A stretch of DNA of 64,000 nt from Maribacter arcticus. Its GTDB lineage: Bacteria; Bacteroidota; Bacteroidia; Flavobacteriales; Flavobacteriaceae. Of the stretch, positions 1-64,000 are shown piece after piece. The notes beneath the pieces are model-generated. The model did no database searches. It was not told the DNA's origin and saw nothing but the letters and a program-made list of their open reading frames with translations. Every line of letters begins with the position of its first letter. Position 1 is the stretch's first letter. The translations under genes and the position numbers were made by a program. The stretch spans positions 422,985-486,984 of the forward strand of contig NZ_FUYL01000002.1 of the NCBI RefSeq assembly GCF_900167935.1, given 5' to 3'.

Positions 1-771
1 AACCAACACAAAACTACTTGTCCAAAGTGCTTTATTAATTGGAAATACGATATCCCAAATATGGCCGATGATTAATAAACTTCCACCAAGGCCCATCAAT
101 ATTGTTGCCTTCTTTGCATGTTTAGAGGTGAGTATTAAACCCGTAAAAACACCCAATAGAGCACTTGCAATTGAAGGTATTGTACTCAATAATCCTTCTG
201 GGTCATAGTCAGCTTTATAATTATGTGAACCGAACACTTGTACATCAAGCCAATTCGCCAAATTATTTGGCGCTCTATCTAAGGTTGACGCAATTCCTTC
301 TACAGGAACAAATGTCATTAAGAGCCAATAGCCTATTAATAAGATAGCTGTTACCCCAATTAATTTTTTCCAATCAAGATTGATAAATAAAATAGCAGCA
401 AAGAAAAATACGACCCCTATTCGTTGCAATACACCAGGAAATCGAATGTCCTGAAAATTCTTAAAAAACGGAAAATGGATAATAAAGGCACCAAGAAAAA
501 CACCTAAGGCAATTAATTTCAAGGTCCTAATTCCTATTTTCTTATATACTTCTGCATTAGCTTTTCTACCCTTATAAGAAAAAGCTATTGAGGTACCTAC
601 TATAAACAAAAAGAAAGGAAAAACTAAATCTGTTGGTGTATACCCATGCCAATCGGCATGCAGAAATGGACCATAAACATTTGACCATGTTCCTGGTGTA
701 TTCACTAAAACCATTAGCAAAATAGTTGCTCCTCTAAAAATGTCAACTGATAATATTCTTTCCTTTACCAT
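1..771 (-). CDS. NagX-like membrane acyltransferase (DUF5009/HGSNAT-related), 3' end outside window
   Basis: My own minus-strand translation starts at the ATG at 771 and stays open to the window edge, giving about 257 residues. The N-terminus has SVDIFRG and then a first membrane segment with LVNTPGTW, followed by HADWHGYTPTDLVFPFFLF. This pattern is typical of COG4299/DUF5009 proteins related to heparan-alpha-glucosaminide N-acetyltransferase and to NagX. Several more hydrophobic segments follow. The family is thought to move acyl groups onto sugars across the inner membrane. The gene lies only 7 bases after the stop of the sodium/solute symporter gene, so the two are probably one operon for uptake and processing of a (possibly amino) sugar. 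The substrate is inference. Confidence 0.8.
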   Translation of the reverse strand, partial: MVKERILSVDIFRGATILLMVLVNTPGTWSNVYGPFLHADWHGYTPTDLVFPFFLFIVGTSIAFSYKGRKANAEVYKKIGIRTLKLIALGVFLGAFIIHFPFFKNFQDIRFPGVLQRIGVVFFFAAILFINLDWKKLIGVTAILLIGYWLLMTFVPVEGIASTLDRAPNNLANWLDVQVFGSHNYKADYDPEGLLSTIPSIASALLGVFTGLILTSKHAKKATILMGLGGSLLIIGHIWDIVFPINKALWTSSFVLV

Positions 772-778
772 TATAACT

Positions 779-2590
779 TTATAAGAGATTATCTTTTAAT
801 CGATTCCAAGCTTTTATCAACAGTACTCCAGAAATAACTGAAACAATTGTCAAAACTATAGCTTGTGTGGTTCTGCCATAAATCCAATATCCTGTAGCAA
901 ACATAATAGAATAAATTAAAACAATACCAATTAGCATTGCAGTAATACCGGCTGGTACACTCCATTTTTCTCCTGTATTCACAATTTCTTCATTCTCAAT
1001 TTCCGCTTTCTTAACCACCTTTCGCCATCCCGGTCCTCCTGGTTGGGTTTTTCTGTAAAATGATCGCAGCGTTGCGTCGCTTTCAGGTGGTGTTAATACC
1101 GTAACCAACATCCAAATTGCCGTTGTAACAACCACTATAAAAGGATAGTTTGCCCATTCTGGAAACACTCCAGTACCAGCGGCAAAAAGAAAGTCGCCTA
1201 AGCTAGTTTTAGCCAAAGAAATAACCAGAATTCCAGAAGCGAACATTGCTGTAATTTCACTCCACGCATTTATTCTCCACCAAAACCAGCGAAGTATAAA
1301 CACCAAACCTGTTCCGGCTCCAAACTGTATCAACAAATCAAATACCTCAAATGCATTCTGTAGGGTAAGCGCAAATAATGCACTCAATACCATAAGAACT
1401 ACGGTAGAAATTCTACCAACGGCCACCATTTGTTTTTCGGTTGCATTGGGATTAATCTGCCTCTTATAAAAATCAAAAACAATATAAGATGAGCCCCAAT
1501 TTAATTGTGTAGATATGGTACTCATATATGCTGCTATCAAAGATGCCAAGACCAATCCTAACAAACCACTTGGTAATTTGGTAAGCATAGCGGAATAGGC
1601 TAAATCATGCCCTAATTTACTTTCCTCAACATTAGGAAAGGCCTCGGCAATACTAGCAATATCAGGATACACTACCAACGATGCTAACGCCACCAAAATC
1701 CATGGCCAAGGTCGTAAGGCATAATGCATGATATTGAAAAAGAATGTTGCTCCTATTGCATGATTTTCGTCTTTTGCCGCTAACATACGTTGTGCTATAT
1801 AACCCCCACCACCTGGCTCTGCACCTGGGTACCAAGAGCTCCACCATTGCACTGCAATTGGAATAATAAACAGCATGATAAGTACTTCCGTATTGTCAAA
1901 ATCGGGTAGAATATTAAGCTTGCCTACTACATTTTCATTAGCCATTAAAGCTTCAATTCCACCAACCTCTGGAATATTCACCAAATAATATGCTGCACCT
2001 ATTGCACCTGCCATGGCAACAAAAAATAACAAAAAATCTGTATAAACAACCCCTTTAAATCCACCAAGGGCGCTAAAAATAACAGTTATTAATCCTGCAC
2101 TCACTACAGTTTCCCATGGCTCAAGCCCCAACATAATTCCTCCTATCTTAATAGCCGCTAGGGTAACAGAGGCCATCGTGATAATGTTAAATAACGCGCC
2201 AAGGTATAAAGCTCTAAATTTTCGCAAAAAACTGGCAGGTTTGCCACCGTATCTCATTTCATAAAACTCAAGATCTGTATTTACATTCGACTTACGCCAT
2301 AATTTAGCATATACAAATACCGTTAGCATCCCTGTAATTAAAAAACACCACCATACCCAATTCCCTGAAACTCCTTTGGTACGAACAATATCTGTAACCA
2401 AATTAGGGGTGTCTGTTGAAAATGTTGTCGCGACCATAGAAAGTCCCAATAACCACCAAGGCATTGTACGGCCAGAAAGAAAAAATTCTGTAGAATTTTT
2501 ACCTGATTTTTTTGATACGTAAACGCCTATGCCTAATACAAGGGAAAAGAACACTATGATAAAAGTATAGTCTAAAGTACTGAGTTCCAT
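779..2590 (-). CDS. Sodium:solute symporter (SSS family)
   Basis: This 603-residue protein is hydrophobic throughout and has about 13-14 membrane segments, the usual size of the SSS family. The N-terminus reads LDYTFIIVFFSLVLGIGVYV and then has FFLSGRTMPWWLLGLSMVAT, the characteristic early SSS motif. It should sit in the inner membrane and couple Na+ entry to uptake of a small solute, often a sugar in Bacteroidota. The start is the ATG at 2590. It is followed at 7 bases by the NagX-like acyltransferase gene, which suggests an amino-sugar or glycan-derived substrate, but the sequence alone does not fix the substrate. Confidence 0.88.
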   Translation of the reverse strand: MELSTLDYTFIIVFFSLVLGIGVYVSKKSGKNSTEFFLSGRTMPWWLLGLSMVATTFSTDTPNLVTDIVRTKGVSGNWVWWCFLITGMLTVFVYAKLWRKSNVNTDLEFYEMRYGGKPASFLRKFRALYLGALFNIITMASVTLAAIKIGGIMLGLEPWETVVSAGLITVIFSALGGFKGVVYTDFLLFFVAMAGAIGAAYYLVNIPEVGGIEALMANENVVGKLNILPDFDNTEVLIMLFIIPIAVQWWSSWYPGAEPGGGGYIAQRMLAAKDENHAIGATFFFNIMHYALRPWPWILVALASLVVYPDIASIAEAFPNVEESKLGHDLAYSAMLTKLPSGLLGLVLASLIAAYMSTISTQLNWGSSYIVFDFYKRQINPNATEKQMVAVGRISTVVLMVLSALFALTLQNAFEVFDLLIQFGAGTGLVFILRWFWWRINAWSEITAMFASGILVISLAKTSLGDFLFAAGTGVFPEWANYPFIVVVTTAIWMLVTVLTPPESDATLRSFYRKTQPGGPGWRKVVKKAEIENEEIVNTGEKWSVPAGITAMLIGIVLIYSIMFATGYWIYGRTTQAIVLTIVSVISGVLLIKAWNRLKDNLL

Positions 2591-2677
2591 AAATTGGTTT
2601 TAGGTTGATTGTTAAAGATATGTTATTTTCGGATAATTTTAAATCTAATACGCTAAACGTACTACGTGCTACTATCA

Positions 2678-3421
2678 ATGACTTCTGAAATCACCCCAAC
2701 AGCTTGGATTCTTGCTTACGGGGCAGCATTTATTATCGGACTCTCAAAAGCTGGCATAAAAGGTGTCGCTGTTATGAACGTAACACTAATGGCCTTAGCC
2801 TTTGGCGCAAAAGAATCGACCGGTATGGTAGTTCCCTTGCTTATTTTGGCTGATATTTTTGCTGTAATTTATTACAATAGACATACGCAATGGAAGTACG
2901 TTTTTAAAGTACTGCCTTGGATGATTCTAGGGGTATTGATTGGTGTAGTAATCGGAAAAGATTTACCCGAAAAATTCTTTAAAATTGGCATGTCTGTTAT
3001 TATTATCACTACTGTTTTTATGATGTATTGGTGGGATCGTAAAAAGATAAAAACAGTACCCACCCACTGGGCCTTTGCAAGTTCTATTGGTACAATAGCA
3101 GGTATAACAACAATGGTCGGTAATTTGGCAGGTGCTTTTTCGAATATCTATTTCTTGGCCATTAGATTACCAAAAAACCATTTTATCGGTACTGCAGCTT
3201 GGTTGTTTCTCATTATAAACATTATTAAACTACCGTTTCATTTTTTCGTTTGGGAGACGATTTCCTTTGAATCATTATCATTAAACCTTATGCTTCTTCC
3301 AGGAATATTGCTTGGCTTTTTTGTAGGGGTTAGATTTATCAAATTAATTAAAGAAGCTTTTTTTAGAAAGATGATTCTAGTCTTAACTGCAGTTGGGGCA
3401 GTTCTTATCATATTTAGCTAA
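2678..3421 (+). CDS. TauE/SafE family sulfite/anion exporter-like membrane protein
   Basis: The protein has about 247 residues with roughly 8 hydrophobic helices. The N-terminal segment has AYGAAFIIGLSKAGIKG, and a second half (TMVGNLAGAFSNIYFLAIRLP) resembles the duplicated TauE/SafE fold. The family exports sulfite, sulfoacetate or similar organic anions, but many members have unknown substrates. The frame is open from a GTG at 2666, but I prefer the ATG at 2678 (MTSEITPTAW), where the first helix begins normally. It is divergently transcribed from the symporter operon with an intergenic gap of about 90 bases that must hold both promoters. Confidence 0.82.
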   Translation: MTSEITPTAWILAYGAAFIIGLSKAGIKGVAVMNVTLMALAFGAKESTGMVVPLLILADIFAVIYYNRHTQWKYVFKVLPWMILGVLIGVVIGKDLPEKFFKIGMSVIIITTVFMMYWWDRKKIKTVPTHWAFASSIGTIAGITTMVGNLAGAFSNIYFLAIRLPKNHFIGTAAWLFLIINIIKLPFHFFVWETISFESLSLNLMLLPGILLGFFVGVRFIKLIKEAFFRKMILVLTAVGAVLIIFS

Positions 3422-3552
3422 TACCCATATTCACTTTATGAATACATTTTAAAGGCTAAAATTGAATACCGTCTATTTAAAATAGATTCGGGTTAATCTT
3501 TATAGGGAATAAAAAATATTTTTATCTCCCTAATCTAGAAATCCGTAATCAA

Positions 3553-5076
3553 ATGAATATCATTGGAAATTTCATAAAAGGGGTCATTAATGTAACTGAT
3601 AAAATTACTGGTGATGACAACCCTATTGAAGAGCAGAAAGAAGTACTCAAAAACCTACTACAATCTGGGAAAGACACTTCATTTGGCAAGGCTTACGGGT
3701 TTGATAGCATTTTAGAAAATGAGGATATTCAGACAATCTTTAAACTCAATGTTCCATATTTTGACTACAATGAAATCAATGTTAAATGGTGGCATAAATT
3801 ACACGAAGACCAAACGGATGTAACTTGGCCTGGTAGTCCAGATTATTTTGCGCTAAGTTCAGGAACTACAGGCAAATCTAGTAAGCGAATACCCGTTACA
3901 GACGAAATGATAGATTCTATCAAGCAAGCTGGCATTAAACAAGTATTAGCACTTTCTAATTTTGATTTGCCTGCAGATTTTTTTGAGACCGGAATATTAA
4001 TGCTCGGTAGTTCTACTGATTTAATTGAAAATAACGACCATCTTGAAGGTGAAATTAGCGGTATTAGCGCTAGTAATATTCCCTCCTGGTTTAGCGGTTA
4101 TTACAAGCCTGGAAAAGAAATCGCTAAAATTGAAGATTGGGATGATAGGGTTGCCAAAATTGCCGAAAAAGCTCCCGATTGGAATATTGGCGCACTTAGT
4201 GGCATTCCTTCTTGGATAGAATTAATGCTAAAAGAAGTCATCAAAAAACACAACCTCAACAACATTCACGATATATGGCCGAACCTTCAGGTATATACTT
4301 CTGGCGGAGTAGCATTTAGGCCTTATGAAAAGAGTTTTAATGCTTTAATGGGTAAGCCTGTTGCCGTTATTGACACCTATTTAGCTTCTGAAGGTTTCAT
4401 TGCTTTTCAAAGTCGACCAGAAACTGATGCTATGAAACTCGTAACCGATAATGGAATTTACTTTGAGTTTGTGCCTTTTAATCCTGATTACATTTTAGAT
4501 GATGGTTCTCTCTCACAAGACGCGCCATCTCTTTCACTTTCCGAAGTTGAAAAAGGTCAGAATTATGTGTTGATTATTAGTACCGTTAGTGGTGCTTGGC
4601 GATACTTAATTGGTGATACTGTCGAATTTACTGACGTAGATCGTGCTGAAATTAAAATAACAGGACGCACCAAATTTTTCTTAAATACAGTCGGCTCACA
4701 ATTATCCGTTAACAAATTAGATGATGCTTTAAAAGATATTATGGAATCTTTCGATATGGAAATACCAGAATATACCCTTTGTGCAAAAAAATATGAAGAT
4801 GGATTCTATCATACTTGGTATTTAGGCACAACCTCAAAACAAGATTCTAAAGAGGTAGCAAAAAAGTTAGACGTATCGTTAAAAGCTGCCAACAAAAATT
4901 ATAAGGTTGCTCGGTCTAAAGCATTAAAAGGAGTGAAAGTTTTTATGGTTGATCCAGAAATATTTTATACTTGGAATAACAGAAACAAAAAGAAAGGTGG
5001 TCAGGTAAAAATGGAACGAGTGATGAAGGAGGAAAAATTTGCCGAGTGGGAAGATTTTGTTAAGAAACAAAACTAA
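3553..5076 (+). CDS. GH3-like acyl-acid amido synthetase (auxin-responsive GH3 family)
   Basis: This 507-residue protein belongs to the adenylate-forming GH3 superfamily first known from plants and present in many Bacteroidota. The nucleotide-binding signature is at about residues 98-114, FALSSGTTGKSSKRIP. The YTSGGVAFRPYEKSF stretch and the YLIGDTVEFTD block later in the protein fit the family. Plant enzymes activate a carboxylic acid with ATP and join it to an amino acid. The bacterial substrates are generally unknown, so I do not assign one. It stands alone between an exporter gene upstream and a convergent peptidase gene downstream. Confidence 0.85.
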   Translation: MNIIGNFIKGVINVTDKITGDDNPIEEQKEVLKNLLQSGKDTSFGKAYGFDSILENEDIQTIFKLNVPYFDYNEINVKWWHKLHEDQTDVTWPGSPDYFALSSGTTGKSSKRIPVTDEMIDSIKQAGIKQVLALSNFDLPADFFETGILMLGSSTDLIENNDHLEGEISGISASNIPSWFSGYYKPGKEIAKIEDWDDRVAKIAEKAPDWNIGALSGIPSWIELMLKEVIKKHNLNNIHDIWPNLQVYTSGGVAFRPYEKSFNALMGKPVAVIDTYLASEGFIAFQSRPETDAMKLVTDNGIYFEFVPFNPDYILDDGSLSQDAPSLSLSEVEKGQNYVLIISTVSGAWRYLIGDTVEFTDVDRAEIKITGRTKFFLNTVGSQLSVNKLDDALKDIMESFDMEIPEYTLCAKKYEDGFYHTWYLGTTSKQDSKEVAKKLDVSLKAANKNYKVARSKALKGVKVFMVDPEIFYTWNNRNKKKGGQVKMERVMKEEKFAEWEDFVKKQN

Positions 5077-5085
5077 CGCACTCCC

Positions 5086-5688
5086 TTAATCTTTTAAATC
5101 CGTATCACGCTCATCCACTAAAATCATAATTTCCTCTGGTGATAAATAAAAGTTTTTGATGCGGTCTACATACTTTTGTGTTAGGCCTGCTTTTTTAAGT
5201 ATAAACTCCTTAGTTGCCAAAATATACGTTTCCATACCGTGTGTTACTGCATAAGAATCAGCTCTACGCTCAGCACCACGAATATATTTTTTAGAGGTTA
5301 GATAGCTGATACCAAAACCAATTAAGTTGAGACCACTTCTTTGTTTAAAATCCATTACATGGCCTAATTCATGACCCAACCAACCTATCATAATTTTAGA
5401 GGGTATATCTTTTGTATAATAAACTGTGTCTGCAATTTTTATACGTTCACTTATCAAGATTTTATATGACCTATTATTCTTTGATTTAAATACACTTGAA
5501 AATTTAGGCTGCGCCTGCATAGTAGATTTCTTAATGTGTTTTTTAAATTTAAACTCAATTGTGGTGTTAGCTAATTCAGGATAATGTGATAAGGCAATTC
5601 TTGCCTCTGATTCTATTACATCAGGAATTATATGTTGTGCGAAAGCAACCATTTGTATGTTTAAAATTATAAGAAATAAATAGTTCAA
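5086..5688 (-). CDS. Secreted HExxH zinc metallopeptidase-like protein
   Basis: The 200-residue product begins with a hydrophobic segment ending in VAFAQ, which looks like a signal peptide. It then carries HELGHVMDF, an HExxH zinc-binding motif, followed about 40 residues later by GAERRADSYAVTHG, which could give the third metal ligand as in M48-type gluzincins. The frame has no upstream ATG. I use the TTG at 5688, because the first ATG (5652) would remove most of the signal peptide. It follows the cardiolipin synthase gene by about 23 bases and may be cotranscribed. The exact peptidase family and its substrate are not clear. Confidence 0.65.
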   Translation of the reverse strand: MNYLFLIILNIQMVAFAQHIIPDVIESEARIALSHYPELANTTIEFKFKKHIKKSTMQAQPKFSSVFKSKNNRSYKILISERIKIADTVYYTKDIPSKIMIGWLGHELGHVMDFKQRSGLNLIGFGISYLTSKKYIRGAERRADSYAVTHGMETYILATKEFILKKAGLTQKYVDRIKNFYLSPEEIMILVDERDTDLKD

Positions 5689-5711
5689 ATCAATTCGAAA
5701 TAAAGTTGTTA

Positions 5712-7136
5712 TTAAAGCAAAGGACTAAAGAATTTGGCAAGACCTTCTAAAAACTTACTTAATGGAGAACGTTTTCTAAAGGCATCAAGGTCTAGCTTTA
5801 TGTCAACGGTACAATGCCGTAAAAACAATTCTTCAATTTGTGTCGCTTTAATTTGGTCGTAAAGAATAACATTGGTCTCAAAATTATGCTCAAAGCTTCT
5901 GTAGTCGAAATTTCCTGACCCAACCGACGCTATTTCACCATCAATGATAATGACCTTACTATGAGAAAAATCTGGTCGTAAATAAATATTAGCACCCACC
6001 TCTAACAAACTGTCAAAAGTTGAAAACATACTGTACTGCGCAAGAAGAGAATCTGATTTTTTGGGGGTAAGCAACGTAACTTTTACTCCACTTAACCCTG
6101 CAATTCGCAACGCCTCTAAAACAGGCTCTCCAGGTATAAAATATGGGTTTGCAATACAAATACTTTTTGTAGCGATATTAATCATGGCTAGATATTGCTG
6201 CATAATGGCAGGATATCTGGAATCTGGTCCACTTGAAATAATTTGGGCGATTGTATCTCCAGAGGGTTCAACTTTAGGAAAGTACTTGTCTTGAAGTAAT
6301 AGCTCTTCTTTACCCGCAAAATGGTAATCTTTAACGAATACTCGCTGTAAACTATTCACTGCAGGGCCTTCTATACGCAAGTGCAAATCTTGCCATATTC
6401 CTAAATCTGAAACAGCTTTCATGTATTTGTCAGAAACATTGAATCCGCCAGTAAATCCTATTTTACCATCAACAATTACAATTTTTCTATGATTTCTATA
6501 ATTTAAGGTAAACAAGAGATTCCCGAATCTAATTGGCATAGTGGAAAATGCTTTAACTCCTATCTCCTTAAAACGCTTTACCACTTTGCCACGCATAGAA
6601 TTACTGCCCAGCGAATCATATAACATTCTAATTTCTACTCCTTCTTTAACCTTTTTCTGAAACAGCTCATAAAAATGGTCTAATAGCATACCTTCTTCTA
6701 AAATATAGTATTGAAGATGAATAAATTCTTTAGCCTCTTCAATTGCTTTGAAAATTGCACCAAAAGTTTCTTCGCCACTATTCAATAGTGTTATATCATT
6801 ACCTTCATAAGGGGCGAAATAACTATTATTTCTAATGAGTGATGCTAATTTATCATCCTTATAATCGTCAAACTTATGTACACTTTGCTCACCACCTTTT
6901 AGCTCTTTATAGGTTTCAGAATACAACCTTCTCTTTTCTGTTTGTTTTAATTTGAATAGCTTAAACTTTCTTCTGTTAATGCCAAATAGATAATACAAAA
7001 GCGGTCCAATAAAAGGCAAAATTATTACAGACAATGACCAACTTATCATCTTTGTAGCCCTTGAACCATTGAAAATTATATTGACAATACTCCATAATGT
7101 TACCGATATATAAGCAAGCCAAAAGATAGTATTCAT
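5712..7136 (-). CDS. cls: Cardiolipin synthase (phospholipase D superfamily)
   Basis: The protein has 474 residues, close to the usual length of bacterial cardiolipin synthases. Two N-terminal membrane helices (about residues 1-55, including the PLDNc-like stretch IILPFIGPLLYYLFGINRR) precede two catalytic HKD motifs: HRKIVIVDGKIGFTGG at about 215-230 and HSKVIIIDGEIASVGSGN at about 390-407. It should condense two phosphatidylglycerol molecules, or PG and another phospholipid, at the inner membrane. The start is the ATG at 7136. Nothing looks truncated. Confidence 0.93.
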   Translation of the reverse strand: MNTIFWLAYISVTLWSIVNIIFNGSRATKMISWSLSVIILPFIGPLLYYLFGINRRKFKLFKLKQTEKRRLYSETYKELKGGEQSVHKFDDYKDDKLASLIRNNSYFAPYEGNDITLLNSGEETFGAIFKAIEEAKEFIHLQYYILEEGMLLDHFYELFQKKVKEGVEIRMLYDSLGSNSMRGKVVKRFKEIGVKAFSTMPIRFGNLLFTLNYRNHRKIVIVDGKIGFTGGFNVSDKYMKAVSDLGIWQDLHLRIEGPAVNSLQRVFVKDYHFAGKEELLLQDKYFPKVEPSGDTIAQIISSGPDSRYPAIMQQYLAMINIATKSICIANPYFIPGEPVLEALRIAGLSGVKVTLLTPKKSDSLLAQYSMFSTFDSLLEVGANIYLRPDFSHSKVIIIDGEIASVGSGNFDYRSFEHNFETNVILYDQIKATQIEELFLRHCTVDIKLDLDAFRKRSPLSKFLEGLAKFFSPLL

Positions 7137-7269
7137 CGGGTTATTTTTTGTTTAACAACAAGGTACCATAAATTGAATAAGCATTGCTTTTTTAAACCTT
7201 TCAAGATACTTTTCATTTGAAACGAGTTAATTACTACATGAAGAACGGACTACTTTTAAAAAAAAAGTG

Positions 7270-7686
7270 ATGGGAGTAATTGCCAAGGATAAAAAACAGA
7301 TAACCCTTTATTATAGTTCGAAAAATTCATTAGGCAAACAACTCAATGCTTATGTCGAATCTTCAGATAAAAAACATTTAACGATTGATATCTCCAAGAC
7401 TAATGTTACCGGCACACAATGGGCCGAATTAGCTGATGGTCTTGGTAAAAATCTTTCTGATTTAGTGAATACCGAGCACCCAGATTTTAAGACTACCTAT
7501 GGTGAAGATGATATCAATTTAGATGATGGTGATTGGCTAAAAGTTTTAGATAAAAACCCTAGCTTTCTCAAAAATGCTATCATTATAAAAGGCAAAGAGT
7601 TTCTTGAATTGAAAAGTGCTTCAGATTTTAAACAATATATGGAGCCCGATAGTGCAGGCATAGAAAAGACTAATAAAACGGACTAA
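7270..7686 (+). CDS. ArsC/Spx-fold protein lacking the catalytic cysteine
   Basis: The product of about 138 residues has the length and layout of arsenate reductase (ArsC)-like glutaredoxin-fold proteins: a first strand ITLYYSSKNSLGKQ, an insert of helices, then LKNAIIIKGKEFLEL near the C-terminus, where the family has a xPI strand followed by the R/K region. At the place where active ArsC proteins have Cys-x-x-Cys or a single Cys there is SSKNS. The whole protein contains no cysteine, so a thiol reductase activity is unlikely. I use the ATG at 7270; the frame could also begin at a GTG one codon earlier. Its function is unknown. Confidence 0.65.
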   Translation: MGVIAKDKKQITLYYSSKNSLGKQLNAYVESSDKKHLTIDISKTNVTGTQWAELADGLGKNLSDLVNTEHPDFKTTYGEDDINLDDGDWLKVLDKNPSFLKNAIIIKGKEFLELKSASDFKQYMEPDSAGIEKTNKTD

Positions 7687-7775
7687 ATCTATATCCTCTT
7701 TACCATTGAATATTATCGTTAACATGTGGTTTAAAATTTTTATAATTTTAAAAGGTTAAGTTAAACCCAACGGTC

Positions 7776-9332
7776 ATGACCCGATTTCTCAAATGGTTTT
7801 TAGTACTCATCGTATTCTTCATCGGAGCTTACATGGTTGCAGAATGGAAAATGAAAAAGGAAGTAGTAGTTTTTCTAACCCAGAAGGTTCCAGACCATAT
7901 CGATTTTTCTTATGACAGGCTTTACATTAATCTTTTTAAAGGTGGTTTAGAATTTGATAAAGTAGAGGTCAAAAGTCTTGGAAGGCAAACATCATCCTGT
8001 GAAATTATAATCAATGCCGATAATTTATCGATAAGCGGCTTCAGTTATTGGAAAATATTCTTCGAGAAATCGATTTACTTAAAAAATCTTACCCTTTCTA
8101 AACCACGCCTAAATTTCAAGACTTGCCCTAAAGATTCGAACAAGGCCGATGCTACAAAACCTAACCCTATCAATCTTTTAAAAGAGATTTTCATTGAAGA
8201 GCTAATTTTCGATTCTGGTATAGTTGAAGTTTTTGATTCTAATAATGAAAAAGAACTTTTATCCGTTAAGTCTATCGACTTAAATTTAAAAAATGTAGCG
8301 ACCGACCCACAGAAAATTAAGAAGTATGTGCCTTTCACTTTTTCAGAATACGCAATAACGATTCAGCACGTAGAAGCTCCTATAGGTAAGTTTGAAGTAT
8401 TGGAAATGGAAACTATGGAGTTAGATAACTCGTCTATACACATTACCGACATTTCATTGTCTACTGCCTTTTCCAAATTAGAGTTGAGTAAAAAAATAAC
8501 CTATCAAAGAGACCACCTCACACTAGATATTCCAGAAATTACGATTGAAAATCATAATTACATTGTATCAAACGACTCTCTTCAGGTCAACTTTAAATCA
8601 CTACTACTAAATTCACCTGTTTTAGAAGTATATCGTGACAAATCAAGGTTAGAAGATTTTAACAGAAGACCATTATACGCTGAATTGTTCAGAGAGCTTC
8701 CGTTCAAAGTAGATATTGATTCTGTATTAATTAAGCAAGGAATGGTGCGCTACGAAGAAAATTTACCTAACGATGAAAGAGCTGGTATTCTAAGTTTTGA
8801 AAAGTTAGATGCCTCAATAAGTAACTTTTCAAATTTAACAGCGAACAAAGAAAATCTTAAAATAAAGATGGATGCCGATTTAATGGGAACGGGTAATTTT
8901 AACCTTGATTGGGAGTTTAATGTTCAAGAAACACGAAATGCATTCGTAATATCTGGAGGATTATTCAATTTCAATACCGCAAACTTGAATGATTTTTTAA
9001 TTCCTAATCTTAGAACAAAAACCACAGGCACTATCGACCAACTCTATTTTACTATTTCTGGTGATGAATATACCGCTACTGGTGATATTAAAATGAATTA
9101 TGAAGATTTCACGTTTCAATTGTTAAATAAGGAAAGAAATGGCGTAAAGAAAGTACTCTCTTTTATTGGAAACTTACTTATTAATGATGGTTCAAAGGCA
9201 GATTCGGAAGGTTATAGGTATGGAAATATCGCAACAGAGCGCACAAAGAATAAATCATTCTTCAATTATTTATGGATAAATTTACAAGACGGACTAATAG
9301 ATGTATTAACAGGGAATGGTAAGAAAAAGTAA
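7776..9332 (+). CDS. AsmA/DUF748-like inner-membrane-anchored envelope protein
   Basis: The 518-residue protein starts with a single N-terminal membrane helix (FLKWFLVLIVFFIGAYMVAEW) and is followed by a long periplasmic beta-rich region. That region has the typical AsmA/DUF748 spacing: an early FDKVEV strand and later LSFEKLDASISNFSNL. Members of the AsmA-like superfamily form grooves thought to carry phospholipids between membranes. The assignment rests on overall architecture, not on a catalytic motif. The gene stands alone and is followed by a hairpin terminator. Confidence 0.6.
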   Translation: MTRFLKWFLVLIVFFIGAYMVAEWKMKKEVVVFLTQKVPDHIDFSYDRLYINLFKGGLEFDKVEVKSLGRQTSSCEIIINADNLSISGFSYWKIFFEKSIYLKNLTLSKPRLNFKTCPKDSNKADATKPNPINLLKEIFIEELIFDSGIVEVFDSNNEKELLSVKSIDLNLKNVATDPQKIKKYVPFTFSEYAITIQHVEAPIGKFEVLEMETMELDNSSIHITDISLSTAFSKLELSKKITYQRDHLTLDIPEITIENHNYIVSNDSLQVNFKSLLLNSPVLEVYRDKSRLEDFNRRPLYAELFRELPFKVDIDSVLIKQGMVRYEENLPNDERAGILSFEKLDASISNFSNLTANKENLKIKMDADLMGTGNFNLDWEFNVQETRNAFVISGGLFNFNTANLNDFLIPNLRTKTTGTIDQLYFTISGDEYTATGDIKMNYEDFTFQLLNKERNGVKKVLSFIGNLLINDGSKADSEGYRYGNIATERTKNKSFFNYLWINLQDGLIDVLTGNGKKK

Positions 9333-9352
9333 TCAATAGCTTGGTTAAATCA

Positions 9353-9386
9353 AAAAAGCCGGATAGTTGAACTACCTGGCTTTTCT
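9353..9386. terminator. Bidirectional rho-independent terminator
   Basis: An A-rich tract followed by AAGCCGGATAG, a short TTGAA loop, and CTACCTGGCTTTT forms a stem with two G-U pairs, flanked by A and T runs on both sides. It lies between the convergent AsmA-like gene and the small lipoprotein gene and can serve both. Confidence 0.75.
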
Positions 9387-9406
9387 CTTCATAACAATTT
9401 TTTATA

Positions 9407-9589
9407 CTAATTATCGTCAGTTGCGTCTTCGACAGCATCTTCTACTTCTTCTGCTCCTTCTTCAATCCCATCACCAACATCTTCAATACCTTCTTCTATT
9501 TTCTCTCCTGTTGTTTTTTCTTCTCTACAGCTCATCGCGAAACTAATCGTCATAAGTGCAAAGACAAACATAAATATTGATTTTCTCAT
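9407..9589 (-). CDS. Small acidic lipoprotein
   Basis: The 60-residue product has a charged start and a hydrophobic stretch ending in the lipobox-like ISFAMSC, so Cys21 is the likely lipidated residue. The mature part is a repetitive acidic segment (IEEGIEDVGDGIEEGAEEVE) with a heptad-like spacing that suggests an amphipathic helix. Such tiny acidic lipoproteins are common in Flavobacteriaceae, but their role is not known. The start is the ATG at 9589. Confidence 0.7.
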   Translation of the reverse strand: MRKSIFMFVFALMTISFAMSCREEKTTGEKIEEGIEDVGDGIEEGAEEVEDAVEDATDDN

Positions 9590-9913
9590 ATTACAGATTT
9601 TAATTAATTAGGTGAATATTTCAATGATTAAGTGCTACAAAACTTCTTTCCTCTTAACTGTTTAAACAAAGTTGCTACTATAAAGTGAAAAGCCTTGGTT
9701 GTAAAAAAATAAATATTAACCCATCTGCTATTATACTTGCAATTATTTGATGATTTTTATTTCTAAATCTGATAAAGAACTAAATTTCATGAAACATCCT
9801 CTTTTTACATTTTTCATAAAGCCTATTTTAAATGGATTACAATTTTATTGGGACGGCGACAGTGAAAATTGATATAATAGATACCTTTCGACACAACTTT
9901 TTTACGATAAGTT
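9590..9913. other. Intergenic stretch with no recognisable gene
   Basis: This AT-rich stretch of 324 bases separates the divergent lipoprotein gene and the DUF2652 pseudogene. I read both strands and found no convincing ORF, RNA structure or repeat. It probably holds the lipoprotein promoter. Confidence 0.5.
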
Positions 9914-10246
9914 ATGAAAGGATCACCGATGTTAATATGTAAACCCTACATAAGTGGTTCTACAGAATTTATGAGCGAAACCGACTTTGAGTTAAGCTCA
10001 AAAATAATCTTACATTACGGTAGAGAAATCACTTTGACCAAAGTTGAAAATAGTATAAAATTATTTGGTGAAGACTTAATCGTTGCTCATAAGCTTTTGA
10101 AAAATAAAATTAGAATGAGTGAATACTTGCTCTTAACTGAAGGCTTAACCGACTACTATAAAGAGAATAATTTAGATAATCAGTTCGATTGGGGTTCATT
10201 AAAGTAAAATTCTACAGCATATGATCATTTTGGGGAAATAAACTAA
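9914..10246 (+). pseudogene. DUF2652 protein remnant with internal deletion and nonsense codon
   Basis: The open frame of 97 codons begins with MLICKPYISGSTEFMSETDF, matching the start of DUF2652 proteins (a cyclase-like fold common in Bacteroidota). It jumps after about 30 residues straight to ILHYGREITLTKVENS and KLFGEDLIVAHKLLKNK, which belong more than 100 residues further on in the family. The middle of the protein is missing without loss of frame. The frame stops at the TAA at 10205, but the following codons still read NSTAYDHFGEIN, which resembles the family C-terminus, so the stop looks like a later nonsense mutation. I call it a pseudogene from remembered family sequence, not from an alignment. 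Confidence 0.7.
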
Positions 10247-10392
10247 TCTTATAATAACTTAAAGCCACTGGTTAAATAACCTCATTTTACTTAGCGTTAA
10301 ATAGTGTTAATGGGTCGACAAAAATCGCTTATGAGTCAATAAAACATGCCTGAGGCAATTACCTTTATAGTAGAATCAAAAAACATATTATA

Positions 10393-10860
10393 ATGAGTTA
10401 TTTAGATATTAAATCGAAAGACATAGAACCAATCGTAAAGGAATTAAACACTTTATTGGCAGATTACAATTTATATTATCAAAACTTAAGAGGTTACCAT
10501 TGGAATGTTTCAGGTAAGAACTTTTTCGACCTACACATTAAGTTTGAAGAGTTGTATACCGACGCAAGAATTAAAATTGATGAAATCGCAGAACGTATTT
10601 TAACTTTAAGACATAACCCAACAAGTGAGTTTTCGAAGTATTTTGAAATGTCTTCTATTAAGGAAACTTCTTCGCTTATATCAGATACTGAAATGGTAAA
10701 GCATATTCTTGACCAACACGAGATTTTGCTTAAACAGATGAGTAAAGTGGTGAAAAAAGCAGAATCTGCTGGTGATGAAGGTACAATCGATATGATTGGT
10801 GGTTACATTGGAAGTATCGAAAAAGTAAGTTGGATGCTTGATGCCTGGACAAAAGAATAA
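10393..10860 (+). CDS. dps: Dps family ferritin-like DNA-protection protein
   Basis: The 155-residue protein has the four-helix Dps layout. NLRGYHWNVSGKNFFDLH, at about residues 33-50, contains the conserved His of the intersubunit ferroxidase site. It is followed by FEELYTDARIKIDEIAERI with the Asp and Glu ligands, and a C-terminal WMLDAW. Dps dodecamers oxidise and store iron with peroxide and protect DNA under stress. It is a single-gene unit ended by a strong hairpin terminator and sits beside a small envelope-stress operon. Confidence 0.93.
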   Translation: MSYLDIKSKDIEPIVKELNTLLADYNLYYQNLRGYHWNVSGKNFFDLHIKFEELYTDARIKIDEIAERILTLRHNPTSEFSKYFEMSSIKETSSLISDTEMVKHILDQHEILLKQMSKVVKKAESAGDEGTIDMIGGYIGSIEKVSWMLDAWTKE

Positions 10861-10879
10861 CTATTTAATAAACGTATAT

Positions 10880-10911
10880 AAAAAAAACCTCTCATATGAG
10901 AGGTTTTTTTT
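10880..10911. terminator. Perfect rho-independent terminator after dps
   Basis: The arms AAACCTCTCAT and ATGAGAGGTTT form a perfect palindrome with a run of A before and a run of T after it. It lies between dps and the convergent operon and can work in both directions. Confidence 0.9.
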
Positions 10912-10951
10912 ATATACAGATTGCTAAAAAGCCCATTGTATTTAAATACTA

Positions 10952-11146
10952 CTACTTGACTATTTTACGCATTAAATAAAGCATGCCAAATTTCTTTGCC
11001 GCAGAAAATGCTGTAGACACCCAATTATAAGGGCTCAAATCTTCCTGAACATCTTGTTTTAATCCTTTAAGCTCCTCTAAAGCAATTTCACGCTCTAACT
11101 TTAAACGTTTTAAATTATACTCTATTTCGTCAAAATTCTTATACAT
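10952..11146 (-). CDS. Small DUF6327-like protein of the YtxH/holin-like operon
   Basis: The 64-residue product is mostly helical. A charged coil (LKRLKLEREIALEELKGL) is followed by SPYNWVSTAF and a short hydrophobic end, GMLYLMRKIVK. It is the last gene of a three-gene minus-strand unit with a holin-like membrane protein (6 bases upstream) and a YtxH protein. This triplet recurs in Flavobacteriaceae and is usually linked to general stress. I believe the family is DUF6327, but no specific function is known. Confidence 0.6.
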   Translation of the reverse strand: MYKNFDEIEYNLKRLKLEREIALEELKGLKQDVQEDLSPYNWVSTAFSAAKKFGMLYLMRKIVK

Positions 11147-11152
11147 AATTCT

Positions 11153-11500
11153 TTAGCTAAAAAATTTAACCGATAGTTTTTTCACAAGCATATTATCTAT
11201 CTTTCTTCTAAAAATATACGCTATAATCAATAGAACAATAAACAAGGCTCCGGCAATTAAACATGCACCTACCATGCTTTCAAGTATATTTCCTAAATAA
11301 ATAATACCTGCAACAGTTAAGAATATAAGTGCCAAAAAAGCAAGACCACCTATAACTGCCATTTTCAGCAGCATACCGGTGGTCATTGTCAATTGTTGAA
11401 ACACTTTTAGCCTATAATACTCTTGAGTTTTCTTATAGTATACCTCGCCTACGTCAATAGCTTTATTAGAGGTTTCGTTAAGTGAATCAATAATTCCCAT
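11153..11500 (-). CDS. Phage-holin-family (Holin-X/YqjE-like) membrane protein
   Basis: The 115-residue protein has two membrane helices (about residues 42-70 and 77-100) in the pattern of the actinobacterial Holin-X/YqjE superfamily, with a basic start and end. Despite the family name these are chromosomal membrane proteins, usually in operons with YtxH or ElaB-type proteins, and there is no phage context here. It begins directly after the stop of the YtxH gene, so translation is probably coupled. Confidence 0.7.
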   Translation of the reverse strand: MGIIDSLNETSNKAIDVGEVYYKKTQEYYRLKVFQQLTMTTGMLLKMAVIGGLAFLALIFLTVAGIIYLGNILESMVGACLIAGALFIVLLIIAYIFRRKIDNMLVKKLSVKFFS

Positions 11501-11833
11501 TTATACTGTTTTCTGTAATTTCTTATTTTTTGACTTCAACTCAGCCAATTTCTTCTCTAAAGTTGAAATTACATCTTCAGTCTTATAACTTAAATCAGAA
11601 ACTAAAGACTCTACTCGTGTGTCTAACGTTTCTCTCTCGTCTGAAACTCTTGTTGCAACTCTATTTTTTAAATCAATTGCACTTTCTGTAAAATTATCTC
11701 TAGTGGCAGCTGCTTGATCCGCTATTAATTTTCTTGTATTCTCACCTTTATCCGGTGCATAAAGAATTCCTAATGCTGCTCCTATAGCAGAACCTGCAAT
11801 GATAGCTAGTAATGTATTTCCGCTGTTGTTCAT
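11501..11833 (-). CDS. YtxH domain-containing stress protein
   Basis: I place the start at the ATG at 11833 (MNNSGNTLLAIIAGSAIGAA), giving about 110 residues; the frame is open further upstream but that part has no family features. A glycine-rich N-terminal membrane segment is followed by LYAPDKGENTRK, the hallmark of YtxH proteins, and then a long amphipathic coiled region ending in a Lys-rich tail. YtxH proteins are general-stress-induced membrane proteins of unknown mechanism. It is the first gene of the operon with the holin-like and small helical genes. Confidence 0.8.
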   Translation of the reverse strand: MNNSGNTLLAIIAGSAIGAALGILYAPDKGENTRKLIADQAAATRDNFTESAIDLKNRVATRVSDERETLDTRVESLVSDLSYKTEDVISTLEKKLAELKSKNKKLQKTV

Positions 11834-12024
11834 CTTAATAAGTTTATGATTAAATTTTTTCTTAAATAACGTAGAATCAACTTCTACCATTACAAAGGTC
11901 ATCTATTTTTCTATTATGGCTTAACTCTAAACCAAGAAATATTAACCGTAATAATGGCCTAAAAGGGTTAAGAATAAAATGAACCGAATTAATGAAACAC
12001 GACCTTATCTTATAAATTTGCTTC

Positions 12025-12292
12025 ATGAAAGATATTCAATCAAAAAACCCATATAACGGCGATATATTATAAACGTATTCTAAAGATACGGAAAGTACTA
12101 TTACTACCAAATTAGATAAGGCATTGTCCATACAGACTTCATGGGCCAACATGCCAAAACAGGAAAGATCCGAACTACTTACCAAAGTAGCAGATTTACT
12201 TTTAGACAGAAAAGTGGAATATGCCGAGCTAATACCAAAAGAAATGGGTAAACCTATTTTACAAAGTATTTCAGAAATAGAAAAATGCCCAT
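12025..12292 (+). pseudogene. Aldehyde dehydrogenase (succinate-semialdehyde type) N-terminal fragment
   Basis: Translation from the ATG at 12025 gives KDIQSKNPYNGDIL, then an in-frame TAA at 12070, and continues with SWANMPKQERSELL and YAELIPKEMGKPI, ending in EIEKC. This is the first 90 or so residues of an NAD(P)-dependent succinate-semialdehyde dehydrogenase. The catalytic and most of the NAD-binding regions are absent. At about 12289-12293 the sequence switches, in another frame, to a nirD fragment. The TAA probably replaced GAA or a similar codon after the gene was already dead. The mix is best explained by a deletion joining two genes. Confidence 0.85.
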
Positions 12293-12511
12293 TGGTACGC
12301 TTGTCAAAATCTTTGTTCGCATAAAATGGAAATGGCACTTTCAAGAGGAATAATCGGGGAACAGCATATGGAAGCAAAAGTTGCCTGCCCATTACACAAA
12401 AACACCTTCTCTTTGAAAACGGGTAAAAATTTGAATGGAAGTTTAGATGCAATTGCAACGTATCCTGTAAAAATAGAAGATGGCTTTGTGTATGTTGGCT
12501 TTTCTGAATAG
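12293..12511 (+). pseudogene. nirD: NirD (nitrite reductase small subunit) C-terminal fragment
   Basis: In the frame ending at the TAG at 12509, the sequence from 12293 reads WYACQNLCSHKMEMALSRG and continues with KVACPLHKNTFSLKTG and IATYPVKIEDGFVYVGF. This is the Rieske-like C-terminal two thirds of NirD, the small subunit of NADH-dependent nitrite reductase. The N-terminal part and any start codon are lost at the junction with the aldehyde dehydrogenase fragment. The ATG at 12326 lies inside the domain and is not a natural start. The following genes, DUF4202 and siroheme synthase, are common companions of nirBD in Bacteroidota. Confidence 0.85.
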
Positions 12512-12532
12512 CTTTGACCAAAGACTAAAGGA

Positions 12533-13123
12533 ATGGCGACGACGGATAAATTATTACTTGCTTTTCAGCATTTTGATGCGGCCAATAAACAAGATCCAAA
12601 TACCGAAGTTTTTGAGGGTGCGACCTATCCTAAAGAAGTACTTTATGGAATTCGAATGACAGAACGTTTGAATGAATTCGACCCTAATGCATCAGAACCA
12701 TTGCGCCTTACCGCCCGTTGTCAACATATTTGTAGATGGGAAATAGCACGAGAATCTTATGATATGAACCGTGAGGGATACCTAAGATGGCGGCAAGATT
12801 TGAAAAAATTTCATGCTAAAAAAGCATCCGCTATTTTACAAGACGTGGGTTACGATCAACAAACTATAGACAAGGTTACCTTTTTATTAGAGAAAAAACA
12901 GCTTAAGAATAATGAGGCCACGCAGTGTTTAGAAGATGTGATTTGTTTGGTTTTTTTACAGTATTATTTTGAGCCCTTTGCACTAAAGCATCCGGAGGGT
13001 AAAACCATTGATATTCTTCAAAAAACATGGCGAAAAATGTCTATAAAAGGTCAAGAGGTAGCTCTTAAGTTACCATTGTCAAAATTTGCCTCAGAATTAA
13101 TTTTCAAAGCTTTAGGTCAATAA
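12533..13123 (+). CDS. DUF4202 family protein
   Basis: The intact 196-residue protein starts with LLLAFQHFDAANKQDP and contains RLTARCQHICRWEIARESY and LEDVICLVFLQYYFEPF, the conserved blocks of DUF4202. The family is almost always found in nitrite/nitrate assimilation clusters of Bacteroidota and Proteobacteria, but its biochemical role is unknown. The many His/Cys/Asp residues recall an HD-type metal site, which is only a guess. It begins 21 bases after the nirD fragment and 43 bases before the siroheme synthase gene. Confidence 0.85.
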   Translation: MATTDKLLLAFQHFDAANKQDPNTEVFEGATYPKEVLYGIRMTERLNEFDPNASEPLRLTARCQHICRWEIARESYDMNREGYLRWRQDLKKFHAKKASAILQDVGYDQQTIDKVTFLLEKKQLKNNEATQCLEDVICLVFLQYYFEPFALKHPEGKTIDILQKTWRKMSIKGQEVALKLPLSKFASELIFKALGQ

Positions 13124-13166
13124 AGATATCCAAGATTTAAAGTTGATTACATAAATAAAATGCCCT

Positions 13167-13751
13167 ATGGAAAGGAATGAGCTTTACCCAGTTTTTTTAA
13201 AAGTATCTAACCTTCATATTTTAATAGTTGGCGGAGGCAATGTTGCCCTTGAGAAATTGACTTTCTTGTTAAAATCAAGTCCGAATGCTCAGGTTGAAAT
13301 GGTCTCGCCCATGTTCAGGGAAGAAACGATTAACCTAGCCAATAAATTCAATATTAAAATGAATGTGGCACCTTATAATGCATCTTATTTAAAAGGCAAG
13401 CATATGGCAATAGCAACAACCGATATTGTTGCAGTAAATGAGCAAGTATACCATGATTGTCGAGAAAAACAAATTCTTGTAAACGTTGCTGACAATCCGC
13501 CATTTTGCGATTTCTATATGGGTGGCATTGTAACAAAAGGCAATGTAAAAGTGGCTATCTCTACCAACGGACAATCACCTACTACTGCTAAACGATTACG
13601 ACAATTTTTTGAAGATGTGATACCAGAAAATATCGATGATCTTGTAAAAAACCTCAACGAATATCGAAAGACCATAAAAGGTGATTTTGAGGAAAAAGTA
13701 GAAACACTAAATGAGTTTACTAAAGGGCTAGTGAACAAGAAAAAGGACTGA
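13167..13751 (+). CDS. Siroheme synthase: precorrin-2 dehydrogenase/sirohydrochlorin ferrochelatase (CysG N-terminal type)
   Basis: The 194-residue protein has an N-terminal Rossmann motif, ILIVGGGNVALEKLTFLL (about residues 12-29), then VNVADNPPFCDFYMGGIV and VAISTNGQSPTTAKRLR, which are signature blocks of Met8/SirC/CysG-N. It should oxidise precorrin-2 with NAD+ and insert Fe2+ to make siroheme, the cofactor of nitrite and sulfite reductases. Since nirB is absent and nirD broken in this window, it may now serve only sulfite reductase. No uroporphyrin methyltransferase domain is attached. Confidence 0.9.
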   Translation: MERNELYPVFLKVSNLHILIVGGGNVALEKLTFLLKSSPNAQVEMVSPMFREETINLANKFNIKMNVAPYNASYLKGKHMAIATTDIVAVNEQVYHDCREKQILVNVADNPPFCDFYMGGIVTKGNVKVAISTNGQSPTTAKRLRQFFEDVIPENIDDLVKNLNEYRKTIKGDFEEKVETLNEFTKGLVNKKKD

Positions 13752-13768
13752 TAGCTAGCCTTTTTATT
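13721..13768 (+). terminator. Possible terminator overlapping the end of the siroheme synthase gene
   Basis: AAAGGGCTAG inside the last codons can pair with CTAGCCTTTTT just after the stop (one G-U pair, loop of about 24 bases), followed by a T-rich tract. Confidence 0.45.
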
Positions 13769-13783
13769 TATAACAGGTAATCG

Positions 13784-13803
13784 CTTAAGAATTTCTTTAG
13801 ATA
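13784..13803 (+). promoter_or_regulatory. Response-regulator direct-repeat box 1 (before the regulator gene)
   Basis: Two CTTWA half-sites start exactly 11 bases apart (CTTAA at 13784, CTTTA at 13795, the second followed by GATA). They lie 20 bases before the ATG of the OmpR-family regulator. The same arrangement precedes four other genes in this cluster, which suggests autoregulation by that regulator. Confidence 0.65.
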
Positions 13804-13823
13804 GGGAGTTTAAATTTATAGTT

Positions 13824-14498
13824 ATGAAAATTCTAATCGTAGAAGACGAAAAAGCTCTGCTGCAATCTATCGCCAGTTATTTGGAGAAAGATGGGAATGT
13901 ATGCGAGACCGCATCTACCTATGAAGATGCTCTTTATAAAATTGACCTTTACGAATACGACTTGTTAGTTTTAGATATTAATTTGATAAATGGTAGTGGT
14001 TTAGACATTCTCCATTTATTAAAGAAAAATAAAAAAGAAACCGCTACCATTATAATTTCTGCGAATAACTCCTTAGACGATAAGTTAAAAGGGCTCGATT
14101 TAGGGGCAGATGATTACCTGACAAAGCCTTTTCATTTGGCCGAATTGAACTCAAGAATTAAAGCAGTACTACGAAGAGGAAAATTTGGGGGCACAGAACG
14201 GTTAGAGTTTAATGAAATCTTAATTGATACTAGATCAAGAACCTCTTATATTAAAGATAAAGCAATGTCGCTTACTCGTAAAGAATATGATTTGCTTTTG
14301 TTTTTCATCACCAATAAAGGAAGGGTTCTTTCTAAAGAAATTATTGCCGAGCATTTATGGGGTGATCATAGTGATATGGTCGATAATTACGATTTTATCT
14401 ATGTTCACATTAACAACCTTCGCAAAAAATTGACCGATGCCGGTGCAAAATATATTAAAACCGCCTATGGTAGCGGTTATAAATTTATGGAAGACTAA
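13824..14498 (+). CDS. OmpR-family response regulator
   Basis: The 224-residue protein has an N-terminal receiver domain with acidic residues in KILIVEDEKA, the phospho-acceptor Asp51 in LVLDINLINGSG and the conserved Lys in DYLTKPF. A C-terminal OmpR/PhoB winged helix (LTRKEYDLLLFFITNKGRV ... YIKTAYGSGYKF) follows. The partner kinase starts 3 bases after its stop, so they form one operon. Winged-helix regulators of this kind bind direct repeats spaced by about one helical turn, and the five 11-bp-spaced boxes in this cluster are its most likely targets (inference). Confidence 0.93.
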   Translation: MKILIVEDEKALLQSIASYLEKDGNVCETASTYEDALYKIDLYEYDLLVLDINLINGSGLDILHLLKKNKKETATIIISANNSLDDKLKGLDLGADDYLTKPFHLAELNSRIKAVLRRGKFGGTERLEFNEILIDTRSRTSYIKDKAMSLTRKEYDLLLFFITNKGRVLSKEIIAEHLWGDHSDMVDNYDFIYVHINNLRKKLTDAGAKYIKTAYGSGYKFMED

Positions 14499-14501
14499 CT
14501 A

Positions 14502-15764
14502 ATGGCCGAACCGACGAAGAAGATAAAATTACTGCGAAAGACCTCTAAAACATTTCTATGGATTAGTCTTATTTTAATGGTTTTCAGTACTATCGGGCTT
14601 TATTTTTATGTTCGAAATCTTTTACAAAATGAGGTAGAAGAAGAACTTAGATCCACTGAAGCACGCATTGAAAGTTCAATTTCTGGGAACAATCCTATTT
14701 ATCAACTAGCGCCTATGGTTGAAGTGGAAACCGTTTCTAATCTAGGGGCTGAACATTTGAAGGATACATTGATTTTTGACCCTTCTCAAAATGAAATAGA
14801 AGAGTTTCGTGAGCTAATCACCTTTTCTAAAATTAATGACCAAAATTACCGCATAACGGTACGTGCACTTATTGTAGAATCGGAAGATATTTTGATTGCC
14901 GTAGTAATTTCGTATCTCATTGTCATTTTGTTCGTGTTCATTTTCCTTTTCTATTTGAATAAATCAAGAACTGAAAAATTATGGAATCCGTTTTTTAAGA
15001 ATTTGGAACAGATGAAGCTTTTTTCATTGACTTCTGAAACTCCGATATCATTAATGGACAGTGACATTTTAGAGTTTTCTGAACTCAATACAGAAATAAC
15101 CATGTTGACAGATAAAGTTCGCGCAGATTATAAAAACCTGAAACAATTTACAGAAGATGTTTCCCATGAACTTCAAACTCCTTTGGCTATAATTCAGGCT
15201 AAAGTAGATACCATTATAAATGGCGAGGCCCTTAATGATTTACAATTTGAACAATTATCATCCATTCAATACGATATTCAACGCCTAAAACAATTAAACA
15301 AAAAGCTTGGCCTTATTTCCAAAATTGAAAATGACCAATTCACCAATATAAGTCCGTGTAACTTAAACCATATTCTAAAAGATAGAATTGAAAATCTATC
15401 TGAACTTTATCCGTCAGAAATACTATTTGAAAGCAATGAAGATGTTGTTCTTTTAATGGATGCCCATCTTGCAGAAGTTCTTTGCGACAACTTACTTTCA
15501 AACGCCATAAAATACAGCTTACCCAATACGCCAATAGTGATAATTCTAGAAAAAGATTCACTCTCTGTTCGGAACAAAGGCATACGCGCCATATTAAAAC
15601 CAGACCAATTGTTTCAACGATTTTACAAAGAGTCAGATGAAGTAAAGTCTACCGGACTAGGGTTAGCCATTGTAAAAAAGATATGTGATTTATATGGCTT
15701 TCAACCTTCCTATAGGTATTCCAATAACGAACATCATTTTACCATTTCATTACCAAAACAATAG
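14502..15764 (+). CDS. Sensor histidine kinase
   Basis: The 420-residue kinase has two membrane helices (about residues 17-40 and 128-151) around a small periplasmic sensor of about 85 residues, then the HisKA H-box DVSHELQTPLAI with phosphorylatable His222. The N-box CDNLLSNAIKYS and the G-box STGLGLAIV belong to the HATPase domain. There is no HAMP motif that I can recognise. It is translationally close to the OmpR-type regulator and must be its partner. The signal sensed is unknown; the neighbouring envelope and lipid genes suggest an envelope cue. Confidence 0.93.
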   Translation: MAEPTKKIKLLRKTSKTFLWISLILMVFSTIGLYFYVRNLLQNEVEEELRSTEARIESSISGNNPIYQLAPMVEVETVSNLGAEHLKDTLIFDPSQNEIEEFRELITFSKINDQNYRITVRALIVESEDILIAVVISYLIVILFVFIFLFYLNKSRTEKLWNPFFKNLEQMKLFSLTSETPISLMDSDILEFSELNTEITMLTDKVRADYKNLKQFTEDVSHELQTPLAIIQAKVDTIINGEALNDLQFEQLSSIQYDIQRLKQLNKKLGLISKIENDQFTNISPCNLNHILKDRIENLSELYPSEILFESNEDVVLLMDAHLAEVLCDNLLSNAIKYSLPNTPIVIILEKDSLSVRNKGIRAILKPDQLFQRFYKESDEVKSTGLGLAIVKKICDLYGFQPSYRYSNNEHHFTISLPKQ

Positions 15765-15768
15765 AGTT

Positions 15769-15788
15769 CTTAAAACTATCTTTAGATT
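15769..15788 (+). promoter_or_regulatory. Response-regulator direct-repeat box 2 (before the TonB receptor gene)
   Basis: CTTAA at 15769 and CTTTA at 15780 are spaced by exactly 11 bases and followed by GATT. The 20-base unit differs from the core of box 3 at only two positions. It lies 33 bases before the chosen start of the receptor gene. Confidence 0.65.
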
Positions 15789-15821
15789 CTTACCCTATAA
15801 TTGCTCTCAAAAGTTAATTTT

Positions 15822-18239
15822 ATGCACAAGATTTTAATCGTTATACTGTTTTTTTCCTCCCTTACCAACGCATTTTCTCAAAGTTCAGTAAATGTTACCG
15901 GCCAATTACGTGATGCAAATACCCTAGAAAATTTAGCTTTCGCTAATGTTACGGTCCAAAACTCTACCGATAATTCTATGGTAACCGGTGCGATAACCGA
16001 TGACAATGGACGTTTTGAAATTTTAGGCCTGTCCACAGGAAAATACACCTTACTATTTTCATTTATAGGATATGAAACGGTAGAAAAACCGCTTATCGCT
16101 GGCGGATTAAACAGTGTCTTCGACCTAGGGCAAATAGCATTACAGCCAAGTGCAGAACAATTGAATGAAGTACAGGTGGTTGGGCAAGAAGCTACTACCA
16201 ATAGCGACCTCAATAAAAAATCATTTAATCTCGATAATAATATTGCCCAAGCAGGTGGTTCTGTACTAGATGCCATGAAAACTATGCCTGGGGTTACGTT
16301 TGACCAAGATGGAAAAGTAGTTTTACGTGGTAGTGATAAAGTGGTGGTACTCATTGATGGCAAACAAAGTAGCTTAACCGGTTTTGGTAATCAAAAAGGT
16401 TTGGCTAACATCCCAGCGTCCAACATTGAGAAGATTGAAATCATCAACAATCCATCGGCAAAATATGATGCTAACGGTTTTGCCGGAATCGTCAATATTA
16501 TCTACAAAAAAGAAACTCAAAAAGGTTTAAATGGTGATGTAGGCCTTTCTTTCGGACTTGGTGCACTGGGCAAAAGAAGACCAGACACCCCTACTGATTT
16601 AGGTAGTTTTTCAGTTAATCCCAAACTAATTCCTAGTCTAAATCTTAATTATAGAAAAGGGAAACTCAATTACTTTCTACAGTCAGAATTTATAGTTCAA
16701 GAAGCTTTACCCAACAATGAATTTACGACTAGAAATTATGATGATGATCGCAATATTATTTCTCAAGTACCAGAGAACAGAAAGCAATTTCGTTCTATCA
16801 TCAATGGCGGAATTGACTATAACTTAGATGACAACAATAGCTTTACGTTCTCTGGTTTATATGACCGAGAACGGCATATAGATACTTCTCAAGTTGCTTT
16901 TATAGATTTGAATACCAATACTAGAAATCGATTTTATAATTGGCAAGAAGAAGAGGTTACCCGTTACATTAATGCCGCAGTTAATTATCGACATTCATTT
17001 GAACAACCCGGTCATACCTTAAGTGCCAATGCTCAATATACCCAAGGCCTAGAAGATGAAACCTATTCATTAAACGATAGTTCGGCCGTTCGTGTGGGGA
17101 GAGACAAAACCAATATAAAAGCTATAGAAAATACCACTAGTTTATCTTCAGATTATGTAAAACCGCTGAGTAATGGTAGGCTAGAACTTGGCGCGAAACT
17201 TCGCATTCGAAGACTACCTGTAGATTATATGATTACCCCAGGTAATGAATCTATTATTTATCCTGGACTTGGCTCTTTTTCCGATTGGGGAGAAAATTTA
17301 TATGCGGGTTATATCAATTACCTTCTAGAGAAAGAATTCTATGATATTGAAGCGGGATTAAGAGCCGAACAGACTGATGTTTTTTATGACTTAGACCCAG
17401 CGAACACATACTACCCAAACAATGATAAGTACGACTATTTCGAGCTTTTCCCTAGTGCTCGTTTTACCTATAAACTAAACGAGCATAATAAAATATCAGC
17501 ATTTTACAATCGACGTATCGATAGACCAGGTGAACCAGAATTACGTGTGTTTCCTAAATATGATGATCCAGAATTACTGAAAGTTGGTAACCCTTATTTA
17601 CGCCCTCAATTTACAGATGCCTTTGAAGTGGCACACAAATATTCATGGAATTCTGGCTCGTTATTTTCAGCTGTGTACCACCGAATTATACAAGATCAAT
17701 ACATGCGTATTTTCAGTATCGATGATTCGAACCCTAATTACGATATCGTAAACAAAATCTATCAAAACACAGGCAGAGCTACAAATACGGGATTGGAGTT
17801 GTTGGCTAGTCAAGACCTTACCCAAAATTGGAGCCTTTCAAGTACGGTAAACTGGTACTCAAATGCTATTGATGAATATGAAGGCACCGTGCTTTTCCCT
17901 TTTGTTCGGCCTTTTACTATTGAGGCTTCTACCGCAAATGCATGGAATGCCAAACTTACTTCAGAACTAAGTTTACCCAATGAATTTACTTTTCAATTGA
18001 CCGGTGTTTATTATTCGGATAAAAACATTCCTCAAGGGAAAGAATTGGCGCGTTCTTCTGTAGATCTTGGTGTCAAGAAAAACCTATGGAACAAAAAAGC
18101 AGAGCTCACCTTTTCTGCTACCGATATATTCAACCGTTTTGGTATAAGGCAAGAAGTTCGAAACGAAGGATTCACCGCAACCTATCATAATTATTTTGAG
18201 ACCCAGTTGTTTAGATTAGGCTTTAAATATAAAATTTAA
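15822..18239 (+). CDS. TonB-dependent receptor / outer membrane beta-barrel family protein
   Basis: I start at the ATG at 15822, which gives a clean signal peptide (MHKILIVILFFSSLTNAFSQ) and about 805 residues. A carboxypeptidase-like regulatory domain (about residues 22-105, NVTGQLRDANTLENLAFANV) comes first. A plug domain follows with GGSVLDAMKTMPGVTFDQDG and VLRGSDKVVVLIDGKQ, and then a long beta-barrel ending in an aromatic C-terminus. No SusD gene follows, so it is not a classical polysaccharide-utilisation pair. These OMP_b-brl_3 receptors often import metals or peptides or respond to envelope stress. Box 2 and the upstream two-component genes suggest joint regulation. Confidence 0.88.
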   Translation: MHKILIVILFFSSLTNAFSQSSVNVTGQLRDANTLENLAFANVTVQNSTDNSMVTGAITDDNGRFEILGLSTGKYTLLFSFIGYETVEKPLIAGGLNSVFDLGQIALQPSAEQLNEVQVVGQEATTNSDLNKKSFNLDNNIAQAGGSVLDAMKTMPGVTFDQDGKVVLRGSDKVVVLIDGKQSSLTGFGNQKGLANIPASNIEKIEIINNPSAKYDANGFAGIVNIIYKKETQKGLNGDVGLSFGLGALGKRRPDTPTDLGSFSVNPKLIPSLNLNYRKGKLNYFLQSEFIVQEALPNNEFTTRNYDDDRNIISQVPENRKQFRSIINGGIDYNLDDNNSFTFSGLYDRERHIDTSQVAFIDLNTNTRNRFYNWQEEEVTRYINAAVNYRHSFEQPGHTLSANAQYTQGLEDETYSLNDSSAVRVGRDKTNIKAIENTTSLSSDYVKPLSNGRLELGAKLRIRRLPVDYMITPGNESIIYPGLGSFSDWGENLYAGYINYLLEKEFYDIEAGLRAEQTDVFYDLDPANTYYPNNDKYDYFELFPSARFTYKLNEHNKISAFYNRRIDRPGEPELRVFPKYDDPELLKVGNPYLRPQFTDAFEVAHKYSWNSGSLFSAVYHRIIQDQYMRIFSIDDSNPNYDIVNKIYQNTGRATNTGLELLASQDLTQNWSLSSTVNWYSNAIDEYEGTVLFPFVRPFTIEASTANAWNAKLTSELSLPNEFTFQLTGVYYSDKNIPQGKELARSSVDLGVKKNLWNKKAELTFSATDIFNRFGIRQEVRNEGFTATYHNYFETQLFRLGFKYKI

Positions 18240-18249
18240 TGAAAACCAC

Positions 18250-19005
18250 ATGAAGTCCCTAAACAAAGTTGCCCAGATTACTTTATTGTTTTGGTTAATG
18301 AAAATCGTTGCCACTACGTTGGGTGAAACCTTAGGAGATTTCATTGCGCAAACTTTAGATTTAGGATACACGGTGGGCTTACTCATCACCTTTGCTTTTT
18401 TTGGTATTGTTTTAGTAATTCAATTAACCCGAAAAAAATACGTGCCAATTTGGTTTTGGCTTGTTATTATAGCCACTACAACCTTGGGCACCGAAATATC
18501 TGACTTTATTGACCGTAGCTTACATCTTGGGTATACTTGGGGTAGTATTGTTTTATTTATCGGTCTTATAATATCACTTTATCTGTGGTACAAAAAATAC
18601 AATAATCTAGAAGTTTACCCCATAGCCGAAAGAAGTAAAGAAACGTATTATTGGATTGCTATATTATTCTCGAATAGCTTGGGGACCGCTTTTGGGGATT
18701 ATCTAAGTGATGTAATCGGATTTAGTTATCTCCTTGGGGCAATGGTAACCGCAGGTATTATTATTCTAGTTGTCTTATTACATTACTTTACCAAAATTAA
18801 CCAGATTTTACTTTTCTGGATTGCCTTTATTTTCACAAGACCTTTTGGGGCAACCTTTGGCGATTTCTTGACCAAACCACTAGAAAAAGGAGGTCTCGAT
18901 TTAGGAACGCTTACAGCTTCCCTGATTTCTATAGTTCTTATGGCCGTTTTAATTTTCCTTTCTCATAAAAGACTTCGAGCCATTGAGGCCCCATTAACCC
19001 ACTAA
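18250..19005 (+). CDS. COG4705-like four-repeat membrane protein
   Basis: The 251-residue integral membrane protein is built from four repeats of about 60 residues. Each has a helix with a [T/S]-x-LG-x-x-[F/L/I]-[G/S]-D-[F/Y] motif: TTLGETLGDF, TTLGTEISDF, NSLGTAFGDY and RPFGATFGDF. This matches COG4705 membrane-anchored proteins of unknown function. It begins 10 bases after the TonB receptor stop and is very likely cotranscribed. The repeated conserved acid in each membrane segment suggests ion or metal transport, which is inference. Confidence 0.75.
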   Translation: MKSLNKVAQITLLFWLMKIVATTLGETLGDFIAQTLDLGYTVGLLITFAFFGIVLVIQLTRKKYVPIWFWLVIIATTTLGTEISDFIDRSLHLGYTWGSIVLFIGLIISLYLWYKKYNNLEVYPIAERSKETYYWIAILFSNSLGTAFGDYLSDVIGFSYLLGAMVTAGIIILVVLLHYFTKINQILLFWIAFIFTRPFGATFGDFLTKPLEKGGLDLGTLTASLISIVLMAVLIFLSHKRLRAIEAPLTH

Positions 19006-19173
19006 AATTCAATAGGTAGGATATTGAATCGAAGCTTTAGTAATTCAATGCCTTATAACTATCTCGCTTTGAAATAAAAAGGAATTATTTCTGTACTTGT
19101 AGGCGCCAAAACTTTACCTATGCTGGCATTTTCTTCAATTGAAAATTAGTTGCGCTAAAAGACAAAAGGCTCA

Positions 19174-19203
19174 CTTTAGATTTCCTTAAAACCTTCTTTA
19201 GAT
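19174..19203 (+). promoter_or_regulatory. Response-regulator direct-repeat box 3 (triple, before the PepSY-like gene)
   Basis: Three half-sites lie in tandem at exactly 11-base steps: CTTTA at 19174, CTTAA at 19185 and CTTTA at 19196. The first and last are each followed by GATTT. It is the longest array of the set and lies 45 bases before the PepSY-like start. Confidence 0.7.
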
Positions 19204-19247
19204 TTAGAGGCTAGTTTTGACTAATAATCCTAAAATCATTAGAAATC

Positions 19248-19709
19248 ATGAGTAAAATAAAATTATTAGGAACCCTAGTTCTTGCGGTAATTATTGGGTC
19301 GGGCATTTATGCTTTTGGATTCAATAGTGAGGTGCCACAAAAAGTAAAAGCTGCCTTTACCCTGAAATTCCTTACCGTAAAAAAGGTAAAATGGGATAAG
19401 GAATCGGATACGGAATGGGAAGCTGAATTCAAAATTAAGGGCGTTGAATATTCTGCAAACTTTTTAGAAGATGGTACGTGGCAAGAAACCGAGCACGAAA
19501 TCAAGAAAAGTGATATTCCAGAAAACATAAACAATATTTTGAATTCAGACTTTAAAGGGTATAAAATCGAGGAAGCAGAAATTTCAGAAACTATAAATGG
19601 TTCGGTGTATGAATTTGAACTAGAGAAAGGTGAAGAGGAATTAGAAGTTGTTCTTGACTTCAATGGAAAATTGATCAAAAAAGAACTAATAGAAGAAGAT
19701 ATTGATTGA
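19248..19709 (+). CDS. PepSY-like (DUF2874-type) periplasmic protein
   Basis: The 153-residue protein has a signal peptide (KIKLLGTLVLAVIIGSGIYAFG) and two related halves. Each half carries a K-x-W/Y-[acid]-x-[D/E]-x-E-W/Y-E-[A/F]-[E] pattern (VKWDKESDTEWEAEFK; then SVYEFELEKGEEELEVVLDF). This fits the PepSY-like family (beta-lactamase inhibitor-like fold) common in Bacteroidota and often controlled by a neighbouring two-component system. The exact role is unknown. A strong terminator follows, and box 3 precedes it. Confidence 0.75.
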   Translation: MSKIKLLGTLVLAVIIGSGIYAFGFNSEVPQKVKAAFTLKFLTVKKVKWDKESDTEWEAEFKIKGVEYSANFLEDGTWQETEHEIKKSDIPENINNILNSDFKGYKIEEAEISETINGSVYEFELEKGEEELEVVLDFNGKLIKKELIEEDID

Positions 19710-19745
19710 TGTTTTTTAATGATTGGTGAATTGAGTGTTTATTTG

Positions 19746-19779
19746 AAAGTGTTCGAAATTTAAATTTCGAACACTTTTT
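19746..19779. terminator. Palindromic terminator after the PepSY-like gene
   Basis: AAAGTGTTCGAAATT is followed by its exact reverse complement and then a T run. The perfect long palindrome could end transcripts from either direction. Confidence 0.85.
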
Positions 19780-20136
19780 CTACAAATCACCACTACTTTA
19801 AAATTCCAAAACATTCTTTTTTCCTTTACCTATAAATAGATTCCAAAACCAATAATCTGTTTCAAATCACCTTATTCAAGGCCATGATAAAGTGAGCCTT
19901 TTCCCTCTCACCCTTTTTAATCATTGGAAATTATTCGCGATTTAAGTTGATAATAAACTACTTATAACAGATTTGATCAAGTGCTTTAAAAGTGACTATT
20001 TAGATAACGAACATCCGATTTTTAGAACAATTTCGACCTGCTTATGTCTTGAACATTCTTCATACTATATGCCAAAAAATAACACTTAAATAGTCGCATC
20101 CTACTCCATAAAATTGAACAAAAATCTCAAAATCAT
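19780..20136. other. Intergenic stretch without a gene
   Basis: I see no ORF with coding character here. The end must contain the promoter of the first PAP2 gene. A degenerate relative of the direct-repeat box occurs near 19984-20006 (CTTTA then ATTTAGATA), but the spacing is 14, not 11, so I do not count it. Confidence 0.4.
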
Positions 20137-20706
20137 ATGAAATTTATTTCCTTATTAATTTTCCTCTTCCTATTAAACATGAGCTTTTCACAGCAAAAAG
20201 ACACTACGCGGGAAATTAGAATGGAGACCCATATCCAAAACATAGGAGATTACGCTCAATACGCCCCATCAGCAGTTTCTTTGATTACCATTCTTGCTAA
20301 AAAAGACAAAGAAGGTTTCTGGCAATTAAGTAAGTCTTTAGGCACCAACTTAACAGCAACATGGATTCTTAAATATGCTATAAATAAACCAAGGCCAGAA
20401 GGTAGAACAGACGGCCATGCTTTTCCTTCGGGCCATACCTCCTTCGCTTTTCAAGGAGCTTCATTTTTACAAAAACGATATGGGTGGAAATATGGTGTGC
20501 CGGCTTATTTGGTTGCTGGTTTTGTTGGCTATAGTCGATTAGAAGGTGTAAATGACAGACATGATGGTTGGGATATTCTTGCTGGTGCCGCAGTGGGGAT
20601 TGGTAGCACCTATTTATTTACAACCCCTTATTTAGAGGAACATTTTGAGCTTAGTTTTGATAGCGGTAATGGTTCTTACGCCATGGGTATCGTTTACAAG
20701 TTTTAG
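20137..20706 (+). CDS. PAP2 superfamily phosphatase, paralog 1
   Basis: The 189-residue protein has a signal peptide (FISLLIFLFLLNMSFSQ) and three PAP2 motifs: KYAINKPRP (C1), FPSGHTSF (C2) and SRLEGVNDRHDGWD (C3). It likely removes a phosphate from a lipid or isoprenoid phosphate on the periplasmic side of the inner membrane. It is a close paralog of the gene at 24588, but its C3 motif has seven residues between SR and the catalytic His rather than the usual five. Candidate substrates are phosphatidic acid, PG-phosphate, lipid A phosphate or undecaprenyl pyrophosphate. I cannot choose between them. Confidence 0.88.
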   Translation: MKFISLLIFLFLLNMSFSQQKDTTREIRMETHIQNIGDYAQYAPSAVSLITILAKKDKEGFWQLSKSLGTNLTATWILKYAINKPRPEGRTDGHAFPSGHTSFAFQGASFLQKRYGWKYGVPAYLVAGFVGYSRLEGVNDRHDGWDILAGAAVGIGSTYLFTTPYLEEHFELSFDSGNGSYAMGIVYKF

Positions 20707-20776
20707 ATACAAACGATGGGTTAGGTAGCAGTATTTATTGTAATTTCAATAGCGTAATTATGCTAAATAACGTGAT

Positions 20777-21475
20777 ATGAATACATTTATCAGTAGTATC
20801 TCTCAGCAAGAATTTCCAAAGAGCGAGCAAGTTTTTGGTAATACAATAAGAAAATCAATTTTTGATGTAATTCTAAATGACTACCCTAGTTTCAATAAAA
20901 AAAGTTCTATTTCAATTGCCGAACTAAACCTATACCGCCAAAAGTATCTTTCTAGTTATTTGGTTAAAGAGGCAGGCGAACTTTCGCACTTAGAAGAAGA
21001 TGTTTTAAAAACATTGAATGATCATGAAATCATCTCTGAAAATGTAAAAGACACCTCGAATGATTTTAATTTCGGTCAACAACTCGCAGATAAGGTGGCA
21101 ACATTCGGTGGTAGCTGGAAATTCATCCTACTTTTTGCCTTTATAATTTTTTTCTGGATTTCAGCGAATATCATTTTATTGGCGAATAAAGGTTTTGACC
21201 CCTACCCATTCATTCTATTAAATCTAATTCTTTCTTGCTTAGCGGCTTTACAGGCCCCTGTAATTATGATGAGTCAGAATAGGCAAGAAGAAAAAGATCG
21301 TGAACGTGCAAAACAAGACTATATGGTCAATTTAAAGGCCGAGCTTGAAATTCGTACCCTCCATGAAAAAATAGACCATTTAATAATTCACCAACAGCAA
21401 GAATTATTAAATATTCAGCAAATACAGGTAGAAATGTTAGAAGATATTATGAAACAAATACATCCCAAAAAGTAA
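20777..21475 (+). CDS. DUF1003 family membrane protein
   Basis: The 232-residue protein has a cytoplasmic N-terminal part, then QLADKVATFGGSWKFILLFAFIIF, a second membrane helix with PYPFILLNLILSCLAALQAP, and IMMSQNRQEEKDRERAKQDY, the diagnostic block of DUF1003. The C-terminus is a predicted coiled coil (LHEKIDHLIIHQQQELLNIQ). The family has no established function. It sits 70 bases after the first PAP2 gene and before the LTA-synthase-like gene, within the lipid cluster. Confidence 0.88.
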   Translation: MNTFISSISQQEFPKSEQVFGNTIRKSIFDVILNDYPSFNKKSSISIAELNLYRQKYLSSYLVKEAGELSHLEEDVLKTLNDHEIISENVKDTSNDFNFGQQLADKVATFGGSWKFILLFAFIIFFWISANIILLANKGFDPYPFILLNLILSCLAALQAPVIMMSQNRQEEKDRERAKQDYMVNLKAELEIRTLHEKIDHLIIHQQQELLNIQQIQVEMLEDIMKQIHPKK

Positions 21476-21565
21476 GTTTAGTCTACCCTGTTGTAATACA
21501 ATCGAAATTGTTTACATTAATCAGGAAGATAATCTAGCTTTTGAAAAATTATTGTTTTCATGTAA

Positions 21566-21588
21566 AACTTTAAATTCTCTTAAGAATC
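21566..21588 (+). promoter_or_regulatory. Response-regulator direct-repeat box 4 (before the LTA-synthase-like gene)
   Basis: CTTTA at 21568 and CTTAA at 21579 are spaced by 11 bases. The full 23-base segment is identical to 24528-24550 before the second PAP2 gene. It ends 42 bases before the ATG at 21631. Confidence 0.7.
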
Positions 21589-21630
21589 TAGATATATATT
21601 TAGGGTCGAACTACCCTAATTACATTTTAT

Positions 21631-23616
21631 ATGTGGACTCTTCTGTTTCCAAAACGCTTTTCACTACTTAAAGCCTTTGTATTTCTTTTTATTTGTATTT
21701 CATTTTTAGTACGGCTTACCTTTTTCATTTGGGATTTTTCTGAGGTAGATGCCCATATAGGCACTATGGTTCGAACGTTCATTACTGGGCTATTTTATGA
21801 TATAGGAACGCTCTCCCTATTCTTAATGCCCTTCTTGGTTTATCTATTAATTTTCCCCAAGAAATGGTATGGTTCTTTGGTCGATAAAATTAGCACTTGG
21901 TTTGGCTTTTTCTTAGCCGTACTTATCATCTATTTCTCCTTTTTTGGAGAGTTTACTTTTTGGGATGAATTTCAACGCCGCTTTAATTTTATTGCGGTAG
22001 ATTATTTAATTTATACCTATGAGGTTGTCAAAAATATTAATGAGTCTTATCCACTTCCATTACTTATCGGCTCTTTACTTTCTTTAGTAGCGATCACTCT
22101 TTTTGTAGTACATAAAAGAAAGTTATTTCAGAAGACATTTGAAAATGAAACTACCTTTAAACAACGGCTATTGGCTACTCTGCCATGGGTTGCCATATGC
22201 CTTGTATTCGGCTTATTCATAAACAATGATCAGGCAGAATGGTCTAAGAACAGATATAATAATGAACTATCAAAAGCTGGTATTTATTCCTTTTTTGCCG
22301 CCTTCCGCAATAATGAACTGACCTATTCTGAATTTTACACCACAATACCTCAAAAAGATGCTTTTACTGCTCTTAAAAAGCAATACGTACCCTATGGAGA
22401 TACCTTCGTTGATGCAACCAAAAATGAAATATATAGAACAATTCATTCGACAGACACCACAGGAACGGTGCAAAAACCCAATGTAATTTTCATCTGTATT
22501 GAAAGTTTGAGCGGTAAATATTTGAACAGTTTAGGGGGTGATCAGAACATCACTCCGGTATTAGATAATCTTGCCAACCAAAGCCTTTTCTTTACCAATT
22601 TGTATGCAACGGGTACACGCACGGTTAGAGGAATGGAGGCCATTACATTATCAATACCGCCTACCCCAGGCCGAAGTATTTTGAAAAGAAAGAATAACAC
22701 TGGCCTTTTTACTATTGGCGAAGTATTTAAAGAACAAGGCTATGACCGTAATTTCTTTTATGGTGGCGATGGTTATTTTGATAATATGAATACGTTCTTT
22801 GGAGGCAATGGCTTTAATATCGTAGATCGTGGCCGTGGCTTTTTATTGGATGCAAATAACACGGCAAAAAGAACGAATATCGAAGATGATGAAGTTACGT
22901 TTGAAAATGCCTGGGGCGTTTGTGATGAAGATATTTATAACAAAGTACTTAAGGAAGCAGATTTGGCACACCAAAACGGCAAGCCCTTTTTCGATTTTGT
23001 AATGACCACTTCGAATCATAAACCTTTTACCTACCCAGAAGGTAAAATAGATATTCCTTCAGGTACAGGAAGAAATGGTGCAGTAAAATATACGGATTAT
23101 GCAATCGGTGCGTTTTTAGAACAAGCAAAGACTAAACCTTGGTTTAGTAATACTGTATTCGTTATTATGAGTGATCATTGTGCAAGTAGTGCCGGTAAAT
23201 GGGAATTAGATGTGGCCAACTACCACATTCCCGCACTTATTTATAATTTAAAGAACTTAAAGCCTTCTAAAAACAATACGCTTTGTTCTCAGATAGATGT
23301 TTTTCCAACTTTGTTCTCTACCTTAGGGTGGGAATATGACAGTAACCTTTTTGGCATGGATATCCTTAAAATGGGTCCGAAAGATGAACGTGCACTAATT
23401 GGTAATTACAGAAAATTAGGCTATTTGAAAGACGATAAAGTATTGGTGCTTGGTGATGGAGAAACCGTTAATTTTTACGAATGGAATGCTATGGACAATA
23501 GCCTACAAAATACTCCTATGAATGAATCGTTTAAAAATATAGCCATCTCAAACTATCAAGTAGCAGATGAACTTTACCATAATGGGGGGCTCCAATTGAA
23601 ATCACTTAATCAATGA
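21631..23616 (+). CDS. LTA synthase family protein (sulfatase-fold phospho-headgroup transferase)
   Basis: The 661-residue protein has five N-terminal membrane helices (about residues 10-190) and a large extracytoplasmic sulfatase/alkaline-phosphatase-like domain. FICIESLSGKYLNSLGG starts the domain and carries the metal-binding Glu. TGTRTVRGMEAITLS (about 326-340) holds the likely nucleophilic Thr. VFVIMSDHCA contains the conserved DH metal ligands. Relatives move phosphoglycerol or phosphoethanolamine headgroups from phospholipids to acceptors and release diacylglycerol. The diacylglycerol kinase gene overlaps its stop by four bases, which supports such a DAG-producing reaction. The acceptor in this Gram-negative is unknown. 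Confidence 0.88.
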   Translation: MWTLLFPKRFSLLKAFVFLFICISFLVRLTFFIWDFSEVDAHIGTMVRTFITGLFYDIGTLSLFLMPFLVYLLIFPKKWYGSLVDKISTWFGFFLAVLIIYFSFFGEFTFWDEFQRRFNFIAVDYLIYTYEVVKNINESYPLPLLIGSLLSLVAITLFVVHKRKLFQKTFENETTFKQRLLATLPWVAICLVFGLFINNDQAEWSKNRYNNELSKAGIYSFFAAFRNNELTYSEFYTTIPQKDAFTALKKQYVPYGDTFVDATKNEIYRTIHSTDTTGTVQKPNVIFICIESLSGKYLNSLGGDQNITPVLDNLANQSLFFTNLYATGTRTVRGMEAITLSIPPTPGRSILKRKNNTGLFTIGEVFKEQGYDRNFFYGGDGYFDNMNTFFGGNGFNIVDRGRGFLLDANNTAKRTNIEDDEVTFENAWGVCDEDIYNKVLKEADLAHQNGKPFFDFVMTTSNHKPFTYPEGKIDIPSGTGRNGAVKYTDYAIGAFLEQAKTKPWFSNTVFVIMSDHCASSAGKWELDVANYHIPALIYNLKNLKPSKNNTLCSQIDVFPTLFSTLGWEYDSNLFGMDILKMGPKDERALIGNYRKLGYLKDDKVLVLGDGETVNFYEWNAMDNSLQNTPMNESFKNIAISNYQVADELYHNGGLQLKSLNQ

Positions 23617-24500
23617 TCCACATACATTTTATAGTAAATCCGATAGCAGGAAATGGCCACACGCCATTGACCAAAGATGAGTTGCAATCCTATTTTATTA
23701 GCGGTGTGCATGATTTGACTATAAAGATTAGCGAGTATAAAGCGCACGCTACGTTATTGACCCAAGAATCTGTTTTAGAAAAAGCAGATATCATTGTTGC
23801 TTGTGGTGGTGATGGCACCATAAATGAAGTAGCCACCTGTTTAATCGGCACCAATATTGCCTTGGGTATTGTACCTATGGGTTCTGGTAACGGATTAGCA
23901 TCTAATCTTAAAATTCCGAAGAATAGGCGAAAGGCCTTAGAAATCATTAGAAATAAACATAAAGAGCATATTGATGTTGGGAGTATCAACGGCCGCTATT
24001 TTTTTAGCAATACAGGCGTAGGTTTTGATGCCCGTTTAATAAAGCATTATGAATCTTCTGAAAAAAGAACACTTTTAGGCTATATCAGCGCCTGTGCCAT
24101 CACTTTTAGAGACATTAAAAAGAACGAACCATTATCTATTGGTATCGATGGGGAAACCCCTATGATTAACCCATTTATCGTTTTAATTTCTAATTCTAAT
24201 GAAATGGGCTATAAATTGAGTTTAACACCAAAAGCTTCCCTTCAAGATGGTAAGCTCGACGTATTGGTCATCAAAAAAATTAACCGATTAAAAATGTTGT
24301 GGTTGGGAATTTTAATCCTAATTAGAAAAGTACATTGGTTAAAAGAATCGAAAAGCTTTCAGACCTCAAAATTGCACCTAACCCGTAATCATTCCGATTT
24401 TTTTGATACTCAAGTAGATGGTGAACACAACAGAATAGACACCAACCAACTCGATATTTCTATTTTAGAAAAATCATTGTGTGTCCTAACCGCAAAATAA
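23613..24500 (+). CDS. Diacylglycerol/lipid kinase (YegS/BmrU family)
   Basis: The 295-residue protein starts with HFIVNPIAGNGHTPL and has the nucleotide-binding motif VACGGDGTINEVA (about residues 66-78), then GIVPMGSGNGLASNL, a classic DAG-kinase catalytic-domain set. It should phosphorylate diacylglycerol to phosphatidic acid in the cytoplasm. Its ATG overlaps the stop of the LTA-synthase-like gene (ATGA), so the two are translationally coupled, and together they would form a recycle loop for DAG. The C-terminal half has a normal length. Confidence 0.92.
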   Translation: MIHIHFIVNPIAGNGHTPLTKDELQSYFISGVHDLTIKISEYKAHATLLTQESVLEKADIIVACGGDGTINEVATCLIGTNIALGIVPMGSGNGLASNLKIPKNRRKALEIIRNKHKEHIDVGSINGRYFFSNTGVGFDARLIKHYESSEKRTLLGYISACAITFRDIKKNEPLSIGIDGETPMINPFIVLISNSNEMGYKLSLTPKASLQDGKLDVLVIKKINRLKMLWLGILILIRKVHWLKESKSFQTSKLHLTRNHSDFFDTQVDGEHNRIDTNQLDISILEKSLCVLTAK

Positions 24501-24527
24501 TTAATGCAATAACACCATATTAAGTAC

Positions 24528-24550
24528 AACTTTAAATTCTCTTAAGAATC
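24528..24550 (+). promoter_or_regulatory. Response-regulator direct-repeat box 5 (before PAP2 paralog 2)
   Basis: CTTTA at 24530 and CTTAA at 24541, with 11-base spacing, lie in a 23-base segment identical to box 4. It ends 37 bases before the start of the second PAP2 gene. Confidence 0.7.
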
Positions 24551-24587
24551 GCATTGTATTTTTTTTAAAATTCAAACACAAGACGAT

Positions 24588-25148
24588 ATGCCTTCTTCTA
24601 TCGAGCCTAAAATTCTGTGCAGAAAACTTCTAATTCTTTTCATACTAGCTACTACTTCGATTTTTTATGGTCAAAATAAAACCATACAAAATTCTGGCGA
24701 TGTGTTACTATTCGCTATGCCTGCAACGGCACTTACAGGTAGCCTAATAGCCGGTGATTATGAAGGTTCATGGCAATTTGCCAAAGGCTTTGCCCTTAAT
24801 CAAGCAGTTACTATCGGACTCAAATATGCGACCGATAAAAAAAGACCTTATAATAATGGAGATAGGGCCTTCCCTTCTGGGCATACCTCAACTACATTTC
24901 AAAGTGCTGCTTTTATTCAAAAAAGATATGGGTGGAGCTATGGTATACCCGCTTATATTCTCGCAGGCTATACCGGTTATAGTCGTATAGAAGCCCAAAA
25001 ACATGATGGGTGGGATGTTTTGGCAGGTGCGGTTGTCGGTATCGGTAGCGCCTATATTTTTACCACTCCCTACCAAAGAGAACATATGCAGCTGAGTTTT
25101 GCCAATGACGCAGATAGTTATTCGCTCGGTTTTGTCTATAAATTTTAA
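24588..25148 (+). CDS. PAP2 superfamily phosphatase, paralog 2
   Basis: The 186-residue protein has a long N-region and hydrophobic segment (LLILFILATTSIFYGQ) as signal. The motifs are KYATDKKRP (C1), FPSGHTST (C2) and SRIEAQKHDGWD (C3, canonical spacing of five residues). It is similar to the product of 20137-20706 over its whole length, including the C-terminal YxLGFVYKF-like beta end, so the two arose by duplication. The direct-repeat box upstream suggests it has its own inducible promoter although it follows the DAG kinase by 87 bases. Confidence 0.88.
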   Translation: MPSSIEPKILCRKLLILFILATTSIFYGQNKTIQNSGDVLLFAMPATALTGSLIAGDYEGSWQFAKGFALNQAVTIGLKYATDKKRPYNNGDRAFPSGHTSTTFQSAAFIQKRYGWSYGIPAYILAGYTGYSRIEAQKHDGWDVLAGAVVGIGSAYIFTTPYQREHMQLSFANDADSYSLGFVYKF

Positions 25149-25207
25149 ATTTCAATTGAATTTTGCTTTCTTGCCTAATGTGTTTCTTAGCGGCACTATT
25201 CGAAGTA

Positions 25208-27037
25208 CTATATATTTTGAAGTGGTCCTTTTACAAAATACATACTCATAAGACCCTTATTCTTTACTTCAATCTGTCCTCTAAATTCACAATCAAAAAT
25301 ATCCTTTACTAAATTATAGGTGTTTTTACTAATGTTGATTTTACCGGAATCAGAAAAAGTTTCCATACGTGAAGCCACGTTTACCGTATCGCCCCAAATA
25401 TCATAAGAGAATTTTTTGCTGCCCACTACCCCAGCAACTACAGGTCCTGTATTGATTCCTATACGAACGTTAAATGAAAAATCGGTTTCCTTTTCAGACT
25501 TGGCTTCCTCTACAAACTGTAGTATCTCAAATGCCGCCTTTACCATTTTTATAGCGTGATCTTCTATTGGGAATGGCAAACCTCCTGCACACATATACGC
25601 ATCTCCAATCGTCTTAATTTTTTCCAATCCATATTTTTCGATGATATCATCAAAGGCCGTGAAATAATACCCTAATCGGGTGACCAAAAGCTCTGGATCA
25701 ACGTGTTCCGAAGCTGCGGTAAAGGCCTCAAAATCGGTAAACAAAACTGAGACCGATTCGAACTTCTTAGCCTTGACCTTTCCAAATTCCTTTAACTCTC
25801 GTGCGGTTTCCTCTGGTAAGATATTGACTAACAGCCGCTCTGAGCGGGCCATTTCCTTTTCGATAATAGCATTGGTACGTTTAGTGAACACATTGCGCCT
25901 GTACAAACCAATAGCTAACAGAATAATCAAGAACAACGCAATGCCAGTGGCGATGGTCACTACTTTTTGGGTTTGTTTTTGCTGGTTGGTGAGATCTAGT
26001 TCTGCCTTGAACTGTGCTTGTTCAGAATTTCTACGAATATCCGCCATTTGTTGTACGGCGGTGAGGTTGACCACACTATCTCTAAAAACAATATACTTAC
26101 GATAATAGTTCAAGGAAGCGGAAGCATACCCAGTACGTTCATATAGTTCTGACAATTTTAAATAGGCACTGCTTATCCGTACTTTTAACCCATACTGTTT
26201 GGCGAGGTCCAAGGAGCGTAAGGCATAGTCAAACGCACCGTCCCAATCTTCCTTATCGGCATAGATATCCGACATATAGTTTAGGTAGGTCGTAATGGGC
26301 CTGTAATCTCCTAACTCTTCCAATATGGCAACGGCCTCCTCAATATTCTCCTCCGCTTTGGTAGGTCTTCCCTTTTGTGCATAGGCAAGACCCTTATTCC
26401 CTAAATTATACGCCAGAGCAATTTTATTTCCCAATTTTTCGAATATCGGGCCAGACTGGTTGAAGTACAGCAATGCGGAATCTGGCTTGGACCATTCCAA
26501 ATAGGTATCCCCTAAATTTTCCATGGCTACGGCATAGTTTAACGTATCCTGTTCCGTTTTAAAAATGGAAATGGCATCAGAATAGTATTGTCTCACATTT
26601 TCCCTATTGTTCATGCCAGCATAAACAGCTGCAATGGCAGTATACATGATGGCCACCTGGTTTTTTTCGGTATTTCTATCCGTAATTTCCAAGGCCTTAA
26701 AATAACTGTCCAACGCACCACTTAAATTTCCTTTTTGTTGCAACGCATTCCCGGTCTGTAAGTGGGAATTAAATATATATTTAGTGGAATCTTGCCGTAT
26801 GGCTTCCGTCATCAACGAATCGCTATATGCCAAAATACGATCAGGATCGGGAAGGTAAACCGTTATTCTCGATAAAATTTTAAGTTTAAGCGCTGGATCA
26901 TAGTTGCCTGATTCATACACCTGAATCAAGCTATCGGCAAGTGCTTCATTTTGACCAAAACTGGGCATCCCCTTGACCATAAGGCACAGCAACAAGACTA
27001 CTTTTGCCCATCCATTACATTTAAAAAATAACTTCAT
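25208..27037 (-). CDS. TPR-containing membrane adenylate cyclase (class III)
   Basis: The 609-residue protein has a signal peptide (about 1-28), several TPR-like helical repeats in the periplasmic region (about 40-330, for example ALDSYFKALEITDRN and IALAYNLGNKGLAYAQKGR), and a membrane helix with ATGIALFLIILLAIGLYRR. It ends in a class III cyclase domain. Metal-binding Asp residues are in LFTDFEAFT and TIGDAYMCAGG. The Lys in EKIKTIGD and the Asp in YDIWGDTVNVASRM are the ATP-selecting pair, so cAMP is the likely product. It is the last gene of an operon with two secreted paralogs. Confidence 0.9.
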   Translation of the reverse strand: MKLFFKCNGWAKVVLLLCLMVKGMPSFGQNEALADSLIQVYESGNYDPALKLKILSRITVYLPDPDRILAYSDSLMTEAIRQDSTKYIFNSHLQTGNALQQKGNLSGALDSYFKALEITDRNTEKNQVAIMYTAIAAVYAGMNNRENVRQYYSDAISIFKTEQDTLNYAVAMENLGDTYLEWSKPDSALLYFNQSGPIFEKLGNKIALAYNLGNKGLAYAQKGRPTKAEENIEEAVAILEELGDYRPITTYLNYMSDIYADKEDWDGAFDYALRSLDLAKQYGLKVRISSAYLKLSELYERTGYASASLNYYRKYIVFRDSVVNLTAVQQMADIRRNSEQAQFKAELDLTNQQKQTQKVVTIATGIALFLIILLAIGLYRRNVFTKRTNAIIEKEMARSERLLVNILPEETARELKEFGKVKAKKFESVSVLFTDFEAFTAASEHVDPELLVTRLGYYFTAFDDIIEKYGLEKIKTIGDAYMCAGGLPFPIEDHAIKMVKAAFEILQFVEEAKSEKETDFSFNVRIGINTGPVVAGVVGSKKFSYDIWGDTVNVASRMETFSDSGKINISKNTYNLVKDIFDCEFRGQIEVKNKGLMSMYFVKGPLQNI

Positions 27038-27057
27038 ATAAAAAGCGTTGATCGCTA

Positions 27058-27507
27058 TTATTTTGTCATGATTATAGCGGTGACGACATACACCTTTGTA
27101 TCCGACCCAAGGGTATAGTGAAGCTTGTAGACATAATTCTCCTTACCTCCACGAATAATGGTCCCCTTAATAGAACTTTTTCCGGTTAAGGTGTTGGAAC
27201 TAAAAATACGCGGCCCACTGATGTAATTGACACCAACAACATGCACAGGTACTTGTGATTCGCCGGCGGCCTTGGCCTTCCATAATACGGAATCCCCTAC
27301 TTCTGCCCTAATAGCAAATCGTTTCCCCGAACTGCTTTCCAAAATAGTAGTATTATCTCCCGCACTAAAAAAATTGTTCGCTACATTGTTCGGTTTCGTT
27401 ATGTCTACCGTTAGCACCAGTTCATGTAGCGTCTGTGCCTGCCCTTGAACCATCCATAGGCCTAGAAAGACAACCAAAAAAAATTTAATATAGATTTTAT
27501 TTTTCAT
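27058..27507 (-). CDS. Secreted protein, paralog of the upstream gene product
   Basis: I do not recognise a named family. The 149-residue product has a signal peptide (IKFFLVVFLGLWMVQGQAQ) and then a beta-rich domain with FAIRAEVGDSVLWKAKA, VHVVGVNYISGPRIF and SNTLTGKSSIKG. The same pattern, FSIRVEESDIIEWQGF ... FIGGTDIFESNPVKG, occurs in the product of 27548-28036, so the two are paralogs. The strand order recalls small cupredoxin-like or Ig-like domains, but no metal ligands stand out. It lies 20 bases before the adenylate cyclase gene and may act as a periplasmic partner of its TPR region (inference). Confidence 0.6.
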   Translation of the reverse strand: MKNKIYIKFFLVVFLGLWMVQGQAQTLHELVLTVDITKPNNVANNFFSAGDNTTILESSSGKRFAIRAEVGDSVLWKAKAAGESQVPVHVVGVNYISGPRIFSSNTLTGKSSIKGTIIRGGKENYVYKLHYTLGSDTKVYVVTAIIMTK

Positions 27508-27547
27508 AACCGTACCCTGAAAAGGTAATCACTACCCAACTCATTTT

Positions 27548-28036
27548 TTATTGATTTCCAACCTTGATCCTAGGGTCAATGTCATAAAATTTGAAACCAT
27601 CTGGTTTAAAGCGAATACTATATTCATAGTCTTTACCGGCAGGTGTTTTTTTATTGGGTTTGGCCTTTATCTTTTCCTTACCATTACTGTTTTGCCCTTT
27701 TACAGGGTTGGATTCAAAAATATCGGTCCCACCTATAAAAGTAATTTTTTTCATTTTCACTTCGCCGCCAGTGGTCGTAAAGCCCTGCCATTCGATAATA
27801 TCCGATTCCTCTACCCTAATAGAAAAGGTTTTAGGATTGTTGGGGTCATTTACTAAAATCTTATCGGCCGGTACTACTTTAAACGTACAACCCCCAGGTG
27901 CTTCTCTGTCATCACCGAGTAATGAGGTATCGACCGTTAAGGTGATTGTGACAGTAGGGTCTTGTGCATGAACCGATCCCAAATAGGAAAAGGATAAAAT
28001 GGCAATAAGAAAACGAAGCGTTCTTGTAGTTCTCAT
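27548..28036 (-). CDS. Secreted protein, first gene of the cyclase operon
   Basis: No named family is evident. The 162-residue product has a signal peptide ending near VHAQ, then VTITLTVDTSLLGDD and a beta-rich core that mirrors the neighbouring paralog. It contains a single mature Cys (GGCTFKVVPAD) and a Lys-rich loop (KEKIKAKPNKKTPAGK). The gap to the next gene is about 40 bases, and all three genes on this strand read as one unit. The pairing of two secreted paralogs with a cyclase that has an extracytoplasmic TPR region suggests sensing of a ligand or surface structure. Confidence 0.6.
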   Translation of the reverse strand: MRTTRTLRFLIAILSFSYLGSVHAQDPTVTITLTVDTSLLGDDREAPGGCTFKVVPADKILVNDPNNPKTFSIRVEESDIIEWQGFTTTGGEVKMKKITFIGGTDIFESNPVKGQNSNGKEKIKAKPNKKTPAGKDYEYSIRFKPDGFKFYDIDPRIKVGNQ

Positions 28037-28176
28037 GGTGTTTGGTTTAGATGGTTAATACGTCTTTATTTATCCCAGGTCAAAAGATAATACTGTTGAA
28101 GATAAAAAATTAAATCAATAAAACCGTAAGTGCTTACCTACTAAATATATAAGTTATCTAATGAAACTACAAGACA

Positions 28177-28212
28177 CAAAAAAACCATGGATGCATCTCC
28201 ATGGTTTTTTAA
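28177..28212. terminator. Rho-independent terminator after the secreted helical protein gene
   Basis: AAAAACCATGG, a loop of about 8 bases and CCATGGTTTTTT form a strong hairpin with flanking A and T runs. It ends the gene at 28233-28787 before the cyclase operon begins. Confidence 0.88.
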
Positions 28213-28232
28213 ATTTTAAATTTTTGCCGTAT

Positions 28233-28787
28233 TTATTTATCCCCCATCGTATGATCCATATCATGGCTACAACTGTAATGTGCAATTTCTGCAGCATAAG
28301 CTGAAGCATCGGCAGAATTTCGTACCTCTCTAAGCACACGTTGTGCCTTTCTCATATGAAACTGTAAATTACCAAGGTTTTTAGATTTTGATGCACTCTT
28401 TACATTTTCAAAAGCTTCGCTTGCAAAATCACGTGCATCGATAGCGTTTCTTTCGGCATCAATGGTATAGCTTATAGCTTCTTCTAATCCGCAACTTTCA
28501 GAATCGTATTGCGCTTCTGAAGCAAGAACAACAGCTTCTTCAGCTGCAGTAACCGCCTGGCCCATAAGCAACATAACCGTTTTTGTGTTTGTACGGGCCG
28601 TACTTAACTTTGCATCATACGAGGCCGTTTCAGCAGATGTCCTTAATGAATCGGTCAATTGACTCACCTGTAGCATATAATGCTGCACATCGGTAATCTC
28701 ACTTTTAAAAACCTCACATTGGGCTTGTGCATAATAGGAAGTAAAAAATAATACGGAAACTTTTAAGTAAGCTTTAATCTTAATCAT
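28233..28787 (-). CDS. Secreted Ala-rich helical protein of unknown function
   Basis: The 184-residue product has a signal peptide ending in YYAQAQ and a mature part that is almost entirely helical, rich in Ala, Glu and Ser. Long stretches such as AVTAAEEAVVLASEAQYDSE and ASEAFENVKSASKS have heptad-like spacing. Three cysteines (in QCEVFK, ESCGLEE and YSCSHD) could form disulfides, and the C-terminus is His/Asp-rich (CSHDMDHTMGDK), which may bind metal. I do not recognise a family. It is a single-gene unit with its own terminator. Confidence 0.55.
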   Translation of the reverse strand: MIKIKAYLKVSVLFFTSYYAQAQCEVFKSEITDVQHYMLQVSQLTDSLRTSAETASYDAKLSTARTNTKTVMLLMGQAVTAAEEAVVLASEAQYDSESCGLEEAISYTIDAERNAIDARDFASEAFENVKSASKSKNLGNLQFHMRKAQRVLREVRNSADASAYAAEIAHYSCSHDMDHTMGDK

Positions 28788-29130
28788 TCTTGGGAAAAAT
28801 TTTTAGTTATGCTATTAACTTCGATATTTTCAAAATCGTATTTCCATTAGATGTACTGCACAGAATTAAGTTAAAAAACCTCTTTTTTAATATTACGCTA
28901 CTCATCTTACTTACACATATGGAAAGCTTCATTCCTTTTAAAATTCTTATTCTTAATGCTTGACAACACATTTTGTTTGCTACACAAAGTACTATTTTCT
29001 TATAGTAGTAGGCGGTGGATATTAACGACTAAGAGGTATTTAAATTTATCGTTGAATAATACCCTACAATAGAGATTCAATTTTTATAGCAATTTCAATA
29101 CCTTTAATCACCAAATTGCATGACCCATTT
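28788..29130. other. Intergenic stretch between divergent genes
   Basis: This AT-rich stretch of about 340 bases must contain the promoters of the helical secreted protein and the phosphotransferase. I see no ORF, repeat or strong hairpin. Confidence 0.4.
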
Positions 29131-30183
29131 ATGATTCAACAGCAGAACATACTTGATATACTTCAAGAATTCAACCTCAACGGAAATCACATTCAATATA
29201 CACCCCTAACTGCAGGACTTATAAATGATACTTTTCTTGTTACCGATGATGAAAAGCAGCAATTTATTCTGCAGAGGATAAATCATATTGTGTTTAAAAA
29301 CACAGGTATATTGATGGATAATATCAATTATGCTCTGCCCTATTTAACAGCAGATGACTATGCGCAAATAACTTTTCTGCCTACCAAAAGCGGAGAAAAT
29401 TGCCTTCAAATAAATGGTGATTATTGGCGTATCATGACCTACATTCCCGATAGTACCACCTATAACACGACCACAAATACGAGTACTGCTTTTGAAACGG
29501 GCCGAATCGTTGGCGGCTTTCACAGCCTATTAAAAAAGGCTGATGTTACCCTGTTCAAAGATACCCTGCCTAAATTTCACCATCTTGACCATAGGGCACA
29601 TGAGTTCAAAGAAGCGTTAGCAACTTCCGAAGTAGACAAACGTGAAATTGCAGCCGAAGCGATAAAAAAAGCACATCATTTTTTAAAGGAACTAGAGCAT
29701 TTAAACAATGAAAATCTGCCTGTGCGTATCTGTCATAATGATACCAAACTAAATAATATATTATTCTCTAAAAACAGTGATAAAGCCTTGTGCCTCATTG
29801 ACCTCGATACCATTATGAAAGGTTATTTCTATTATGATTTTGGTGATGCGATTAGAACTGTGGTCAATGTTGCCCCTGAAGATGAGCAAAATCATGACCT
29901 TATAACTTTTAACAGCGAATTGTTTGAAGCTTTTGTTGACGGACTAGCAACTAACGAGTCTTTTTTGACGGAAGAAGAAAAGCAAAGTTTGCCACTTGGC
30001 GCCGTGTTTATGCCCTTTATTCATGGTTTGCGGGCACTAACCGATTACTTGAATAATAATACCTACTACAAAGTCACTTACGAAAATCAAAACCTCGATA
30101 GGTGTTTAAGTCTCTTTAATTTTGCTGAAAGGGCATTGGCTAAAAAAGAGATGATGGCTGCCTATATTCAAAAATGCCTATAG
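29131..30183 (+). CDS. APH-type phosphotransferase (sugar/N-acetylhexosamine kinase-like)
   Basis: The protein has about 350 residues from the ATG at 29131; the frame also offers a TTG five codons earlier. It has the protein-kinase-like APH fold: a nucleotide loop with PLTAGLINDTFLV and FILQRIN (ATP-binding Lys position taken by a Q-R pair), then the Brenner motif ICHNDTKLNNILF with catalytic Asp, and LIDLDTIMKG with the metal-binding Asp. Bacteroidota members of this group resemble N-acetylhexosamine 1-kinases, so sugar phosphorylation is more likely than antibiotic resistance. Confidence 0.75.
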   Translation: MIQQQNILDILQEFNLNGNHIQYTPLTAGLINDTFLVTDDEKQQFILQRINHIVFKNTGILMDNINYALPYLTADDYAQITFLPTKSGENCLQINGDYWRIMTYIPDSTTYNTTTNTSTAFETGRIVGGFHSLLKKADVTLFKDTLPKFHHLDHRAHEFKEALATSEVDKREIAAEAIKKAHHFLKELEHLNNENLPVRICHNDTKLNNILFSKNSDKALCLIDLDTIMKGYFYYDFGDAIRTVVNVAPEDEQNHDLITFNSELFEAFVDGLATNESFLTEEEKQSLPLGAVFMPFIHGLRALTDYLNNNTYYKVTYENQNLDRCLSLFNFAERALAKKEMMAAYIQKCL

Positions 30184-30204
30184 AAAAATTCTCTAGTGTT
30201 GTGC

Positions 30205-30771
30205 TTAATTCAACAGTAATTCATCTAAAAGTGTTCGTACTTTGGCGCTGTTCCAATCAGCGGCACCGGTTTCTTTGATAATAATAGCACCTTTGGCATC
30301 TATAATATAATTGGTGGGAAGGCTGTTGCTTTGTAATAGTTCTGGTGCTTGCATTTGCGGTATATACACCGGCAAATCATAGCCTTTTTTGGTGATAAAT
30401 CGTTGCACTTTCTCTGTCTCTTCTTGAGTTACTAAGACAAAATTAACGTTGTCGCCGTAATCGGCATATAGTTCTTGAATGCCCGGTAGCTCTGCAATAC
30501 ATGGCGGACACCATGTTGCCCAATAACTTAAAAAAGTAACCTTCCCTTGGCCAATGGCAATACGTTTCGGTATACCATTCAGCTCTTGTACCGCATATTC
30601 AAAAGGAACCACCTGTTCTTGGTCTTCGGTATCTGAAATACTTGGCGACCATACGGCAACTTTTAACTTATTGAGTGCAACCTGTATCGGTGTTCTGGTC
30701 TGTGGTATTAGAAGCAAGGCTATGAACACCACAAAAATGATATCGTTGATTTTAATTTTTCGCTTTTTCAT
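30205..30771 (-). CDS. TlpA-like membrane-anchored thioredoxin-family protein
   Basis: The 188-residue protein has an N-terminal membrane anchor (DIIFVVFIALLLIPQ) and a periplasmic thioredoxin domain with the active-site motif YWATWCPPCIAELP (WCPPC) and the cis-Pro region NSLPTNYIIDAKG. It should act as a disulfide reductant or resolve thiols in the periplasm, as TlpA/ResA proteins do. It is convergent with the phosphotransferase gene. No cytochrome maturation gene is adjacent. Confidence 0.9.
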   Translation of the reverse strand: MKKRKIKINDIIFVVFIALLLIPQTRTPIQVALNKLKVAVWSPSISDTEDQEQVVPFEYAVQELNGIPKRIAIGQGKVTFLSYWATWCPPCIAELPGIQELYADYGDNVNFVLVTQEETEKVQRFITKKGYDLPVYIPQMQAPELLQSNSLPTNYIIDAKGAIIIKETGAADWNSAKVRTLLDELLLN

Positions 30772-30837
30772 TGAGGTATAAAGGTTGGTGAGGTATAATT
30801 ACCTTCAACTTTTGGCAATTACATTTTAATACATCCT

Positions 30838-31029
30838 TTATTTGAACTTTTTAGATTCTTTGAGATAACCCTTTAGAATTATACTGAACAATCCAAGCCA
30901 AATTAAACGATATACCCAAATATTCATTTCAAATCCGAAAAATGGACGTGTATCGCCCATTGTGAAAAAACTATTCACGATGGTAATTAAAGCCAATACC
31001 ATTCCTATAATAAATAATACTTTTCTCAT
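30838..31029 (-). CDS. Small two-helix membrane protein
   Basis: The 63-residue product has two hydrophobic segments (KVLFIIGMVLALITIVNSFF and MNIWVYRLIWLGLFSIILKG) with a short loop and a Lys-rich tail. It has codon usage like its neighbours and a normal ATG start. No family is recognised. Confidence 0.5.
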   Translation of the reverse strand: MRKVLFIIGMVLALITIVNSFFTMGDTRPFFGFEMNIWVYRLIWLGLFSIILKGYLKESKKFK

Positions 31030-31232
31030 ACTTTTTATATTGAATTATTTAATGATTGGTTACATATGTAACGCTTACTTCCTAGAATTCTACTCCTTTT
31101 TAAAGGTATTCATATTCTTTACATTTAACGGAATACTAACCGAAAGCGCTATAAGAACTGCAATTTACGAGGTGATACCATCTTGATTTGAAAATACTTT
31201 TTCAATCCTTTTCTATAAAAGAATGTTACCAA

Positions 31233-31499
31233 TTACGCCTCTTCTTCTTTAGTCTTATTGTATTTGGTGAACTCCACCTTTTTATCTTCTAAGATCTTAT
31301 AAAACCGTCGGTGCGATATTTTTAAGTCCTTCGTAATTTCAGCAACTTTTTTCTTCTTCTTTTTGTACAGTTTAATCTCGGCTGTTACCGCCTTATTGAA
31401 GTAATATTTGTGTAGCGCATCTACGACCTTTAGTGCAGACGTATTGGTATCGTCTACATAAAGGTCTATTGCTGTTTTAATATCTTGTAAGCCTTTCAT
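31233..31499 (-). CDS. Small HTH-like protein of unknown function
   Basis: The 88-residue product has a helical N-terminal part, a Lys-rich stretch (KLYKKKKKKVAEI) and then TKDLKISHRRFYKILEDKKV, which looks like a helix-turn-helix of the resolvase or Fis type. It may bind DNA. A broken small gene lies about 35 bases upstream on the same strand, and the two may have formed a unit. I do not recognise a family. Confidence 0.5.
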   Translation of the reverse strand: MKGLQDIKTAIDLYVDDTNTSALKVVDALHKYYFNKAVTAEIKLYKKKKKKVAEITKDLKISHRRFYKILEDKKVEFTKYNKTKEEEA

Positions 31500-31533
31500 A
31501 GTATGTGCATATTTAAATAAGGTACAAAAAAAT

Positions 31534-31692
31534 TTACGTATACTTACTTATAAGATGTTCGTACCTATCGATATCGTCTAACGAGTGATTTCCGTAATCC
31601 TTTACGACATTTCACTTTATGTTGTTGTTTGCCAAGAAAGTGGCTACTCTTTCAAGTTCTTCGGGAGAACCTTTAATTTCAATCTTTGCCAT
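31534..31692 (-). pseudogene. Small ORF interrupted by a TGA codon
   Basis: From the ATG at 31692 the frame reads MAKIEIKGSPEELERVATF and reaches a TGA at 31612-31614 after 26 codons. The same frame then continues with NVVKDYGNHSLDDIDRYEHL to a TAA at 31534. Both halves look like coding sequence, so a 53-residue gene with one nonsense mutation is likely. I know no family for it. Confidence 0.4.
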
Positions 31693-31826
31693 TACTTACT
31701 ACTACTTTTAATTTTAGAATTTATACTATAAATCTTCAAACTATTTTTTAAACGTTTAATTGTAGAACCGCGCACAAACTTTATAACATATACTCCTTTT
31801 TTCCACTTTTAAAATGTGTAGAATCC

Positions 31827-33287
31827 TTAAGATCCATTGGGGTTTTTATAGACTAAAGTCCCTATCGATTTTGCCGGCATCTCCACAAAAACAGCCGTTT
31901 CACCTAGTTGTATTTCTATAGTCTTGGCTGCCGCTTCTTTATTCTGAAGGATGGTAACCAATTCTCCATCGGAAGTTTTAAAGGCTACATTGGGCACATT
32001 GTCCAAAGTCGTTGAAGCCATACGAACAGACCCAGGGGACACAAATTTAGATGCCTGTGCAATGATGTAATAGGAAGGATTACGGACTACAGAATCACCT
32101 ATTATCGTCAATGCACCCATGCAACGGTCGCAACCACCTCGGTCGGTATGCGGATTCTGATGTTCATCGGCTGCTACATTCCATTCCAACACGGTTTTGC
32201 TCCAGTTTCTGGTAGCACCAATAATCAATACTTCGTTGTGCCAAGCGACATCTCCGGCAAAATCTCCGGGAGCACCTACCCATTGCTCGGTAAAATAGAG
32301 GTTCTTGGTGGGGTGTGCCTCATGAACTTCAGACAAGGCTTCTATCTCACCTCCATACATATGAAAAGCCGAACCATCTATATATTGGGCCGCATCTGCA
32401 TCATTTAAGATAGAAATAGGATAATCTGGTCGGTCGGCATTGTGGTCATAAATGATAATTTTCGTTTTAATTCCAAGGTTTTTGAACGTAGGGCCTAAAT
32501 CATTTTTAATGAAATTGGCCTGTTGGTCAGCAAGCATTAATAGACTTGGATTGTTACCCGGGTGCAAGGGTTCGTTTTGTATGGTGAGGGCGTCTATTGT
32601 AATGCCCTGCTTTGCCATTTCTTGTATATATTTTGCCAAATAGTTCGCATACACCGCTTGATATTCGGGCAATAAACTACCGCCACGGGTGTCTTTATTA
32701 TCTTTCATCCACACAGGGGGAGACCACGGCGAACCCATGAGTTTTAGTTCTGGGGATATTTTTAAAATCTCTTTCAGTACGGGAATCAAATACAAGGTAT
32801 CATAGGCCAATGAGAATTGCGCAAGTTCTACATCGGTAGCGCCTTTGGGCAAATCGTTGTACGACCAAGGGTATTCATCTAAATCGGAACCTCCCACACT
32901 TAAACGCAAATAACTAACTCCAATACTGTTAGTGCTTGTACCAAATAGTTCTTGTAACAAAGCCGTTCTAGCGGGTGCGGACATGTTACTGATATGTAGC
33001 GCACTACCACCTGTAAGGGTGTACCCAAAACCATCAATTTCTTGGTAGGTGGTACTTGGGTCTACTTGTATGGTACCCGCTGGCGTAGTCGTACTTTTTG
33101 TAGCTACATCATGCTCTTGTAAAAGTTGTGATTTGTCTAGGGCTGTGATGTATATTTTGGCTGATGCTTTGGTTGCATCGCCCTCATTTTTCTGCTTCTC
33201 AGCACAGCTGGCCACCAAGGCCAAAAAGATGAATACTAGAACAGGCTGTAGGGTACTAAAACGCAGATTCAATTTCATAGGGAACAT
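31827..33287 (-). CDS. Glycoside hydrolase family 30 lipoprotein
   Basis: The 486-residue protein has a lipoprotein signal (VLVFIFLALVASC) and the GH30 (beta/alpha)8 core: YQEIDGFGYTLTGGSA, YLRLSVGGSDLDEYPWSYND and LKLMGSPWSPPVWMKDN. The acid/base Glu is in TIQNEPLHPG (about residue 239) and the nucleophile Glu in LYFTEQWVG (about 333), followed by a C-terminal beta side domain. GH30 enzymes cleave beta-glucosyl, beta-fucosyl, beta-1,6-glucan or xylan links; I cannot fix the subfamily. The start may be the ATG at 33287 or at 33278. No SusC/SusD pair is adjacent. Confidence 0.9.
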   Translation of the reverse strand: MFPMKLNLRFSTLQPVLVFIFLALVASCAEKQKNEGDATKASAKIYITALDKSQLLQEHDVATKSTTTPAGTIQVDPSTTYQEIDGFGYTLTGGSALHISNMSAPARTALLQELFGTSTNSIGVSYLRLSVGGSDLDEYPWSYNDLPKGATDVELAQFSLAYDTLYLIPVLKEILKISPELKLMGSPWSPPVWMKDNKDTRGGSLLPEYQAVYANYLAKYIQEMAKQGITIDALTIQNEPLHPGNNPSLLMLADQQANFIKNDLGPTFKNLGIKTKIIIYDHNADRPDYPISILNDADAAQYIDGSAFHMYGGEIEALSEVHEAHPTKNLYFTEQWVGAPGDFAGDVAWHNEVLIIGATRNWSKTVLEWNVAADEHQNPHTDRGGCDRCMGALTIIGDSVVRNPSYYIIAQASKFVSPGSVRMASTTLDNVPNVAFKTSDGELVTILQNKEAAAKTIEIQLGETAVFVEMPAKSIGTLVYKNPNGS

Positions 33288-33395
33288 TTAGATGACTTAA
33301 AAATAATGAACTTATGCATAGTTGCCGTTGCATTTTGGTTGAAAATTATTATTTGTCACTTCGAGTTGGATTTGCAATCTTTTCGGGAGTAAAAG

Positions 33396-33419
33396 TTGCC
33401 CGCCTACAAGGTTGGCAGG
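33396..33419. repeat. Short REP-like hairpin with half-repeat nearby
   Basis: The GCCTACAAGGTTGGC core and flanks form a small imperfect hairpin of a kind often seen between Flavobacteriaceae genes. A partial CACTTCGAGT unit of the larger repeat family lies just before it at 33356. Confidence 0.35.
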
Positions 33420-33475
33420 AATGCAAAACCTCTTTCAGGATTTTTATCGAACGGACGCCTAAACTAAAACAACCA

Positions 33476-33835
33476 CTACTTCACCATGGCCATGACTTTT
33501 TGAAAAGCGGCATCGCTATTTAAGATACTCCCCGTTTTTGAAAGAATGGAAAAAGGGACAAGCGCATCACCTTCCTCATTTCCTGGTCGGTTTACCTTTA
33601 AATCCAATTTAGTGCCAGAAGAAAGAATGATTTCTTTTAATTGTGCTGCCGTTAAATATGGAAAATAGGATTTTAAAAGTGCCGCAGTACCTGCTAACAT
33701 GGGTGAAGCATACGAGGTGCCTCTTGAGGTTTTATAGAAATTTTCAGTGTCTATCGTATATATTTTTACGGCTGGGGCCATCATATCAATTTGATTCTTT
33801 CCAAAAATGCAAAATATTGCTCCGGCTGTGGGTTC
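33476..33835 (-). pseudogene. S8 subtilisin-like peptidase, C-terminal fragment
   Basis: On the minus strand, FGKNQIDMMAPAVKIYTI and GTSYASPMLAGTAALLKSYF are the end of a subtilase domain with the catalytic Ser in GTSYASP. A C-terminal tail ends at 33476. The Asp and His parts of the triad are missing. The open frame continues upstream to 33973, but there it reads low-quality sequence that overlaps another broken gene on the plus strand. The true 5' part was lost at about 33810-33840. The DNA shows a deletion scar rather than an alternative short peptidase. Confidence 0.8.
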
Positions 33836-33841
33836 GCGCTG

Positions 33842-34319
33842 CCCAACACGGAAACCGTAAAAACAGAAGCCTAAACAACGAAACCGGTTTCGATTACACC
33901 TGTAAAACAGAACAAGCTCATCACCTTGATTGTGGCTGCTATAGCCTTCGTTGTTTGCTTCTTTGCTCCGCAATGGTTATTTAAGGGTTCCGAATCTTTT
34001 GATAAAACCTTGGTGACAACAGCGAATGAAATAAGCAAAAATTGCCCTTTAATGGTTGACGAAGGTACTAGACTTGATAGTGCAGAGGCAATGGAAAAGA
34101 ACACCTTGCAAAACAAGTATACTTTAGTTTGGATGTCAAAAAAAGAAATAGATATTGAGGCGATGAGAGCGTATATGGAACCTATTTTAGTCAGTAATTA
34201 TAAGACGAATCCCGAAATGACCCTATTTAGCAAGAACAACACGAAATTGACCTATGCCTATGAAGGACAAGAGTGGTATTCTTGTTTTTAAAATCGATGT
34301 TTCTATAGATGATCTTTAA
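33842..34319 (+). pseudogene. Broken gene for a small membrane-anchored protein
   Basis: The plus frame reads NTETVKTEA, a TAA at 33872, then ITPVKQNKLITLIVAAIAFV and VCFFAPQWLFKGSE, and continues through NCPLMVDEGTRLDSAEAM and YKTNPEMTLFSKNNTKLTYA. After YAY at about 34260 the homologous frame shifts: the next frame gives KDKSGILVFKIDVSIDDL and a stop at 34317. The family (one membrane helix and an exported domain with a CPxMVD-x-x-TRLD motif) is known to me only as hypothetical proteins of Flavobacteriaceae. Start loss, a stop and a frameshift make it a pseudogene. Confidence 0.65.
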
Positions 34320-34324
34320 TTGGG

Positions 34325-34343
34325 TTAGCAAGCTTATTGCTAA
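34325..34343. terminator. Small hairpin between convergent genes
   Basis: TTAGCAA, a 5-base loop and TTGCTAA followed by AAA form a short perfect stem. It may terminate the PBP1A gene weakly or be chance. Confidence 0.3.
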
Positions 34344-34355
34344 AACGAAATGGCC

Positions 34356-36707
34356 TCAATTACTGGGCAGCACAAGTTCCTTCTGAAGTACCGTGTCTAT
34401 AGCAATAGAGTCTATACCTATAACCGGGGCCATTATCAACGAATCAATTTTGGTTCTGCTCATAATGTCAAGTGAATCCCGAATTTTCAATTGCTGTAGA
34501 TAGGTAGTGTCCGATTGAAAGAACGCATAAGCTTCTGGAGCCGGCAATTCAGAAAATGATGGGCATGGGAAGTAGTGCTCCTCGTATTCAAATTGAGTTA
34601 GCATAGGGTTTTTCCAACTACTTAAACTTTTAAAAACCGAGGCTACCATGGGCAACGCGGTTTGTGAACCGGAACCGCGGCCAAACTGCACGCGCTTATC
34701 TAAAGTACCAACCCAGGCACCCACCACCAATTCTGGTGAAGCACCTATAAACCAACCATCACCATTGTTTTGTGTGGTGCCGGTCTTGCCGATAATATTG
34801 AACGGAATTTCATAAAAACCCATGGCCTTGCCGCTACCTTCGGTGGTGACTTCCTCCATCATTTTTTGAAGTGCCGCTATGTCTTCGGTACTTGCTACGC
34901 GACCTCCATACGCCGGTTTGGCTTCAAAAAGAAGTTGGCCCTCTTGGGTTTCTATACGGTCTATCGCAAAAGGGCTAATGGTGTAACCACCGTTAGAAAT
35001 ACTCGCATAGGCGCGGACAGTTTCCAGAAGGCTAAGTTCTGCGGTGCCCAAAACTATAGATGGAACATCGGGAATTTCCGAATCAATGCCCATTTTTTTG
35101 GCCATGTTAATCACGCGCTCATTGCCCATTTTTAATTGTAGGGTTACGGCAACGGTGTTTATAGAGTTCGCCAATGCCCCGTGCAAACTATAGCTGCCGC
35201 CGTAGGTGTTGTTCGCGTTTCTGGGCTTCCAATCTTCGTACTGCGAATAGGTTCGCAAAACGTTATCGTAAAAAGTACAGGGGTCTTCGCCGCTTTGTAG
35301 TGCGGTAAGGTAGGTAATGGGCTTAAAAAGGGAGCCTACCTGTTTTTTGTTGGTTACCTGATCGGTCTGAGAGAAGCCGTAATCGATTCCGCCCAAATAC
35401 CCCATAATTCTGCCAGTTTTACTGTGTACGGCAATCATGCCGGTATGCAATCGGGTAATTGCGGAGACAATGGAATCACGAAGCGACTGCGACCTGGGTT
35501 GAAATCCTTCCCCTATTTCCCAATAGTTTCTGTCCTTCTTTTCGTTGGTAATCCTTGCAATTTCATCGTCACTTTTACCTTGACTTTTAAGCCTTTTTAT
35601 TGGTGGCTGGCCAGCGATAAGCTTATCGATCAACACGTCTTTGCCTCCTTCTATAGTCTCGCTGGTCCAATAGGTTTCCATATATTTTTGCAACCGTTCT
35701 AATTGGCGGGTCATAGAGCGTTCCAAGTATCTTTGAACATACGGGTTTATGGTCGTGTATATCTTGAGTCCGTCTGCTTCAAGGGTATACACATGCCCAC
35801 CTTCGTTAGGGTTGGCTTGCGCCCAAGTATCGAATTCGGCCTTCACGAATTCTTTGTAATAGGCAGTCAATGAGGATACTTTTTTTGGTGGCGTATACTG
35901 CAGTTCCAAAGGGGTCAAGGCCTCATTATAGGTGCTATCGTTAATGTAGTTGTACTTTAAAAGTTGTTTCAACACCACGTTACGGCGTTCTTGTGATTTT
36001 TTAGGATTATTTCTAGGATTGTAAGCCGTGGGTGCTTTTAATACACCTACCAAGGTTGCACATTCTGCCAAAGATAGTTCCGCAGGTGTTTTGTTGAAAA
36101 AACGTTCGGCCGCCTTTTCTATACCGTAGAGATTCTCGCCAAAAGAAACCGTGTTAAAATAGAGCAGTAAGATTTCTTCCTTACTATAAATATTCTCTAA
36201 CCTTCTAGCGATGAAAAGTTCTCGTATTTTGTTGATTGGGGTCGATAAGAAAAATTGTTTTTGTCTGCCAAAGAGATTTTTAGCGATTTGCTGCGTAATG
36301 GTGCTGCCACCGCCCTTACCCTGCCCAAGGAGTATCGATTTCACCAATACGCGGCCGTAACTTTTGTAATCAATACCGCGATGGCTATAAAACCGAGCAT
36401 CTTCTGTAGCAACGAGCGCTTTTACCAGAAAAGGGTTAAGTTGGGTACTGTCTATATTAGAGCGATTTTGCAAAAAATAGTACCCAATGGGTTCATTATC
36501 GCTACCATATAGTGTAGAGGTAATGGGGTTTTTAAGAGCTTTCAGTTCAGCCTCTTGGGGTATACTTCCAAACAATCCCAAATAGGTAGTAAGCACGAGT
36601 AAAAAGAGAAGGCAAATTATTGAAGCAAAAAAATACCCAGCGGTTTTGAACGGATGATTTTTAACGAACTGTAAAAACTTAAAAAATAGAGTCGATAATT
36701 GTTTCAT
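34356..36707 (-). CDS. Penicillin-binding protein 1A (class A)
   Basis: From the ATG at 36707 the protein has about 783 residues. A short cytoplasmic tail and one membrane helix come first. The GT51 glycosyltransferase domain follows, with ATEDARFYSHRGIDYKS (catalytic Glu) and GGGSTITQQIAKNLF. The transpeptidase domain has GSLFKPITYLTAL (SxxK, about residue 456), SINT (SxN) and IGKTGTTQNNGDGWF (KTG). It polymerises and cross-links peptidoglycan in the periplasm. The frame extends six codons upstream to a TTG, but the ATG is a better start. Confidence 0.95.
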   Translation of the reverse strand: MKQLSTLFFKFLQFVKNHPFKTAGYFFASIICLLFLLVLTTYLGLFGSIPQEAELKALKNPITSTLYGSDNEPIGYYFLQNRSNIDSTQLNPFLVKALVATEDARFYSHRGIDYKSYGRVLVKSILLGQGKGGGSTITQQIAKNLFGRQKQFFLSTPINKIRELFIARRLENIYSKEEILLLYFNTVSFGENLYGIEKAAERFFNKTPAELSLAECATLVGVLKAPTAYNPRNNPKKSQERRNVVLKQLLKYNYINDSTYNEALTPLELQYTPPKKVSSLTAYYKEFVKAEFDTWAQANPNEGGHVYTLEADGLKIYTTINPYVQRYLERSMTRQLERLQKYMETYWTSETIEGGKDVLIDKLIAGQPPIKRLKSQGKSDDEIARITNEKKDRNYWEIGEGFQPRSQSLRDSIVSAITRLHTGMIAVHSKTGRIMGYLGGIDYGFSQTDQVTNKKQVGSLFKPITYLTALQSGEDPCTFYDNVLRTYSQYEDWKPRNANNTYGGSYSLHGALANSINTVAVTLQLKMGNERVINMAKKMGIDSEIPDVPSIVLGTAELSLLETVRAYASISNGGYTISPFAIDRIETQEGQLLFEAKPAYGGRVASTEDIAALQKMMEEVTTEGSGKAMGFYEIPFNIIGKTGTTQNNGDGWFIGASPELVVGAWVGTLDKRVQFGRGSGSQTALPMVASVFKSLSSWKNPMLTQFEYEEHYFPCPSFSELPAPEAYAFFQSDTTYLQQLKIRDSLDIMSRTKIDSLIMAPVIGIDSIAIDTVLQKELVLPSN

Positions 36708-37062
36708 GGGGAAATAGGGGGTCAACGTAAACTGCTAAAAACCGGTGAACGCGAGCCTAGTAAAGTCATGGTTTAAGGTTGATTTCTTAGCGAATAAAAG
36801 TACTGATTATTTTTTGGTTTACTAATCTACACGCCAAATCATCTTTCTCAGATATGATTAAGAAGGTTAAATCAGAAAGTAACGGAAGTACCTATAATAG
36901 GTATTCTAGCGATGCTGTTTCGTAAGTGACATTTCATGAGGTTACAGACGATAGTTATAACACCTATTCATAAAGTAGTAGGGCGAACCCGCTACAACAA
37001 CCCCAAGCAACCTATAGTGCTTCGGTACTTTTTGTATCTTTCATCTTCTTAAAAAATCCGCC
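36708..37062. other. Intergenic stretch between divergent PBP1A and the S41 protease
   Basis: I see no ORF here. It must contain both promoters. A TATCTTTC stretch about 25 bases before the protease ATG resembles a Bacteroidota -7 element (TAnnTTTG), but the match is partial. Confidence 0.35.
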
Positions 37063-40000
37063 ATGTATTTTAAACCATTCCTTGTTCTTTTATTCGGTTT
37101 TCTTGTTAGCAACCTCCAAGCCCAAGAAGCCTATTTTTTAATGGACCCAACCGTATCTCCCGATGCAAAAACCATTGTTTTTAGCTATGATACCGATCTT
37201 TGGAGTGTTCCCGCAACGGGCGGTACCGCCGTACGTTTAACGGCCATGGACGGGGAAGAGACCCTACCCCGGATTTCCCCAGACGGCAAATGGCTGGCCT
37301 TCAGTGCTACCCAATTTGGCAACAGAGACATCTTTGTAATGCCCATGGAAGGGGGCAGTATTCAGCAACTTACCTTCAACGATGCAGCAGACGACATGGA
37401 TAGCTGGGCATGGGATTCCAAGAGCCTCTATTTTACCTCATCACGAAACAACCGCTATTCGGGGTATGAAGTGGCTGTTATGGGTGGTACTCCCAAACGT
37501 TTGTTTGAAAACTTTTTTAATACGGTGGCCAATATTGCCATCCATCCAAAGACGGAAGAAGTATTTTTTAATGAAAGTTGGGAAGCCAAAATTTTTACGC
37601 ATCGCAAACGCTATAAGGGCGCCTATAATCCCGATATAAAATCCTATAACCCTAAGACCAAGACCTATAAGGAATACACCAACTATGCGGGTAAAGATCT
37701 ATGGGCTACTTTAGACCTGGACGGAAACCTCTATTTTGTATCTGATGAAGCCAATGGGGAATATAACTTGTACGAAATGGTCAATGGTGCCAAAGTGCAA
37801 CACACCAAATTTGAAACGTCTATTGGCCGCCCCCAAGTTAGTGCCAACGGGGAACTGGTAGTCTTTGGGAAAGATTATCAAGTTTACGGCTACAATGTGG
37901 CGACCAAAACCGCTACCAAAATCCCCATCAAGATCACAGAAAACAGCACCTTGACCAAAACCCAAGATTTTAAGGTACAGGGCAACATCAGCAATTTTTC
38001 CGTTTCGCCAGACAATAAAAAACTAGCCTTCATATCACGGGGAGAACTGTTCGTTTCTGATGTAAAGGGGAAATTCATTAAACATATAACTACCGATCCA
38101 GCAGAGCGGGTGCTAGAAATAACCTGGTTAAAAGATAACAAAACCCTTTTATACAACCGTACCTATAAGGGCTATACCAACCTGTTCACGATTGCCGCCG
38201 ATGGGAGTGTGCCCGAAAAACAGCATACCAATGACCTACGCAACAACGTAAATATTGTTTTGGATCCAGACCTCAGCAAAGCCCTATACATTAGCGGAAG
38301 GGATGAACTACGCCTGTTAGATTTGTCTAATTTTAAAAGTGAGACCGTGGTCAAAGATGAGTTTTGGGCGCTCTATGCCCCACAACCCCACTTCTCGCCC
38401 AACGGAAAATACATTGCCTATAATGCCATCCGTAATTTTGAGAACGATGTATTTGTCATCCGTTTATCCGACAAAAAAATTACCAACCTAACCAATACCG
38501 GCGTTACCGAAAGCGATCCTGTTTGGTCCCCTGATGGCAAATACCTATACATGATGGCTAACTTGACCAAGCCCAGCTACCCCTATGGTCTAAACGAATC
38601 GCAGATTTACCAGATGCCCTTAGATAAATATGAAGATGCCTTTACCTATGAAAAGTATGATGAACTGTTCAAAGAAGAAGAAAAGGAAAAGGAGGACGAC
38701 AAGGATGACAAGGATGAAAAGGATGAAAAGAAGGACAAAGCGGAGGAAGAAAAGAAAAAGCCCATCACCATTACCATCAATCCTGATGGTATCATGGAAC
38801 GCATCACCGCTATAAGCCCTGCGTTCGGGAAGCAAACGAGCCCCACCGTAATCGAAAAAGAAGAGGCCATGCACGTGCTGTACATCAGCAACCATGATGA
38901 GGGAAAATCAAAACTGTGGAAAACCATTATCAAACCCTTTGAAAAGAATAAGATAGAAATGGTTCTAGATGATGAACTAAACGGCTATCAACTAGCGGGT
39001 GCCAAAGACAGCTATTATCTGTTGGGCAAAGGCAACCTACATACGTTAGATATCGAAAAAAACAAGACCGAAAAAATTGAAATGGACTTTACCTTTCGCC
39101 GCAATCTTTCAGAGGAGTTTCGTCAAATGTTCCAGGAAGCTTGGGCCGGCTTCGAGGAGAATTTTTACGATGGCGATTTCCATGGAGAGGACTGGACACT
39201 GCTCCGCAAAAAATATGAGCAGTACCTGCCCTATTTAACCAACCGCAACCAACTGCGGGTATTGTTCAATGACATGTTAGGAGAACTCAATACCTCTCAC
39301 TTTGGCTTTAACTCCTCTGGCGATGAAGAGAATGTGTTTTATAAAACCAAGACCTTGGCCGTGGGCATTGAATTTTCTAACGAGAATCCCTTTACGGTAG
39401 AGTCCATTATTGCTGATAGTCCTGCGGATGTTACCGGAAAAAATCTCAAAAAAGGCGATGTACTAGTAGCCGTAAACGGGCAAGCCATAGACCCGAAGAA
39501 GAACCGAGAAGCCTACTTTAACGAACCTTCCTTGGATAAAGAAATACAGATGGATTTTAAGCGTGATGGAAAAACGATTGCTATCAACCTACACCCCATA
39601 AGCAATACGGCCCAACGAAACTTGCTCTATGATACCTGGGTAGATGCCAACCAAAAATATGTAGATGAACATGGGAACAAGAAGATAGCCTATGTATATA
39701 TGAAAAATATGGGCGGTAGCGAACTGGAACATTTTAAACGGGAAATGGTTTCGGAAACCAACCAGCGGGAGGCCTTGATTTTAGACCTACGCTTTAATAC
39801 CGGTGGCAACGTACATGATGAGGTGCTTCAATTTTTATCGCAAAAACCCTACCTAAAATGGAAATACCGGGATGGGGGCTTAGCTCCCCAACCTAATTTT
39901 GCCCCTGCGGTAAAGCCCATCATTCTATTAATGAATGAACAAAGCTTGAGCGATGCCGAAATGACCGCTGCCGGGTTCAAAGCCCTAAAACTGGGTAAAA

Positions 40001-40236
40001 CCCTAGGGACGGAAACCTACCGTTGGATCATCTTTACCTCGGGCAAAGGGTTGGTAGATGGCTCTTTTTACCGCCTACCCGCATGGGGCTGTTTTACTTT
40101 AGATGGCCAAGATCTGGAAAAAACAGGGGTAGCACCAGACATTACCGTACCAGAAAACTTTAAACAACGTTTGGAAGGGGAACAACCCCAGCTAGATGCT
40201 GCCATAGCAGAAATATTACGTCAGCTAAAAGGGTAA
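37063..40236 (+). CDS. Tricorn-like S41 protease with WD40-like propeller
   Basis: The 1057-residue protein has a signal peptide (PFLVLLFGFLVSNLQAQ) and then PD40/Tricorn-type propeller repeats (VSPDAKTIVFSYDTDLWSVP and similar, SPDGKWLAFSATQFG). A highly charged linker at about residues 530-567 is made of runs of Glu, Lys and Asp. A Tricorn C1 domain follows, then a PDZ domain (VGIEFSNENPFTVESII) and the S41 catalytic domain with LDLRFNTGGNVHDE and NEQSLSDAE (Ser at about 961-963). It should degrade peptides in the periplasm. It is a single gene. Confidence 0.92.
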   Translation: MYFKPFLVLLFGFLVSNLQAQEAYFLMDPTVSPDAKTIVFSYDTDLWSVPATGGTAVRLTAMDGEETLPRISPDGKWLAFSATQFGNRDIFVMPMEGGSIQQLTFNDAADDMDSWAWDSKSLYFTSSRNNRYSGYEVAVMGGTPKRLFENFFNTVANIAIHPKTEEVFFNESWEAKIFTHRKRYKGAYNPDIKSYNPKTKTYKEYTNYAGKDLWATLDLDGNLYFVSDEANGEYNLYEMVNGAKVQHTKFETSIGRPQVSANGELVVFGKDYQVYGYNVATKTATKIPIKITENSTLTKTQDFKVQGNISNFSVSPDNKKLAFISRGELFVSDVKGKFIKHITTDPAERVLEITWLKDNKTLLYNRTYKGYTNLFTIAADGSVPEKQHTNDLRNNVNIVLDPDLSKALYISGRDELRLLDLSNFKSETVVKDEFWALYAPQPHFSPNGKYIAYNAIRNFENDVFVIRLSDKKITNLTNTGVTESDPVWSPDGKYLYMMANLTKPSYPYGLNESQIYQMPLDKYEDAFTYEKYDELFKEEEKEKEDDKDDKDEKDEKKDKAEEEKKKPITITINPDGIMERITAISPAFGKQTSPTVIEKEEAMHVLYISNHDEGKSKLWKTIIKPFEKNKIEMVLDDELNGYQLAGAKDSYYLLGKGNLHTLDIEKNKTEKIEMDFTFRRNLSEEFRQMFQEAWAGFEENFYDGDFHGEDWTLLRKKYEQYLPYLTNRNQLRVLFNDMLGELNTSHFGFNSSGDEENVFYKTKTLAVGIEFSNENPFTVESIIADSPADVTGKNLKKGDVLVAVNGQAIDPKKNREAYFNEPSLDKEIQMDFKRDGKTIAINLHPISNTAQRNLLYDTWVDANQKYVDEHGNKKIAYVYMKNMGGSELEHFKREMVSETNQREALILDLRFNTGGNVHDEVLQFLSQKPYLKWKYRDGGLAPQPNFAPAVKPIILLMNEQSLSDAEMTAAGFKALKLGKTLGTETYRWIIFTSGKGLVDGSFYRLPAWGCFTLDGQDLEKTGVAPDITVPENFKQRLEGEQPQLDAAIAEILRQLKG

Positions 40237-40242
40237 GCGTGT

Positions 40243-40378
40243 ACCAAAGGGTTCTCGATACAACGTCACTTTCAGGGCGCCACTCGAACTGACATTTGAT
40301 AATTATAGCTCCTTTGTCACTTCGAGTGTTTTCATTGAGCAAGAGCGGAAATGAAAATATATCGAGAAGCTCGCGTGT
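40243..40378. repeat. Intergenic palindromic repeat, copy A
   Basis: The segment contains GTTCTCGATACAACGTCAC, CACTCGAACTGAC, CACTTCGAGTG and TATCGAGAAGCTCGCGT. About 50 bases (40242-40293) are nearly identical to 45814-45865. The inverted CACTCGAA/TTCGAGTG and TCTCGATA/TATCGAGA arms can fold into a long hairpin. Confidence 0.75.
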
Positions 40379-40440
40379 TCCAAAGTTCGTTAACCATCTT
40401 CCCTGAAAATAGTATCTTCGAAAACTAGACTAAATGTACC

Positions 40441-40731
40441 ATGACCAAAAACAACACTTCCCGATCTTGGCTTACTATTTTAATTGAACTGGTAGAAGTT
40501 TTTTTTAATAGTGCCCGCCAAGGTAAAAGAGGACGAACATGGCACCAACATGTAGTACCCTATAAAAACGATTGGGCAGTACGGCGCGAAGGCAATAAAC
40601 GCATTACTTCTAAACACAGACTCCAGACTACGGCTATTAACAAAGCTAAACGCATTGCCCGCAAGTACCAAGCCGATGTTATTATTCATAGAGAAGATGG
40701 CACCATTCGCGACCGTATTAATTTTGATTAA
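40441..40731 (+). CDS. DUF2188 domain protein
   Basis: The 96-residue protein has a basic N-terminal part followed by QHVVPYKNDWAVRREGN, ... LQTTAINKAKRIARKYQADV and IIHREDGTIRDRINF, which is the DUF2188 fold. The domain is small and beta-rich, and its role is unknown. It is flanked by an intergenic repeat and the hybrid kinase gene. Confidence 0.88.
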   Translation: MTKNNTSRSWLTILIELVEVFFNSARQGKRGRTWHQHVVPYKNDWAVRREGNKRITSKHRLQTTAINKAKRIARKYQADVIIHREDGTIRDRINFD

Positions 40732-40855
40732 GTTAGGGTAAGGCGTAACAGGATGGTATCAACAAGATATTTAGAAAAAATACGAGCGAAACCAATTATC
40801 AGGCTTCAACTAATACATCGTTTTCCTTATGTTTACGGTAGGGGTATGCTAAAAT

Positions 40856-42538
40856 TTAGGAAGCTAGCGGCATATCTATCACCGCCTCAATTCTGTTGTA
40901 AAGGTCTTCGGGGTCAAAGGGTTTAAAAATAAATCCGTTCATACCACTCTGTTCTATCTTGCTCTTTACTTCTAAGAATACCGAGGCAGATAGCGCTAAA
41001 ATTGGTAAGGTGGTATTGAATTTTCTTATTTCTATGGAAGAGGTATACCCATCCATTATGGGCATTTGAATATCCATAAGAACAGCACAGTAATCATTTT
41101 CTTTGACCATATTTACCGCCATGAGACCATCAAAGGCGACATCTACCACAAGGTTGGCCCTCTCTAATATCTGTTTGCCTACCATGATATTTATTTTGTT
41201 ATCTTCTACGAGTAGTATTCTTCTACCTTTTAGATTACGTTCTTTTTTCCCACTATCTTGGTTCAACTTCTCGTTAGAAATAGACTTTACTTCTATATCA
41301 AAGTAAAAACGACTACCCTGTGCTACTTCACTTTCTATGTGTACCGCAGAGCCCATGGCTTCTACGATACTTTTTACGATAGGAAGACCCAATCCCGTAC
41401 CACCATATAAGCGATTGGTATTAATAGAGGCTTGGGTAAATGGCTGCCATATTTTCTCTTGTTGTTCTTTTGTAATACCAATTCCCGTATCTATAATTTC
41501 GGTACGCATACGCACATTACCATTGCGGTCTTCCTGTTTTGTAATTTTTAGGGTTACACTTCCTTGTTTCGTAAACTTTATGCCATTAGAGACCAGATTA
41601 TTTATCACCTGGTTAAACCGGACAATATCTAACAACAACATTGGAAGTTTTTCGTCGACCTGTAATTTAAACGTAATCCCTTTCCCTAAACAACCTGGCT
41701 CATGAATCTTTTTTATCTGCTTTACAGCCGACATAACATCTGTAGGAATGGGATCAAGAGCTACACCGCTTGTTTCCATCTTGCTATAATCCAATACATT
41801 GTTCAGTAAATTCAATAGTATTTTGCCCGAGTAGTTTAGGGCTTCTATATTTTCCTCTTGATCTGGTCTAGGATTGGTATCCCCCAAAATATGAGAGAGT
41901 CCTATAATAGCATTCATGGGCGTTCGTATCTCATGGCTCATCATGCTTAGAAACTGTGACTTGGCATTAGATGCTTCAATGGCATCTTCCCGTTCATCTT
42001 GTATATTGGAATAATAGCGAGCATTGATCATGGAGAAAAATATCAATTGGTAGGTCACAAGCACCGCAGTAGTGAAAATAGATACGGGATAAATATACGT
42101 GTCTGCAAGTGTCGTATCTATCTTTGTGATGGTAAATAAATTAAAATCCGTAACATAGAGAAGAATCCAAAGTACTATGGATAGCACAGGAAAAAGTGCG
42201 ACGTAGGATTTTTCCCGTCTAAATGAGAAAAACACAAAGGGTAATGCCATGGCAAATAGTAATATAAATTCAACACTACCTGCCTTTCCTATGAAAGAAG
42301 AAGTTATCGCAACGCTAATATTAAAGGCGACTAGATAAATAAAACGTGCCAGAGTGAGGTTGCCTACCTTTGAGATGATAGCGGAACAGATGAAAAAAGG
42401 CATCGTTGCTGCAATGTACAAGCTCAATTCGTGCAAATTCAGACTTCTGGCCAGAAAAAACCATAGTGCCGTAATACCCGTAGTGAATAGGGAAAGTATA
42501 AATACAAGTTTTACCCTACGTTTCGAGAATTCATTCAT
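40856..42538 (-). CDS. Hybrid sensor histidine kinase with C-terminal receiver
   Basis: The 560-residue protein has about six N-terminal membrane helices (residues 10-170) with no long periplasmic loop. It then has a HisKA domain with FLSMMSHEIRTPMNAIIG, an HATPase domain (NQVINNLVSNGIKFTKQG, IDTGIGITKEQQ, YGGTGLGLPIVKSIV) and a receiver domain with ILLVEDNKIN, the phospho-Asp in AVLMDIQMPIMDGY and the Lys in FIFKPFDPEDL. The signal is probably sensed in the membrane. No output regulator or other signal gene is next to it, so it is an orphan hybrid kinase. Confidence 0.92.
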   Translation of the reverse strand: MNEFSKRRVKLVFILSLFTTGITALWFFLARSLNLHELSLYIAATMPFFICSAIISKVGNLTLARFIYLVAFNISVAITSSFIGKAGSVEFILLFAMALPFVFFSFRREKSYVALFPVLSIVLWILLYVTDFNLFTITKIDTTLADTYIYPVSIFTTAVLVTYQLIFFSMINARYYSNIQDEREDAIEASNAKSQFLSMMSHEIRTPMNAIIGLSHILGDTNPRPDQEENIEALNYSGKILLNLLNNVLDYSKMETSGVALDPIPTDVMSAVKQIKKIHEPGCLGKGITFKLQVDEKLPMLLLDIVRFNQVINNLVSNGIKFTKQGSVTLKITKQEDRNGNVRMRTEIIDTGIGITKEQQEKIWQPFTQASINTNRLYGGTGLGLPIVKSIVEAMGSAVHIESEVAQGSRFYFDIEVKSISNEKLNQDSGKKERNLKGRRILLVEDNKINIMVGKQILERANLVVDVAFDGLMAVNMVKENDYCAVLMDIQMPIMDGYTSSIEIRKFNTTLPILALSASVFLEVKSKIEQSGMNGFIFKPFDPEDLYNRIEAVIDMPLAS

Positions 42539-42753
42539 AGTGTGGATTAATTTAGGTTAAACGGAACTTAATTTGAAAACCTCAATAACTACTTTTTATA
42601 AGTAAATTCCTACAAAATGTTGTCAGTGGAGGTTAATCGTGTGCAAACACACGGATAAGTGAAGTGTACCCACTACGAAACGACCAGCTTTCTGTGTTCC
42701 GGGGCTTCAAAACGGTACCCAGTTTTGCTCTAAACATTCTGAAAGGGAACCTT

Positions 42754-42837
42754 GTATCGAGAACTCTTTAGAACATGTATGCTTCTCGATACTTTTTCAA
42801 TCTCACTCTAGTTCGTTTGAAAACACTCGAAGTGACA
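42754..42837. repeat. Intergenic palindromic repeat, copy B
   Basis: GTATCGAGAAC ... CTTCTCGATAC followed by CACTCGAAGTGAC matches the halves of the repeat family seen at copies A, C and D. Confidence 0.65.
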
Positions 42838-42864
42838 TCCGGGTTATTGTTTGAGTTTAAGTAT

Positions 42865-42972
42865 GGTCAGTTCGAGTAGATTGCTGCAAACGAATTGTAT
42901 CGAGAACCTTTGTTGCACGCTATCTTCTCGATACTAATTTCCTCGTACCTCGAAAATTTACTCGAAGTGATA
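42865..42972. repeat. Intergenic palindromic repeat, copy C
   Basis: GGTCAGTTCGAGTAGATT, TGTATCGAGAAC, CTTCTCGATAC and CTCGAAGTGATAA occur in order, forming nested inverted pairs. It lies in tandem with copy B in the gap of about 460 bases between the hybrid kinase and the molybdenum hydroxylase genes. Apart from these repeats I see no gene there. Confidence 0.7.
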
Positions 42973-43001
42973 AGGTGCTTTAGTTTTAACCTTTAAATAC
43001 C

Positions 43002-45188
43002 TTAACTGTTCAAAACGGCCAAAACCCGTTCTGGGGTAAAGGGCAGGTGCCGTAGCCGTTTGCCCGTTAACCGTAAAAAGGCATTGGCAATGGCCCCCGC
43101 CACCATGGGGGTAGCGGTTTCACCCACGCCTTCCGGATGCTCCGCAGATGAGAGGATCACCGTTTCAATACTATCGGGTACCTCTTGCATACGCAGCAGT
43201 TGGTAGTCATTATAATTGCGTTGTTGTACCTGGCCATTCACCACCGTAATCTGTTCTTTGAGCACCGAGCTTATACCCATAATAACCCCACCTTCCATTT
43301 GGGCTTTTACATTATCCGGTTGTATGACGACCCCGGCATCTAAAGCGATCCAAAAACGGTGCACCTTGATCGTACCCGAGGTGCGGTCTACCGAAATTTC
43401 ACACACGCCCGTACCCAACGAACCATGCTCCACAAAGGCAACCCCCTTGGCGCGGCCTTCGGGTAATGGGGCGTTCCAATCCGAGATTTCGGCCACCTTT
43501 TCCAGTGTTGCCAAGGCCCTGGTGGCGTTGACCATCAGTTTTCTGCGTAGGGCAATAGGGTCTACCCCTTGATTATGGGCCACCTCGTCTAACATGGCCT
43601 CAATCGCAAATTTATTAGGCCCATGCCCTACCGAACGCCAGTGTTTTAGGCGTACGCCATGGGAGGCCTCGCGCCATTCTACCCATTGGTTGGGTATCGC
43701 ATAATGGTCGTTACCTGCGCCACTGGCCACCAAATTACCACCATCGCCTACCACACAATGGGAGAAACCGGTGAGGGTACCCTGGGCATCTGTACTTACT
43801 TTTAGCCGTTGCAGGGTCAAGGGTCTGAAGCAGCCATAGGTTACATCATCTTCGCGTGTCCACACCAATTTCACCGGTTGTGGTGCCATGGCCTGGGCCA
43901 AGCTGCCACATTCCACCACAAAATCGTTCATGCTCCGCCGTCCAAAGCCGCCGCCCAAATACTGGAGGTTTACCTTGACCGCCTCATGGGGAATGCCCAA
44001 AAGACCGGGAATACCTAATTTGGTATCCGGACCTTGCTGGCTGCCCACCCAGACTTCGGCACTCTGCCCATCTTGGGCCACCTGCACTATGGCATTGAGG
44101 GGTTCCATTTGGGCATGGTACACATAGTCGTTCTTAAAATCTGCCTCGTAGGTTTTGGCCGCCGTGCGCCATGCACGGTCCACATCACCCAATTCGTTAA
44201 CGGTCTTACCCTTTTCGGGGGCACTGGCCATCTTAGCATAGGTAGGGTAGATCTCCTGAGAGTTGAATCCCTTGGCCTGGGCATCGCCCCATTGGATAGC
44301 AAGGGCCTTTTTGGCGCTCAAGGCGGCCTCCAAGGTGTTGGCCACCACGCCAATGGCATAGTCAAAGGGCACCACTTTAAGCACTCCTTCCATGGCTAGG
44401 ATGTCTTCTTCATTGGTTAAGGTGGGTGTTGCTCCGTGCAGGGCGCCCCGTTCTAAAACACCATAGACCATATCGGGCAAACGAAGATCAATGGCAAAGA
44501 GGGCACTGCCATCCACTTTTTCGGGGATTTCCGTTCGGGGAATCTGGCTGCCAATCAGTCGAAAATCTTTGGGGTCTTTTAATCCAGATTCGCTAAAATC
44601 GGGCAGGGTTTCAGGCATGGCCAAATAGGCCACCAAGGCGCCATAGCCTATTTTTTTATCGCTTTTTTCATGGATGACCTCACTTGGGCCCGTACTCAAT
44701 TCAGTAATGGGCACCTGCCAATGGGCCGCTGCGGAATGCAATAGCACATAACGGGCCTGTGCTCCTGCTTTTCGCATGACGGAGTAGTAGCTATTGGTGG
44801 TACGGCTGCCCACGGTGAACATGAGCTTGGTACCGGGTTGCCAGCCTGGGGAGCCATAGATGTCCGCCTCCTGTGGAGAAAATTCCACATGCACTTTAGA
44901 CCAGTCCGCATCCATTTCTTCGGCAAAGACCAAGGGCAGGGACGTCATAGATCCCTGGCCCATTTCGGCCGCGGGATTGTAGATGGTGATTTGGCCGTCT
45001 TCGGTAATGCGCACCCAAGCGGTGACGTCATGTTTTGTGAGTTGGCGCTCAACCCCTTTGGAGTCGGTACAGGACAGTATATTGGGCAAAAGGCCGGAAG
45101 CCGTAATAAAAAGGGCCACGCCCCCTGAGGATTTTAAGAACTGCCTGCGGCCCATGGGGGATATCGTTTTGGTGCTTGTGTTTTTCAT
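43002..45188 (-). CDS. Xanthine dehydrogenase-family molybdopterin-binding subunit
   Basis: From the ATG at 45188 the protein has about 728 residues. It starts with a Tat signal (MGRRQFLKSSGGVALFITA), so it is exported folded. Two large Moco domains follow, with IYNPAAEMGQGSMTSLPLVF, YLGGGFGRRS and, near the end, EGVGETATPMVAGAIANAF, which carries the catalytic Glu of this family. With the 2Fe-2S subunit upstream it forms a two-subunit IorAB-like aldehyde or N-heterocycle oxidase. The substrate is unknown. The region is much richer in G+C than its neighbours. Confidence 0.9.
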   Translation of the reverse strand: MKNTSTKTISPMGRRQFLKSSGGVALFITASGLLPNILSCTDSKGVERQLTKHDVTAWVRITEDGQITIYNPAAEMGQGSMTSLPLVFAEEMDADWSKVHVEFSPQEADIYGSPGWQPGTKLMFTVGSRTTNSYYSVMRKAGAQARYVLLHSAAAHWQVPITELSTGPSEVIHEKSDKKIGYGALVAYLAMPETLPDFSESGLKDPKDFRLIGSQIPRTEIPEKVDGSALFAIDLRLPDMVYGVLERGALHGATPTLTNEEDILAMEGVLKVVPFDYAIGVVANTLEAALSAKKALAIQWGDAQAKGFNSQEIYPTYAKMASAPEKGKTVNELGDVDRAWRTAAKTYEADFKNDYVYHAQMEPLNAIVQVAQDGQSAEVWVGSQQGPDTKLGIPGLLGIPHEAVKVNLQYLGGGFGRRSMNDFVVECGSLAQAMAPQPVKLVWTREDDVTYGCFRPLTLQRLKVSTDAQGTLTGFSHCVVGDGGNLVASGAGNDHYAIPNQWVEWREASHGVRLKHWRSVGHGPNKFAIEAMLDEVAHNQGVDPIALRRKLMVNATRALATLEKVAEISDWNAPLPEGRAKGVAFVEHGSLGTGVCEISVDRTSGTIKVHRFWIALDAGVVIQPDNVKAQMEGGVIMGISSVLKEQITVVNGQVQQRNYNDYQLLRMQEVPDSIETVILSSAEHPEGVGETATPMVAGAIANAFLRLTGKRLRHLPFTPERVLAVLNS

Positions 45189-45192
45189 GGCC

Positions 45193-45672
45193 TTAGGAGG
45201 TTTTGGAGGTTTGTTCTTTGGCCATTTCAATGGCTTTTAGGATACGTAAATAGGTGCCACAACGGCACAGCACGCCGTTCATATAGCTTTTGATTTCTTC
45301 CCGTGAGGGATTTGGATTTGTTTCTAACAGCGCAGCCGCTTGCATGATCTGACCAGACTGGCAGTAGCCACATTGGGGGGCCTGTGCGGTAATCCATGCC
45401 TGTTGCACCGGATGGTCGCCCTTTTCCGAAAGTCCTTCAATGGTCTTGATCTGTTGCCCCTTGGCCATCGTATCTACCTGAAGGATGCAGGCCCTCACAG
45501 GATTGCCATCAACATGGATGGTACACGTGCCGCACTGTGCAATACCACAGCCGTATTTGGTTCCGGTGAGGCCCAGATGTTCCCGTAGCACCCAGAGCAA
45601 AGAGGTGCCCGGGGCCACATCAACCTCATGCGAGGTTCCGTTGATGTTCAGTGAATACGTAGCCATAATCAT
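45193..45672 (-). CDS. (2Fe-2S) subunit of the molybdenum hydroxylase
   Basis: The 159-residue protein has the plant-type ferredoxin motif KYGCGIAQCGTCTIHVDG and the second cluster domain with APQCGYCQSGQIMQAAALL and NGVLCRCGTYLRILKAI. It delivers electrons from the Moco subunit to an acceptor, probably a cytochrome, because no FAD subunit is encoded beside it. Its stop lies about 4 bases before the start of the large subunit gene. The start may be the ATG at 45672 or 45666. Confidence 0.95.
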   Translation of the reverse strand: MIMATYSLNINGTSHEVDVAPGTSLLWVLREHLGLTGTKYGCGIAQCGTCTIHVDGNPVRACILQVDTMAKGQQIKTIEGLSEKGDHPVQQAWITAQAPQCGYCQSGQIMQAAALLETNPNPSREEIKSYMNGVLCRCGTYLRILKAIEMAKEQTSKTS

Positions 45673-45756
45673 CTAGTTTCCGTGAAGTTAGCAAAAAAGA
45701 AGAAACGATGCCATCTGGGAATAAAATGGTTTTTTTAAAGGGGAGGAAACAAAAAC

Positions 45757-45867
45757 CGTCAGTTCGAGTGAATTTTTGAGGGACTAGAAAATTAGTATCG
45801 AGAAGCTCACGTTTACCAAAGCGTTCTCGATACAACGTCACTTTCAGGACGCCACTCGAACTGACAC
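45757..45867. repeat. Intergenic palindromic repeat, copy D
   Basis: CGTCAGTTCGAGTGAATTT, TATCGAGAAGCTCACGT, GTTCTCGATACAACGTCAC and CACTCGAACTGACACT form a near-complete inverted unit. It shares about 50 nearly identical bases with copy A. Confidence 0.8.
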
Positions 45868-45909
45868 TACGTTGTCTAAACCTATTATAACACAATTTAC
45901 TTACCGTGG

Positions 45910-46136
45910 TTACGGGTTTCCGTAAGGTAAATACCAGTAGTCTGTTTAGATTTAATTTTCATTCGTTAAAAAGTAGGTAAGAATTTTCTTTTCCCCTGCT
46001 TTTTTTAAATTTCGCTATTCCTTTTACCCCACCAAAACCTGAAATTCTAGTCGTTGAAATTTTGAAGTCACAAAAAATGTAGCGTTAATTTACCTTGTAA
46101 GTAAAACCTATAAAAAACACTTACGGAAACCCGTAA
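45910..46136. promoter_or_regulatory. Pair of 17-bp inverted repeats upstream of the BREX operon
   Basis: TTACGGGTTTCCGTAAG at 45910-45926 recurs as its exact reverse complement at 46120-46136. Each copy is itself a hairpin (TACGG, GTTT, CCGTA). They lie 159 and 369 bases before the WYL regulator gene in an AT-rich gap of about 390 bases without ORFs. They could be operators of that regulator or ends of the island. Both readings are inference. Confidence 0.5.
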
Positions 46137-46294
46137 AAGCAATCAATTAAAAGCATCTAAATTGCATGAAGTTGATATTAATAAATAGTGTAAATGCTAT
46201 TTATAATTTAAGCGGAAAAAAAATTAGCGTAAACAGGCAATTATATGTGTAGTTATTCTGCACATATTCTTTAATTTAGTTACAAATAGGTAAT

Positions 46295-47296
46295 ATGCCA
46301 ATAAATAAAAATGCTCTCATTCGATACCAAGCACTTGACAGATGCTTCTCTAACCCTGGTCGTCGTTATGATATTAATGCATTATTGGAAATATGTAACG
46401 AGGCTCTTTTTGAGTATAATCCAGGTGCAACTGGTATAAAAAAAAGGCAGTTATATGAAGATATTAGGTTCATGGAATCTAGCCAAGGGTATTCAATAGA
46501 ATTAGAGAAGTTAAAAGAAGGAAGAAGGACATTTTACAAATATTTGGATTCTAGTTTCTCCATCACTAAGAATCCTATCAACGAACTAGAAGCTGAACAG
46601 TTAAAATCGGCAATGATGGTATTGACTCGCTTTAAGGGGATGCCGCAGTTCGAATGGGTAAATGAATTATTACCTAAGTTAGACCAAACCTTTCTTTTAA
46701 AGGATAGGGAGAATCATATTATGGCTTTTGAAAACAATCCTTTTTTAAAAGGGCTTGAATTTTTAAACCCGATTTTTAATGCCATTAGTCATAAGAAATG
46801 TATAGAAATTAGTTACCAACCTTTTGGCAAGCAGGAATTTACCACCAACTTTTTTCCATACCATCTTAAGCAATTTAATTCGCGATGGTTTCTTTTTGGC
46901 CAAAATCCTAATTATGAATCATTAACAAATTATCCACTAGATAGAATTAACATGGTTAATGAAATTGACATTCCTTTTTCAGAAACTGAAATTGATTTTG
47001 AAGAGTACTTTGAAGATGTTATAGGGGTTACGCTAAATGAAGGTCAACCAGAGATTATTGAACTAAAAGTTAACAGTAAATTATGGCCATATATAGAAAC
47101 CAAGCCACTTCATGGATCTCAAAAAATAAAACAGAGAGATGAAAACTTTGTTTTTATAACATTACATGTCATTCCAAACTTTGAATTGGAAAAACTTATT
47201 CTTTCTTTTGGTGAAGATATAATCGTCTATTCCCCCACCCATTTTCAAGACACTATTAAATGTAGATTACAAAAGAACCTTAATGCGTATGACTAA
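46295..47296 (+). CDS. WYL-domain transcriptional regulator (BrxR-like)
   Basis: The 333-residue protein has an N-terminal winged-helix region (LIRYQALDRCFSNPGRRYDI and KRQLYEDIRFMESSQGYSI), a WYL domain (CIEISYQPFGKQEFTTNFFP, HLKQFNSRWFLFG) and a C-terminal WCX-like extension. This architecture is the same as BrxR, the repressor that often heads BREX islands. It is the first gene of the defence island, with two inverted repeats upstream. WYL regulators bind a ligand such as a nucleotide or nucleic acid, which may relieve repression on infection (inference from the family). Confidence 0.8.
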   Translation: MPINKNALIRYQALDRCFSNPGRRYDINALLEICNEALFEYNPGATGIKKRQLYEDIRFMESSQGYSIELEKLKEGRRTFYKYLDSSFSITKNPINELEAEQLKSAMMVLTRFKGMPQFEWVNELLPKLDQTFLLKDRENHIMAFENNPFLKGLEFLNPIFNAISHKKCIEISYQPFGKQEFTTNFFPYHLKQFNSRWFLFGQNPNYESLTNYPLDRINMVNEIDIPFSETEIDFEEYFEDVIGVTLNEGQPEIIELKVNSKLWPYIETKPLHGSQKIKQRDENFVFITLHVIPNFELEKLILSFGEDIIVYSPTHFQDTIKCRLQKNLNAYD

Positions 47297-47357
47297 TGCA
47301 GAAAGACTGCATACATATGATTTATGTTTGTCAAATAATCTTAAAAATAATAGTATT

Positions 47358-48608
47358 ATGAAAAATGTCTCACAAATTCAATGCCCAGAATGTAATCACC
47401 AATTTGATATAGAAAATGCCTTAAGTCATGACATTGAAGACAGGTTTAAAAAGGAGTATCAAGAAAAATTAGATGAAATAAAAACATCTTTTACGGAAAA
47501 GCGTAAGACTATTGAATTAGAAAAAATTAGATTAGAAAAATTAGCTGAAAATCAAAAAGAAGAAGTAGCTAGGCTTGCTTCTAAAAAAGTAGAAGAGCAG
47601 CTAAAACTACATTTATCAAAATTTGAAGAAGAAAATAAAATAGCTAATGAAAAGAATGCTGAAACAATTAGATTACAAAAAGAGGAGCTCTTAAAAGCTA
47701 GAAAGGAGAAGCTAGATTTTCAAGAAAAACTAAACAAGTTAAAAGAGCGAGAAGAGCAATTGGAATTGGAAGTCAAGGAAAAAATGCTAAAAGAAAAAAT
47801 TAAAATAAAAGAAGAAGTTCAAAAAGCTGAACAGCAAAAGCATTACTTAGAAATTAAACAACGCGATGAATTAGTGAATACCTTAAAAAGTCAGATGGAT
47901 GACATGAAACGAAAAGCAGAGCAAGGGTCTATGCAATCGCAAGGAGAAATATTAGAGTTAGAAATTGAGCGTTTATTACAGGAGTCCTTTCCAATTGATG
48001 ATATTATCGAAGTAAAAAAAGGAGTTAATGGAGCCGATTGTATGCAGATTGTTAAAAGTCAAAATGGCAAACAAGCAGGAATTATTGCTTTCGAATCTAA
48101 ACGTACTAAAACTTTTAGTGACCAGTGGATATCTAAATTAAAGGGTGATATGCGTTTACATAAGGCAGATGAGGGGGTTATTGTTACTGAAGTAATGCCA
48201 AAAGACATGACCAGCTTTGGAAAACGCGATGGAATATGGATTTGTAAATTTGAAGAGGTAGGGGCCCTAACCCATGTTCTAAGACATACGATGTTGAGGG
48301 TAAACGAGATTAAAATCTCCAATGAGGGAAAAGGAGAAAAGATGCAGGTGTTATACGATTACTTAATAAGTAATGAATTTAAGCAGCAAATGGAAGCTAT
48401 TGTTAACGGTTACGTTAATATGCGTAATCAAATAGATACAGAAAAGCGTTCTATGAAACGCCAATGGAAAGAACGGGAAAAGCAGTTAGACATGATTATT
48501 GATGGAGCTACGGACATGTACGGCTCTATCAAGGGTATAGCTGGAAATGCCATTCAGAATATAAGTGCTCTTGAACTTGAACCCGAAAATCAAACTTTAA
48601 TAGCTTAA
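47358..48608 (+). CDS. DUF2130 protein (PD-(D/E)xK-like predicted nuclease with coiled coil)
   Basis: I place the start at the ATG at 47358 (MKNVSQIQCPECNHQFDIEN), giving about 416 residues. An N-terminal CxxC zinc-type segment (only one pair visible) is followed by a long charged coiled coil (about residues 30-190). The DUF2130 core follows, with LEIERLLQESFPIDDIIEV, GADCMQIV and IIAFESKRTKTF. The D...ExK arrangement looks like a PD-(D/E)xK nuclease. It lies between the WYL regulator and brxA on the same strand. It is not a core BREX protein and may be an accessory effector. Confidence 0.75.
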   Translation: MKNVSQIQCPECNHQFDIENALSHDIEDRFKKEYQEKLDEIKTSFTEKRKTIELEKIRLEKLAENQKEEVARLASKKVEEQLKLHLSKFEEENKIANEKNAETIRLQKEELLKARKEKLDFQEKLNKLKEREEQLELEVKEKMLKEKIKIKEEVQKAEQQKHYLEIKQRDELVNTLKSQMDDMKRKAEQGSMQSQGEILELEIERLLQESFPIDDIIEVKKGVNGADCMQIVKSQNGKQAGIIAFESKRTKTFSDQWISKLKGDMRLHKADEGVIVTEVMPKDMTSFGKRDGIWICKFEEVGALTHVLRHTMLRVNEIKISNEGKGEKMQVLYDYLISNEFKQQMEAIVNGYVNMRNQIDTEKRSMKRQWKEREKQLDMIIDGATDMYGSIKGIAGNAIQNISALELEPENQTLIA

Positions 48609-48618
48609 AAAAGGAAAA

Positions 48619-49236
48619 TTGACTTACGAAACTAAAAAATACACCACTGGTTTTACAAGCGGCGCACTATTATATAAAGAGGCGATTTTTGCAGTTGACT
48701 CAATACAAGACGTTAAAGCATTTTTATTGGGTAAGGAAGGTTTAGATGCTGATATTTTACCGATCAATTCTGAAGGGTCGCGCAAACGAATTAAAATAGA
48801 ATTAGAGAAGAGATTACAAGCTTTAAATGATTATGAATTAATAGAATTATTTAAAATTCATGACGAGACTAATCGAAAATTAATTTTATTCTATGCTGCT
48901 TGCAAATTATATGCCCTATTAGCAGATTTTATGTTGGAGGTAGTGTTGTATAAATGGAACAATATTGATTTAGAAATATCGAATGATGATTTCCAAAATT
49001 TCCTTTACAAAAAAATGGCTTTACATGATGAACTACTAAAACTCTCGGAAATCTCAAGATATAAACTTAGTCAAGTTGCCCTTAAAATGTTAAAGCAATT
49101 AGGTATGATTGACAAAGGGCAATTAAAAAAGAAGGTTTTCAATGAATCGGTATTAAAAGCAATATTAAAAAACGGTGATACTTGGTTCTTAAAAACGTTA
49201 TTTCTCAAAGACCATGAACTTAAAGAACTTACATAA
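48619..49236 (+). CDS. brxA: BrxA (DUF1819) BREX protein
   Basis: The 205-residue protein starts with TYETKKYTTGFTSGALLYKE, typical of BrxA, and continues with LILFYAACKLYALLADFMLE and FLYKKMALHDELLKLSEIS. The only possible start in this frame is a TTG at 48619, since a TAG lies six codons upstream and no ATG comes before the conserved N-terminus. An AAGGA stretch lies just before it and may be a ribosome-binding site. BrxA is a small DNA-binding core protein of BREX type 1. It follows DUF2130 by 10 bases and precedes brxB by 3 bases. Confidence 0.92.
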   Translation: MTYETKKYTTGFTSGALLYKEAIFAVDSIQDVKAFLLGKEGLDADILPINSEGSRKRIKIELEKRLQALNDYELIELFKIHDETNRKLILFYAACKLYALLADFMLEVVLYKWNNIDLEISNDDFQNFLYKKMALHDELLKLSEISRYKLSQVALKMLKQLGMIDKGQLKKKVFNESVLKAILKNGDTWFLKTLFLKDHELKELT

Positions 49237-49239
49237 GCA

Positions 49240-49839
49240 ATGAATAGCGCAGATAAAATCTACGATTTACTCAGTGACAAAGGTTTTCAGGAGCCAAGAA
49301 CAGGGAATTTATTTTTCCCGGCATACATCTATACCTATAAACCTGAATTGGAGTATGAGGTTAGAGAACAAATTGCTCAGTTAATTAATAAATTAAAAAG
49401 GCCTAACCACTATTTAGATTGTTTGGTCATAAATATTTATGAAGAGCTTATCACCTATTTGAAAGCTGATTCTTTCTCCGGTTCTTCCATATTCGATTTA
49501 ATCATAGAAAAAGAAAAGGAAGATTATCAAGATGCTCTTAATTGGGTCCTAGATGAAGTAGATGAAGGATTTTACACACATTTCGAAAATAAGGTAAAAA
49601 ATCACTTTACAGATAAAAGTGAGAAAAGAGTTTTTCTAATAATTTATGGGTTTGGAACTGTATTTCCCTATTTAAGAGCTTCAGATTTTTTAAAGAAAAC
49701 AGAAAGACTTATCAAGGAATTTAAGGTAATTGTATTTTATCCGGGGAAGTATGAAGATTCTAACTATAGCTTATTTAATGAACTAAATGATGATAATTTG
49801 TACCGTGCAAATCATTTGAACAACCAACTAGGTGAATAA
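49240..49839 (+). CDS. brxB: BrxB (DUF1788) BREX protein
   Basis: The 199-residue protein contains PRTGNLFFPAYIYTYKPE, LKRPNHYLDCLVINIYEELI and, near the end, RVFLIIYGFGTVFPYLRASD and VIVFYPGKYEDSNYSLF, the diagnostic blocks of DUF1788/BrxB. It is a core protein of BREX type 1, needed for defence and methylation. It starts three bases after the brxA stop and ends nine bases before brxC, so the four genes form one transcription unit. Confidence 0.93.
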   Translation: MNSADKIYDLLSDKGFQEPRTGNLFFPAYIYTYKPELEYEVREQIAQLINKLKRPNHYLDCLVINIYEELITYLKADSFSGSSIFDLIIEKEKEDYQDALNWVLDEVDEGFYTHFENKVKNHFTDKSEKRVFLIIYGFGTVFPYLRASDFLKKTERLIKEFKVIVFYPGKYEDSNYSLFNELNDDNLYRANHLNNQLGE

Positions 49840-49848
49840 TAAAATAAT

Positions 49849-52014
49849 ATGACTATGAGCATTGAAACGCTATACGATAAAGATATTACTAGAAGAATAA
49901 ATCCTGCCGTTGTAGTAAGTGAGATGGAGGAATATTACATTGATCAAGAAATTAATGAGTATGAATTCACTCAAGGCATCACCAAAAATGTGTATAAATT
50001 CTTAAGCGCCGTTGCAAGCAAAAAAGAAGGTAAAACAGGAGTTTGGATTAGCGGGTATTATGGCAGTGGTAAATCTCACTTTATAAAATATTTATTCTAC
50101 TGTCTTAACAAGAAATTTAAGGACCAGGCACTTAAACGATTTGAAGATTCAATAAAATTATTAGACCCATTAGATGAACCGAGCTTAGCACAAGTTGAGA
50201 GTCTAAAAAGGTCTTTAAATGGTTTGGATATTGATGAAATCATGTTCAATATTGATGCCGTAGCCGACAATAAAGATGAGAAGGAAAGGATTACACGAGT
50301 ACTTTTCAAAAAACTAAATGAATTTAGGGGTTATAACAATACCAATATAGCTTTAGCATTATATCTAGAAAAACCCTTAGACGAAAAAGGACAGTTTCAA
50401 GCCTTCAAAGAAAAGATAAAAGCTTCTTTTAATGAAAATTGGGATGGAAATCAAATTCGTTTTATCAGAAGGTACTTGGACAAGGTAATAGAAATTGCCA
50501 AGGAGTTTGATGCAGATATTGATAAAGAATCTATAAAGGCGAGTATTTTAGATACAAACCAAGATTATACCATTGAGGCTTTCATTAAAGAAATTCAGGA
50601 ATACCTTTCAACAAAAAACGAGAATTATAGATTGTTATTTTTGTTGGATGAGGTTTCTCAGTACATAGGTTCTAACACAGCCTTATTATTAAACTTGCAA
50701 ACTATTGTAGAGGAGATAGGAACACAAATTGGAACACAGGTTTGGATTGTTTGTACTGCCCAACAAGATTTGTCGAACTTAATCAACAACACAGATAATA
50801 AAGGAGAAGACTTTGGTAAGATTTTAGGTCGTTTTGAAACTGTGATTTCGTTAGAAAGCCAGGATGCAGCCTACATTACAAAAAAAAGGATTCTGTCAAA
50901 AAAATCTGAAGGCATAGGTTATTTAAATGAGTACTACAAAGATTATAAAGGCGCCATAGAAAACCAGTTTGTGTTTGACCATGATTTATATGAAAATTAT
51001 TCAGATAAAGAAGATTTTATTCTTACCTATCCTTTTGTACCATATCAATTTCGTTTAGTCTCTGATGTTTTTGAATCTTTTAGCAACGTTGGTTACGTGG
51101 GTGAAGGGGTTAAAAATACGGAGCGTGCTATTTTAGGAATCACTCACTTTACGGCGAACTTATGTAAAGATGAAACTCTTGGGTATTTTGTACCATTTGA
51201 TCTTTTTTTTAACGAACAGTTAGAAAAGAACCTTACTCACCATGCCAGAGGCATTTTAGATAAGGCTTACCATATTGAAGATGTCAAGACCAATCCTTTT
51301 GCTCGTCGAGTTGTCAATGTATTGTTTATGGTATCAAACTTAGGTGATGTGCAAAGCATTAATTTTCCGGCAACTATTGAAAATATCGCATTGCTTATAA
51401 TGGATGCCGTGGACACTCCAAAAATGGAAATGCAGAAAAAAGTTGATTCTGTATTAAATGTTTTGGTTTCCAAAAATATCATACAAGTAGCGGAAGGTAA
51501 ATATCGTTTTTTGAAAGAGGACGAAATTGAAGTGGCTCAATTAATTAAAAACTCACCTATTACCAATGAGGATCGTCTAACCTATCTCTATGACGATGTT
51601 ATACAAAAAGTTGTTAAGCCAAACCCAAATATCTCATACGGAAATAGAAATTTCAAAATTGCCTTAAAAATAGATGACAAAGAAATTGGGGCAAGAGGAG
51701 ATTTCAACCTTAAGTTCTCTATTTACGACTCTACTGAGCTTGACCACCTAGCTCATGCTACTTCCTCTCAAGATATGATTGTTGGTATTCACGATTGGTT
51801 TAAGCACGATAAGGACCTTGCTACAAAAGTGTCTGACTATGTGAGAACTCAAAAATTTATTAGCCGCAATTTTTCAGCCGCTACGGGATCAAGATCTGAA
51901 ACTTTAGGGAAACCAATAAACTACTGCTTAAGGAAATTAAGTTACGTTTCGAGAAAAAATTTATGGAAACTGCTTTTATTTCCAGTAATCAAGTCATCCC
52001 AGCCAATGACATAA
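49849..52014 (+). CDS. brxC: BrxC/PglY ATPase, N-terminal part of a frameshifted gene
   Basis: The first frame encodes 721 residues. It carries the Walker A loop GYYGSGKSHFIK (about residues 69-80), Walker B in RLLFLLDEVSQYIG and the LILTYPFVPYQF block of BrxC. After SRSETLGK (about 51912) the frame reads unrelated residues (PINYCLRKLSYVSRKN) and stops at 52012. The neighbouring -1 frame continues the natural sequence without a gap. A single missing A in GGGAAAACC (here GGGAAACC at 51907) would explain it. Intact BrxC has about 1,200 residues, the sum of both parts. It is the large AAA-like ATPase of the BREX complex. Confidence 0.9.
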   Translation: MTMSIETLYDKDITRRINPAVVVSEMEEYYIDQEINEYEFTQGITKNVYKFLSAVASKKEGKTGVWISGYYGSGKSHFIKYLFYCLNKKFKDQALKRFEDSIKLLDPLDEPSLAQVESLKRSLNGLDIDEIMFNIDAVADNKDEKERITRVLFKKLNEFRGYNNTNIALALYLEKPLDEKGQFQAFKEKIKASFNENWDGNQIRFIRRYLDKVIEIAKEFDADIDKESIKASILDTNQDYTIEAFIKEIQEYLSTKNENYRLLFLLDEVSQYIGSNTALLLNLQTIVEEIGTQIGTQVWIVCTAQQDLSNLINNTDNKGEDFGKILGRFETVISLESQDAAYITKKRILSKKSEGIGYLNEYYKDYKGAIENQFVFDHDLYENYSDKEDFILTYPFVPYQFRLVSDVFESFSNVGYVGEGVKNTERAILGITHFTANLCKDETLGYFVPFDLFFNEQLEKNLTHHARGILDKAYHIEDVKTNPFARRVVNVLFMVSNLGDVQSINFPATIENIALLIMDAVDTPKMEMQKKVDSVLNVLVSKNIIQVAEGKYRFLKEDEIEVAQLIKNSPITNEDRLTYLYDDVIQKVVKPNPNISYGNRNFKIALKIDDKEIGARGDFNLKFSIYDSTELDHLAHATSSQDMIVGIHDWFKHDKDLATKVSDYVRTQKFISRNFSAATGSRSETLGKPINYCLRKLSYVSRKNLWKLLLFPVIKSSQPMT

Positions 52015-53354
52015 AAGGAAATACACCAATTTCGAGGTTTGAAGAAATGGTGATGCATCATATGCAAGCTGTTTATAGAAAGAATGCTTTGGCAAATGCC
52101 TATGCTTCCTCCAATAACGACCTACTTGCACATGCAAAGTCCAGACAAACTCAAACTACCAATGAGTTGACACCTGCAGAAGAAGAAGTAAATAATAAAT
52201 TAAATTTAAGTGGAGAAAGTCCGGTAGTTGGAGATATTGTTAAACAATTTGAGAAAGCTCCCTATGGTTGGAAAGATATTTCTACATTGGATGTCTTATT
52301 GCAAATTGCTAAAAAAGGCCACCGCCGATTCGAATGGCGTAATGAAGAAATAACCCTGGAACTTTATGCCGAAAAATCCATAAACTCCCGTGAACGTGAC
52401 GCAGTTACTGTCCATAAAGAGAAAATCCATTCTAAAGATGAGGTAATCAACTTTATAAAAACGGTGAACGATGATATTTTTGCAGAAACCATAGTACCCT
52501 CTGGCACTACAGACTTTAAAGAGGCTGTTACTACCTTTAAAACGAAGTTAGGGCCACAATTAATGGCAATCAACCGAATGAAGGAAGAATACGAAACGTA
52601 TCCATTTTCCATTCACCTTAAAAGATTTCATACATCCTTAAGTGATTTGTACAATGAACGAAATCCAGAAAAAGTAGTAGAACAGGTAATAGCTCAAAAA
52701 GAACAATTAAAAGAGTCAAGGGATACGTTCAAGTATATAGAGGAATTTATTGATTACAACTTTAAGGCGTATGATAAACTGGTAAGTTTTATTGCAGATA
52801 ATAAAAACAATCTAACGGCATTGGACGAAACGGCTCAAGTAGTAGCCGATCAGCTAATGGGTTATGTTAAAGATGACCAAGAACCTTGGGATAGGTTTCC
52901 ACAAATGAAAAAAGGCTATAAAGAGCTATATGATGCTATAAAAGAGAGGATAGCACTTTTAAAAACCGAGGTTATCAAAATCTATGAGGCAATTTTCAAT
53001 GAAATTGATTTAAAAAGAAATGAACTCGAAATCAAGGAAGCCAATCTAACTGCCAGTGATGATTTTGTTCTTAAAAAAATACAAAAAGAACATGAGATAT
53101 CACAATTAGAAATTTATCAATTAAAGGCATCGGATTTCCGGTCAGAAAACTTTAGAATCTTAATAGATTATAAAGCGAAGGAAGATGCTCAAAAAACAGG
53201 AAAAGAATACAAAACCAGTATAGATGTATCCCTAGTAGCAGAAATGCCCCCAACTACAATTGAGAATGCAGAACAATTAGACGCTTATATTTCTAAACTT
53301 AGAGAGCGTTTAATGGTGAAGTTGGCTAAAAATAATAAAATTTACGTAAGCTAA
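51912..53354 (+). CDS. brxC: BrxC/PglY ATPase, C-terminal part of a frameshifted gene
   Basis: In the second frame the coding signal begins at about 51912 (TNKLLLKEIKLRFEKKFMET) and continues through FISSNQVIPANDI and ISRFEEMVMHHMQAVYRKN to a stop at 53352. The ATG at 51963 opens a separate 463-codon ORF, but it lies in the middle of the conserved region, so an independent protein is unlikely. An A-AAA-AAT string at about 51953-51959 is in phase for -1 slippage, so rare read-through is possible. However, the conserved residues upstream of it in the second frame argue for a true deletion or a sequence error. Confidence 0.88.
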   Translation, partial: TNKLLLKEIKLRFEKKFMETAFISSNQVIPANDIKGNTPISRFEEMVMHHMQAVYRKNALANAYASSNNDLLAHAKSRQTQTTNELTPAEEEVNNKLNLSGESPVVGDIVKQFEKAPYGWKDISTLDVLLQIAKKGHRRFEWRNEEITLELYAEKSINSRERDAVTVHKEKIHSKDEVINFIKTVNDDIFAETIVPSGTTDFKEAVTTFKTKLGPQLMAINRMKEEYETYPFSIHLKRFHTSLSDLYNERNPEKVVEQVIAQKEQLKESRDTFKYIEEFIDYNFKAYDKLVSFIADNKNNLTALDETAQVVADQLMGYVKDDQEPWDRFPQMKKGYKELYDAIKERIALLKTEVIKIYEAIFNEIDLKRNELEIKEANLTASDDFVLKKIQKEHEISQLEIYQLKASDFRSENFRILIDYKAKEDAQKTGKEYKTSIDVSLVAEMPPTTIENAEQLDAYISKLRERLMVKLAKNNKIYVS

Positions 53355-53355
53355 T

Positions 53356-54564
53356 ATGAATACAAATTCTATTAAATCTTTTGCTAGAGAAGCACGCTTG
53401 TTATTGTTAGATGGCGTATTTCAACGTTTAAAATATTGGAGTTTTCAAGAAAATGGCACAAATATCGAAAACTTGAATACTATACAAGGGGGGTATATTT
53501 TTAGGGGGCAACCATTTACAGATGTCAATGTACCTACAAAATGGAATAAATTAAAGTTAAAACTTAAAAACAAACAAAGTTTTAAAGATGTTCGGGAAGA
53601 AGCATCTTACACATGGTTTAACCGTTTAATGGCCATTAAAATTCTAGAAACTAATGGATATATTTCAAAACAATTGGCATATACAGAAGGTTCTAGAACA
53701 CCGTTAATTGTACAAAATGCCAAACGTGGCGAACATAACATTACCAATAATGCAGATAAAGAACTCTTAATAGAGTATTTAAAAGAAGATAAAGACGAAG
53801 AAGCTTTTGCATTACTCGTTACTAATTTATGCCATACCAATACCGTATTACACGATATTTTTGGTAGAATAGACGATTATACCGAAATCCTATTCCCGCA
53901 AAACAGCTTAAAAATAGATGGCTTATTAGATTTGATTAATAGCGATGCTATCAGCGAAACCGACTATAAAGAAGTAGAACTCATTGGCTGGTTGTACCAA
54001 TTTTATATTTCCGATAAAAAAGATGAGGTTTTTAAAGGGTTTAAAAAGAATATAAAAGCCAGAGCTGAAGACATTCCAGCAGCAACCCAAATTTTTACAC
54101 CCAAATGGATTGTAAAATACATGGTAGAAAATACCGTTGGTAAAATTTACTTAGACTACGAACCAGATTCCGATTTACGAGATCAAATGAAGTATCTCGT
54201 AGAAAATGAAAATGACAACGTCATTGCGAGTGCAACGAAGCAATCTCTCATAAAAGACCTAACCCAACTAACCCTAATTGATCCAGCAGCTGGTTCCGGG
54301 CACATTCTAGTTACCGGTTTCGACCTTTACATGAAAATGTACCGCGAAGCAGGTTACACCGCAAATCAAGCAGTACAAAACATACTACGTCATAATTTGT
54401 ATGGTTTAGATATAGACGATCGTGCCATGCAACTTTCTCGTTTTGCAGTCTTATTAAAAGCGGCACAATACGACGCTTCTATTTTAGAAGATCCAATACT
54501 TCCACATATTTACAGTTTCCCAGAAGATACCTTGGGCAACCTATTACAGCAAAAGACAAAGTAG
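53356..54564 (+). CDS. pglX: PglX adenine methyltransferase, N-terminal part of a frameshifted gene
   Basis: This 402-residue frame begins NSIKSFAREARLLLLDGVFQ, has the DNA/target region of BREX type 1 PglX and the SAM-binding motif LIDPAAGSGHILVTGFDLYM (about residues 308-327), then NLYGLDIDDRAMQLSRFAV. It ends at a TAG after NLLQQKTK. The natural protein continues in the +1 frame (SSFSDLLGMQLAEP). A REP-like insertion (VIASATKQS) interrupts the segment just before motif I. It starts one base after the brxC stop. PglX is the methyltransferase that marks host DNA in BREX. Confidence 0.9.
   Translation: MNTNSIKSFAREARLLLLDGVFQRLKYWSFQENGTNIENLNTIQGGYIFRGQPFTDVNVPTKWNKLKLKLKNKQSFKDVREEASYTWFNRLMAIKILETNGYISKQLAYTEGSRTPLIVQNAKRGEHNITNNADKELLIEYLKEDKDEEAFALLVTNLCHTNTVLHDIFGRIDDYTEILFPQNSLKIDGLLDLINSDAISETDYKEVELIGWLYQFYISDKKDEVFKGFKKNIKARAEDIPAATQIFTPKWIVKYMVENTVGKIYLDYEPDSDLRDQMKYLVENENDNVIASATKQSLIKDLTQLTLIDPAAGSGHILVTGFDLYMKMYREAGYTANQAVQNILRHNLYGLDIDDRAMQLSRFAVLLKAAQYDASILEDPILPHIYSFPEDTLGNLLQQKTK
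54219..54249. repeat. REP-like repeat inserted in pglX, copy 1
   Basis: CGTCATTGCGAG, 4 bases, AACGAAGCAATCTC matches a very widespread bacterial intergenic repeat whose translation is VIARNEAIS-like. It sits in frame in pglX, where it reads VIASATKQS, just before the SAM-binding motif. Confidence 0.75.
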
Positions 54565-57211
54565 CTTTAGTGATTTATTAGGTATGCAGTTGGCAGAACC
54601 AGTAACTATAGAATGGGAAGAAACTAAAAAGAATAAATCCAAAACACATAAAATAACATACAAAAAAGGAGATATACTCAACGATGCTATTATAGACCGT
54701 TTACAATTACATGGTAACGAAGCCATTGCGGTAGATTTCTCGCAAGAGCTAGAACAATTTTGGGGAGACAAAGAAAAACCGTGGGATTACTGTGAGTTCT
54801 TTTATGGCATAAACTTGTTACGTCAAGGAAAAAATTTAGGTTCTGCTATAAAACTAAACATTAGTACAGAGGTTTATACACATATAAATGAAACCTACCA
54901 CAACTGGCTTTTAAAAGAACAGACTGCACAACTCAATATTGAAGAAACCAGCATTTTTAATTTATTAAAACCCTTTTTAGAAGTCTTTTTAGTATTGGCA
55001 AAGCAATACAAGGCAGTAGTGGCAAACCCACCATACATGGGGCAAAAAAGTATGAATGCCGAGTTAAAGGCTTATGTAAACAAACACTATCCTGATACTA
55101 AAAGTGATTTAATGACCATTTTTATGGAGGTCATTCCAAATCTAACAGCAGATGATTCTAGGTTTGCATTAATAAATTTACCGTCTTGGTTATTTTTATC
55201 TTCTTTTGAAAAAATAAGAACAAGCTACATTTACCTTTTTACCTTTGATAGTTTACTGCACATGGGACGTGGTATATTTGGTATCGATTTTGGCTCTGTG
55301 GCATTTGCGATGAAAAAAACAGCAAGTAACAGTGCTATTGGTAGTTATTTTAGATTGCACGAGCGTAATTTTCAACATATTTTATATGAAGATATTGAAA
55401 AGCTCTTTCTATACAGTAATGGTAAAACAGATTACAAATATAATTTTAACCAATATAGAGGAGATAAAGGCATAACAAAAATACCAGAAGAAGGCACAAC
55501 TATTGGACAAAAATTGTTTTATCCAAATATCACACAAACTAACTTTGCTAAAATACCCGGAAGCCCTATTGCATATTGGGTAAGTGAAAATTTAATTCAA
55601 AGTTTTAAAAACGAAAATTTGGGATCAATTTCAGATTCAAGTCCAGGTGTAAGAACTGGAAGAGATTCAATTTTTATAAAATATTGGCATGAAGTAGATT
55701 TTAATAATGTTAATACAAAAGCAAAGGATTCAAATGATATAAAACCCAGCTCGCAGCTTTGGTTTCCTATTACTCGAGGAGGTAATTTTAGAAAATGGTA
55801 TGGAAACTTTGAACATATTATTTTAATTGGAGATAATGCTTCTAAAATTAAAAATGAATGTCACGATCACCGCCTTCGAGAATCAAATCACTATTTTAAA
55901 AATGGTATTACATGGACAATGATATCTTCTACACTTCCTTCCTTTAGATATGTTCCAGATGGTGTGCTATTTGGTAATGGTGGTCCAGTAGTTTTTACTG
56001 AAAATGATATTGTCAATACAGCATTTCTCAATTCTATTGTTGTGGGTAAATATTTAAAACTTTTGAATCCTACAATAAATTATACGAAGTCAGATATCGA
56101 AAAAATACCAGTTATTAAAAACCCTAGTTTAGAAACACTTGGAAAGATTAATATTGAAATATCAAAAAAAGACTGGGATTCCAAAGAAACTTCTTGGGAT
56201 TTTAAACAATCACCTCTTGTAAGCGATGCAAATACCTTATCACAAGCCTACCAAAACTGGCAAGACAATGTTACCAAAGACTTTTTTCAACTGCATGCTA
56301 ATGAAGAAGAACTCAACCGTATTTTTATAGATATTTATGGTTTACAAAACGAGCTTACACCAGAAGTAGCTTTAAAAAATATTACTATTTTACAAGAAGA
56401 ATTGAATGGTAAAGACTTAGAATCTTTAGAGTTGACTTTTAGAGAAAAAGGTGCAGCAGCTGTTAATTTACCTATTGATAAAACTGAGATATTAAGCCAA
56501 TTTATAAATTATGTTATGGGTGTTTTTATGGGACGTTACCGTTTAGATAAACCATGTCTTAGCATTGCACACCCAAACCCAACAGAGCAAGAATTAGCAC
56601 CTTATACCGTTATTGCCAAGAATGAAGCCATCTCAAGAAAAGTAACAATAGACGATGATGGTATTGTACCTCTTATGGGAGAAGATTGCGCCTTTCCAGA
56701 TGATGCTTTAACACGTACCAAAGATTTGCTCTTAACCATTTGGGGAGAAGACGCACTAACAGAAAACATCAACTTTTTACAAGACGCTTTAGGTATGGAT
56801 CTGCACAAATGGCTCACAGAAAAATTCTGGGGCTACCATACCAGCATGTATAAAAAGAAACCTATTTATTGGTTGTTTAGTAGTAATGTAAAAAAACCAC
56901 AACAAGCAGCTTTTAAAGTATTGGTGTATATGCACCGTATGGATAAATATACGGTACAACAAATACAACGTAACTATTTATATCCACACCAAGAATATAT
57001 TAAAAACGAAATAAATAAGCTAACCCAAGACGAAGACAGCTTAAACAAAGAGCAACAAAAACAGTTAGAACTTTTACGTGATTGGGAGTTAGAATGTCGC
57101 GATTATAACGAGGTTTTAAAAACACTAGCCAACCAACAAATAGAAATAGATTTAGATGACGGTGTAACGGTAAACTATGCCAAATTTGAAGGAGCTGTTG
57201 CTAATATCTAA
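54559..57211 (+). CDS. pglX: PglX adenine methyltransferase, C-terminal part of a frameshifted gene
   Basis: The second frame is natural from about 54559 (SSFSDLLGMQLAEPVTIEWEE); the ATG at 54584 opens an 875-codon ORF. It carries the catalytic NPPY motif (KAVVANPPYMGQKS, about residue 148 of that ORF), the target-recognition region and the PglX C-terminal block YKKKPIYWLFSS. NPPY indicates N6-adenine methylation. The shift could come from loss of two A residues in the A-runs at 54551-54560 or gain of one base. A second REP-like insertion (VIAKNEAIS) lies near residue 680. With both parts joined the protein has about 1,280 residues, as expected for PglX. Confidence 0.9.
56608..56634. repeat. 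REP-like repeat inserted in pglX, copy 2 (diverged)
   Basis: CGTTATTGCCAAG-AATGAAGCCATCTC is a diverged copy of the same repeat, translated VIAKNEAIS in pglX. It lies between APYT and the conserved IDDDGI block. Confidence 0.6.
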
Positions 57212-57223
57212 CGAAAAGAATAA

Positions 57224-59116
57224 ATGAGTTACCACAGCAAAACTATAAAACAAGCGGTTAAGGATATAGAGTCTGAAAAAACATTTTTACCTGCCATACA
57301 GCGTAAATTTGTATGGCCACGCCATAAAATAGAGTATTTGTTCGATTCTTTAATGCGCAACTTCCCTATTGGTTCTTTTTTGTTTTGGGAATTAAAATCG
57401 GAAAAAGCCTATGACTATGTGTTTTATAATTTCTTAAGAAAATATGACGAACGCAAACCTAATAACGAGCGTAAAACAGGTAGTTTTTTAAACCCAGAAA
57501 TTATTGGAGTTTTAGATGGGCAACAACGTTTAAGCTCTATGTATTTAGGTTTACAAGGCACCCATAGAGAACGCTTAAAATACCATAGAAGTTTACAAGA
57601 TTACGCATATCCAGAAACTGCTTTGTATTTAAACTTACTAACATTACCATATTATATTAATAATGAAGGTGATATTGATATTGAACGCGAAATAGATTTT
57701 GAGTTTAGGTTTTTAACACAAGAAGAAGCTAAACATATTAAAAGTAAAAATAATGAAGGCATTTGGAACAAAAGCTTTTGGTTTAAAGTAGGCGACGTAT
57801 TACGTTGGAGTGACGACCCGGAAATAGACGAAATTTTCGAAGCGTTGAAATTAGCATGTGTTCATGAAAACCAAACCAATGCATTCAATAAAAAAAAGCG
57901 ATTAATTAAAAAAGGATTACGCGATTTACACAAGCGCATTTGCGAAGAGGAATTGATTAATTACTTTAAAGTAACCAAAGATGATTTAGACGATATTTTA
58001 AAAATCTTTATTCGTGTAAATAGTGGTGGTACCATACTCTCTAAAACAGATTTATTGTTTTCTACCATTGTAGCGACTTGGGAAGATGGTCGTGATGAAA
58101 TTGAAGCATTTTTAAAAGACTTAAACTCAAAAGGCGATGGCTTTTGGTTTAATAACGATTTTTTAATGCGTAGCTGCCTGGTCTTGTCAGATCTTCCTGT
58201 ACTATTTAAAGTCAATTCGTTTAAATCTAAAAATGTACAATTAGTAAAAGATAATTGGGAAAATATTAAATCAGCATTAGAAAAAACAGTTAATCTTTTA
58301 GAGTCTTTTGGTTTTAGTGGTTCGGTATTAACGTCTCAAAACTCAGTAATTGTAATTGCTTATCATTTCATGAAAGGTGGCAACACTAGTGAAACATCCA
58401 AACAAGGGATTAAAAAGTATCTGTTACATGCCTTGTTAAAAAATGTCTATGGTGGTCAAGGAGATCAAGTAATTACTAGTTTTAGAAATGCCTTGAGAGA
58501 AGAGGTTGTAGATAAAGAAAACAAAGAGAGTTCAAAAGAAAAAACATACCAATTAAAACAAAGTACATTTCCGTTTGATGTGTTTTTAGACTTAAAATTA
58601 CCGGCTAATAAAACTCTAAAAATTACAGAAGAAGATATTGAAGAGTTTTTAAATTATAGAAAAAGTGCGAATTCCTTTTTTGTGTTGGCTTTATTATATC
58701 CTCATTTAAGATTTAATCAAGTCCATTTTCATCAAGATCATATCCATCCGCATTCAAGGTTTAGTGATGCTAAACTAAGAGATGTGGGAATTCCGGAAGA
58801 TAAATGGCAACATTGGCAATCTCTTAAGGACACCATTCCTAACCTACAATTAATGGAAGGCAGAGAAAATTCATCTAAAAACGCGACTCAATTTAAAGAT
58901 TGGTTCGAAGGAAGTTTCGATGGGAATAAAAATGTAAATGATCCTGTAAAGTTTAGAGAAGATAATTTTATACCAAGTACTAGCCTGGAGTTTAGCAACT
59001 TTGAAACCTTTTATACAGAGCGGAAAGTTTTAATTACTTCGGAATTAATGAAGGTATTAAATTTAAAGAAAAAGCAAGAGCAAGAGCAAGAGATTAGTAA
59101 TCTTAGTGAAAGCTAA
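57224..59116 (+). CDS. DUF262 family type IV restriction-like protein (GmrSD/BrxU-like)
   Basis: The 630-residue protein has the N-terminal DUF262 block FLPAIQRKFVWPRHKIEYLF and SLMRNFPIGSFLFWELK, the nucleotidase-like motif GVLDGQQRLSSMY (about residues 95-107), and IRVNSGGTILSKTDLLFSTI. A C-terminal HNH-like segment, HFHQDHIHPHSRF, resembles the DUF1524 half of GmrSD. Such fused DUF262-DUF1524 enzymes cut modified phage DNA; one, BrxU, is found in BREX islands. It starts 12 bases after pglX, so it likely adds protection against phages with modified bases. Confidence 0.82.
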   Translation: MSYHSKTIKQAVKDIESEKTFLPAIQRKFVWPRHKIEYLFDSLMRNFPIGSFLFWELKSEKAYDYVFYNFLRKYDERKPNNERKTGSFLNPEIIGVLDGQQRLSSMYLGLQGTHRERLKYHRSLQDYAYPETALYLNLLTLPYYINNEGDIDIEREIDFEFRFLTQEEAKHIKSKNNEGIWNKSFWFKVGDVLRWSDDPEIDEIFEALKLACVHENQTNAFNKKKRLIKKGLRDLHKRICEEELINYFKVTKDDLDDILKIFIRVNSGGTILSKTDLLFSTIVATWEDGRDEIEAFLKDLNSKGDGFWFNNDFLMRSCLVLSDLPVLFKVNSFKSKNVQLVKDNWENIKSALEKTVNLLESFGFSGSVLTSQNSVIVIAYHFMKGGNTSETSKQGIKKYLLHALLKNVYGGQGDQVITSFRNALREEVVDKENKESSKEKTYQLKQSTFPFDVFLDLKLPANKTLKITEEDIEEFLNYRKSANSFFVLALLYPHLRFNQVHFHQDHIHPHSRFSDAKLRDVGIPEDKWQHWQSLKDTIPNLQLMEGRENSSKNATQFKDWFEGSFDGNKNVNDPVKFREDNFIPSTSLEFSNFETFYTERKVLITSELMKVLNLKKKQEQEQEISNLSES

Positions 59117-59177
59117 TAGTAAACACCTTTACCAATACTAATATTGGGAAATGACAGTAATAACATAATCAGTATAA

Positions 59178-59203
59178 ATAACGTATGACTAGTCATACGT
59201 TAT
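59178..59203. promoter_or_regulatory. HipB operator 1, perfect palindrome
   Basis: A perfect 26-base palindrome with core CGTATGACTAGTCATACG lies about 110 bases before the HipB start. Its TATGA-N-TA-TCATA core recurs in two further copies. Confidence 0.75.
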
Positions 59204-59221
59204 GATATATATTAGTTTACA

Positions 59222-59241
59222 ATGAATGATTAGTCATACAT
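59222..59241. promoter_or_regulatory. HipB operator 2
   Basis: GAATGATTAGTCATACA shares the ATGA-TTAGTCATAC half of operator 1, with one arm degenerate. Confidence 0.6.
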
Positions 59242-59273
59242 AAATAGATTTTATAACAAACTATTTATACATT

Positions 59274-59296
59274 TGTATGAGTAATCATGCGTTATT
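59274..59296. promoter_or_regulatory. HipB operator 3
   Basis: GTATGAGTAATCATGCGTTA shares the same dyad (TATGA ... TCATG). It overlaps the ATG at 59287, which supports a later start for HipB. Confidence 0.6.
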
Positions 59297-59313
59297 GTCT
59301 AAAAATAAGTGTT

Positions 59314-59670
59314 ATGAATGAGATATCGAACATTAATTGGGTTTCAATGTCAGATGAGGCATTAATAAAAACGATAGGAAATTTTATTAAACAACATCGA
59401 TTGCAACAGAATAAGACACAAGGGGAGGTCGCTAATGCTGCCGGCATGAGCCGATCTACATTAAGTTTATTAGAACGAGGTGAAACAGTTACAATAAACA
59501 CACTTATGCAAGCCTTACGAGTATTAGATCTTTTATATGTAATGAATGTATTTGAGATTTCTGAATCCATTAGCCCTTTAGCCTATGCTAAATTAAAAAA
59601 AGAACAACGCGAACGCGCTAGTAGTAAAACAAATAAAGCAACCAAAAAAGAAGAGGATTTAGGATGGTAG
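59314..59670 (+). CDS. hipB: HipB-like antitoxin (XRE family regulator)
   Basis: The frame is open from 59287, but the operator over that ATG and the helix content favour the ATG at 59314 (MNEISNINWVSMSDEAL), giving 118 residues. A lambda-repressor-type HTH is clear in FIKQHRLQQNKTQGEVANAA, GMSRSTLSLLERGET and VTINTLMQALRVLDLLY. The C-terminus is Lys-rich. It should neutralise HipA and repress its own promoter through the three palindromes upstream. It overlaps hipA by seven bases. Confidence 0.85.
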   Translation: MNEISNINWVSMSDEALIKTIGNFIKQHRLQQNKTQGEVANAAGMSRSTLSLLERGETVTINTLMQALRVLDLLYVMNVFEISESISPLAYAKLKKEQRERASSKTNKATKKEEDLGW

Positions 59671-60965
59671 ATGCAGCAGAAATAAAACTTTGGGGAGAAA
59701 TGGTAGGTGCTGTACGTTGGGATGCACAAAACCAATTGGCAAGTTTTCAATACAGTCCAGCCTTTCTTAAAAAACAATGGGATATCTCGCCTATTAAAAT
59801 GCCAATCGCAGAAGCATCGCGTATTTTTTCGTTCCCGGAACTGCGAAAAGGCAAAAATGAAAGTGTAGATACCTTTAAAGGATTGCCTGGTTTGTTAGCA
59901 GATGCATTACCAGATCGTTATGGAAACCAGTTAATTAATTTATGGTTAGCAAGAAATGGTCGTCCTGCAGATAGTATGAATCCAGTAGAACAACTCTGTT
60001 TTATAGGAACACGGTCTATGGGAGCTTTAGAATTTGAGCCTGCACAAATAGCACCACAAAATAGCTTTGATATTCAAATTAGTAGCTTGGTAGAAGCAGC
60101 ACATAAAATACTATCCAAAAAAGAACAATTAGATACTAATTTAAACGATAATGAAGAAAAGGCGCTCATGGAAGTGCTAAAGGTAGGAACATCGGCTGGT
60201 GGAGCACGACCGAAAGCGGTAATTGCATATAATGAAAAAACAGGCGCTGTGAAATCTGGTCAAACCATAGTGCCAGAAGGTTTTGAACATTGGTTATTAA
60301 AATTAGATGGTGTAAGTGATGCACAATTTGGAGAAACACATGGTTGGGGACGTGTAGAATACGCCTATTATTTGATGGCTAAAGATGCTGGAATTACCAT
60401 GATGGACTGTAAGTTATTAGAAGAAAACGGTAGAGCACATTTTATGACCAAACGTTTTGATCGCGATGGTAATATAAAACATCATATTCAAACCTGGTGT
60501 GGCATACAACATTACGATTATAACAATTTACAGGGCTATAGTTATGAGCAACTGTTTCAAACCATGCGTGTATTGCGTTTACCGTATCCCGAAGCAGAAG
60601 AAATGTTTAGACGTATGGTGTTTAATGTATTGGCAACAAACTATGACGATCATACAAAGAACTTTTCATTTCGATTAAAACAAGGCGAAAAATGGGAATT
60701 ATCGCCTGCTTATGATGTGTGTTATTCCTACGATCCAAATAATATATGGGTAAGCCAACACACCTTAAGTATTAATGGGAAACATAAACAAATATCTCAA
60801 GCCGATTTGATGACCATTGCAAAAGCCAATAACATTAAAAAAGGAGAGACTATTATTAAAACTATTAGTAAAGTGGTTGCCAATTGGAAAAGTTATGCCA
60901 ACAAAGCAAAAGTAAAGGCACAATTAACACAAACGATAGCGGAAACGCATGTAATAATGCATTAG
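59664..60965 (+). CDS. hipA: HipA-family serine/threonine kinase toxin
   Basis: The 433-residue protein has the HipA N-terminal domain (KLWGEMVGAVRWDAQNQLAS, GLPGLLADALPDRYG) and the kinase-like core: GTSAGGARPKAVIAYNE (P-loop-like Ser/Thr), HWLLKLDGV, FMTKRFDRDGN, NVLATNYDDHTKNFSFRL (catalytic Asp and Asn) and LSPAYDVCYSYD (metal Asp). HipA relatives phosphorylate a tRNA synthetase or other targets and arrest growth. It lies only 8 bases before the pglZ start, which ties it to the BREX operon. Confidence 0.9.
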   Translation: MVDAAEIKLWGEMVGAVRWDAQNQLASFQYSPAFLKKQWDISPIKMPIAEASRIFSFPELRKGKNESVDTFKGLPGLLADALPDRYGNQLINLWLARNGRPADSMNPVEQLCFIGTRSMGALEFEPAQIAPQNSFDIQISSLVEAAHKILSKKEQLDTNLNDNEEKALMEVLKVGTSAGGARPKAVIAYNEKTGAVKSGQTIVPEGFEHWLLKLDGVSDAQFGETHGWGRVEYAYYLMAKDAGITMMDCKLLEENGRAHFMTKRFDRDGNIKHHIQTWCGIQHYDYNNLQGYSYEQLFQTMRVLRLPYPEAEEMFRRMVFNVLATNYDDHTKNFSFRLKQGEKWELSPAYDVCYSYDPNNIWVSQHTLSINGKHKQISQADLMTIAKANNIKKGETIIKTISKVVANWKSYANKAKVKAQLTQTIAETHVIMH

Positions 60966-60973
60966 AAAAAGCG

Positions 60974-63529
60974 ATGATAGAGAAAATTAAAAACCTATTA
61001 AAACAACATAACCGCAACATCATCTTTTATTTTGATGCAGATGGATCGTTTAAAGAAGAGTTAAAAGAAATAGAAGATGCCGGAATTAAAGTGGTTGAGG
61101 TATCTAACAATTATTTTCAATTAAAGTACAAATTAGAATTTGTATGGACTAAAGAGTTGGTCCTTTTATATCATCCTTTTGCAAAACCATCACCTTCAAA
61201 AATTAACAAATACCCTTTTCTGGGTCTACTAATAGCCAATACAGAATTACGATTAGATGATGCTTCTGAGTTCTTATCAGATTATAAATTAAATGAGCTT
61301 CATTTACCACTAGTAAAACAATACATTAACATATTAAAGCTAAAGGGAAATCAGAAAAAATTGGCTAAAATTCTCGATCCAGATCGGTTTTCAGAAGACA
61401 ATCTAAAACTAGGATTGATTTCTATTACTTTGAATTATCATTCAGTAACAGACAAAAATAGTTGCATGTCTAGGTTGTTAGAACTAGCCACCGATGAAAA
61501 TAAATTAGATAAAACGCTAAGAAATTTAAAAGAATTAGAATTAGAAGAGGTCGTATTACTTTGGTTTAATAATTTGTTGGACACAAAGCATCATCAACTA
61601 AATCATGAAACACTAATAGAAATTGTAAATAAGTTAAAATATAATGTGTTAGTTGGTTTTATTGGTAAACCTGTAAGTGCCGATAGCTATTCAAAATTAA
61701 AATTAGAACGTACTGCCGATATCAATATATTACAATCCTTTTTTTACGATTGGCAATCTAGCCCCACTAGTAAAGAAGGTATACATGAAGTTTTCAATAC
61801 GTTAGCAATAGCTATTAAAACATCAAACTTGTTAGAATGGTATGGTATAGAACAGGAATATGGATATTATTCCGAAGAGATGTTAGATGTTATTATAAAT
61901 GGGTTGTACGATACTGTATTTACACAACCTATAGAAACTAAAGACAAAAGTATTAAATGGAAACGTTCTGAAATTCTGGAAGAGCGCTTAAAACTACAGG
62001 TTGTATTTGTTTACCACGTTACATCCTTGTTAGAAGTTCTAAATGCGTTTAAATCGTTTAAGTTTAATACGCCAGACGATTATATTAATATCTACAAAGA
62101 TGAATTATATAAAGTTGACTTCCACTACAGAAAGGCTAGTCTAGCGTTTAATAGCGTTAGAGACAAATTGTTTGAGTTTGAAGACAAAGCCAAGCTTTTG
62201 TTTGATGAAATTAATGGGAAATATGATCGTTTTTTAATTGAATTAAATACGGAGTGGCAAAGAATATTACAGGAAAACAATTTTAATTTTCACAACATTA
62301 ACGTTAATAAACAATTTGATTTCTATAAAAACTATTTGGAAGATTTCACTTCTAAAATAGTGGTCATAATTTCGGATGCCTTTAGATATGAATTGGGATA
62401 CGAGTTGTATGATGAACTTATGGCCGACAGCAAGAATCTAGTGGAAATTGAACCTTATTTGGCTTCCTTACCTTCCTATACTAATTTGGGAATGTCTAAT
62501 TTATTGCCGAATAAAGGTATAACTGTTGAAAAAGGTGATAAGGATTTAGTGTTTAAAATAGATGGTAAATCTACAATTAGTACAAACAGGGTTAAAATTT
62601 TACAGAATAGAGAACCTAAAAGTGCTTGTTTAGACTACTCACAAGCCATGAAATTAAGTCGAGATGAGGGTAGGGATTTTTTTAAAAATCATAGAGTGCT
62701 TTATATCTATCATGACTGGATGGATGCCATTGGAGATAAAAAAAGAACGGAGCACGAAACGTTTAATGCATCGACTAAAACCATAGAAGATATCAAAGAC
62801 ATGATCATGAAAATTTATGGTTGGAATGTGTATCATGTTTTAGTCACATCTGATCATGGATTTTTATACAATAATACAGAGCTAACCGAGTCGAGCAGAG
62901 AACAATTACCAAAATCTATAGGCTTTAATAGAGAGCACAGTCGTTTTGTAGTTGCTGATGATTTTGAATCGAAATTAGATGGTTATGGTCTAGAAATGAA
63001 AAACACCACTAATATTGATACAGACTTAAAAATTGCGATTCCACGCGCAATAAACCGGTATAGAAAACAAGGCAATATAGGAGTGCAATTTGTTCATGGT
63101 GGTGCCAGTTTACAAGAGTTATTGGTTCCTGTTGTTAAATTTTATAAGGATACAAAAAAAGAGAAAAGTGATTTGGTATCCTTTAATCGAATAGATCAAA
63201 ACGATAGAATATCTTCTGGAAGTATTAAGATCACCTTATTACAAGATCAACCTGTAGATAATGAGTTAAAAAGTACTGAGGTATTATTTGGCCTATATTC
63301 TGAAAAAGGAGATTTATATTCAAAAGAAGTTGAGGTACAATTCAATTCTACGTCAGGCAACCCAAAAGAACGCATTTTCGAAATCATCTTGTCACTGAAC
63401 ACTTTAGGCTCTAATTCAAGTTTTTGTTATCTCAAAGCCTATCATAAAGAGGATAAATCAAGATTAAACCCATTGGGCATAAACGACTTGATTAAGGTGA
63501 ATACATTAATGGAAAAAGATGAATTTTAA
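60974..63529 (+). CDS. pglZ: PglZ (BREX alkaline-phosphatase-superfamily protein)
   Basis: I place the start at the ATG at 60974 (MIEKIKNLLKQHNRNIIFY), which gives about 851 residues, the normal length; the frame is open 30 codons upstream inside hipA, but that part has no family features. The N-terminus has RNIIFYFDADGSFKEELKEI. The phosphatase-like core has IVVIISDAFRYELGYELYDE (about residue 468) and VLVTSDHGFLYNN (about 626), which hold metal-binding Asp and His residues. The C-terminal block VGVQFVHGGASLQEL-like stretch is also typical (here IGVQFVHGGASLQELL). PglZ is a core BREX protein and may be a nuclease-like partner of BrxL. Confidence 0.93.
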   Translation: MIEKIKNLLKQHNRNIIFYFDADGSFKEELKEIEDAGIKVVEVSNNYFQLKYKLEFVWTKELVLLYHPFAKPSPSKINKYPFLGLLIANTELRLDDASEFLSDYKLNELHLPLVKQYINILKLKGNQKKLAKILDPDRFSEDNLKLGLISITLNYHSVTDKNSCMSRLLELATDENKLDKTLRNLKELELEEVVLLWFNNLLDTKHHQLNHETLIEIVNKLKYNVLVGFIGKPVSADSYSKLKLERTADINILQSFFYDWQSSPTSKEGIHEVFNTLAIAIKTSNLLEWYGIEQEYGYYSEEMLDVIINGLYDTVFTQPIETKDKSIKWKRSEILEERLKLQVVFVYHVTSLLEVLNAFKSFKFNTPDDYINIYKDELYKVDFHYRKASLAFNSVRDKLFEFEDKAKLLFDEINGKYDRFLIELNTEWQRILQENNFNFHNINVNKQFDFYKNYLEDFTSKIVVIISDAFRYELGYELYDELMADSKNLVEIEPYLASLPSYTNLGMSNLLPNKGITVEKGDKDLVFKIDGKSTISTNRVKILQNREPKSACLDYSQAMKLSRDEGRDFFKNHRVLYIYHDWMDAIGDKKRTEHETFNASTKTIEDIKDMIMKIYGWNVYHVLVTSDHGFLYNNTELTESSREQLPKSIGFNREHSRFVVADDFESKLDGYGLEMKNTTNIDTDLKIAIPRAINRYRKQGNIGVQFVHGGASLQELLVPVVKFYKDTKKEKSDLVSFNRIDQNDRISSGSIKITLLQDQPVDNELKSTEVLFGLYSEKGDLYSKEVEVQFNSTSGNPKERIFEIILSLNTLGSNSSFCYLKAYHKEDKSRLNPLGINDLIKVNTLMEKDEF

Positions 63530-63531
63530 TT

Positions 63532-64000
63532 ATGGAATTAAAAGACAAAATTTTAAAGCACTTTGAAGGGAAGGTTGTTAGAAAAGATTTAACCGCATTA
63601 GTAAAAGGAAATAATCCAGTACCTGCCTATGTATTGGAGTATTTGTTAGGTCAACACTGTGCAATAGATGATGAAGAAATCATAAAAACAGGGGTTGAAA
63701 CTGTTAGAAATATAATAAAGAACAATTATGTACACAGGTCTGACGCAGAACTTGTAAAGGCAAGAATAAGAAATTCTGGAAGCTATAAAATTATTGATAA
63801 AATAAATGTATCACTCAACGATACCCAAGCCAATATGTATGAGGCAGATTTTGCAAATTTAGGTATTCGTAAAGTCCCTATAGCAGATCAAATGGTGTTG
63901 GACAATCCTAAATTATTAAGTGGTGGTGGTGTCTGGTGCATTTTAACTGTAGGTTATTCCCACGCTGACGACATAAACATGAGATGGCTGGTAGTGGATT
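63532..64000 (+). CDS. brxL: BrxL (Lon-like BREX ATPase), 5' part
   Basis: The frame begins with the ATG at 63532, two bases after the pglZ stop, and is open to the window edge (156 residues). ILKHFEGKVVRKDLTALVKG, NPVPAYVLEYLLGQHCAIDD and VHRSDAELVKARIRNSGSYK match BrxL N-termini. The AAA+ and Lon-like protease parts lie beyond the edge. BrxL is the large ring ATPase needed for phage restriction in BREX type 1. Confidence 0.9.
   Translation, partial: MELKDKILKHFEGKVVRKDLTALVKGNNPVPAYVLEYLLGQHCAIDDEEIIKTGVETVRNIIKNNYVHRSDAELVKARIRNSGSYKIIDKINVSLNDTQANMYEADFANLGIRKVPIADQMVLDNPKLLSGGGVWCILTVGYSHADDINMRWLVVD

Follow-up and report, generated by a model that had tools for sequence, protein, structure and literature searches.

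To our knowledge, few regulators of envelope genes in the Bacteroidota have a known binding site, and Riemerella anatipestifer is a flavobacterial relative. Its PhoP is, like the regulator described below, a two-component DNA-binding protein with a genome-wide motif, most conserved at TTTAACA, but that half-site is a different one and the part of the source used here reports 583 peaks and an ArcA-like motif (PMC9603813). The box of PmrA/BasR consists of two six-base direct repeats separated by 5 bp, given in the sections cited as a YTTAAK repeat, as TTTAAG-N5-TTTAAG and as CTTAAT-N5-CCTAAG (PMC10927774, PMC3973317), and the base-contacting residues listed for PmrA are N188, N196, R210 and V192 (PMC4660055). 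As far as these sections go, the PmrAB regulon of Salmonella, Klebsiella and Acinetobacter combines direct repeats of 11-bp period with targets that modify envelope lipids, as the present locus appears to do. Two-component genes adjoin genes for a lipid transferase and a diacylglycerol kinase in the rstAB-dgkA-eptA loci of Vibrio too; PAP2-dgkA-eptA and pepSY-eptA-dgkA neighbourhoods are reported in the same part of that source, and DgkA recycles diacylglycerol (PMC12064563). The Vibrio loci belong to another phylum and differ in carrying EptA and DgkA instead of LtaS/OpgB-like and YegS-like enzymes. In a flavobacterium, the -7 promoter box has been placed at -12 to -5 (PMC9723704, in the portion cited).

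Results

We analysed a window of 64,000 nucleotides of the Maribacter arcticus genome that holds a cluster of envelope-related genes (Table 1). Its response regulator combines a receiver with a winged-helix Trans_reg_C domain and has a kinase gene adjoining it, as in OmpR/PhoB-family regulons; the recognition helix is Y-V-H-I-N-N-L-R-K-K. The domain set is Response_reg plus Trans_reg_C only, and not that of a PorX-type partner (a receiver plus a PglZ domain); the adjoining kinase matches the PorY family (NCBIfam NF052314, 410 bits, above the cut-off of 350). The solved structure nearest to the regulator was BasR/PmrA (135.0 bits), with a narrow lead over 1kgs (132.3 bits). Its NCBIfam scores for CtrA, PhoB and PmrA (174, 166 and 160 bits) were all below cut-off, the PmrA/BasR equivalog NF007928 reaching 160.2 bits against a cut-off of 330. 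With respect to the contact residues listed for PmrA, V192 and N196 align with V and N, R210 corresponds to Tyr, and the alignment of N188 is ambiguous.

Table 1. Genes, boxes and -7 boxes of the cluster (window positions; box scores from the held-out matrix).
Feature	Position	Strand	Remarks
Box before response regulator gene, CTTAAGAATTTCTTTAGA	13784..13801	+	24.7 bits
-7 box, response regulator promoter, TAAATTTA	13811-13818		
OmpR/PhoB-type response regulator	13824..14498	+	Response_reg and Trans_reg_C (Pfam 92 and 74 bits)
Sensor histidine kinase	14502..15764	+	HisKA and HATPase_c; next gene after regulator
Box before TonB-receptor gene	15769..15786	+	26.6 bits
-7 box, TonB-receptor promoter, TATAATTG	15796-15803		
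TonB-dependent receptor	15822..18239	+	Carboxypeptidase-regulatory-like domain, OMP_b-brl_3
DUF347 protein	18250-19005		After TonB receptor
Triple half-site before PepSY-like gene	19174..19202	+	Half-sites at 19174/19185/19196
Promoter-proximal pair of the triple	19185	+	32.2 bits
-7 box, PepSY-like promoter, TAGTTTTG	19212-19219		
PepSY_like protein	19248..19709	+	PF11396
First PAP2 gene and DUF1003 gene	20137..21475	+	Within cluster
Box before LTA-synthase-like gene	21568..21585	+	33.4 bits
-7 box, LTA-synthase-like promoter, TATATTTA	21595-21602		
LtaS/OpgB-like transferase	21631..23616	+	Sulfatase fold; below curated cut-offs of those NCBIfam families
YegS/DAGK-family lipid kinase	23613..24500	+	Start overlaps transferase stop
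Box before second PAP2 gene	24530..24547	+	33.2 bits
-7 box, second PAP2 promoter	24557-24564		
Second PAP2 phosphatase	24588..25148	+	Weakly LpxE-like

The earlier note had placed CTTWA half-sites 11 bp apart at 13784, 15769, 19174/19185/19196, 21568 and 24530, each before a gene of the cluster. All these coordinates are right, as is the sharing of 23 identical bases between the last two sites, and the case turned out stronger than had been claimed. The pairs CTTWA-N6-CTTWA all lie on the + strand, each before a + strand gene (sequence check of all sites), and the window holds eight of them against 2.48 expected, a count reached in none of 100 shuffles. For CTTWAN6CTTWAGA with at most one mismatch the excess is weak by itself (8 against 4.0 expected, with 5 shuffles reaching 8), and this is the figure that would suit an origin of the repeats by chance or from an AT-rich background, without function. 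A matrix trained only on sites from outside the genus, and omitting sites whose distance to a gene exceeds 300 bp plus one labelled as belonging to a histidine kinase, ranked the same five promoters as the top five of the window, at 24.7-33.4 bits; the next match scored 12.5 bits and the maximum in 4.2 Mb of random sequence was 17.7 bits. This matrix gave the first PAP2 and DUF1003 genes no separate box. Together with the period, orientation and co-occurrence of the repeats, the held-out matrix rules out chance, which we regard as extremely improbable.

In a comparison of 28 cluster copies, we counted 84 occurrences of the repeat at the 11-bp period in the 250 bp preceding a gene, against 0-5 upstream sites for each other period, except for 18 at period 22, a harmonic due to the triple half-sites. 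Head-to-tail half-sites at an 11-bp period are a trait of the OmpR/PhoB family. The half-site reads CTTWARA; its fourth position is more often T (75 and 80%) than A. In 52 of the 77 promoter-proximal sites, a TAnnTTT -7 box lay exactly 27 bp from the start of the box, and over the other offsets between 14 and 59 it never occurred more than three times, except at +14, which is the half-site itself. For the letter counts, 7 of the 77 sites were dropped for want of a suitable TA at +27, so that their 100% TA is by construction; the figure of 52/77 is unaffected. Transcription is predicted to begin near 13823, 15808, 19224, 21607 and 24569 at the five promoters, and the predicted transcript leader of the response regulator promoter is 1 nt. 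Absent from the earlier note were the fixed +27 bp position of the -7 box, the retention of the site in related genera and its resemblance to the PmrA box.

As read from sequence, this spacing corresponds to a class II promoter, the type used by activators. From -39 to -22 the box overlaps the core promoter, where a bound protein can also block polymerase, and a regulator acting there mainly as a repressor would fit that overlap; we consider it unlikely, since activation by contact with sigma needs the fixed 27-bp spacing and repression does not, and no separately conserved -33 element was seen alongside that spacing in the 77 sites.

The same box is kept in about twenty related genera. In the 28 clusters, an upstream site was present for the second PAP2 gene in 16/17, the transferase gene in 14/16, the TonB receptor gene in 14/18 and the PepSY gene in 10/16; the regulator gene itself had the strict form in only 10/27, and many clusters without it displayed a weaker second half-site instead. 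In relatives, an efflux operon is also among the putative targets. The full promoter was found in 22 of 27 regulator-positive genomes of the family but in 9 of 370 others, a comparison that ignores relatedness and in which the regulator-negative genomes may include misses, since the search scored the best seven candidates per genome; the backwards-pattern control gave one match. A full recheck for the regulator covered the nine pattern-positive genomes among the regulator-negative ones and four regulator-positive genomes. Five regulator-positive genomes had no full-promoter pattern: three (G150, G318 and G366) carry looser boxes inside the cluster, G277 has a box away from it, and in G283 no box with promoter was found. 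Conversely, a PAP2 gene of G399 is preceded by a site, and no regulator was detected in that genome. Where a genome had several hits, placement against genes covers the fetched ones (13 stretches in one set, among which the match lies inside an ORF in L218 and L219) and leaves aside, for example, hits in G168, G127:C3, G015:C28 and the second of G178. The earlier note had named as grounds against its reading that the motif might be equally common elsewhere, or not conserved next to orthologues; neither came true.

In the 4.21-Mb genome of M. arcticus, the exact CTTWAN6CTTWAGA occurs ten times, five of them in the cluster, and the backwards pattern six times. No regulon member beyond the cluster was found with confidence in this genome: the other five strict matches lie inside ORFs, as does the sixth genome match to the longer pattern (L219). 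Allowing one mismatch added 13 matches (19 in total; backwards control, 13), of which 11 are inside ORFs and two intergenic. One of the latter is weak and lies 271 bp before a receiver-domain ORF (L245); the other is good, and the stretch fetched around it contains no + strand ORF reaching 60 aa (L242).

Where the neighbouring regulator is a paralogue with another recognition helix, period and spacing were kept and the half-site letters were mostly different. A paralogue of the same genus, with helix YSQIKN, accompanies TTCCCAT-N4-TTCTAGA at unchanged period and offset. That other half-sites stand beside paralogues with other helices points to direct binding of the box by the cluster's regulator. 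The boxes could be real and yet be bound by another OmpR-type regulator, the cluster's own having other targets; the genome is rich in regulators of this kind, with 50 candidates in an initial search at loose settings (G000), and binding by the cluster's regulator is a prediction. We think this quite improbable, given the different helix and box of the same-genus paralogue, the adjacency of the box to the regulator gene, and its tracking of that regulator among the family genomes.

At the helix position equivalent to V192 of PmrA, Val would go with CTTWARA, Gln and mostly Thr with CTTCARA, Asn with CTACAAA (one promoter only) and Ser with CTCCARA (two promoters only). Support for the half-site linked to Val comes from a single clade, with one independent pair in a 54-row tree composed of the window, the rows whose site score is 5 or higher, L261 and L301, other regulators being left out. 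The named-genome scan for regulators returned at least 80 loci, mostly of distant regulators, and L097-L105 were used. No full box was found in the Val lineages G663 and G523, and the proposal that Val determines CTTWA through independent events was not upheld.

Discussion

We believe that the cluster's regulator probably acts through this box as an activator of its own operon and of four target promoters, in a regulon that would remodel the envelope. The autoregulated envelope regulon put forward in the earlier note gains support, at the level of sequence, from orthologue conservation, co-occurrence, the class II layout and the half-sites of paralogues. The response regulator, phosphorylated perhaps upon envelope stress or in the presence of cationic peptides, would bind head-to-tail to CTTTAAA and CTTTAGA, two half-sites with a spacing of 11 bp that occupy about -39 to -22. 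It would recruit RNA polymerase to the TAnnTTTG -7 box, which begins exactly 27 bp from the start of the bound repeat, and the repeat would stand in place of a -33 element in class II activation. Its own operon and the four other promoters would thereby be switched on, and the envelope remodelled via the TonB-linked receptor, the PepSY-like protein, the LTA-synthase/OpgB-like transferase and the PAP2 lipid phosphatase, while the lipid kinase would recycle the diacylglycerol released by the transferase; in relatives, the efflux operon would also belong to the regulon. Remodelling of envelope lipids is suggested by the targets themselves, namely an LTA-synthase-like transferase with a lipid kinase, a PAP2 phosphatase and, in relatives, efflux.

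The earlier note knew of no description of the box. None of this very box was found in the titles and abstract openings of mostly open-access literature; nevertheless, judged by its letters the box is close to that of PmrA/BasR, and hence it has a precedent. Compared with YTTAAK as given in the sections cited, period and frame are identical, and CTTAAG and CTTAAA half-sites occur, although the fourth base is mostly T. The locus differs from PmrAB in its PorY-like kinase, in a transferase that is LtaS/OpgB-like by best matches, in the half-site CTTWARA and in a promoter of the TAnnTTTG type.

More tentatively, as a reading about which we are rather less than confident, a PmrA-like family throughout the phylum may share one promoter grammar: two half-sites 11 bp apart, a TAnnTTTG -7 box at exactly 27 bp from where the first half-site starts, and middle letters of the half-site set by the helix residue equivalent to V192. 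If half-site letters do track the recognition helix, many two-component systems of the phylum that are as yet unstudied could have their operators, and with them their targets, predicted from sequence alone. Here regulator, box, promoter layout and targets can be read together, and with this cluster, control of envelope-lipid enzymes in the manner of PmrA would be known from a further phylum.

The box in the window and in its genome

The direct repeat CTTWA-N6-CTTWA (11-bp period) that the earlier note had placed before five genes of the cluster was found at exactly those coordinates, always on the + strand and upstream of a + strand gene (see table). The window holds eight copies of this repeat against 2.48 expected, a number that 0 of 100 shuffles reached, while CTTWAN6CTTWAGA with one mismatch allowed gave 8 against 4.0 expected, which is weak on its own. 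In the genome as a whole (22 contigs, 4.21 Mb) the longer form without mismatch had 10 matches, five in the cluster and the other five all within ORFs; the backwards pattern had 6. A held-out matrix (35 positions; 50 sites from 22 regions outside the window's genus) scored the five promoters at 24.7 to 33.4 bits, above every other match in the window (next, 12.5 bits), and its maximum on one strand of 4.2 Mb of first-order random sequence was 17.7 bits. The observation of the earlier note is real. Elsewhere in the same genome, a box with its -7 element departs from the pattern at one position only; no + strand ORF of at least 60 aa follows it in that stretch, where a small gene or RNA is possible.

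Coordinates of the boxes, of the regulator gene and of neighboring features
Feature	Position	Strand	Remarks
Apparent gene remains	12028-12515		aldehyde dehydrogenase (internal stop) and nitrite reductase small subunit, judged by eye from translations
Siroheme-synthase-like gene	13167-13751		after the two apparent remains
Box before regulator gene	13784	+	
Regulator -7 box to start codon	13811-13824	+	predicted leader of 1 nt
Regulator gene	13824-14498	+	
Box before TonB receptor gene	15769	+	
Triple box before PepSY_like gene	19174/19185/19196	+	
Box before transferase gene	21568	+	
Box before second PAP2 gene	24530	+	
TPR repeats and adenylate/guanylate cyclase catalytic domain	25208-27037	-	Pfam 192 bits; adjoins cluster, without box
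Isolated box (L242)	G000:C8:487871-487904		window's own genome, contig C8

The cluster encodes the OmpR/PhoB-type regulator, a kinase, a TonB receptor, DUF347 and PepSY_like proteins, a PAP2 phosphatase, a DUF1003 protein, a sulfatase-fold transferase, a YegS/DAGK lipid kinase and a second PAP2 phosphatase. The kinase scores above the NCBIfam PorY cut-off; a PorXY pair was rejected. The best solved-structure match of the transferase was VP1736 (3LXQ; 278 bits), which we take to be a Vibrio protein; LTA primase and LTA synthase structures followed far behind (44-46 bits), and the transferase did not reach the curated NCBIfam cut-offs for OpgB and LtaS. The second PAP2 protein matched LpxE weakly (E 0.006).

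Conservation in relatives

Within the genus, 4 of 18 further genomes had orthologues of the regulator (at least 67% identity), as did 21 of 396 other family genomes sampled, one genome in each set with two copies. When the window's region and 27 fetched cluster regions were compared, all 28 had at least one upstream site. The repeat occurred 84 times on the cluster strand within 250 bp upstream of a same-strand ORF, and twice on the other strand; spacings from N2 to N19 other than N6 occurred 0 to 5 times each on the cluster strand, except N17 (18), because of the 22-bp distance within triples. Among clusters having the gene, a site preceded the second PAP2 gene in 16/17, the transferase in 14/16, the TonB receptor in 14/18, PepSY in 10/16, the regulator in 10/27, DUF347 in 2/9, the first PAP2 gene in 1/11 and the kinase in 1/28. 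In many cases the regulator's own promoter has a weaker second half-site (such as ATTTAGA). One genome (G015) carries two diverged cluster copies, both boxed, whose regulators are each 78% identical to that of the window.

Of 397 family genomes, 31 had the full pattern CTTWAN6CTTWAGAWTN7TANNTTT; the backwards control matched once. Among genomes with the regulator (E 1e-78 or better) 22 of 27 had the full pattern, compared with 9 of the 370 remaining genomes (Fisher p 2e-24, with no correction for relatedness). Four of these nine carry a regulator of 50-57% identity, in four the match examined lay inside an ORF, and in the ninth (G399) it preceded a PAP2 gene, with no regulator detected. A looser pattern gave 83 matches, versus 15 for the control, in 26 regulator-bearing genomes, and was absent from two of them (G318 and G150).

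Thirteen stretches around matches outside the clusters were fetched. In eight (L207, L208, L210, L212-L215, L217) the site preceded genes for an outer-membrane efflux protein and then a membrane-fusion protein, identified by Pfam (OEP and HlyD) in L208 and from translations in the others, the second gene of L207 not being seen. In L209 one site lay upstream of a PepSY gene and a second upstream of a different gene; PAP2 genes followed the site in L211 and L216, and in L218 and L219 the match was within an ORF.

Promoter layout

In 77 promoter-proximal sites picked by the repeat alone, TAnnTTT started exactly 27 bp after the box start in 52, and at other offsets from 14 to 59 at most three times each, except +14, at which the half-site itself fits the pattern. 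TA stands at +27 in each of the five window promoters. The box and -7 element are laid out as in class-II activation, a layout known for PhoB, and no separate -33 element was visible in the alignment of sites. Since TAnnTTTG is described for Flavobacterium psychrophilum as the -7 box of the primary sigma factor, at -12 to -5 (PMC9723704), the half-sites would begin near -39 and -28. The TAnnTTTG promoters, the PorY-family kinase and the Bacteroidota names among the best matches listed in a scan of named genomes point to a flavobacterium, or at least a member of the Bacteroidota, as the source. Transcripts of many members of this regulator family seem to be leaderless or almost so: of 51 scored own promoters, 25 (Gln-His class, 16/17; Ala-His, 5/6) have their -7 TA 11-15 bp upstream of the start codon.

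Half-sites and recognition helices

We compared 139 distinct regulators, from 345 phylum genomes plus the earlier loci, classed by recognition-helix residues, and scanned their own promoters with a pattern in which the period, the -7 box and, in each half-site, T and A were fixed while the third and fourth letters were free. Sites were found for 18 of 30 Val-His regulators, with TT, TA or AA in 36/36 half-sites, and for 17 of 18 Gln-His regulators, with TC in 34/34; Thr-His gave 7/29 (TC in 8/14 half-sites), Ala-His 11/20 (letters mixed), Ser-His 2/13, Asn-His 1/4, Ser-Gln 2/17 and Tyr-Gln 1/6. The sequence TTCCCAT-N4-TTCYAGA, its period unchanged and its offset mostly so, occurs at several Ser-Gln and Tyr-Gln promoters and also, with a poorer -7 box, before divergent PepSY genes. 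A second regulator clade with helix YSQIKN (L034, L035, L037, L040 and the second regulator of L028) has TTCCCAT-N4-TTCTAGA at its own promoter (11-bp period, 27-bp spacing) and, in L035, L037 and L040, before the divergent PepSY gene, again with a poorer -7 box. G001 has both regulator kinds, separated by some 13 kb and each having a box of its own. That paralogous regulators have differing half-sites, and that one genome has both kinds, speaks for each regulator recognizing its own box. A recognition code, in which the helix residue would set the half-site letters, is not proven by these comparisons, because the Val state with the known box forms one clade in the tree (to which a long branch joins L101, a distant row from the Bacteroidales) and the full pattern was not found in G663 and G523, which have separate Val lineages.

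Relation to PmrA and possible function

The nearest solved structures of the regulator are BasR/PmrA (135.0 and 134.8 bits), barely ahead of 1kgs (132.3). PmrA is described as contacting bases through N188, N196 and R210, with hydrophobic contacts by T187, V192 and H195 (PMC4660055); the window regulator keeps V192 and N196, but has Asn for H195 and Tyr for R210. A PmrA equivalog was rejected. The earlier note knew of no description of the box, but it has a near precedent: for PmrA, the Salmonella box is given as a YTTAAK repeat with a 5-bp gap and the Acinetobacter box as TTTAAG-N5-TTTAAG (PMC10927774), and half-sites CTTAAT and CCTAAG are given for Klebsiella (PMC3973317). These are close to the window box, the main difference being at the fourth base, which in window-type sites is more often T than A.

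The proposal of an envelope regulon of the cluster's own regulator is very likely correct as a prediction from these sequences. Transferases of the LtaS/OpgB kind leave diacylglycerol, which the YegS/DAGK kinase, whose gene overlaps the end of the transferase gene, would return to phospholipid synthesis. A comparable set is the Vibrio two-component system with dgkA-eptA, which is described as controlling colistin resistance, dgkA and eptA both being required (PMC12064563); polymyxin resistance is stated to be increased by LpxE and EptA in Capnocytophaga (PMC4730577). On these grounds we give about an even chance that the predicted regulon, a new one of OmpR/PhoB type with a box resembling that of PmrA, responds to damage of the envelope, for instance by cationic peptides.
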